Virus record (IMG/VR): IMGVR_UViG_3300035034_001787
Coordinates: 1 to 29,085 of that record
DNA length: 29,085 bases
Direction: 5' to 3' (one strand)
Source of the DNA: a virus
Shown: positions 1 through 29,085 of the stretch, piece after piece
Layout of the letters: each line of letters opens with the position of its first letter
Numbering within the stretch: position 1 is the first letter of the stretch
Notes under the pieces: model-generated
Databases searched by the model: none
What the model saw: the letters and a program-made list of their open reading frames with translations, nothing else
Told to the model about the DNA's origin: nothing
Program-made: the position numbers and the translations under genes

Positions 1-36
1 GGAACCACACCTCCAAACTTCCTCAAGCAGGGATGA
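1..36 (+). CDS. 3' end of an upstream gene (partial)
   Basis: The first 33 bases read open in frame 1 as GTTPPNFLKQG and stop at TGA 34-36, four bases before the next ATG. This close spacing is what the rest of the operon shows, so it is probably the tail end of the preceding virion gene (capsid or head accessory by position). Eleven residues are too few to identify it. Confidence 0.45.
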   Translation, partial: GTTPPNFLKQG

Positions 37-39
37 CAA

Positions 40-588
40 ATGGCAATTGTACTTGTAGTCGAAGATGGTACGGGGTTGGCAGCCGCCAACTCCTACCTCA
101 CAGCGGCTGACGCCGACGCGCTCCTAGCGCTTAACCCGACCCTGTACGCAACATGGTCGGCCCTATCGGCTACGGAAATGGACGCCTACCTAGTGTGGGC
201 GTCCTCGTACCTTGACGACTACTTCGATTGGGTAGGATACAAGACGGTGAATACCAGCGGACTACGTTGGCCTCGCTGCGGTGTCTACGACCGAGACTAC
301 ATCCTGATCCCAGAAGACGAATTGCCACAGCAACTTCTGGAAGCAGTGGCACAGACCGCAGTTTGGTTGGTGAACAACACGGCTGCCGGGTCCGGTGGCA
401 TTACCAACAACCTGCCGGAAGGCATCAAGCGCGTCAAGGCAGACGTTGTCGAAATTGAGTTTTTCGAAGACGCGGCGGCGTCGTCTCAAACTGGATCAGA
501 CCTATTGCCTGACAACATCCGTTTTCTTCTGCGGGCTCTCGGTAGACCGATTGTTGGCAGAACCCGCTATGTGAATGCGATTCGATAA
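40..588 (+). CDS. DnaT_2-like head-tail adaptor/neck protein
   Basis: This 182-residue protein sits at the start of the head-tail connector genes. Its N-terminus (VVEDGTGLAAANSYLTAADADAL) has the 'V.edGtg...ANSY.s...ad.y' pattern of the phage family annotated as putative DnaT-like ssDNA-binding protein. In siphoviruses this family lies between the capsid and the tail-completion genes and works as a head-tail adaptor; the DnaT name is historical. The rest is mostly helical, with W and Y residues around 60-80 (WASSYLDDYFDW) and a KRVKADVVEIEFF segment near residue 130. The ATG follows a weak CAGGGA site. The stop TAA shares its last A with the next ATG (TAATG), which suggests translational coupling. 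Family assignment is from recalled pattern, not a search. Confidence 0.75.
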   Translation: MAIVLVVEDGTGLAAANSYLTAADADALLALNPTLYATWSALSATEMDAYLVWASSYLDDYFDWVGYKTVNTSGLRWPRCGVYDRDYILIPEDELPQQLLEAVAQTAVWLVNNTAAGSGGITNNLPEGIKRVKADVVEIEFFEDAAASSQTGSDLLPDNIRFLLRALGRPIVGRTRYVNAIR

Positions 589-965
589 TGTTCAAAAGCC
601 TTCTGGATCAACAAGTCGGAAACATCTTTACTATTCTGGGACAGGTCGATGGACTGGCCCCAAACCAGACGTATGTCCAGAGTGACGGACAAACCTACAA
701 CACAGCCACACAAACATATGTGACTGCGTCAACATCTTACCCCGACATCCCAATGACATTGGTAGGCTTCACGCAAGAAGAACGTGATGCAGAAGTCATT
801 GTTAGCACGGATTACAAGGCGCTGATACCTGCTATTCGTATGACGGTCGTACCAAAGTTGCAAGACAAAATCCAGTTGGCGGATGGCAGTGTCTATTACG
901 TCCACAGAAATCTTGGCGTCCCCGGCGGCAGCTTGTACATCCTTCACGTAAGGCGGGAGACATGA
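588..965 (+). CDS. Putative head-closure/neck protein
   Basis: A 125-residue protein translationally coupled to the gene before it by a one-base overlap. I do not recognise a named domain. It is rich in beta-type sequence, ends in a strongly beta segment (GSLYILHVRRE), and lies between the DnaT_2-like adaptor and the gp10-like gene. In HK97/lambda-type neck cassettes this slot holds the head-closure (Hc1) or stopper protein, which binds the adaptor ring and seals the capsid portal after packaging. The role is therefore inferred from size and position. It could equally be another minor connector component. Confidence 0.5.
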   Translation: MFKSLLDQQVGNIFTILGQVDGLAPNQTYVQSDGQTYNTATQTYVTASTSYPDIPMTLVGFTQEERDAEVIVSTDYKALIPAIRMTVVPKLQDKIQLADGSVYYVHRNLGVPGGSLYILHVRRET

Positions 966-966
966 T

Positions 967-1443
967 ATGTCTAATTCAGTTGTCGCAAATCCGGTGTCCT
1001 TCAACAAAGGACTAGATCAACACTACAAGCGATTCGAGAAAAAATTCGCAAGCAAGATGCGCGTATTGATGGAAGCTGGTATGGTACGCTTGCTCCGCCG
1101 CACGCCCGTGTGGACCGGACAAGCAGTTGCAAGCTATGTGGCGTCATCAGGTTCCGCAATGTCCAGATCAGCAGGCGCTCCAAAGCCTGTAGAAGCAACA
1201 AACAAGCTATCTTTGGGGGCGGAACAATTGCGCGGACCTGCGGAAGCGCGCGCTCGATCTACTCTAGGAAACGTAAAATACGGTGACCCCTTCACCGTGT
1301 ACTGGATCACGAACGCTGCACCACACATCGGCGGATTGGAATCTGGATCGTATCCAACTGAGCCCTTTGTCCCGCGTTCACCGGCAGGCATGTTTGCGGT
1401 AACCCTGCAAGAACTGGCTGCAATGTTGGAGTCTGGCCTATGA
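967..1443 (+). CDS. HK97 gp10-like neck/tail-completion protein
   Basis: A 158-residue protein. The segment M-R-L-L-R-R-T-P-V-W-T-G-Q-A, around residues 39-52, is the typical core of the HK97 gp10 family: a basic helix followed by 'TP.dTG.l..S'. The C-terminal half has NAAPHIGGLESG, matching the 'N..pYa..lE.G' stretch of the same family. These proteins join the head-closure ring to the tail terminator. GGCGGGAG at 952-959 gives a good ribosome binding site before ATG 967. The gene overlaps the next by four bases (ATGA). Confidence 0.72.
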   Translation: MSNSVVANPVSFNKGLDQHYKRFEKKFASKMRVLMEAGMVRLLRRTPVWTGQAVASYVASSGSAMSRSAGAPKPVEATNKLSLGAEQLRGPAEARARSTLGNVKYGDPFTVYWITNAAPHIGGLESGSYPTEPFVPRSPAGMFAVTLQELAAMLESGL

Positions 1444-1868
1444 CACCTACCTTCTTTTCTACGGTCGAAGGCTTGTTTGAAGCCTACATGCTATCAGACT
1501 TTCCTGCCGTACCATTTTTCTTTTCGAACGCCGACGCTCCCGCCGACGACCAAATGACCTATGTCATCTTCCATGTCATGACCTCAGAAGACGTGTTCCC
1601 GATCAACATCGGACTAACTTCGAAATCTCGAAACGTCGGGGTTGTTCAAGCTGACGTGTATTCTCCCAAGAATATTGGTGCAGGACTGGCACGCACAATT
1701 GCCTATTCCATAGGTAATTCTCTGAAAAGACGTGACATCGCCTCTGGTGTAGAAGGGTTGATCGTCTTCAAAGACCCTGCCGTTGTGGATCGCGGAGAAA
1801 TGCGCGGGAAGCATAAGCAAGAAATGCGCTGCCCATACAGATACGATTTTGAGGACTACCCACAATAG
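1440..1868 (+). CDS. Tail terminator protein (lambda gpU-like, DUF4128-type)
   Basis: A 142-residue protein that begins in an ATGA overlap with the gp10-like gene. The layout is that of phage tail terminators: an N-terminal helix (FFSTVEGLFEAYM), a short hydrophobic segment, a central beta strand (MTYVIFHVM), a strand carrying 'GVVQADVYSP', a helix with GLARTIAYSIGNSL, and a C-terminal strand with RCPYRYDFEDY. The 'vqvDvys....G...a..la..i' pattern matches gpU/DUF4128 relatives. The protein would form the hexameric ring that stops tail-tube growth and binds the neck. This is the last gene before a non-coding gap and the major tail tube gene. Confidence 0.65.
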   Translation: MTPTFFSTVEGLFEAYMLSDFPAVPFFFSNADAPADDQMTYVIFHVMTSEDVFPINIGLTSKSRNVGVVQADVYSPKNIGAGLARTIAYSIGNSLKRRDIASGVEGLIVFKDPAVVDRGEMRGKHKQEMRCPYRYDFEDYPQ

Positions 1869-1871
1869 TCG

Positions 1872-1900
1872 TTGACTTCGAATTGCTTCTCTTGTAGGCT
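1872..1900 (+). promoter_or_regulatory. Promoter-like TTGACT-N17-TAGGCT
   Basis: TTGACT at 1872-1877 and TAGGCT at 1895-1900 are separated by exactly 17 bases. They lie just after the tail terminator stop codon, in the 165-base gap before the major tail protein. The -35 box is good; the -10 matches TATAAT at only three positions. The same TTGAC-N17-TAG arrangement recurs in other gaps of this window, which is the main reason to list it. Function is inferred. Confidence 0.3.
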
Positions 1901-1931
1901 GAACCGTTTTGCGGGTTGGCTTGACTTTTTT
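1899..1931 (+). terminator. Weak hairpin plus T-run
   Basis: AACC (1902-1905) can pair with GGTT (1914-1917), with a partial GC extension on either side. Six T residues follow at 1926-1931. It could be a weak intrinsic terminator or attenuator between the neck genes and the highly expressed tail tube gene. The stem is short and imperfect, and the T-run also belongs to the promoter-like element that starts at 1921. Confidence 0.2.
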
Positions 1932-1949
1932 ACAGTAATTAGATAGTGT
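1921..1949 (+). promoter_or_regulatory. Promoter-like TTGACT-N17-TAGTGT before the major tail gene
   Basis: TTGACT at 1921-1926 and TAGTGT at 1944-1949 with 17-base spacing, 85 bases upstream of the major tail protein start. The spacer begins TTTTTACAGT, which resembles the TTTACAGTG spacer of the element at 11893. The major tail protein is made in hundreds of copies, so a dedicated promoter here is reasonable. The -10 is poor against the sigma70 consensus, so an activator or phage-modified polymerase would probably be needed. Not proven by sequence alone. Confidence 0.4.
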
Positions 1950-2033
1950 GCAGACATATAGGCGAAATATGCCTACTCATGAGATTTACCGGGGCAGGCG
2001 GTGCCGCCCTCCCACAACTAAGGAGACCGTCCT

Positions 2034-3809
2034 TTGCCTTTCGCAGACGCAAACCGCGCACAAATTCGCTACCTTGAGGAATCGTCCTTCGGCGTTACTC
2101 CTGGCTCTGGTACGACCCGCGAAGTTCGCTTGACTTCTTCGGGCCTAATGGCAAACAAGGAAACCGTTGTTTCGGACGAGCTACGCGCCGACCGGATGGT
2201 TTCTGACATCGTTGAAGTTTCCGCATCTTCGAGCGGCGACATCAACTTCGAATGGTCGTCAGGCGCGACCGACGAATTCCTAGCGGCATTCTTGCTGTCC
2301 GCGTGGGAACGTCCAATGACCATGGACTTCTGGAAGGGTGTCACCGTCTCTGTCACGGACACCGACGAAGTAACTGTGTCCGCTGTTGACATCACCGACT
2401 ACTTGGTAGCAGGTCGTCGGATCAAGCTGGCAGGATTCGTCGATCCCGCAAACAACGGTTACTTCTCGATCCTGAGCATCACCCTATCTGGCTCTGATAC
2501 TGTCATCACGCTGAACGAGACCACGTTGGTTGCTGAGACTGGCACTGTCAACGCACGTCTATTCGATGCCAACGACGTAGTCATCCTGAACAGCACGACA
2601 ATCTCTGCTGGCACAACCGGATTCGCGTCCTCTGGCACAGACTTTGCCGCAGGCATTGCTGCTGGTCAGTTCCAAGTCGGCCAGAAAATCTATGTCGATG
2701 GACTTGGTGTTGAGACCGGTTCTATCGTAGCGGCTGACGTTCTGTCAACCCTCGTTGTGACAATTTCGGACGGAACCAATTCGAAGCAGATCACCTCTGG
2801 CACCGACTTCGTTGACGGCGTTTCCGCCGCTGCGGACGCGGGCGCTCTGGCGGACTACATCAACACACTTCGCTACTTGGCCCTGAACCCGGTCAATGTA
2901 AAAGCGACGGTTTCGACTGGTACAGTCACGATCACGAACCTGAACGCAACCGGTGGATCAATCGTCGAAGACACGTCTGATGTGAACGGTACCGTGAACA
3001 ACTTCACGGGCGGCGTTGCTGGTGCACGTGGTGTGTTCACGATCACAGGTCTTGCCGATGCTCTACTGACCGTTACACCGGTCCCCGGTACTGTAGCGGC
3101 GGGTGCTGTTGTGAACGTCAAAGGTTCGCACTTGAAGAACCCCGGTGACATCACAGCGATTGCTCAGCGGTTCTTCTCGATGGAGACCAGCTTCAACGAC
3201 GTATCCCAGTACCTCGCGCAGGACGGAATGGTCGCCGGAACCTTCTCTCTGGAAATCGCCACAGGCGCGATCATCACGGGAACCGTAGGCTTTGAAGGTC
3301 GGGCTTCCGACATGATCCAAGCAAGTGTCCTAGGCGACACAGGAACGTATTCCGTTCTGGCTGCACAGGCAGGTTCCGTTGTGAACGCGACGACCGACGT
3401 TGGCGACTTGGTCAAGGACGGCGCGCCGTTGCTCGCATGTATCCAGTCTCTATCGCTCAGCGGTGAAGCTGGTCTGCGTATGCAGAACTGCGTCGGTTCC
3501 AAGTTCCCGCGCGGTATCGGTACCGGTCGTTTCAACCTGACGGGCTCGATGGAAGTATTCTTCGAGGATGAAGAACTGTTCAATGACTTCATTGATCACG
3601 AAACCATTTCTCTGGAATTCTCGATCACCGACTCCGAAGGTATGGCGTACTACTTCACCATCCCCGCGATCAAACTGTCCTCGGATGAGATCGCGCCGGG
3701 CGGCATCGACCAAGACATCATGGAAACCATCGAGTTCACCGCGTTCCGTGACGCATCCACGAACACAATGTTCCAAGTAGACCGCTTCTCTCCGAACGCT
3801 GCGGTCTAA
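2034..3809 (+). CDS. Major tail tube protein, TTG start, with large internal insertion
   Basis: A 591-residue protein. The N-terminus (ADANRAQIRYLEESSFGVTP, then ELRADRMVSDIVEVSASSSGDINFEWS) is typical of the phage tail-tube family found in roseophages and other alphaproteobacterial siphoviruses (Phage_tube_2 type). The C-terminal part (MEVFFEDEELFNDFIDHE, then IPAIKLSSDEIAPGG and MEFTAFRD-like ending) closes the same fold. Usual members have about 300-400 residues. The excess lies mainly in residues 100-355, a Thr/Val/Gly-rich beta region resembling Ig-like decorations on tail tubes. The start is TTG: AAGGAG at 2020-2025 sits eight bases before it, no ATG lies nearby in frame, and the sequence right after the TTG is already family-like. 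It would polymerise around the tape measure to form the tube. Confidence 0.85.
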   Translation: MPFADANRAQIRYLEESSFGVTPGSGTTREVRLTSSGLMANKETVVSDELRADRMVSDIVEVSASSSGDINFEWSSGATDEFLAAFLLSAWERPMTMDFWKGVTVSVTDTDEVTVSAVDITDYLVAGRRIKLAGFVDPANNGYFSILSITLSGSDTVITLNETTLVAETGTVNARLFDANDVVILNSTTISAGTTGFASSGTDFAAGIAAGQFQVGQKIYVDGLGVETGSIVAADVLSTLVVTISDGTNSKQITSGTDFVDGVSAAADAGALADYINTLRYLALNPVNVKATVSTGTVTITNLNATGGSIVEDTSDVNGTVNNFTGGVAGARGVFTITGLADALLTVTPVPGTVAAGAVVNVKGSHLKNPGDITAIAQRFFSMETSFNDVSQYLAQDGMVAGTFSLEIATGAIITGTVGFEGRASDMIQASVLGDTGTYSVLAAQAGSVVNATTDVGDLVKDGAPLLACIQSLSLSGEAGLRMQNCVGSKFPRGIGTGRFNLTGSMEVFFEDEELFNDFIDHETISLEFSITDSEGMAYYFTIPAIKLSSDEIAPGGIDQDIMETIEFTAFRDASTNTMFQVDRFSPNAAV

Positions 3810-3817
3810 GAAACACA

Positions 3818-3846
3818 ACTTTCGCGCGTCTCAGATGCGCGAAAGT
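3818..3846 (+). terminator. 10-bp perfect stem-loop after the major tail gene
   Basis: ACTTTCGCGC (3818-3827) pairs perfectly with GCGCGAAAGT (3837-3846) around a 9-base loop, beginning eight bases after the tail tube stop codon. There is no T-run after it, so it looks more like an RNA-processing or 3'-end-protecting stem, or a factor-dependent attenuator, than a classic intrinsic terminator. Position after an abundantly expressed gene fits either role. Confidence 0.5.
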
Positions 3847-3858
3847 GACATACCCGAC

Positions 3859-3877
3859 ATCTTGGATTTTTCAAGAT
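3859..3877 (+). terminator. Second small hairpin in the 3810-3949 gap
   Basis: ATCTTG (3859-3864) pairs with CAAGAT (3872-3877) around a loop that contains TTTTT. It lies 12 bases after the larger stem. It may work with that stem to reduce read-through from the tail tube gene into the chaperone genes, but it is short and could be chance. Confidence 0.25.
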
Positions 3878-3949
3878 CGCCATGGCGCGGGGGCGGCTCT
3901 TGGTTGTCGGGGCCAATCCGTCCCCACCTTAACCCCGATGAGGCTATAA

Positions 3950-4408
3950 ATGACCGACAAGAAAAAGCCGGAAGCTCCTGCTGAGTTTTCCACAAACCTA
4001 CACAATATCTTCGCGACAAACGAAAGTCTCGAAGAAACTGGCGCATGGGTCGTAGTGAACGATCTTATGGGCATCAGGATGAAAATCCGCCGGTTGCGTG
4101 CCGACTCCGTCGTGAAGGCTTTCGAGCGAATCATGCGTGAGCAGTTCACCGAGGAATATCTCCGCAAGCCTCAAGACATGACCGAAGAACAGGGCATGCT
4201 GGTGCTACAACGCCAACTTGCTGAGGCAGTCATCGTTGACTGGAAGGGCGTTCGAGATTCCAATACGGGCGAAGAAATTCCCTACAGCCCGGAGTTCGCA
4301 CTACAACTGATGAAGATGAAGGACTTTCGCGAGTTCGTCTATCAGGCGGCGAACGAGAGAGACACCTTCCGAGACAAATCGGATAAGGCTGCGGCGGGAA
4401 ACTCCTAG
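3950..4408 (+). CDS. Tail assembly chaperone, short form (lambda gpG-like)
   Basis: A 152-residue protein located between the tail tube and tape measure genes, the standard place for tail assembly chaperones. It is mostly helical and acidic at the end, with a LMGIRMKIRRLRADS segment near residue 40 and the sequence DKAAAGNS at its C-terminus. The last codons hold a GGGAAAC slippery heptamer (4396-4402) in the zero frame; ribosomes that slip -1 there make the longer fusion with the downstream reading frame. By analogy with lambda, this short form coats the tape measure protein and the fused T domain recruits tail tube subunits. TGAGG at 3939-3943 serves as ribosome binding site. Confidence 0.8.
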   Translation: MTDKKKPEAPAEFSTNLHNIFATNESLEETGAWVVVNDLMGIRMKIRRLRADSVVKAFERIMREQFTEEYLRKPQDMTEEQGMLVLQRQLAEAVIVDWKGVRDSNTGEEIPYSPEFALQLMKMKDFREFVYQAANERDTFRDKSDKAAAGNS

Positions 4409-4869
4409 CGTTCCTGCGGTGGAATTTGCGCAACACCGCACCGAAGGAAGCCAAGAAGACTGACTTCCGCTCGAAACTAGCAGCAGAAGACAATCCAAAA
4501 CTCCGTAAAATGCGGGAAGCGCGCGAAAAGAAACAGGCGGAGGGAAAGGTCCCTCTACCTAAACCGCAGGAACCGGCCCCGGTATTGTTCCCTGACCTGT
4601 TCTGGGTTTGGGGAGTATTCTGTTACCTGTCAGACAGACGTGGACTAGGGCCGAACGGCCCCGCCCCAATTTCTTTGGAGGCTATGTCAGCTTACTTGGA
4701 ATTGAAGGGGCGAAAACATTATCCATATGTAGAACAAGTCTTGGAGTTTGTTCCTTTGCTGGATCGAGAGTATCTACATACTTTCTATGATAACCAGTCA
4801 AAAGAAATGGAAAAGATGCGTAGAAAGAACGCTCCACCACCTAATCCCAGACGGGGACTCAATCGGTAG
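3950..4869 (+). CDS. Tail assembly chaperone, -1 frameshift fusion (lambda gpGT-like)
   Basis: Reading the zero frame to AAC 4400-4402 and then shifting back one base continues as CTC CTA GCG TTC... without a stop to TAG 4867-4869, giving a fusion of about 306 residues. The second frame is open only from 4387 (a TAA lies at 4384-4386), so the shift window is narrow and contains the heptamer. The T part has a basic, coiled-coil-like stretch (RKMREAREKKQAEG), then PDLFWVWGVFCYLS, ISLEAMSAYLELKG and FVPLLDREYL, the aromatic-rich pattern of the T domain. A TTG at 4426 could mimic an independent start but has no good ribosome binding site. Fusion chaperones are made at a few percent of the short form in known phages; the rate here is unknown. 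Confidence 0.8.
4396..4402 (+). promoter_or_regulatory. Slippery heptamer GGGAAAC for -1 frameshifting
   Basis: The heptamer fits X XXY YYZ with zero-frame codons GGA (4397-4399) and AAC (4400-4402). A possible stimulatory hairpin lies downstream: TGCGGTG at 4415-4421 pairs perfectly with CACCGCA at 4434-4440, starting 12 bases after the heptamer. That spacing is a little longer than the usual 5-9. Lambda uses GGGAAAG at the equivalent place. Confidence 0.8.
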
Positions 4870-4875
4870 GTAAGA

Positions 4876-7800
4876 ATGGCAGAAACACATGAACTGAGGC
4901 TGAGGATCAACGCGGCTGCCGTAAAAAGCGGCGCCCGCGCTTTTGTGTCTGCGCTCACCTCAATTCAAACTGCCGTAGATAGTCTCGACAAGCGTAGCGG
5001 AACTACGTTCGGAAATATCTCAAGTCGGGTAGGTGTGACTGGTAACAGTATTACCAAACTATCGGGACGATACCGGACGGCGTCAGCCGCCGCAGAGAAG
5101 TTTGCGGCAGCCGTTGGCAAAGCAAACTCTGCCCTTCGTAAGCAAATCACACTGGCTGGTCAAGTAAAATTCAGCCGCGCTCCGACAGTAGCTCCCGGCG
5201 CGGGCGCGGGCGCTGGTGCAGGACGTGCCGCAGCCCAGTCGGCTGATCAGCAAGTCAAAATGCAGAACCGCGTACAGCGCGCAGTAGACGGCACAAAACT
5301 TTCCGTAGAACGCCTCACGGCTTCTTTGATGAAGGTTGGTGGTTTTTCTGCAATCAACCAAATTTCCGCCGCATTTAGAGATTTCAAAAGAGCGGTCGGG
5401 GATGGGGCAATTTCGGCTGCCCAGTTTGATGCAGCGAAGACAAAGCTGAATTCATCCTTGAAGGATGCACAGACCTCTCTTATTACTCTGTCCGCACGAA
5501 CGCGGGATCAGGCGCGTGCTGAGGCGGAAGCAGCAGCCGCCTCTCGGGCACAGAGTGCGGCACAGCAAAATGCGGCACGAGCTAATCTAAGTTCGGCGAC
5601 GGCTATGCGGGCGGCTGAAGCTGCGGCTACACAACTGACGGCACGTTTGGCTGCCGTTGGTAACGTACAAGGCATTGCCAACGTAGCAGCCGCACTACAG
5701 CGCCTACGGGCTGGTCTGGCGGCGGCGGGCGCAGATGGCCTGAAGGCACGTGCAGCAATTGCTCAGTTCAAGGATGCTACCGCAGGGATGCGCAACGGAT
5801 TGACGGCGGCGCAAGCAGCGCAGCGTGCCTCCGCGCAGTCTGCTAGAGACCTTGCACGTGCACAACAGCAAGCAGCAAACTCTGCGCGCCAAGTCGAAGC
5901 ACAGATGCGGTCCATCGCAGGTGCAAGCAACGCGGCATCCGGTTCCTTCCGAAAGGCAACCGGCTCTATGCGTGGGCTTGAGAACGCGTTTTCAACAACA
6001 TTTCAGATCGGTTCTGCATTCAGAACCATGATCGGTTCTATCACATTCGGTACCTTTATCTCGCAGATATATGCTGCGGGTGCAGCATTGCAGCAATTCC
6101 AAGTCACCATGGAAGTCGCGACCGGCTCGATTAAAGGTGCGATGTCTCAGATGGACTTCATCGACGGCATGGCATCTACTTTGGGTACAGGACTTCGCTC
6201 GGTACGTGATGACTTTGGTAAGTTTGCAGTTGCGGCGGACTTGGCTGGAGTTAAGACCGAAACAGCACGTGACATCTTCAGGTCTGTATCTGAGGCTATG
6301 ACAGTTATGGGACGTGGAACGCAAGACCAGCGTTTGGCGTTTCTTGCTCTTGAACAGATGCTTTCGAAGAACGTCATTTCTTCAGAAGAACTTCGTCGTC
6401 AGTTGGGTGAACGTCTTCCGGGTGCTGTAAACTTGATGGCAAAAGCTGTTGGAGTTTCTACAGGCGAACTACAGAAGATGCTTAAAGCTGGTAGTCTTAT
6501 TTCCTCAGAAGTATTGCCCAAGTTTGCAAGAGAAGTAGATAAGGCATTTGGACCGGGACTTAACAAGTCGTTGCAGAAAGCACCGGCTGCTTTGGGACGC
6601 CTGCGCAACGAATTCGAATTCTTCTTGTCTGACGTTGGTAAGGCAGGATTCATGGATGCCTTGGCGGAAGGGTTCAACCGGCTTTCCGACACAATGCGTA
6701 GTGATTCTATAACGGATACGGCTGAAAGGCTGGGCGCCGGTCTGGCAGACTTGGTTGAAAAGGGAACCAATCTTGCGGTAAGTCTCGTGGAGAATTTTGA
6801 GACCATCGCGCGCGTTGCGAAGGCTGTTCTGATCGGTATTTTGCTTCGTCAGGTTGGCCTGTTGGGCGCAGCTTTTGCGACCAACTTTGCGCGCATTGGC
6901 GTTGGCGTTAACGTCTTTGCCGGTTGGATGGCAAAGATGGCGGCTGGGCTCACCGGGCAGACGGCTGCACTGGCGCGCGCGACCGGCGCTACGGCGGCTT
7001 TGACTGCCGAACAAGCCCGCTTGGCTGCGGCTGCGAACGCGGCTGCTGGGGCACAGGCACGCCTTACAGGGGCCACTGCTGCGTTCGCTGGTGCTTCACG
7101 TGCCGCAGGCGGCTTTGCAGGGGCTATGGCTGGTATCGGTGGTGTCGTCGGCGCGTTGGCGGCACCTCTGGCTTTGATTGTTGGCGGTGTGTTGATAGCG
7201 AGGGGTGCGTTTAGCGACACTGCTGACGCAGCCGGGGACATGGCTGATGACATTGCTATGGCCGTTAAGCGCTCGGGCGCGGATTTTGACGAATTTACTC
7301 TCAATATGCGCGACAAGACTTCCGAAATCAAGTTCCACCAACTACTTGCCGATATTGATTTGGTATCGGAACGCCTCAATAATCTGGACACCGTTAGTGC
7401 TGAGGCACGGGCGGCTCTGGAAGCAATCGCTAATGTAAGTGCGTCTCCGTTGTCTACTCCTGTAGTATCATCCAATCCAATGGATAGGGTTGGGGATCAC
7501 ATGGACGCTATGGAGAAAATTCGCGCAGAAATGATTGCGGTTGGTGATCTCGATGTTGACATAGGTATTGGAGACGTTAGTGAACTAGATGCTTATTCTC
7601 AAAAAGTCGTAAACAACATGTCTAAGATGGTAGAGTCTGCTCTGGCAGGTAAAACATCTTGGATTACAACCTTTGATGCTATCTCAACCGCTATGGAGAG
7701 AACGCCTAGTGCGGCTGGTGTTTTGGGTGTTATGAAAGACTTGGTAAAAGGTAGCGCCGAAATGGAGCTATCTGTCCAAAACAATGTTGATTCTATGGTG

Positions 7801-10518
7801 GATTTGTTCGGCTCTTTGGACGACCGTGTCCTGAAGGACTTCGCAGATTCCGCTATGGCCACTACCATGGATCGAAAGGGACTCAAGGCCCTTCGCGAGG
7901 AACTACAGAAGACGAGTGACGAAGCGCCACACCTTAAAACACAACTAAAAGAAATTTTTGATACTGTGTTGCAGGGTAATTTCGAAGGGGACAACAAGTT
8001 CCTGATTCGCGCTGCTCTACAACAGATGTATGATGATTCTGTTCGAAAGATTGAACAGCTTAATTCTGATATTCGTATGGCAACCATCGAAGCGGCACAG
8101 AGTATGGAAGACTTCGCTACTTCTTCGGCAGCGTCATTGGCTAGGCTTGTAGATTCAATTCCATCTGATCAGATTCGTGGAGAGCTTGCCAATCTAATGC
8201 TTGAGTTCCAAGCAGGAAATGATGCTGGTCTAAGCAACACTATGTTCGAAGGTATTACAGATGGAATGTCTTTCCCACCGGAACTGGTGGAAACTGCAAA
8301 CCAATTCAAGATTGCCGTACAAGAAGCGTTTGCCATGGTCCCCGAACAGGAACAGACGTACGACCGTTTGCGCGTCCTCTTGTCAGAAATGGCTGGCTCT
8401 ACCGAGTTTACAGGCACAAACGCCGCCATAGTTGCACAGATGATGGCAGATGCGGCGCGTGAAACCACCGGCGCATCGGCAAACGCCGAAGACCTTCGTT
8501 CCAGTATTGCGGCCATCCTAGCACCATTGAAACTCAGCGAGGACGAAGTTAACAAAATAGCTGACGGGCTGACTGAGGGGTCTGAAAACGCACAGGATGC
8601 CGCAAATAAAGCATCTGAGTTGGAAGCCAACCTGGCTTTTGCGCGCACACAAGCTGACGGTGTTGCTGATGCGGCGGACAATGCCTCGGGGAGCATCAGC
8701 GGAGCCGTAGGCGTGACCCACGCGTGGGCTGGCGCTATGGCTGGTGTTTTGGCACAGATCAACGCTATTGCCAGCGCGCTGTCAGCGATTAGTGGACAGG
8801 GCCTGAGCCTTGCCGCGAACGCTGCGGTCATCAAATCGTTGAAGGCGGGAGAAAGTGCCGCGCAATCTCGTATTGCTGGTGATCGTGTCCGAAAAGAAGC
8901 CGAGTGGAACAAGCGCGCAGCAGAAGCAGGCGAAGGTATTGGCGGAAAGATTGTCAATGGTCTTATCACCGCAGAGAAATATCTGTGGGAGCGTACACAA
9001 GCCACGAACCTTGAGATTGCTGAACTCACGAAACAAGCAAACAAAGTCGGTGGCGGTAAAACAGGTGGTGGAAGTAAAGGCGGCGGCGGCAGTAAAAAAG
9101 GTGATGAAGAAGACGACCCGGCAAAAAGCGCAAAAGATATTGCAGAAGCCGTAAAGGAAATGACCAAAGCTCTGGACGATAGTCTTGGGTCCCTCGAAGC
9201 AGAAAACAATGCTTTGATGATGTTGGCGAACGGTATGACGACCTCGGAGCGTGCTGCCACCATTATGGGGCAGGCGATGGCTGATGGCGTGGGTGGTATT
9301 GATGAATCTACAATGGCTATCGTACGTCAGATTGAGGCAGCAGAAGCCCTCAACAAGGCGCTGAAAGAAGTTGTGGAAGATGGCGTTAACGATTGGATGA
9401 ACAGTGTCCCGTCGTGGCGTAAAGCTGGACAGATGATTGAAGTTGGAGTCTTTGACGCTCTGTCTGACTCTATCTCTAAATTTATTCAGACCGGTGAATT
9501 CTCGTTTGAAGAACTTGGCAAGTCAATCCTGAGTACCGTTGCAGACATCGTCTCTGACATGGCTGTGAAAGAGCTTGTCGCAATGCTTGGCGGAAACGTA
9601 TCAGGCAAGGGTGAAGGTGGTTTTGGTCTTGGTGGAATGCTCTCGAATATGTTCGGTGGTAACTCTATCGGACAACCACAAGGTGACCCGGCCCTAGGTA
9701 AGGACGGCAAGAAAGGTGGGCTCTTTGGTGGGTTGTTTGGCGGCGGTGCAGAAACACCCGGAGTTGGTGGTGGTGAAGCAGGTGCCATGCAGAATGCTAT
9801 GGTTACCGGTGGTCAGCAGGCGGCTGAAACCATCCGCTCGGCTATGGTTGCTGGCGGGCAGTCCGTGGCACAAGGTGTGACGACTGGCGGTACCCAAGCA
9901 GGGAATAGCATCAGCACGCAGATGAACACCGCAGGCACGACCGCTGGTACCAATATGAGTACACAGGTCACCGCAGGCGGAACTATGGCTGGCGCCAATA
10001 TGAACACACAGGTTACGACCGGTGGCATGACAGCAGCAAACAGCATGCAAAACGGCATCGTTACCGGAGGCAACGCGGCTGCAAACAACATGCGCAACGC
10101 TACTTCTGGTGGTGGTGGTGGCGGCATGATGGGTGGCATGGGCGGCATGCTTCTGGCAGGTGGTCTCGGTCTTCTCAGCATGTTGTTCAAGAAGGATGAC
10201 AAAGACGAAGAAGACGAGGACCCGAAGGTGCCGATTGGCATCCGAGAATTTGCACAGGGAACGCACAACACGTCTGGAATTCCTGCGGTACTCCACCCGA
10301 ATGAAGCCGTGATTCCGTTGTCCAAAGGTCGTAAGGTTCCTGTTGAATTTGACGGGGACTCCGCAATGAACGAAAGCGGAACACGTGGTGGTGGACGAAC
10401 TGTAGTGCAGAACTTCAACATCACGACGCCGGATGCTGATAGCTTCCGCGCATCGCAGAAGCAGATGTTGGCTAGGGCCGCAGGCGCAGGCCAGCGCGCA
10501 CTGCGCGATAACGGTTGA
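4876..10518 (+). CDS. Tail tape measure protein
   Basis: At 1880 residues this is the longest gene here. It sets tail length and is ejected during DNA entry. Residues 1-380 are Ala/Gln/Arg-rich coiled coil. Residues about 375-585 carry the conserved tape-measure N-terminal domain, with FISQIYAAGAALQQFQ, MEVATGS, SEELRRQLGERLPGAVNLMA and SEVLPKFA. Hydrophobic segments at about 641-670 and 745-780 could insert in the host membrane. Residues 1506-1575 match the lambda-type C-terminal domain (FDALSDSISKFIQTGEFSF, ILSTVADIVSDMAVKELV). Then follow a Gly-rich region with 14-16-residue repeats (about 1639-1745) and a terminal FAQGTHNTSGIPAVLHPNEAVIPLS motif common to this family. At about 1.5 angstroms per residue, a tail near 280 nm would be expected. 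GGTAAG precedes ATG 4876. Confidence 0.95.
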   Translation: MAETHELRLRINAAAVKSGARAFVSALTSIQTAVDSLDKRSGTTFGNISSRVGVTGNSITKLSGRYRTASAAAEKFAAAVGKANSALRKQITLAGQVKFSRAPTVAPGAGAGAGAGRAAAQSADQQVKMQNRVQRAVDGTKLSVERLTASLMKVGGFSAINQISAAFRDFKRAVGDGAISAAQFDAAKTKLNSSLKDAQTSLITLSARTRDQARAEAEAAAASRAQSAAQQNAARANLSSATAMRAAEAAATQLTARLAAVGNVQGIANVAAALQRLRAGLAAAGADGLKARAAIAQFKDATAGMRNGLTAAQAAQRASAQSARDLARAQQQAANSARQVEAQMRSIAGASNAASGSFRKATGSMRGLENAFSTTFQIGSAFRTMIGSITFGTFISQIYAAGAALQQFQVTMEVATGSIKGAMSQMDFIDGMASTLGTGLRSVRDDFGKFAVAADLAGVKTETARDIFRSVSEAMTVMGRGTQDQRLAFLALEQMLSKNVISSEELRRQLGERLPGAVNLMAKAVGVSTGELQKMLKAGSLISSEVLPKFAREVDKAFGPGLNKSLQKAPAALGRLRNEFEFFLSDVGKAGFMDALAEGFNRLSDTMRSDSITDTAERLGAGLADLVEKGTNLAVSLVENFETIARVAKAVLIGILLRQVGLLGAAFATNFARIGVGVNVFAGWMAKMAAGLTGQTAALARATGATAALTAEQARLAAAANAAAGAQARLTGATAAFAGASRAAGGFAGAMAGIGGVVGALAAPLALIVGGVLIARGAFSDTADAAGDMADDIAMAVKRSGADFDEFTLNMRDKTSEIKFHQLLADIDLVSERLNNLDTVSAEARAALEAIANVSASPLSTPVVSSNPMDRVGDHMDAMEKIRAEMIAVGDLDVDIGIGDVSELDAYSQKVVNNMSKMVESALAGKTSWITTFDAISTAMERTPSAAGVLGVMKDLVKGSAEMELSVQNNVDSMVDLFGSLDDRVLKDFADSAMATTMDRKGLKALREELQKTSDEAPHLKTQLKEIFDTVLQGNFEGDNKFLIRAALQQMYDDSVRKIEQLNSDIRMATIEAAQSMEDFATSSAASLARLVDSIPSDQIRGELANLMLEFQAGNDAGLSNTMFEGITDGMSFPPELVETANQFKIAVQEAFAMVPEQEQTYDRLRVLLSEMAGSTEFTGTNAAIVAQMMADAARETTGASANAEDLRSSIAAILAPLKLSEDEVNKIADGLTEGSENAQDAANKASELEANLAFARTQADGVADAADNASGSISGAVGVTHAWAGAMAGVLAQINAIASALSAISGQGLSLAANAAVIKSLKAGESAAQSRIAGDRVRKEAEWNKRAAEAGEGIGGKIVNGLITAEKYLWERTQATNLEIAELTKQANKVGGGKTGGGSKGGGGSKKGDEEDDPAKSAKDIAEAVKEMTKALDDSLGSLEAENNALMMLANGMTTSERAATIMGQAMADGVGGIDESTMAIVRQIEAAEALNKALKEVVEDGVNDWMNSVPSWRKAGQMIEVGVFDALSDSISKFIQTGEFSFEELGKSILSTVADIVSDMAVKELVAMLGGNVSGKGEGGFGLGGMLSNMFGGNSIGQPQGDPALGKDGKKGGLFGGLFGGGAETPGVGGGEAGAMQNAMVTGGQQAAETIRSAMVAGGQSVAQGVTTGGTQAGNSISTQMNTAGTTAGTNMSTQVTAGGTMAGANMNTQVTTGGMTAANSMQNGIVTGGNAAANNMRNATSGGGGGGMMGGMGGMLLAGGLGLLSMLFKKDDKDEEDEDPKVPIGIREFAQGTHNTSGIPAVLHPNEAVIPLSKGRKVPVEFDGDSAMNESGTRGGGRTVVQNFNITTPDADSFRASQKQMLARAAGAGQRALRDNG
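9790..10110 (+). repeat. Degenerate ~45-base repeats in the tape measure gene
   Basis: At least six units of roughly 14-16 residues run here, each starting T/A-A/G-G and containing A-x-x-M: TGGTQAGNSISTQMN, TAGTTAGTNMSTQV, TAGGTMAGANMNTQV, TTGGMTAANSMQNGIV, TGGNAAANNMRNAT. DNA copies are diverged, so the repeat is kept by protein-level selection or is old. Regular A/M spacing suggests a helical or trimeric coiled arrangement. Confidence 0.7.
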
Positions 10519-10543
10519 CGTTTCGTGCCCAAGGTGATAGGTA
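10515..10543 (+). promoter_or_regulatory. Promoter-like TTGACG-N17-TAGGTA
   Basis: TTGACG (10515-10520) and TAGGTA (10538-10543) are 17 bases apart in the 31-base gap after the tape measure gene. The TGA inside the -35 box is the tape measure stop codon, and AGGT in the -10 box may simply be the ribosome binding site for ATG 10550. If this were a real promoter, transcription would begin at or next to the start codon. Listed because it fits the recurrent pattern in other gaps. Confidence 0.2.
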
Positions 10544-10549
10544 GAACTG

Positions 10550-11896
10550 ATGATCGGTTTTCACAACGTCCGTTTTCCAGAAGACATTAGCTGGGGCTCC
10601 GCAGGTGGGCCTCAGTTCAAGACCCAAGTCTATGAATCCTTTAGCGGATATGAAAAGAGAAACATAGAATGGTCACAGCCCATGATGCGATTCAACGTCG
10701 TCTGGGGTGTGAAAACTGATGTCCAACTTACCAATCTTCTGGCATTCTTCAACGCCCGTCAAGGGCAGGCGTACGGTTTCCGCTACAAGAACTGGTTGAA
10801 TTACACAATCTCTGGGGCGCCCATCGCAACCGGAGACGGGGTTTCCAAGACCCTCCCTATTTGGAAATTCTACGGTTTCCCAGCATCCAGACAGTACAAA
10901 CGCCTGCGCAAGATTGTGCGAGGCAGTGTCACAGGTGTAGGAGTTGCGGCTGTAGGAAACCTTGTAGAAGGTGTGGATTACAACATCGACTATGACCGAG
11001 GTTTGATCGCTCTGAATGACGCTCCGGGCTATGGAATTCCTGTATACGCGTTGACGCTCGAATTCGATGAGCCTGCCCGGTTCGAGACGGACAGTATGCA
11101 AGCAATTTTGGATGGGTTCAACAACAACTCGATCACGGATTTGACTCTTGTCGGTGTGAAATCAGGGTTCGCGTCTGGGTCTATTTTCGCGCCGAATGAA
11201 GCTACGTCCGGTGACGATTCTTTCTATGACAGCGTCCGCCTGATCTTGAATTTCGATGATATCGACGTGTTGACGACAACCGAAGATCAGTCTGAGTTGG
11301 CAATGCCTGTCACTCTTAATAATGACGCGACACTGGTCATTGACGAATTCTTCCACGGTGAGGGCTCTTTCCTTCCCGGCGACACTGGATACTTGTCCAC
11401 CAGTGGTGGACCATTTCGCGTGCAAGACCGTCCATTCACAATCGAAGCGTTTCTCCAACAGCCCCTTATTGGAGAGGATAAGCAGTACATTGTTGGAAAG
11501 TGGAACGAGACCGGGACCGACCGCTGTTGGATGCTGCGATACGCAAAAGCCGCGCAGCAACTTCAATTCGTGATCACCACAGACGGCAGCACAGAGCTTG
11601 TTATCTTGAATTATCCGTGGACGACCGCCCAGACGGGCGTTTTCGACTACATCACGGTTGACCGAACAGCCGCAGGGTGGTATGTTCTACGGATCAATGG
11701 AGTGGTTGTTCAATCCACAAAGAATACCGCTTTGATTTTTGATACATCAGCCGCGCTGCATGTTGGCGGTTTGCCCATCCCAGCCGGGGATGGGGGGTCG
11801 TATCAAGCGAACATAGATTCTGTTCGGCTTACAATCGGTCGGAACCGAAATCACGGGTTCGGTGCGATCTCCATACCAACTCCGTATCCTACTTGA
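10550..11896 (+). CDS. DUF2460 distal tail protein with C-terminal LamG-like domain
   Basis: A 448-residue protein. Residues 1-205 are the DUF2460 domain (TIGR02217 type; GTA gene 12 family). Landmarks are FHNVRFPEDISWGSAGGPQFKT at the start, then LLAFFNARQGQAYGFRYKNWLNY, GVDYNIDYDRGLIALNDAPGYG and FDEPARFETD. This domain forms the distal tail (Dit-like) ring below the tube. Residues about 225-440 form a concanavalin-like (LamG) beta domain: FTIEAFLQQ, YIVGKWNETGTDRCWMLRY, WYVLRINGVVVQS and NIDSVRLTIGR. Such domains usually bind glycans, so this may be an accessory receptor-binding module, like the evolved Dit proteins of other siphophages. It is the first gene of the GTA-like tail-tip series. 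Confidence 0.87.
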   Translation: MIGFHNVRFPEDISWGSAGGPQFKTQVYESFSGYEKRNIEWSQPMMRFNVVWGVKTDVQLTNLLAFFNARQGQAYGFRYKNWLNYTISGAPIATGDGVSKTLPIWKFYGFPASRQYKRLRKIVRGSVTGVGVAAVGNLVEGVDYNIDYDRGLIALNDAPGYGIPVYALTLEFDEPARFETDSMQAILDGFNNNSITDLTLVGVKSGFASGSIFAPNEATSGDDSFYDSVRLILNFDDIDVLTTTEDQSELAMPVTLNNDATLVIDEFFHGEGSFLPGDTGYLSTSGGPFRVQDRPFTIEAFLQQPLIGEDKQYIVGKWNETGTDRCWMLRYAKAAQQLQFVITTDGSTELVILNYPWTTAQTGVFDYITVDRTAAGWYVLRINGVVVQSTKNTALIFDTSAALHVGGLPIPAGDGGSYQANIDSVRLTIGRNRNHGFGAISIPTPYPT

Positions 11897-11921
11897 CTTT
11901 TACAGTGACCAATCCTAGGTT
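11893..11921 (+). promoter_or_regulatory. Promoter-like TTGACT-N17-TAGGTT
   Basis: TTGACT (11893-11898) and TAGGTT (11916-11921) are 17 bases apart in the 47-base gap before the next gene. The spacer starts TTTACAGTG, close to the TTTTTACAGT spacer of the element at 1921. GAGAGGA (11933-11939) then gives a ribosome binding site, so a transcript would have a short leader. Part of the -35 box is the preceding stop codon. Confidence 0.35.
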
Positions 11922-11943
11922 GGCACAACTCTGAGAGGACATC

Positions 11944-12960
11944 ATGCCTGAACTTCTAGTCTGCGGTGCCGAGGGCGAATGGGCACTATTCGAAAATACG
12001 TTGTCCGCCACGGGCGCTGATGACAAGCGCCGGGGGTCGGTGGACCTGACCCTGGGTGACACCATGTTCAAAGCGTTCACTGGTACGGCGGATACTTGGG
12101 TTCACGTGCGTCTATCTGGTAGAAACACCTCATCAGGTTCCACAGGCACGCTCCAAAGAATCATTGAAATTCGAAACGCTTCGAACCAATTGATTGCTGG
12201 TGTGAAGTGTGCAACCGTTCCGAGTGGTGGTGTGTTTTCGGTGAACTTTGTGTGGGCCGATTCGGATGGCGGTAGTGAAGTCGCTGGAAGCGAACGATTT
12301 TCTTCTGCTACCACAGACTTTGTCGAATATGACATCCGAATCCAACGCTCTACGGTTACGGATGCAAACGACACTTTGACGCTATCCTTCTACCGAAATT
12401 CACAACTGCGCCTGACTCAGGTCGTAACGGATACTGGCGGATGGTCCCTTCCGGGCCAGCTCCAACTATCCTATGCGGCCAGTGACGCGGACTACGATCA
12501 AGTCTTGGTTCAAGACGTAGTCGTGTCAGATGCGGTGCCGACCGTTGGAATGGAACTGGCAGTCCTCGTCCCCGGCGCAGTTGGTAACTACAGCGCCTTC
12601 ACGAACAACTACACGAACATCGACGATGAAGGGTACGATGCCTCCACCGGCATTTCTACTGCGTCTACCGGTAACTTCGAAAGCTGGATTTTCCAGACAC
12701 CAACATTCGACCTTGGGGACAAAGTTATCTACGCCGTGGTCCTCGATACCGTGGCGCAGTTGGACTTGGCTGGCGTTGTGGGAGACTTCGAGCCCCTACT
12801 CAGGATCGCAGCGACCGACTACAGCGCCGCAGCTATCGGTGCAAACAATGTTGCACCCGACAGCTACCTCTCGATCTGGACACAGAACCCCGCAACCACA
12901 GCCCCTTGGGTAGAAGCAGACTTGACGGCGCTTGAAGCCGGTGTAGAATCTGTAGTGTAA
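11944..12960 (+). CDS. Unrecognised virion-associated protein in the tail-tip cassette
   Basis: A 338-residue protein lying between the two DUF2460 genes. I do not recognise the whole protein. It is rich in Thr, Ser, Val and Asp and looks all-beta. Residues about 35-200 alternate like a jelly roll (WVHVRLSGRNT, RIIEIRNASNQLIAGVKC, VEYDIRIQRS, TLSFYRNSQL). The C-terminus (SIWTQNPATTAPWVEADLTALEAGV) has the 'dP.T..pWt..dl.aLe.Gv' ending that I recall from many phage minor structural proteins, which supports a virion role. No signal peptide or membrane segment is seen. It is probably an exposed tail accessory or carbohydrate-binding subunit, but that is inference from fold type and position. Confidence 0.6.
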   Translation: MPELLVCGAEGEWALFENTLSATGADDKRRGSVDLTLGDTMFKAFTGTADTWVHVRLSGRNTSSGSTGTLQRIIEIRNASNQLIAGVKCATVPSGGVFSVNFVWADSDGGSEVAGSERFSSATTDFVEYDIRIQRSTVTDANDTLTLSFYRNSQLRLTQVVTDTGGWSLPGQLQLSYAASDADYDQVLVQDVVVSDAVPTVGMELAVLVPGAVGNYSAFTNNYTNIDDEGYDASTGISTASTGNFESWIFQTPTFDLGDKVIYAVVLDTVAQLDLAGVVGDFEPLLRIAATDYSAAAIGANNVAPDSYLSIWTQNPATTAPWVEADLTALEAGVESVV

Positions 12961-12966
12961 CACCTA

Positions 12967-13878
12967 ATGACCGCTGACGTAACCAAACAAGCCGGGTACG
13001 CCGTTCTAGCCACCGCCGCGATTGCTAAATCTGCGAGCGGTTTTGCAGTCATGGCGAATGGTGGCGTCCTAAAGCAGACTGGTTACGCAGCCTTGATGGG
13101 TGGGATATCCAAGCAAGCCGCCATTGTGGTTATTGCCAACCCAGCAACGGTAGTCGCCTCAAACGGCTACGCCGTTATCGCAAACAACGCCTCCGAAGCC
13201 ACGGTTATGGATATTCCGGGGTATGTGGTTCTTCGTCCAATTTATCCCCCGTTCGAAGATTTGGTCCTGTCCTACGGATTCATCGAAGAAAGATTCCCAG
13301 AATGTGTGTCTTTTGGATCACAGGGTGGGCCGGGATTCAAGACCAGTGTGTTCACTTTCGATTCTGGATTCACATCTTCTTCCATTGAATGGGAGAGGCT
13401 GCGCGCAAGGTACGAGGTTACGTTTGAGAACGCCACTCCTGCGGACGTACAAGAAGTAGAGGATTTCTTCTATGCAACGCATGGGCGGGCAATTGGTTTT
13501 CGCTACAAAGATTGGAGTGACTACCAGATAGCGAATCAAAATATGGCAGTAGGCGATGGTGTAACCACGCGTTTCCAAATATTCAAGCGCTATCAGTCGG
13601 GCGGGCATGTCTACGACAGAATCATCACAAAGCCTGTTAGGACCACAGCCTCCGTGACGCTAGACGGCGTTGCTATAACCGAAGGTAATGAGTATTTCAT
13701 AAACTCCACTACAGGAGAATTGATCTTCAATATTGCGCCAGCTTACGGATCGGTTGTTAAATTCATTTATTTGGAATATGATGTTCCAGTTAGATTCGAC
13801 AGTGACGTACTTGACCTATCATTCACAGATTTTCGTCAGTATGACATTGCTACATCACTCGTTGAGGTATTGATATGA
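12967..13878 (+). CDS. Second DUF2460 tail protein with N-terminal repeats
   Basis: A 303-residue paralogue of the protein encoded at 10550. Residues about 100-303 are the DUF2460 domain: ERFPECVSFGSQGGPGFKT, VEDFFYATHGRAIGFRYKDW, GNEYFINSTTGELIFNIAPAYG, and YDVPVRFDSD. Residues 1-95 hold about six imperfect 14-17-residue repeats built on 'K/S-x-x-G-Y/F-A-V-x-A-N' (QAGYAVLAT, ASGFAVMAN, QTGYAALMG, SNGYAVIAN, IPGYVVL), likely short beta hairpins. It lacks the LamG domain of its paralogue. The ATG is six bases after the previous stop and has only a weak ribosome binding site, so coupled translation is likely. It overlaps the next gene by four bases. This one, adjacent to the DUF2163 gene as in the GTA, may be the ancestral copy. 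Confidence 0.83.
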   Translation: MTADVTKQAGYAVLATAAIAKSASGFAVMANGGVLKQTGYAALMGGISKQAAIVVIANPATVVASNGYAVIANNASEATVMDIPGYVVLRPIYPPFEDLVLSYGFIEERFPECVSFGSQGGPGFKTSVFTFDSGFTSSSIEWERLRARYEVTFENATPADVQEVEDFFYATHGRAIGFRYKDWSDYQIANQNMAVGDGVTTRFQIFKRYQSGGHVYDRIITKPVRTTASVTLDGVAITEGNEYFINSTTGELIFNIAPAYGSVVKFIYLEYDVPVRFDSDVLDLSFTDFRQYDIATSLVEVLI

Positions 13879-16106
13879 AAACAGTTTCCACAGAGCTTCG
13901 GACTCACTTGGATCAGGAAGTAACTGCCCTGTGCACATGCTGGATTATTGAGCGTGTGGACGGAGTTATTTTGCGGTTCACTGATGCAGACTTGGATGTG
14001 ACGCAGGGTGGCTACACCTACAACTCCATCGGCGCCTATAGAAGGACCGCCATTGAGAACACATCCACACTTGCCGTCGATAACTTGGACATTGTTGGAA
14101 CCGCTTCTGATTTGGCGCTGCCAGAAGACGCGCTTCGGGCGGGCCTATTTGACAATGCTGAGATAACGATTTTCCTGACTCCATGGCAGAGTTCGGTTCG
14201 CGGTCAATTGAAAATGCGCCGTGGGTTCTTTGGAGAAGTACAGACGATTCCAAACGGAACGTATCAGGTAGAGTTGCGTGGACTTCTGCAAAGATTGTCC
14301 TACAACTACACTGACATTTTTTCGGCTACATGCTTGTACGACTTGGGACAGCCGGAGTGCGGCGTAAACATAAAAGGTGCTGACATTGATGTAGGCACTA
14401 CTTTTGTGGCTGGGGACCATGCTAGACTTTGTCAGGATGGTTATCAGAGAGGAAAGTTTTACGACATCAATTGGAGTGATCCAGACTTTGAGCAAGCCGG
14501 GCTGCTCACACTTGGTATCACACAATCAACAGCTTGGTATAATAGGTCAGGAAATCCCCTTGGTATTGATTCCGAAGATGTTTATTCTGGCACTTATTCT
14601 GCCAAAGGTAGTGACGGCGATGGTGTTATGGCGCAAGACATTGACCTCGTTGAAGACACGGGGCTCCCAGTCGCCGACATCAACGCAGAAGCGTGCTACC
14701 TCACAGTCCGTGCGTGGAGAAAAGACGACGGACACGAAGGAAGACTTCACGTCCAGTTCCTAGACAAGGATGGGGTGGAGCTTGGATTCGGGAAACAGCT
14801 TTCTGTGGATGGTGTTACCGGGCATACCCTGAATACCACGATCACAGAAGCAGGTGATCTGACGTTCGAGTGCTGGATTCAGATGGAAGCTGACACCGAA
14901 TTGCAACCCATCTTTGGTGAAGGTGTATTCGGTGGTGGTGGTGGCACAGGAAATCGTTTCGGTTACACCGATGGTGTCCTGCGATTTGACGTGGATGATG
15001 TTGGTATAGACAGCGAATTCGATGTTGCAATCGCCAGCACGTCTAGGGCGGTCGGAGAGTGGGTCCACGTGGCGCTGACGCGCTCCGATACCACCGTGAC
15101 CATTTACGAGAACTTCGTCTCTGTAGCCTCTGGCACGTACGCTGGCGACATCATAATCGAGGATATCGGCATCGGCCCAGACGGCGACGTGTTCGAAGGC
15201 TTGATGGATGAACTGAGAATTTGGGGCGTTGCCAAGACAGCATCTGAATTGGCTATTGACGCGCGCCACACCATTGACACTGGTACCGCCAATCTGGTTC
15301 GGTACTACAACTTCAACGATGCCAACGGAGCCGACCGCACAGGTACTGACGCGTATCAGTTTGGGTCCGGTGTTCTATCCAGTGGAAATTCTTCCCCCGT
15401 GGCCGCGTCAGCGGCGGACGTAGGCACAACTGCGTCCTATGACACCGCGCTCCAAGACGTTGGAACCACATGGGTCGAAGTTGGAACGCAGGATCACCAG
15501 ATTCCGGGGCAAACAAAACGCATGCGGGTCAATTTCGAAGTTAACGAAGTTGGCACTTTGCCTGTTGATTCTTGGATCGACAACCTGACCGGTCACATCA
15601 TTAACACGAATGAGACGGGACCGATCATTGGCTACATGACGGACGACGTGGCTTGGACCTGCACCTTCGGCGGAACCACAGTCGTTGACAAGTTTGCAGG
15701 CGGCATCGGAGATTTCTTGGGCATTGGCGGAATCTATGAAGGCGTGAATGCATATCTACGCGGTGGACGCGTATTGTCTGTCATCAACACACGCACGTTC
15801 ATCGTGGAAGTGTCCGATGCACGGGCGGTTAATGCATGGTTCAACGGCGGCGGAATGGTCTTCGAGACGGGGCTCAACGCTGGCGACACGATGGAAGTCA
15901 AGAGTTGGGACGCAACGTCTAGGCAGATTGAGTTGTTTTTGTCTATGCCGAATCAAGTGAAGGCTGGGGACTATTTCTCGGTGTATCCCGGTTGCGACAA
16001 GTCAAGAATCAGTTGTGCCGCGATCTTCAACAACATTGCCAACATGTTCGCCACGCCCGACATTCCGGGCCAAGATGATCTGTACAGATACCCGGATGTG
16101 AAATGA
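13875..16106 (+). CDS. DUF2163 tail-tip hub protein with inserted LamG domain
   Basis: A 743-residue protein of the GTA gene 13 family, which follows the distal tail ring in the baseplate. Residues 1-170 are the DUF2163 N-terminal domain (ALCTCWIIERVDGVILRFTDADLDV, GFFGEVQ, FSATCLYDLGQPECGV). Residues about 580-740 are the matching C-terminal domain (GGRVLSVINTRTFIVEV, MVFETGLNAGDTMEVKSW, VYPGCDKSRISC, NMFATPDIPGQD). Between them is a galactose-binding-like jelly roll (LTVRAWRKDDG, LHVQFLDKDGVEL ... WVEVGTQDHQIPGQTKRMRVNFEV) that is itself interrupted by a LamG domain at about 312-508 (LTFECWIQM, RFGYTDGVLRFDV, WVHVALTRSDTTVTIY, LMDELRIWGVAKT). Typical family members have about 300 residues. 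Start and stop both overlap the neighbours by four bases. Confidence 0.87.
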   Translation: MKTVSTELRTHLDQEVTALCTCWIIERVDGVILRFTDADLDVTQGGYTYNSIGAYRRTAIENTSTLAVDNLDIVGTASDLALPEDALRAGLFDNAEITIFLTPWQSSVRGQLKMRRGFFGEVQTIPNGTYQVELRGLLQRLSYNYTDIFSATCLYDLGQPECGVNIKGADIDVGTTFVAGDHARLCQDGYQRGKFYDINWSDPDFEQAGLLTLGITQSTAWYNRSGNPLGIDSEDVYSGTYSAKGSDGDGVMAQDIDLVEDTGLPVADINAEACYLTVRAWRKDDGHEGRLHVQFLDKDGVELGFGKQLSVDGVTGHTLNTTITEAGDLTFECWIQMEADTELQPIFGEGVFGGGGGTGNRFGYTDGVLRFDVDDVGIDSEFDVAIASTSRAVGEWVHVALTRSDTTVTIYENFVSVASGTYAGDIIIEDIGIGPDGDVFEGLMDELRIWGVAKTASELAIDARHTIDTGTANLVRYYNFNDANGADRTGTDAYQFGSGVLSSGNSSPVAASAADVGTTASYDTALQDVGTTWVEVGTQDHQIPGQTKRMRVNFEVNEVGTLPVDSWIDNLTGHIINTNETGPIIGYMTDDVAWTCTFGGTTVVDKFAGGIGDFLGIGGIYEGVNAYLRGGRVLSVINTRTFIVEVSDARAVNAWFNGGGMVFETGLNAGDTMEVKSWDATSRQIELFLSMPNQVKAGDYFSVYPGCDKSRISCAAIFNNIANMFATPDIPGQDDLYRYPDVK

Positions 16107-16543
16107 CGACACCAGAACAAATAGTTGACTACGCCAGAACTTGGCTAGGAACCCGGTGGGTCCATCAGGGCCGATCTGAGCGTGGCATAGACTGTGCTGG
16201 ACTTCTGGTCAAGACTGGTCAGAACTTCGACCTGCCTCACACCGACGTTCACGGATACGGGCGCACGCCTGATGTGCAGTTCATGAAGGCCATCAGAAAG
16301 CACACTCTGCCTGTCAGGCCACGTCATCCGGTGCACGGGGCAATCGGTATTTTCAACGACACCATCATGCCTTGCCATACCGGAATATTTGCTGTAGATT
16401 GCAATGGAAGGGTGACAGTGATTCATTCAGAATCTTGGCCCAAGCGTCGTGTCGTTGAAGTTGGATACGACGATTCTTCTCAGTGCCTGCGTGATCGTCT
16501 AGTAGACATTCGCCTCTTTATGGGGGTAACCTATGGGCAGTAG
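16103..16543 (+). CDS. NlpC/P60 family tail peptidase
   Basis: A 146-residue cysteine peptidase of the phage NlpC/P60 family (TIGR02219 type; GTA gene 14). The catalytic Cys is C31 in G-I-D-C-A-G, preceded by the usual YARTWLGTRWVHQGRS segment. H92 in MPCHTGIF is the catalytic His. H108 in VTVIHSES is the likely third member. The enzyme would cut peptidoglycan cross-link peptides locally at the tail tip when the tail passes the cell wall, separate from the endolysin used for lysis. It begins in an ATGA overlap and ends 11 bases inside the next gene, so the two are probably translated together. Confidence 0.9.
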   Translation: MTTPEQIVDYARTWLGTRWVHQGRSERGIDCAGLLVKTGQNFDLPHTDVHGYGRTPDVQFMKAIRKHTLPVRPRHPVHGAIGIFNDTIMPCHTGIFAVDCNGRVTVIHSESWPKRRVVEVGYDDSSQCLRDRLVDIRLFMGVTYGQ

Positions 16544-19500
16544 TTTCGGTCGCCTTGGACTAGGTCTTGTCGGAGCCGCAATTGGCTCCGCTTTTGGTAT
16601 GCCAGCAATCGGTTTTGCAATTGGTTCCGCTCTTGGCGGTTTCTTGTTCCCACCCGAAGGTCCTACCAGTGAAGGACCGCGAATCGGTGATACCGATGTC
16701 ACGGCCTCTAGTCTTGGGAAAATCATTCCATTCCATTACGGCGTTACTCGATGTGCGGGCAACGTGTTCTGGTCGGCTGGCCTAAAGGAAGTCAAGAAAA
16801 CAGAGAACGTCGGCGGTAAAGGTGGACCCGTTGCTACCAACATCACTTACGAATACTTCGCATCTTTCTCCTGCGCTTTCGGACGCGGGCCTGCCAAAGA
16901 TATTCTACGCATGTGGGCAGATGGAAAACTGATCTACGATGCGACTGGATACAGCGATCCTTCACTAGGTAGCTCTCGCCCAGAATTCAACTTCAGATTC
17001 ATCAAAGGCGGGCCAAGTACCGTTGTCGATCCTTTGATGGCAGAGTCCATCAATCGCCGACTAGCCGGGCTCCCTGACGTGAATGAAGGTAACGGACCCC
17101 AGTCCACGTACAAAACCATAACCGACTTGATTGGTGAAATCAACGTCAGTGGCAACGACCGTTCGGCGATCTATTCGACGTATCTCAACACACTGAAAAC
17201 AAATGCAGAAGCGGCGCCGGGCTCTCCGCCTGATTATGGATTCACGCCTTCCTACAAGGAACTGTGCTACATTGTATTTGACGACATGCCTCTCGAAGCA
17301 TTCGGCAATAGAATTCCAAACATCACCGCAGAGATTGTCTGGACAGCCGACGATGACGTAGACATTTCTGACACAGTTGTCGAAACCGATCTGACAGAAA
17401 TTGCGGCTGATCTTTCGGCCCCAGCAACATGTATGGGAATCGACACAATGTCTCGGGCGACACTGGTCGTCAACGACACGTTGCTGCGCCGATTCTCAGC
17501 TTCTTCTGATACAGAGACGTATGAGACTTCTAAGTCACAGACGGTAAGTGTAACAGATGGTGCGACCACGAAGACAGTTACATCGACTGTTGCAGATGTT
17601 CTATGCGCCGACGCCAACGGAGACTTCATTGTGTCCCTCACGCGTACGGGAGAGACGCCTGATCCAATCATCGCAAAGGTTGCGAACACCTCTCTCGACA
17701 TCATCGGAGACGTTGCGGACGAAGGTGACTTCGCGGCTTTCGCACCGTTCACCATGGACTCTGGTGCGGCGAGTGTAACGTACGCGGTCAACGGCGGACA
17801 GAATGGCACGAGAACAATCGTTGCGGGCACCGCAGACAATGGCGATCTATATGTGTTCGACGTTCTGTCTGGACGTGTGAATCTGATCTGGGGCACGGGC
17901 GGTAACGTCTATTCCGGCATCGGTGGTGGGCCTATGGCCTACGCTGGCGGAAGCACCGGAGACAGCAATCTGTACTGGATTGGTGACGATGGAACAGACT
18001 GGCGTCTGTACAAAATCAGAATCCAGTTCGACGGCGGTACCGGAACACCCACAGTAGATGTGACGGAACTTGACGGCGGAGCTTTGACCAACGCGACCCC
18101 ATACACGGTAATCTACGACTACGCAACACAAATGGTAAACGTGCTGTTCGAGAAGACGGCTGGTGGTGGTGTAATTGCTCAGTACGATCCAGAAGCAGAA
18201 GGAACGGTATCAGACCCATACCTACAGTTCGACGCCGACCTTACACATGCTCCGCCCGGAAAGAAATCTGGACTCTCCCGCGCTATCCCTGTTTCCAGTA
18301 CAATCATCTTTGCACAGGATGATGACGCAACTGTACTCAGCTTGGTAGACGGTTCCGAGACTGTATACACAGACCTGTTGTCCGACAATGCTTCGGATGG
18401 TGTTCAGTTCTACGTCGGAGATTCTGGGTCTTTGTACACTTGGTTTGGTACGGTTCCAACCAGAATTCAATTCTTCCGAATCAACTCGTCTTTGTACTCT
18501 ACAGACTTGGCTACAGTTCTTGCCGACATTTGTTCCCGCACAGGAATGAATGCCGATGAATATGATGTGGAATCCATTCGGGGTGACCACCTTGTCCGTG
18601 GGTTCACACTGGCGCGGGCGGTCACCGGTCGAAAGGCCATCGAAAATCTTCTGGTTGCATACTTTGTTGACGGCGTGGAAACTGATTGGGTACTGAAATT
18701 TCAGAACCGCTCGACAGCGGCCATCCGAACCATTACCCAGAATGAGCTTGGGTCAGTTGATAGCCCGACTGGGCGGGTGTCGTATTACGAAATCCGTCAA
18801 CCAGAATATGACCTGCCGGCCGAAATCGCAATGATCTTCCAAGATCAGAATCGGGACTATCAACAGGGCTCGGCACACTTCCGCCGCATGTCCCTACCAT
18901 CCCCGACGATGTACTCGAACAAGACGCAGAATATTGAAATGCCGTTGGTCCTTCTGGACCACGAAGCGCGGGATATTGCGCAGCGTCTGATGTTCCTGAC
19001 GTGGATGTCTCGGGACATGGCGAAGATTCGCCTACCGTGGACACACGTCGATCTGGACCCAACTGATGTGATCACCATCAACCTTCCAGATGGAAGGGCG
19101 CTGACAGATCGAATCAGCAAGTCCACCATGGGTGCCAACTTCGAACTTGAAATGGACACGGCCCGTTCCGGCGATCCGGTCTACGTCTCTCAAATAAACG
19201 CAACCGTGGCTTCATCAGGTGTGCCATCGGTCACGATCAGCCCGGCAGTGTTCTCGAAACTTTTCGTTCTGGATATTCCGCTGATCTACGACTACCACGA
19301 TACAGGACGCTCGTCTTCGCGTTACTATTCTGTAGTGGGCTCGGATTCCACACAATTCTTGACCGCTGATTTGTACAAGTCGGCGGACAGTACCGCGTAT
19401 GCTGCATATGATACCGCGACTGTAGACGCAAGCTGGGGACAGGTCCTAGGCGGAGCCCTGCCCGCGCCTAGAGCCTTGTGGGCGGTGGACGTGGACAATA

Positions 19501-20261
19501 CGATCACTGTGAAGCTGTCGATTGACAATGGTGATATTTCGTCTACGACATTTGAGAATATCGTGAACGCAAACGCTAATCTGGCGCTGATATACAACGC
19601 TTCAACGGGCGTCGGAGAAATGATTCAGTTCCAGAATGTGACTGACAATGGTGACGGGACCATCACTCTCGACACACTTGTTCGTGGTCGTCGTGGAACA
19701 GACTATGCTGTGCAGTCTCATGACACCGGAGAATACTTCATCCTTCTAAGTGATGCGGCAATCCTGACGGACAACCACCTCCTAGGCGCGCTGAACGCAA
19801 CACAGTATTTCAAAGCGGTCTCTCGCGGTTCTTCCCTCGGGGGCTCCCCGGTTGTACCGGCACGGTTCATCGGACGCGACTTGATGCCATACGCTCCCAG
19901 CAACATTGTCCGTTCGGATGACGGTACTGATCTGACGGTGGGATGGAACAGGCGCACGCGTCTGGGCGGCGAATGGAACATGTACGGCACAGGTGTGGAG
20001 GATGTGCCGCTGAACGAAGATTCAGAGTTGTACGAAATCTATATTCTGGCAGACACCGCAACCGCCCTAGATGATTTTGATCCGGCAGATGCCTCCACAT
20101 ATCTACAATTGGACAACACCTCTGTCACGACAAAAGTCTACACAGCAGCGGACCTGTCTGGATTTGGGTTGACACTTTCGGATACGATTAATGTGGTGGT
20201 CTACCAACGAAGTGCCCAAGTCGGACGCGGTTTCCCCGGAAAAGGCGCCTTGGTGCTTTAA
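16533..20261 (+). CDS. Large tail-tip hub/central fibre protein (GTA gp15-like)
   Basis: A 1242-residue protein in the slot of the GTA 'megatron'. Residues 1-45 are Gly/Ala-rich and hydrophobic (GLGLVGAAIGSAFGMPAIGF), as in other members. Residues about 55-290 form the N-terminal hub (GKIIPFHYGVTRCAGNVFW, YEYFASFSCAFGRGPAKDI, FDDMPLEAFGNRIPNITAEI). Residues about 655-880 match the Phage-tail_3 type domain (LATVLADICSRTG, VRGFTLARAVTGRKAIENLL, EARDIAQRLM). The C-terminus has WNRRTRLGGEWNMYGT and VVVYQRSAQVGRGFPG. The GTA TIM barrel is absent. Residues about 290-650 are instead a beta-rich region with short repeated strands (TADNGDLYVFDVLSG, STGDSNLYWIGDDG), possibly a beta propeller. It would build the tail tip that contacts the outer membrane. 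Confidence 0.85.
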   Translation: MGSSFGRLGLGLVGAAIGSAFGMPAIGFAIGSALGGFLFPPEGPTSEGPRIGDTDVTASSLGKIIPFHYGVTRCAGNVFWSAGLKEVKKTENVGGKGGPVATNITYEYFASFSCAFGRGPAKDILRMWADGKLIYDATGYSDPSLGSSRPEFNFRFIKGGPSTVVDPLMAESINRRLAGLPDVNEGNGPQSTYKTITDLIGEINVSGNDRSAIYSTYLNTLKTNAEAAPGSPPDYGFTPSYKELCYIVFDDMPLEAFGNRIPNITAEIVWTADDDVDISDTVVETDLTEIAADLSAPATCMGIDTMSRATLVVNDTLLRRFSASSDTETYETSKSQTVSVTDGATTKTVTSTVADVLCADANGDFIVSLTRTGETPDPIIAKVANTSLDIIGDVADEGDFAAFAPFTMDSGAASVTYAVNGGQNGTRTIVAGTADNGDLYVFDVLSGRVNLIWGTGGNVYSGIGGGPMAYAGGSTGDSNLYWIGDDGTDWRLYKIRIQFDGGTGTPTVDVTELDGGALTNATPYTVIYDYATQMVNVLFEKTAGGGVIAQYDPEAEGTVSDPYLQFDADLTHAPPGKKSGLSRAIPVSSTIIFAQDDDATVLSLVDGSETVYTDLLSDNASDGVQFYVGDSGSLYTWFGTVPTRIQFFRINSSLYSTDLATVLADICSRTGMNADEYDVESIRGDHLVRGFTLARAVTGRKAIENLLVAYFVDGVETDWVLKFQNRSTAAIRTITQNELGSVDSPTGRVSYYEIRQPEYDLPAEIAMIFQDQNRDYQQGSAHFRRMSLPSPTMYSNKTQNIEMPLVLLDHEARDIAQRLMFLTWMSRDMAKIRLPWTHVDLDPTDVITINLPDGRALTDRISKSTMGANFELEMDTARSGDPVYVSQINATVASSGVPSVTISPAVFSKLFVLDIPLIYDYHDTGRSSSRYYSVVGSDSTQFLTADLYKSADSTAYAAYDTATVDASWGQVLGGALPAPRALWAVDVDNTITVKLSIDNGDISSTTFENIVNANANLALIYNASTGVGEMIQFQNVTDNGDGTITLDTLVRGRRGTDYAVQSHDTGEYFILLSDAAILTDNHLLGALNATQYFKAVSRGSSLGGSPVVPARFIGRDLMPYAPSNIVRSDDGTDLTVGWNRRTRLGGEWNMYGTGVEDVPLNEDSELYEIYILADTATALDDFDPADASTYLQLDNTSVTTKVYTAADLSGFGLTLSDTINVVVYQRSAQVGRGFPGKGALVL

Positions 20262-20271
20262 CCGACATTCC

Positions 20272-20300
20272 TTGACATATCGGGCTGCATCCCGTACAAA
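20272..20300 (+). promoter_or_regulatory. Sigma70-type promoter before the fibre genes
   Basis: TTGACA (20272-20277) is a perfect -35 box, followed after 17 bases by TACAAA (20295-20300), four of six matches to the -10 consensus. It is the best promoter candidate in the window. It lies in the 60-base gap between the tail-tip hub and the fibre genes. AGGAGA (20311-20316) follows as a strong ribosome binding site. CGGG (20281-20284) and CCCG (20291-20294) in the spacer can pair into a small stem. Confidence 0.5.
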
Positions 20301-20321
20301 AAAGGCACACAGGAGAATACC

Positions 20322-21548
20322 ATGCCACTAGGCGAAACTTCTTACCTACGCATCGCCACCATGGCGGAAGCTGACACACAGAAGTATCTGTTGTTCAACA
20401 CCGGAATTCAGAAGATCGAAGATTCTCTGAACCGAATCCTGACGCTTGATTTCACGGCGGCTAACGTGACGTTGACTGAGGGCCAGTTCACCAGCTATCA
20501 AACTTTCATCTGCGAAAATGCGGGAGTGGCGCGCGATCTTGAAATTCCTGCTACGGTTGGTTCTGGTCCTGCGGTGCCTTCGAATCGGTTCATCATCGTT
20601 GACAACCGCAGCACATCAACGATCACAGTAACCCACAACAATGCTGGAACTGACTTTGACGTACTGGCAAACAGTGTGTCTCTGCTGGTCTGCGATGGTA
20701 CCGATATCACGGCAGCATCGTCGTCTGGTCTAGCCGGATTCGTCATCCAAGAGGATGATGTCGAAACCACGGCAGCGGAAACTGTGTTGAACTTCGAAGG
20801 CAACGTCACCACACTAGATGAGACCACGAAGACGACGATCACTATCGGCGGCATCACCGGTATCGAGATTCAGGAAAACGACGCCCAGACTACGGCGTCT
20901 GAAACCGTTCTGAACTTTGAAGGCGATGTTGCGACTTTGGATGAAGGTGGTAAAACCACGATAACATTCACTTCTACCGGCATTGCTGGTGTCGAAGTAC
21001 AAGAAGCCGACGTACAAACAACCGCGTCTGAAACTGTTCTGAACTTCGAAGGAAACGTCACCACACTAGACGAAACCTCTAAGACCACAATCACAATCGG
21101 TGGTATCAACGGAATCGCAGTACAAGAAGACGATGCAGGTGTGTCCAGCGACGAAACCGTCCTTAACTTTGAAGGATTTACGTCTGTAACTGACGAAGGT
21201 TCCAAGACAACCATCATCGCTGGAACAGACTATCCTGAACTGGCGGTTGATGAAGAAACAGCCACAACTTACACCACGGTTTTGGCGGACTTCGCAGGCA
21301 ACGTCGTCAAGAAGATGAACAATGCTTCTGACATAACTGTGACTGTTGCTGAAAGTATCTCGGCTGCTGATGCCGTAACCTTCATCCAAGAAGGCGCCGG
21401 GCAGGTTATTTTCGTGGAAGATAGCGGCGTCACAATCAAATGCAAGGGCTCTGGGGACCGAACTGTTGGACAATATTCAGCGGCCACATTGATCCCCGAT
21501 CTTGATGCAGGGGCAGACGTGTACTGGCTGATCGGAGACACCGAATAA
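20322..21548 (+). CDS. Tail fibre/adhesin subunit with four 41-43-residue repeats
   Basis: A 408-residue protein. Residues 1-135 contain an N-terminal attachment region: RIATMAEADTQKYLLFNTGIQKIEDSLNR resembles the N-terminus of DUF2793-like phage appendage proteins, and is followed by a beta module ending in FIIVDNRSTSTITVTH. Residues 139 to about 300 are four repeats with the core 'ETVLNFEGxVTTLDExxKTTITI'. Such 'LNF.G.....D..G.tT.Ti' repeats are frequent in phage tail fibres. Residues about 305-408 form a terminal domain (NVVKKMNNASDITVTV, GAGQVIFVEDSGVTIKC, YWLIGD) seen at the end of many phage fibre proteins. It has a strong ribosome binding site and its own likely promoter. It probably forms a trimeric side or tip fibre. 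A chaperone gene is not seen nearby. Confidence 0.75.
   Translation: MPLGETSYLRIATMAEADTQKYLLFNTGIQKIEDSLNRILTLDFTAANVTLTEGQFTSYQTFICENAGVARDLEIPATVGSGPAVPSNRFIIVDNRSTSTITVTHNNAGTDFDVLANSVSLLVCDGTDITAASSSGLAGFVIQEDDVETTAAETVLNFEGNVTTLDETTKTTITIGGITGIEIQENDAQTTASETVLNFEGDVATLDEGGKTTITFTSTGIAGVEVQEADVQTTASETVLNFEGNVTTLDETSKTTITIGGINGIAVQEDDAGVSSDETVLNFEGFTSVTDEGSKTTIIAGTDYPELAVDEETATTYTTVLADFAGNVVKKMNNASDITVTVAESISAADAVTFIQEGAGQVIFVEDSGVTIKCKGSGDRTVGQYSAATLIPDLDAGADVYWLIGDTE
20736..21230 (+). repeat. Four tandem 123-129-base repeats in the fibre gene
   Basis: Units begin at 20736, 20859, 20988 and 21111. Units 1 and 3 share near-identical DNA stretches such as GTCACCACACTAGA, so duplication is fairly recent in part. 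Unit 4 is the most diverged. Unit number could change by recombination and so alter fibre length. Confidence 0.8.
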
Positions 21549-22852
21549 TGCGGGCGTCTTTTGGCTCTGTGTTTCAATCCGGCAACACCCCGGCTGGTGT
21601 AACCCAATACATGGACCCGACAAAAGTCGGGGCCAGGTATACGCTGGTTGGAAATACTGTAACTGCCACAGACACGAACGCTGCGGCATTCGTTCCGGCG
21701 GCATTCCCTCTGTACGGAAATACATACTGGGAAGTAGTTGCAGACAACATCAGTGATTATATTGGATCCGGTATTGGTGTGGTGGGAACCCTAGTAAACT
21801 ACGCAGGTGCCGGCCCATTTGATTTTCCGTCAGGTGTCGGCGTAGGTACCAACGATAGGCTTTTTGGGAACGGTTCTTCTTTTGGAGGCATCGGTCTTGG
21901 AGCATGTTCCAATGGCGATGTCATGATGTTTGCGTTCAACCAAACGACTCGTAGGTTTTACTACGGTAAGAATGGCGTGTGGGACATTGACCCAGAGGCG
22001 TCGATAGATGCCGGGACATGGTTTAGCTATCTGACTTCGGAATATTACATTTGTGTAAGGTGTAATGTGGCGGGGGACCAAGCAACAGTCCGATTCGAAG
22101 AAGCCGATTTCACTTATGCGATACCGGCTGGGTATCTTGCTGCCCGCGCATCTTTTGACGTAGATCGAGGTACTACAGCGGGAGGCGGTACCGATCCTTA
22201 CTGGGATGATGTGGTCTTCTTGGACCCGTGGGGCGATGATGCGGATGCGTCTACACCTACACCAGAGGACAGCACAAATACACTGGCCCTGACATATGTG
22301 GGCACCGCTGAGGTGGACACGGCGCAGGCACCGGGCGGTGGAGATACAACGTCGTCCCTTCTCGTTGGGACGGGAAACTATGTCACATGGGATGGTGTTC
22401 CCATGGGAGTCCTACAAGGGGACTTCACAGTCGAGTGTTACCTGAGATTTTCCTCTTTTTCTGGGTGGGACGGCCCTGTTGGGGATTTCCACGCTTCCCG
22501 CCCCGGATCGTGGGGGTTCCTTAGAAACGGAAGTTCCAATGTTCTAGTTTTCGAAGTCCATGATTCTGGATTGCTTCTAGCGTCTTCAACCGCCCTCGCG
22601 ATCAATACGGATTACCACATAGCGGCTAGTCGATCTGGGCTCACGACTCGTCTTTTCATAGATGGTGCGTTGGAAGCAACCGATACAGAAACTTTCCCTT
22701 GTTCTGTAAATGCCCGTGTTAGCACAAACTATGCGGGAAGAAATGGTTTTGGAGACCCCATGTCTGGATGGATTTCAGAACTGAGAATCACAAACGCTGC
22801 GCGATATACGGCAGCATTCACCGCCCCAACCGGGCTGTACCCAAGGAGCTAA
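21548..22852 (+). CDS. SPRY plus LamG receptor-binding candidate
   Basis: A 434-residue protein starting in a TAATG overlap with the fibre gene, so they are likely made together. Residues about 45-210 look like a SPRY/B30.2 domain: NTYWEVVADNISDYIGSGIGVV, GDVMMFAFNQTTRRFYYGKNGVW, EYYICVRCN. Residues about 270-430 are a LamG/concanavalin-like domain: GDFTVECYLRFSS, WGFLRNGSSNVLVFEV, DYHIAASRSGLTTRLFIDGAL and WISELRITNAARYTAAF. The two domains are separated by a Pro/Asp-rich linker (DASTPTPEDST). Both folds bind ligands on exposed surfaces in known phage appendages. With its position at the end of the tail module, this is the best candidate for the host-receptor-binding protein. No enzyme motif is visible. 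Confidence 0.75.
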   Translation: MRASFGSVFQSGNTPAGVTQYMDPTKVGARYTLVGNTVTATDTNAAAFVPAAFPLYGNTYWEVVADNISDYIGSGIGVVGTLVNYAGAGPFDFPSGVGVGTNDRLFGNGSSFGGIGLGACSNGDVMMFAFNQTTRRFYYGKNGVWDIDPEASIDAGTWFSYLTSEYYICVRCNVAGDQATVRFEEADFTYAIPAGYLAARASFDVDRGTTAGGGTDPYWDDVVFLDPWGDDADASTPTPEDSTNTLALTYVGTAEVDTAQAPGGGDTTSSLLVGTGNYVTWDGVPMGVLQGDFTVECYLRFSSFSGWDGPVGDFHASRPGSWGFLRNGSSNVLVFEVHDSGLLLASSTALAINTDYHIAASRSGLTTRLFIDGALEATDTETFPCSVNARVSTNYAGRNGFGDPMSGWISELRITNAARYTAAFTAPTGLYPRS

Positions 22853-22855
22853 CCT

Positions 22856-23668
22856 ATGGCTTTCATCGACAATCACGAAGTCACTTATGCAATCAAGAAG
22901 CCTACTCCGAATCGGGGTGGGTTCATCAATCCCCGCTTCATCGTCATGCACTATACTGCTGGCTGGACGGCTGAGAGTGCGATCAGGACCTTCCAGTCTT
23001 CATCCTCGCGCGTCAGCGCGCACCTGACGGTCGATCTGGATGGTACGGTCTACCAGCATGCCCCGTACAACGTCAAGACGTGGCACGCAGGGGCATCGCG
23101 CCACATGGGCTACAACGGGCTGAACCGCTACGCAATCGGAATCGAGATTGTTAACATCGGCTGGCTTCGCAAGGATGGTAACGAATACTATCGTCCGAAC
23201 GAGTTTCGTGTGCCAGAAAGCCGCGTAGGGAAGACGATCATGCAACGCAATCCACGTCTGGGTGGTGGGGATGCCTATTGGCCGTTGTACACCGAAGCAC
23301 AACTTGATGTCGTGGAAGACTTGACAGAAGACATCCTTGAGACGTATGATATACTTGACATCGTGTCTCACGAGCAAATCGACACACGCGGATGGAAGAC
23401 CGATCCCGGTCCTGCGTTCCCGATGGTTCGATACAAGAGGCTTCTGGCAAAAGCGACAGACGAGCGCGCCGCCGATGGAGAACTATTCTCCGTTACCGCC
23501 GGGACACTGAATGTCCGTGGTGGGCCGGGGACAGAATTCGCAGTGCTGACACAGATCAGCCGCGATCAGAAGGTAGAAGTGATCGACGCGGACGGAGCTT
23601 GGAGACGCATCGACACAGGGCAAAGTAGCGACGGCTGGGTACATGGGAGTTACCTCCGTCGAATCTGA
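22856..23668 (+). CDS. N-acetylmuramoyl-L-alanine amidase endolysin with SH3 domain
   Basis: A 270-residue enzyme that cuts the bond between N-acetylmuramic acid and L-Ala in peptidoglycan. Residues 25-190 are an Amidase_2 domain. Likely zinc ligands are H32 (VMHYTAG), H172 (SHEQID) and D183 (TDPGPAF), with K181 two residues before the Asp, as in AmpD and T7 lysozyme. E97 lies in the usual IGIEIVN motif and WHAGAS is at 76-81. Residues about 210-270 form a bacterial SH3 domain (TAGTLNVRGGPGTEFAVLTQI, GWVHGSYLRRI) for wall binding. There is no signal peptide, so export would need a holin. AAGGAG (22842-22847) precedes the ATG. Confidence 0.93.
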   Translation: MAFIDNHEVTYAIKKPTPNRGGFINPRFIVMHYTAGWTAESAIRTFQSSSSRVSAHLTVDLDGTVYQHAPYNVKTWHAGASRHMGYNGLNRYAIGIEIVNIGWLRKDGNEYYRPNEFRVPESRVGKTIMQRNPRLGGGDAYWPLYTEAQLDVVEDLTEDILETYDILDIVSHEQIDTRGWKTDPGPAFPMVRYKRLLAKATDERAADGELFSVTAGTLNVRGGPGTEFAVLTQISRDQKVEVIDADGAWRRIDTGQSSDGWVHGSYLRRI

Positions 23669-23680
23669 CAGGGGGTTACC

Positions 23681-24055
23681 ATGGTCTGGCAGGCGCTGCT
23701 GTTGACATTGTTCATCATCACTGTGGCGCGTATTCGCCAGCTTGGAATTACTTGGGAAGATATTGCAGCCGCTCCATCGCAGTGGCTGCACTTTATTATT
23801 TTCGGAGGAAGATGGGAACACACAGTCTGTTCTTGTGTGGGAAAGCATGTACGGGACGGGACTCGGAATAAAGCGGCGTGGATCGTTGCCGAGTACATAT
23901 TGGATTGCATGTTTATGTGGCGCGAAAGGCGCCATTGTGCACGCTCTCTACAACGAGTAGAAAACTATAAAGGGGCAACACCGAATGGACTTGACTTCGA
24001 TACTGACGACCAATGGCGACCTGACGAAGCTGCGGGAATCTCTGATCCTCGTTAA
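23681..24055 (+). CDS. Small membrane-associated phage protein in the lysis cluster
   Basis: A 124-residue protein between endolysin and holin candidates. Residues 2-17 (VWQALLLTLFIITVAR) are hydrophobic. The middle (FGGRWEHTVCSCVGKHV ... AAWIVAEYILDCMFMWRERRHC) resembles, from memory, a small conserved phage family with an 'eT.sS..g.....HC' pattern found near lysis genes; its function is unknown to me. The frame runs 71 bases into the next gene. A shift just after codon HC would end at TAG 23958-23960 and remove the overlap, so the C-terminal 30 residues are doubtful. GGGGG precedes the ATG. Confidence 0.6.
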   Translation: MVWQALLLTLFIITVARIRQLGITWEDIAAAPSQWLHFIIFGGRWEHTVCSCVGKHVRDGTRNKAAWIVAEYILDCMFMWRERRHCARSLQRVENYKGATPNGLDFDTDDQWRPDEAAGISDPR

Positions 24056-24467
24056 AGGGGTTCTACAGACTGCCGCACATGACTACGCCGGGGCATGCCT
24101 ATCGGCAGCCAACGAAGCCCTGAAAACCGTACAGGCGGCGCAGCCGAGTGCCGCTGTGTGGCCCCATATTGTGGACTACAACAAGTACACCGACCGGACG
24201 CAACATGCGGTTCAAGCGGTCTCAACAGCGACGAGTTTGCTATTGACTGCCGAAGAAACTGGTGACGATCAGATCGACGAAATCAATGCGGACACAAAGA
24301 TGTCCTCTATCGAAATGCACGTTATTGCAGCACTTCTGGAAGGTGCGAATAACAGGATGCAGTTGGTCCTGAAATGCCTGCCGAAAAACAATGCTCCGGG
24401 GGCTCTGTGTAACCCGGAAGCCTTGCTCACAAAAACTAGGCAAGGGCCTAAGAAAGATGAGAAATAA
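23985..24467 (+). CDS. Hypothetical protein of 160 residues
   Basis: I do not recognise this protein. It appears soluble and mostly helical, with several Ala/Leu/Gln-rich helices (KGVLQTAAHDYAGACLSAANEALKTVQAA, SSIEMHVIAALLEGANNRMQLVLKCL) and a basic tail (TKTRQGPKKDEK). There is no signal peptide, transmembrane segment or enzyme motif. AAAGGGG at 23969-23975 lies about ten bases before the ATG and supports this start despite the upstream overlap. It ends 11 bases inside the holin candidate. By position it may act in or near lysis, for example as a regulator, but nothing in the sequence shows this. Confidence 0.6.
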   Translation: MDLTSILTTNGDLTKLRESLILVKGVLQTAAHDYAGACLSAANEALKTVQAAQPSAAVWPHIVDYNKYTDRTQHAVQAVSTATSLLLTAEETGDDQIDEINADTKMSSIEMHVIAALLEGANNRMQLVLKCLPKNNAPGALCNPEALLTKTRQGPKKDEK

Positions 24468-24804
24468 CCAAGTAGAACCGATCCAAGAAGCCGTCAGTCG
24501 GTCTCGAAGGTATTTCTTCATTTCCAGGTTGACGGCATTTTGTCTTTTGGCGGGAATGATTCTGGCGATTGCTGCGGGCGTGGGGGTATTCGTATCACCC
24601 GCTATTGTAGAGGCGTACGTCAACTCTCTCTTGACTTTGGCAACCGCTTCTGTTATGGCATATGTGACAGGGTCTGTTGTGGATTACAACGGCGGCGTGG
24701 CGAACATGTTTACGAAAAGAGACCCGCCAGAAGAAGAATCGAGACCATCACTAGAAAGTGAAGAATCGAGACCATCACTAGAAAGTGAGGAATCTAAAGG
24801 CTGA
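24457..24804 (+). CDS. Putative holin, two transmembrane helices
   Basis: A 115-residue protein when started at ATG 24457; an open frame extends upstream to 24391 but runs inside the preceding gene without a better ribosome binding site. Two hydrophobic helices are visible, about residues 22-47 (FFISRLTAFCLLAGMILAIA) and 53-75 (VNSLLTLATASVMAYVTGSV). They are followed by a charged C-terminal tail with a duplicated 9-residue unit. A small size, two helices, a basic N-terminal segment (SRSRR), a charged tail, and position between endolysin and spanins all fit a holin, which would release the signal-less amidase through the inner membrane. No sequence family is recognised. The stop TGA shares its A with the next ATG. 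Confidence 0.6.
   Translation: MRNNQVEPIQEAVSRSRRYFFISRLTAFCLLAGMILAIAAGVGVFVSPAIVEAYVNSLLTLATASVMAYVTGSVVDYNGGVANMFTKRDPPEEESRPSLESEESRPSLESEESKG
24733..24786 (+). repeat. Two perfect 27-base tandem repeats in the holin C-terminus
   Basis: Copies at 24733-24759 and 24760-24786 are identical and encode EESRPSLES twice; a third partial copy (GAGGAATCT) follows. Identity at every third base points to a very recent duplication. Copy number in the charged tail may affect holin timing, which is speculation. Confidence 0.85.
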
Positions 24805-25193
24805 TGCCCCTATGGTTGCTAGGCGGATGGAAATGGGTCGTTGACCTGTTCAGCAATCCGAAATATCTGTTGTATCTTGGTGCCGCCATTTTGGTGGCTT
24901 TTATGCTTTGGAAGGGATACAATTTTGTCGATAACGCCTTGGAAAATACCCGCGTGATCGAGCAGCAGAAGATCGAGCTACAGCTACAGGACAACGAGAT
25001 CAACACGCTGAAAGCGATTCGGGAACAGGCAATAAAAGCGGAAGAACTTGCGGCGGAAGCCCGAGCAGAAGCCGAAGAAAGTGAACGCGCCTTGGAAGAA
25101 TTGCGGCGCAGAATTCTCGAATCAGGAGACGAAAATGATGGGCTTCTCGCACCGGTTCTTCAAGACACTTTGCGTGATATTCGTAATCGGTAG
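24804..25193 (+). CDS. i-spanin (Rz-like inner membrane spanin subunit)
   Basis: A 129-residue protein with one N-terminal transmembrane helix (about 21-42, YLLYLGAAILVAFMLW) followed by a long coiled coil (about 48-110: QQKIELQLQDNEINTLK, AEELAAEARAEAEESERALEELRRR). This is the layout of Rz-type i-spanins, which span the periplasm and join an outer-membrane lipoprotein to fuse the two membranes in the last step of lysis of Gram-negative hosts. The next gene begins inside its 3' end in another frame, as in Rz/Rz1 pairs. It is coupled to the holin candidate by TGATG. Assignment rests on architecture and the overlapping partner, since spanins conserve little sequence. Confidence 0.83.
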   Translation: MPLWLLGGWKWVVDLFSNPKYLLYLGAAILVAFMLWKGYNFVDNALENTRVIEQQKIELQLQDNEINTLKAIREQAIKAEELAAEARAEAEESERALEELRRRILESGDENDGLLAPVLQDTLRDIRNR

Positions 25194-25497
25194 CCTAGCT
25201 GCCTGCGATTCCAAGATCAACTCGCCGACAATTCAGACGCAAGTGAACGAGATCGTGATACCGTCCGATCAGCGATCCTGCGCGCGCATTCCTTTTCCAC
25301 CTGACCCAGACTTGCCTGAGACGACACAGAAGGATGTGGCGCTATACATCGCTGATCTGGAAGCTGCGGCAAGCTCGTGTAAGCGTGATCTACGAACATT
25401 GAACGCGATCATCGACGATTACAATGAGCTTGCAAGAACACTTTCCGCGCAGGGAAGATTCGATCCTACAGACTTTTCTACGGCACTAGCCCGCTAA
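25135..25497 (+). CDS. o-spanin lipoprotein (Rz1-like), overlapping the i-spanin gene
   Basis: A 120-residue lipoprotein. The signal sequence MMGFSHRFFKTLCVIFVIGSLAAC ends in a lipobox L-A-A-C; Cys24 would be lipidated and sent to the outer membrane. The mature part is short, with a Pro-rich piece (IPFPPDPDLPETTQ) and a helix (LYIADLEAAASSCKRDLRTLNAIIDDYNEL) likely to meet the i-spanin coiled coil. The chosen start follows AGGAG at 25124-25128; an open frame extends upstream to 25048, but only this start gives a signal peptide. The first 59 bases overlap the i-spanin gene in the +1 frame. It is longer than lambda Rz1 but within the range of spanins that overlap partly. Confidence 0.85.
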   Translation: MMGFSHRFFKTLCVIFVIGSLAACDSKINSPTIQTQVNEIVIPSDQRSCARIPFPPDPDLPETTQKDVALYIADLEAAASSCKRDLRTLNAIIDDYNELARTLSAQGRFDPTDFSTALAR

Positions 25498-25506
25498 CGC
25501 GGGCTA
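25487..25506. terminator. Bidirectional stem-loop at the convergent junction
   Basis: TAGCCCGC (25487-25494) pairs perfectly with GCGGGCTA (25499-25506) around a 4-base loop (TAAC). The stem contains the stop codons of both converging genes. There is no T-run on either side, so it is a strong GC hairpin rather than a textbook intrinsic terminator. Its position between lysis and nucleotide-metabolism operons suggests two-way termination. Confidence 0.6.
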
Positions 25507-25697
25507 CGCCCATCTGTCAACGGACCATGCACTTCACATGTCGGGTCGATGTGCCGTCCGCAGATACACTTCTCCATGACCTGCTTGACGTTGTCACGGT
25601 CGAAGTGTTTCGTACCTCGCGCAATGCTTTCCGTCAACGCCTGCACAGCGGATTTCATGTTTGGAGAAATGGGGCGTGGCTTCAGTCGATCACTCAT
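25494..25697 (-). CDS. 67-residue protein with a Cys/His cluster
   Basis: This small gene begins three bases after the dUTPase stop codon with a good AGGTGA ribosome binding site, so I take it as real. Residues about 41-58 hold K-C-I-C-G-R-H-I-D-P-T-C-E-V-H, a C-x-C-x2-H-x4-C-x2-H cluster that could bind one zinc ion. The N-terminal half is basic and helical (SAVQALTESIARGTKHFDRDNVKQVME). I do not recognise the family, and function cannot be assigned. It is the last gene of the minus-strand nucleotide operon. Its TAG stop overlaps the o-spanin stop inside the shared hairpin. Confidence 0.65.
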   Translation of the reverse strand: MSDRLKPRPISPNMKSAVQALTESIARGTKHFDRDNVKQVMEKCICGRHIDPTCEVHGPLTDGRSPR

Positions 25698-25700
25698 TCG

Positions 25701-26174
25701 TCACCTGCCGGTGCTTCCGTAGGCTCCATCGCCGCGCTCGGTGTCGTCGAGTTCATCGACTTCGACCAGTTCTGCGTAGGAGTAGGTGCTGATGATCATC
25801 TGTGCCACCCTGTCGCCGTGGTTGAAGGTGTACGGCTCTGTGCCGAAGTTGATCAGGATGACGTTGATCTTACCACGGTAGTCGGCGTCGATGGTGCCTG
25901 CAAGAACGTCGAGTCCGTTTTTCAGGGCCAGACCACTTCTTGGACTGATTCGTCCGTAGTATCCGTAGGGGATCGCCATCGCGATTCCGGTCTTGAACAT
26001 GTGCCATTGACCGGGTTGCAGGGTGAGTGAATTCTCTCCCGTGTCCCCAAGAATATCAACGTACAGGTCCATACCGGCAGCATAGTCTGTGCCATACGTC
26101 GGCATTTTCGCGGTCGGGGTCAGAAGTTTTGTTGGGACAGCGATGCCTGCGAGCCCAACGATTACCATGTTCAT
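25701..26174 (-). CDS. dut: Deoxyuridine 5'-triphosphate nucleotidohydrolase (dUTPase)
   Basis: A 157-residue trimeric-type dUTPase, the usual length. It turns dUTP into dUMP and pyrophosphate, which keeps uracil out of phage DNA and supplies dUMP for thymidylate synthesis. All five motifs are present: AAGMDLY (32-38), GRISPRSGLA (74-83), GTIDADYRG (93-101, with catalytic D96), GDRVAQMII (120-128), and the Gly-rich ERGDGAYGSTG (146-156), where Tyr replaces the common Phe that stacks on uracil. The ATG shares its A with the stop codon of the glutaredoxin gene (TGATG), so translation is coupled. The plus-strand frame opposite it is a shadow. Confidence 0.95.
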   Translation of the reverse strand: MNMVIVGLAGIAVPTKLLTPTAKMPTYGTDYAAGMDLYVDILGDTGENSLTLQPGQWHMFKTGIAMAIPYGYYGRISPRSGLALKNGLDVLAGTIDADYRGKINVILINFGTEPYTFNHGDRVAQMIISTYSYAELVEVDELDDTERGDGAYGSTGR

Positions 26175-26407
26175 CAGTTCTTCTCCATGTATTTCAGAAG
26201 ATCATCGTACCCGCCAACCAATTTGACGCCGTGATAGATGATCGGAATGGTCGTCATGTTAGCACGACCTGCTTCGATACGCAACTGGGAAAGTGACAGA
26301 GGACGGAGGTGATATTTCACCCCCGCCTTGTCCAGAAGTGTTGCGGCTTTGTCACACCACGAGCAGTGTTTTCCACTTTGCGTGATGATGCTATATCCTT
26401 CTATCAT
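26174..26407 (-). CDS. Glutaredoxin-like thiol reductant
   Basis: A 77-residue glutaredoxin fold protein. The active site is C15-S-W-C18 (GKHCSWCDKA), followed by the cis-Pro stretch TTIPIIYHG and the glutathione-binding-like VGGYDDL. The start used is ATG 26407, which overlaps the reductase stop as ATGA; a longer frame to 26437 would add ten residues lying within the reductase gene with no family likeness. Placed directly after a class II ribonucleotide reductase, it probably keeps the reductase's C-terminal cysteine pair reduced, in the manner of NrdH or phage glutaredoxins. The electron source is not clear from the sequence. Confidence 0.88.
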   Translation of the reverse strand: MIEGYSIITQSGKHCSWCDKAATLLDKAGVKYHLRPLSLSQLRIEAGRANMTTIPIIYHGVKLVGGYDDLLKYMEKN

Positions 26408-29085
26408 CGAATCGGACACGCACCACCTACCGTACATGCTTCGTCTTCGAGCATTTCCTCGATATCTGTTCCGGTGAAGTCCACTGGCTTCAACGTATCT
26501 GCGTAGGCCCGGAACGTTGCTTCATCGACCGGGGTTTGAGGCAGATATGGATATGAAAGTTGACGCGCAACTGCTTTTGGATCACGCACCATTGCCACAG
26601 GATCGGGACGGTACAGGAACGACACGCCGACATACGAGTCCCAGTTGGATTGCAACCAGTCGATGATCTCCGGTATTTCATCCGGGCTGTAGTAGATCGT
26701 GATCGAACAGTTGTGATCGACGTAGTGATCTTGCAACAGCTTGTAGCGATCCAGTTGGTCCAGCGCGGACTCCATGTTCACTTCCACGATTGTGCCATCC
26801 ACATCGACTTTGTCGAACTCGACATTTCCGTACTCGACCGGGATGACCACCAGACGTGCCGTAGCATCGTATGGATTTGGTTCTGTGATGAACCCCGCCG
26901 CCTCGACCGCTTTCAGGATCGGATCGTTGCCAGCGAAGTTGATCCGGTTGTACAGGAACCGGGCCAGCGGACGGTGTGCACCTTCCGCGACTTCATCCCC
27001 TTCGAGCCCGAACACTTTGGATTGTGTGCCGGAGGGCTTGACCGTCGTCACCAGTTGCGGACGCGGTGTGCCTAGTTCATCTGCCATGCCGTTCGCGCCG
27101 TCCTGTGCGACCGCGCGCAGGTCTTCCCATGCCCCAGCTTCCTTGACATACTCCCAACCGATGACACCCGTCACACCGACGCCACAGAGGCGCAGGAAGT
27201 CGTTCAGTTCGTGCCATGTGCGTTGCAGAACGCCGTCGTCCAGATTGACGCAGGTCTGTCGATAGTTGGCGCGCGCCACGAGCCAGTGTGCCCGGTGTAG
27301 TCCGTCTTCATCGCCGTTCAATCGAGACACTGCCGTCTCCACGAGATTACAGAACGACTTGTCTCCCAGCAGAATTTCTGCGCATGGGTTGACGCCTTTG
27401 AAGTAGGGGGCACGTTCCATCGCTGCGATTGCATTGATGAAGCCGGGCTCCGAACCGCCTGCCTGTTCCATCATCTTGAAGATGGTCTTCAACTCGCGGC
27501 GCGTCGGCTTGTGGTAGAACAGGAGAGAGTTGTTCGACATACCACGATGCCACATGCCGTTGTCGTTGTGGCCTTTCTTCGCCATCGCGAAGTCTTTCCA
27601 CTCGGGCTCACCATATGGATACAGAGCGATTTCAGCCGAACGGCGGGACGACAGGATCGTTCCCAGCCAGTTTTCGATGTCTAGGATGTCGATTGCGGAG
27701 AGAAGTTTTCCGGCGGCACCATTCAGGACTTCGAAGATTCCGGCTACTGCCAAAGATATTTGATAGTCGCCCGAAGATATCCAGCCGTATCCAGATAGGC
27801 GATATCCGGCGGGGCGAATCTCACTGAAGTCCACGATTAGTTTCTTGGCCCGCCCCTTGAACGCCAACATTTTCCCGAAGAATTTTGCCCAAGCCTCCGC
27901 AGAATCCCCGACTACGATGGTCCAGATTCCGGTAGTCTTGTCGAACGTCTCCACGTTTTTCGGATTACCTTTCAACGAAGGATCGGAAATGGGGTTTCCT
28001 TTTTCGTCTTTTGGTAGTTTCTTCTTGGACGTGATGATTTCGAGTTCGTCGATGTGCTGGCTGAAACCGTTCAGGACGCCGACATTGCCACGGAATCCGA
28101 CGCCGCAGCCTTGCAGGAGCAACCAGATTGTGTCTACAACATCATGTACGGTCTGGACCTCTCCAAATGCGCAGTTACCAGATACGATAGAATCTGGCAT
28201 CACAAAGGAGTGATCCTCATGATCAACTGTCAAGCACCAGCATTCTTCAGATTCAACTGGACGAACTTCTTTTACCTTCCACAGAAGCTGTTTTGTGGAC
28301 GTCGTGAAGTTCATTTTCGTTCCTTGGCGCACCCCATAGTTTGTTTGGACGTTTTCTTCGATTTCAGATACGATATAAAGCCCGAAAACCGGAGCATATT
28401 TTGAGACAAAATCTGCCGCACTAGGGTCAGAACAGAAAATTCCTGTGAACCTTGTCTCTCCACGTTGCCATTTTTTATTTGCATCTGCTGAGAAATAGCC
28501 TTGTAGGAACGCCTTGATCAGCCGCAACTCGGTGCCGTCTTCTGGTAGTGTTTTCAGATAGTGCCCAGTCCATACGAACGGGTCCCCTTGACAGGAGGGC
28601 GGATGGCTGTGCCCGAATCCCAGAGAAACGAAGCGATCCAGATATTCTGCTTTGCTTCCGCACAACCGCACGCGAGATGTTTCCGAATTACCGGAAATTG
28701 CAATACTCCCGTCCCCATACACGAAACCGTATGCCCACCAGTATTGCTCGTCTACTGGCGCTGAATCGAAGTCCCATGAATGAAACGAATCTTCTGGTGC
28801 GGCGTGCAGACGGTCTCCGACAGACAGATCAGAGGCGTAAACACGGGATTCATCGTTTAGAACCCAAGTGTGATCCACAGAAGAACGAATGGTCTTCTTA
28901 CCACGCCCACGAATCAGGTCAATTTCAACCACGGCGCGCTCACCAGCGTCCATTACCGTGGCAGGTTGCCACGATCCTGTGTGCGTGAGAACAGTGTATC
29001 TGTCTCCAGATTTACATTCCTCGAATGAGATTACACCGGAATCGGTGATGAATTTACTATCTCTTGGCAGGGGATTGAATTGTGA
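26404..29085 (-). CDS. Class II (B12-dependent) ribonucleoside-triphosphate reductase, intein-containing, 5' partial
   Basis: This enzyme reduces ribonucleotides to deoxyribonucleotides for phage DNA synthesis. The gene runs off the right edge; the frame is open to base 29085, so ATG 28953 is internal. After removal of the intein, the extein reads ...SQFN joined to CAFGEVQTV, restoring the FNCAF-type motif whose Cys is one of the redox-active pair in the Lactobacillus leichmannii enzyme (C119). Other landmarks are LLLQGCGVGF; NPCAEI (Cys codon at 27382-27384, the thiyl-radical Cys, followed by the essential Glu); SFCNL (Cys codon at 27349-27351, the second redox Cys); TVKPSGTQSKV; and the C-terminal C-T-V-G-G-A-C-P-I-R swing-arm cysteines. 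The C-extein has 589 residues, near the about 620 expected for the monomeric family. Confidence 0.93.
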   Translation of the reverse strand, partial: SQFNPLPRDSKFITDSGVISFEECKSGDRYTVLTHTGSWQPATVMDAGERAVVEIDLIRGRGKKTIRSSVDHTWVLNDESRVYASDLSVGDRLHAAPEDSFHSWDFDSAPVDEQYWWAYGFVYGDGSIAISGNSETSRVRLCGSKAEYLDRFVSLGFGHSHPPSCQGDPFVWTGHYLKTLPEDGTELRLIKAFLQGYFSADANKKWQRGETRFTGIFCSDPSAADFVSKYAPVFGLYIVSEIEENVQTNYGVRQGTKMNFTTSTKQLLWKVKEVRPVESEECWCLTVDHEDHSFVMPDSIVSGNCAFGEVQTVHDVVDTIWLLLQGCGVGFRGNVGVLNGFSQHIDELEIITSKKKLPKDEKGNPISDPSLKGNPKNVETFDKTTGIWTIVVGDSAEAWAKFFGKMLAFKGRAKKLIVDFSEIRPAGYRLSGYGWISSGDYQISLAVAGIFEVLNGAAGKLLSAIDILDIENWLGTILSSRRSAEIALYPYGEPEWKDFAMAKKGHNDNGMWHRGMSNNSLLFYHKPTRRELKTIFKMMEQAGGSEPGFINAIAAMERAPYFKGVNPCAEILLGDKSFCNLVETAVSRLNGDEDGLHRAHWLVARANYRQTCVNLDDGVLQRTWHELNDFLRLCGVGVTGVIGWEYVKEAGAWEDLRAVAQDGANGMADELGTPRPQLVTTVKPSGTQSKVFGLEGDEVAEGAHRPLARFLYNRINFAGNDPILKAVEAAGFITEPNPYDATARLVVIPVEYGNVEFDKVDVDGTIVEVNMESALDQLDRYKLLQDHYVDHNCSITIYYSPDEIPEIIDWLQSNWDSYVGVSFLYRPDPVAMVRDPKAVARQLSYPYLPQTPVDEATFRAYADTLKPVDFTGTDIEEMLEDEACTVGGACPIR
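28174..29073 (-). other. Intein (class 3-like) with LAGLIDADG-type homing endonuclease
   Basis: A 300-residue intein lies between Asn and the catalytic-pair Cys of the reductase. Block A reads PLPRDSKFITDSG (1-13), so residue 1 is Pro, not Cys, Ser or Ala. Block B has S-V-D-H68-T-W70. Block F has E-C-W-C280-L-T-V. Block G ends V-S298-G-N300, followed by Cys+1. The endonuclease part shows the two motifs YGFVYGDGS (115-123) and LQGYFSADA (190-198), with acidic residues D121 and D197 retained, so it may be active. Trp at B:12, Cys at F:4 and Thr at G:5 define class 3 inteins, which use the block F Cys as first nucleophile; here G:5 is Ser. The penultimate residue is Gly instead of His. Boundaries follow from extein conservation. 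Confidence 0.88.

What the first reader, a model, noticed from the sequence alone, without database searches (positions are those of the whole stretch)
28174..29073. Class 3-like intein starting with Pro, inserted at a redox Cys of a class II ribonucleotide reductase
The sequence shows Pro at intein position 1, so normal N-terminal S/O acyl shift is impossible. It also shows Trp two residues after the block B His, Cys at block F position 4 (E-C-W-C-L-T-V), and Ser at G:5. Class 3 inteins (known mostly from phage DnaB/terminase-type proteins) have exactly this Trp/Cys/Thr set and lack the first nucleophile. A Ser in place of Thr and a Gly in place of the penultimate His would make this a variant. 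The +1 residue is a Cys the reductase itself needs, so the enzyme is inactive until splicing. This could tie nucleotide synthesis to redox state.
Basis: partly seen in the sequence, partly recalled or inferred. Interest (0 to 1): 0.78.

Follow-up and report, generated by a model that had tools for sequence, protein, structure and literature searches.

The report
Phage intein lacking its first nucleophile
A phage gene for a DNA-building-block enzyme is interrupted by a self-splicing protein insert that has lost the usual chemical group at its front end and probably uses an internal cysteine instead; its relatives show this loss happening at least twice, which bears on how one class of self-splicing proteins arose.

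Summary
A 300-residue intein (28174-29073, minus strand) interrupts a phage class II ribonucleotide reductase between SQFN and CAFGEV. Six intein-free phage homologues read SQFN|C(S/A)FGEV, so residue 1 really is Pro. W70 (B:12), C280 (F:4), S298 (G:5), G299 and N300 are present and align with W67, C118, T137, H138 and N139 of the solved class 3 M. smegmatis DnaB intein. The +1 Cys corresponds to redox Cys119 of Lactobacillus RTPR. The active site is class 3-like, but the intein lies outside the classical class 3 clade (100/100) and has Ser for Thr. It belongs to a phage RNR intein family inserted at the same N|C site of class II and class III reductases, whose members nearly all carry Trp/Cys/Thr together with an ordinary Cys1. 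Pro1 arose in two separate lineages (one origin rejected, AU p = 0.005). In the window's lineage it accompanies loss of Thr B:7 and gain of a second Cys two residues before the block F nucleophile (C278, CWC). Most likely it splices by Cys280 attack; class 2-like attack by Cys+1 is the main rival. Redox control is plausible but untested.

The parts
29074..29085 (-). end of the N-extein, SQFN (rest of the gene is beyond the contig end)
   Evidence: empty sites in L007-L011 and L013
28174..29073 (-). whole intein, 300 aa, PLPRDS...VSGN
28798..29073 (-). N-terminal part of the HINT splicing domain (blocks A and B), residues 1-92
   Evidence: model and structural matches; split at residue 92 is approximate
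29071..29073 (-). Pro1, in place of the usual Cys/Ser/Thr nucleophile
28879..28881 (-). Ser65 (B:7), Thr in all 67 Cys1 relatives
28870..28872 (-). His68 (B:10), invariant
28864..28866 (-). Trp70 (B:12), first residue of the class 3 triplet
28288..28797 (-). LAGLIDADG homing endonuclease domain, residues 93-262 (approximate), catalytic-type Asp121 and Asp197 kept
   Evidence: Pfam LAGLIDADG_3 E 0.0013 (below Pfam cut-off)
28174..28287 (-). C-terminal part of the HINT domain (blocks F and G), residues 263-300
28240..28242 (-). Cys278 (F:2), found only in this Pro1 lineage (6 of 6)
28234..28236 (-). Cys280 (F:4), proposed initiating nucleophile
28180..28182 (-). Ser298 (G:5), Thr in classical class 3
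28174..28176 (-). Asn300 (G:7), C-terminal cyclising Asn; preceded by Gly299 (28177-28179)
28171..28173 (-). Cys+1 of the C-extein, equivalent of RTPR Cys119
26404..28173 (-). C-extein: class II adenosylcobalamin-dependent ribonucleoside-triphosphate reductase
   Evidence: TIGR02505

Best explanation
A complete, selectively maintained LAGLIDADG intein at the N|C redox-cysteine site of a phage class II RNR. It cannot make the usual N-S acyl shift because residue 1 is Pro. Most likely Cys280 (block F) attacks the Asn-Pro bond at the N-junction, giving a block F branched thioester; the N-extein is then passed to Cys+1 (the reductase's own redox Cys), Asn300 cyclises and the exteins join. It reached this class 3-like chemistry on its own, from a phage RNR intein that already had Trp/Cys/Thr as well as Cys1: once Cys F:4 could do the first step, Cys1 became dispensable and was replaced by Pro. 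Shown: boundaries, residues, fold, two origins of Pro1, position outside the classical class 3 clade. Inferred: that it splices, which Cys attacks first, and the order of the evolutionary steps.
For: Empty sites. Residue equivalence to the solved class 3 MsmDnaB1 intein by profile-profile alignment: A1/P1, H65/H68, W67/W70, C118/C280, T137/S298, N139/N300 (E 5.7e-11 for the family profile). HINT+LAGLIDADG model matches. F:4 Cys, B:10 His, B:12 Trp, G:7 Asn and Cys+1 are kept in all 6 lineage A and 4 lineage B Pro1 inteins of the alignment, and selection is purifying, so they are not decaying. Two Pro1 clades, each separately surrounded by Cys1 inteins, 2 changes across bootstrap trees, one clade rejected. 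Classical class 3 clade separate at 100/100. Loss of Thr B:7 in lineage A parallels class 3 inteins, which generally lack it (PMC6195587). Changing Cys F:4 to Ala abolished splicing in the class 3 inteins tested (PMC5222942).
Against: No splicing experiment. Cys F:4 and Trp are equally invariant in Cys1 relatives, so conservation alone does not show a switch of nucleophile. Ser replaces Thr at G:5. Cys+1 leaves direct class 2-like attack open.
Confidence: 0.7

Rival explanations
1. Class 2-like: Cys+1 directly attacks the Asn-Pro junction and Cys280 only assists, as Asp F:4 does in KlbA inteins.
For: Cys+1 is present in every member and the penultimate residue is not His, as in class 2 (KlbA: Ala1, Ser at G:6; PMC4031507); no Cys/Ser/Thr1.
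Against: F:4 is Cys, not Asp; Trp B:12 and Thr/Ser G:5 of class 3 are kept; class 2 is so far known only in KlbA (PMC4031507, PMC3196547).
Confidence: 0.13
2. Cys278 (F:2), new in this lineage, is the first nucleophile or shares the job with Cys280.
For: C278 is present in 6 of 6 lineage A Pro1 inteins and in none of 67 Cys1 or 4 lineage B ones; in a strand F:2 and F:4 face the same side (inference).
Against: C280 aligns with the proven class 3 nucleophile; lineage B lost Cys1 without gaining C278.
Confidence: 0.07
3. A dead or cleavage-only intein that has lost splicing together with Cys1.
For: Non-conservative N-terminal changes in class 1 inteins block splicing (PMC3196547).
Against: Pro1 is shared by two long-lived clades (6 and 10 distinct sequences), all other splicing residues are kept, selection is purifying, and the host RNR reading frame is intact through the intein in L014-L018.
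Confidence: 0.06
4. The true intein N-terminus is an upstream Cys or Ser, and PLPRDS is reductase sequence.
For: Only 4 upstream residues are in the window.
Against: Six intein-free homologues lack PLPRDS and join SQFN to C; intein-bearing L014-L018 show the full N-extein with no insert before SQFN.
Confidence: 0.01

Closest known systems
Classical class 3 inteins (MsmDnaB1, MchDnaB1, mycobacteriophage TerL/DnaB/exonuclease inteins)
   Same: No nucleophile at position 1 (as a rule), Trp B:12, Cys F:4, hydroxyl residue at G:5, loss of Thr B:7, C-terminal Asn; HINT fold
   Different: Separate clade (100/100); Ser for Thr at G:5; Gly not His at G:6; Cys not Ser/Thr at +1; extra Cys at F:2; sits in a ribonucleotide reductase
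Bvi IcmO class 3 intein
   Same: Class 3 signature with Cys+1 (the only one known in 2016, PMC5222942)
   Different: Different host gene; no direct sequence comparison made here
AceL NrdHF split class 3 intein (PMC7891396)
   Same: Phage-type RNR gene, atypical triplet, no His at G:6, no nucleophile at position 1
   Different: Split, no endonuclease domain inside the intein, in the RNR beta subunit (NrdHF), Met instead of Trp, Ala1, Ser+1
Phage RNR inteins with Cys1 (e.g. Vibrio phage V6Aob, Klebsiella phage FBKp34, Morganella phage MP1 NrdD)
   Same: Same N|C insertion site, same architecture, Trp/Cys/Thr set, Gly at G:6, Cys+1; direct relatives (about 29-43% identity)
   Different: Cys1 present, Thr at B:7, no Cys at F:2
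Class 2 (KlbA) inteins
   Same: No nucleophile at position 1, Cys+1, non-His penultimate residue
   Different: Cys not Asp at F:4; not in KlbA; carries Trp B:12 and Ser/Thr G:5

Membership tests
Class 3 inteins | No Cys, Ser or Thr at intein position 1 | tested here: met
   Pro1 fixed by empty sites
Class 3 inteins | Trp at B:12 | tested here: met
   W70 aligns with W67 of MsmDnaB1
Class 3 inteins | Cys at F:4 | tested here: met
   C280 aligns with C118 of MsmDnaB1
Class 3 inteins | Thr at G:5 | tested here: not met
   Ser298 in the window and L014-L017; Thr in L018 and in Pro1 lineage B. Deviations occur in 4.6% of class 3 inteins (PMC7891396)
Class 3 inteins | Ser or Thr at +1 | tested here: not met
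   Cys+1 in all members; Bvi IcmO is a known class 3 exception (PMC5222942)
Class 3 inteins | Membership of the monophyletic class 3 clade | tested here: not met
   12 class 3 references form their own side of a 100/100 branch, 100% of 200 bootstrap trees; only 137 columns and long branches
Class 3 inteins | Cys F:4 branched intermediate and absolute need for Cys F:4 | not testable with these tools
   Needs C280A and thiol-sensitive branched intermediate assays
Class 2 (KlbA) inteins | No nucleophile at position 1 | tested here: met
   Pro1
Class 2 (KlbA) inteins | Asp at F:4 and orthology to the KlbA intein | tested here: not met
   Cys at F:4; host is RTPR
Class 1 inteins | Cys, Ser or Thr at position 1 | tested here: not met
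   Pro1, although the nearest relatives outside its clade are Cys1
LAGLIDADG inteins | HINT splicing domain with inserted LAGLIDADG endonuclease, C-terminal Asn | tested here: met
   PI-PfuI Z 19.3 over 275 residues; Asp121, Asp197, Asn300
RTPR (class II RNR) host | RTPR family profile and redox Cys119 equivalent | tested here: met
   TIGR02505 396.9 bits against cut-off 340; the Cys after the insertion site, read in the intein-free homologue L007, aligns with C119 of 1l1l

The most novel reading that the evidence does not exclude
Class 3-type splicing has evolved more than once. A phage RNR intein family with two potential first nucleophiles (Cys1 and Cys F:4) has lost Cys1 independently in two lineages, outside the classical class 3 clade, showing living intermediates of a transition that was argued to be improbable. 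The window's lineage added a CWC motif that could act as a built-in thiol switch on the enzyme's maturation.
Probability: 0.5. Interest if true: 0.78.

Novelty: new variant of a known kind. Interest (0 to 1): 0.62.

Why it matters
How class 3 inteins arose is open. One view is a single phage progenitor that lost its first nucleophile and passed through a poorly splicing stage (PMC3196547); another, after grafting the triplet into gp41-1 failed to give productive splicing, is that class 3 would unlikely evolve directly from class 1 or 2 (PMC7664689). This family offers a natural series, Cys1+WCT to Pro1+WCT, twice, with lineage-specific compensating changes that can be made and tested one by one. 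It also shows one intein family at the same redox-Cys site in class II and class III reductases.

Tried and rejected
An upstream N-terminus was rejected by the empty sites. Intein-only patterns from the single window sequence found nothing in viral contigs, and the broad alignment A2 gave no usable pattern; alignments A1, A3 and A6 worked. The genome-contig scan gave one distant locus (L101), so I cannot say how common the family is in cellular genomes. Accessions tried for classical class 3 phages (Bethlehem AY500153 and NC_009878; Catera DQ398053; Omega AY129338) are not held; instead I used a class 3 DnaB intein sequence recalled from memory only as a probe to pull the real PDB sequences and phage class 3 inteins, and analysed those. 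Tori and Perler 2011 (PMC3133030) is not held. The structural prediction gave no coordinates, so the packing of W70, C280 and S298 could not be measured. Scan patterns contained the Trp for many loci; loci found only through the other pattern (e.g. L014, L017-L019, L022, L027, L037, L050, L055, L073) also all have Trp. Chance similarity and a decaying gene were rejected by E-values and selection.

Full report
What is there. ORF 26404-29085 on the minus strand (893 residues, open at the contig end) consists of SQFN, a 300-residue insert PLPRDS...VSGN (28174-29073), and a class II, adenosylcobalamin-dependent ribonucleoside-triphosphate reductase (TIGR02505, E 1.5e-118, above its cut-off). The window is a 29,085-base viral record with a phage tail and lysis module, including a tape measure protein and an amidase.

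Boundaries. Intein-free relatives of the reductase from other phage contigs read SQFN|CSFGEV or SQFN|CAFGEV (L010 reads CSFGVV; L007-L011, L013), while L012/L016 carries a 62% identical insert at the same place, also starting with Pro. Pro is therefore really residue 1 and Cys really +1. L014-L018 show the same insert in genes with their N-extein.

Fold. AlphaFold2 on the precursor (33 aligned sequences) gave pLDDT 91 and pTM 0.89. It matches endonuclease-bearing inteins (PI-PfuI, Z 19.3, 275 residues) and mini-inteins, including class 3 MsmDnaB1 (6bs8, Z 17.1) and MchDnaB1 (6riy 17.1, 6rix 16.8). In the 6bs8 row the aligned range runs from model residue 5 (Pro1) to 304 (Asn300), against chain residues 1 to 139. 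Fold similarity does not tell the class: class 1 inteins score as well. Both LAGLIDADG-motif Asp residues (D121, D197) are kept.

Active site. A profile of the family aligns with a profile of 12 class 3 inteins at E 5.7e-11, putting P1 on A1, H68 on H65, W70 on W67, C280 on C118, S298 on T137 and N300 on N139. The literature definition of class 3 is no Cys/Ser/Thr1 plus Trp B:12, Cys F:4, Thr G:5, with Ser/Thr+1 as a further feature (PMC5222942); deviations at G:5 are 4.6% among 1701 class 3 inteins (PMC7891396). The window has the first three, but Ser at G:5 and Cys at +1.

The family. Relatives in annotated phages are NrdD (class III RNR) inteins of Vibrio phage V6Aob, Klebsiella phage FBKp34 and Morganella phage MP1. 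They have the same Trp, F:4 Cys and G:5 Thr, but start with Cys1. A profile scan of viral contigs gave 80 loci. Of 77 sequences aligned (near-copies included), 67 start with Cys and 10 with Pro; all 77 have His B:10, Trp B:12, Cys F:4 and Cys+1. Some scan patterns contained the Trp, but loci found only through the other pattern also have it. So in this family the class 3 triplet goes with Cys1 as a rule. Such mixed inteins exist within the classical class 3 clade too: here a Ser1 one (L113) and a Cys1 one (L115). From memory, Tori and Perler 2011 showed that some of these splice by the class 3 route; that paper was not available, though PMC3196547 lists Catera Gp206 as a class 3 intein. A literature search found no paper joining the WCT motif with this RNR family; the library is limited to open-licence papers.

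Two origins of Pro1. In a maximum-likelihood tree the Pro1 inteins form two clades, lineage A (window, L014-L018; 100/100) and lineage B (L077, L078, L081, L087; 100/99), with 2 changes in 5-95% of bootstrap trees and never 1. One clade is rejected (AU p 0.0048). A further scan enlarged lineage B to 10 distinct sequences, all NPV..., with the same result. Lineage A sits next to Cys1 inteins L019/L022 (83/86 and 85/77 in the two trees, not strong). Unrooted counts cannot prove direction, but Cys1 rows connect both clades.

Not in the classical class 3 clade. A HINT-only tree with 12 class 3 references (DnaB, TerL, exonuclease) puts all references on one side of a long 100/100 branch and the whole RNR family, both Pro1 lineages included, on the other with class 1-type inteins of the thiyl-Cys site. 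Caveats: 137 columns, long branches, root not inferred. A profile search of the PDB also ranks gp41-1 (an engineered class 1 intein), Ssp DnaB and DnaE first and does not list the class 3 DnaB entries.

Lineage-specific changes. Lineage A has Cys at F:2 (C278, ECWC) in 6 of 6, never in 67 Cys1 relatives or 4 lineage B members; Thr B:7 is Ser/Cys in 6 of 6 against Thr in 67 of 67; Ser replaces Thr at G:5 in 5 of 6. Class 3 inteins generally lack the Thr of TxxH (PMC6195587), so lineage A has moved the same way. Lineage B keeps these positions nearly unchanged.

Insertion site. The Cys after the site, read in intein-free L007, aligns with Cys119 of L. leichmannii RTPR (1l1l); in an NrdD member it aligns with residue 79 of T4 NrdD (1h78). 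From established knowledge of the enzymes these are the first redox Cys on the first barrel strand, so the same intein family occupies the matching site in class II and class III reductases.

Mechanism. Best reading: Cys280 attacks the Asn-Pro junction, passes the N-extein to Cys+1, Asn300 cyclises, and the ends join. The block F and block G branched intermediates and the need for Cys F:4 are shown for other class 3 inteins (PMC5222942), not for this one. Cys+1 leaves class 2-like direct attack open. Redox control: DnaBi1 of M. smegmatis is switched off by a disulfide on its catalytic Cys (PMC6195587); C278 next to C280 makes something similar thinkable here, but nothing tests it.

Selection. 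Synonymous sites are saturated while non-synonymous differences are low in HINT, endonuclease and extein alike (window against L014: pN 0.18, 0.19, 0.13), so the intein is maintained.

Verdict. It most probably works like a class 3 intein, but is not filed as a member of the class 3 clade. It is a new variant: a class 3-like active site reached separately from a Cys1 phage RNR intein.

Noticed in passing
L030, L034, L087: These phage RNR genes carry a second intein starting at the thiyl-radical Cys (NP|C...), while the first sits at the redox Cys; two catalytic Cys of one enzyme are both occupied.
   Followed up: partly
L103 (Thermus phage G20c) and L105 (P23-45_stolb1): Class II RNR inteins at the NP|C thiyl site; G20c is full length, stolb1 a shortened version with the same ends (VFCFGVPTTNSFALPGFQSGN|C).
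   Followed up: no
L115:463 onward and L113:1801 onward: Acidovorax phage ACF1 TerL intein has the class 3 triplet with Cys1, and the Mycobacterium phage MoMoMixon gp212 intein has it with Ser1, so mixed signatures also occur within the classical class 3 clade.
   Followed up: partly
L101: A distant relative (Cys1, Trp/Cys/Thr set) in a proteobacterial MAG contig, in a non-RNR protein whose flank GTNN|CAFGCPVGAK looks like a GMC oxidoreductase (from memory).
   Followed up: no
L069 and L102: Related RNR inteins ending in Gly-Gln before Cys+1 instead of Gly-Asn.
   Followed up: no
L015, L017, L018: In these Pro1 inteins B:7 is itself a Cys (SCVDHTW or SCLDHTW), giving a third Cys near the active site.
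   Followed up: no
whole family: Among about 90 inteins sampled at this site position 1 is only ever Cys or Pro; no Ala, Gly or Ser was seen, unlike classical class 3.
   Followed up: no
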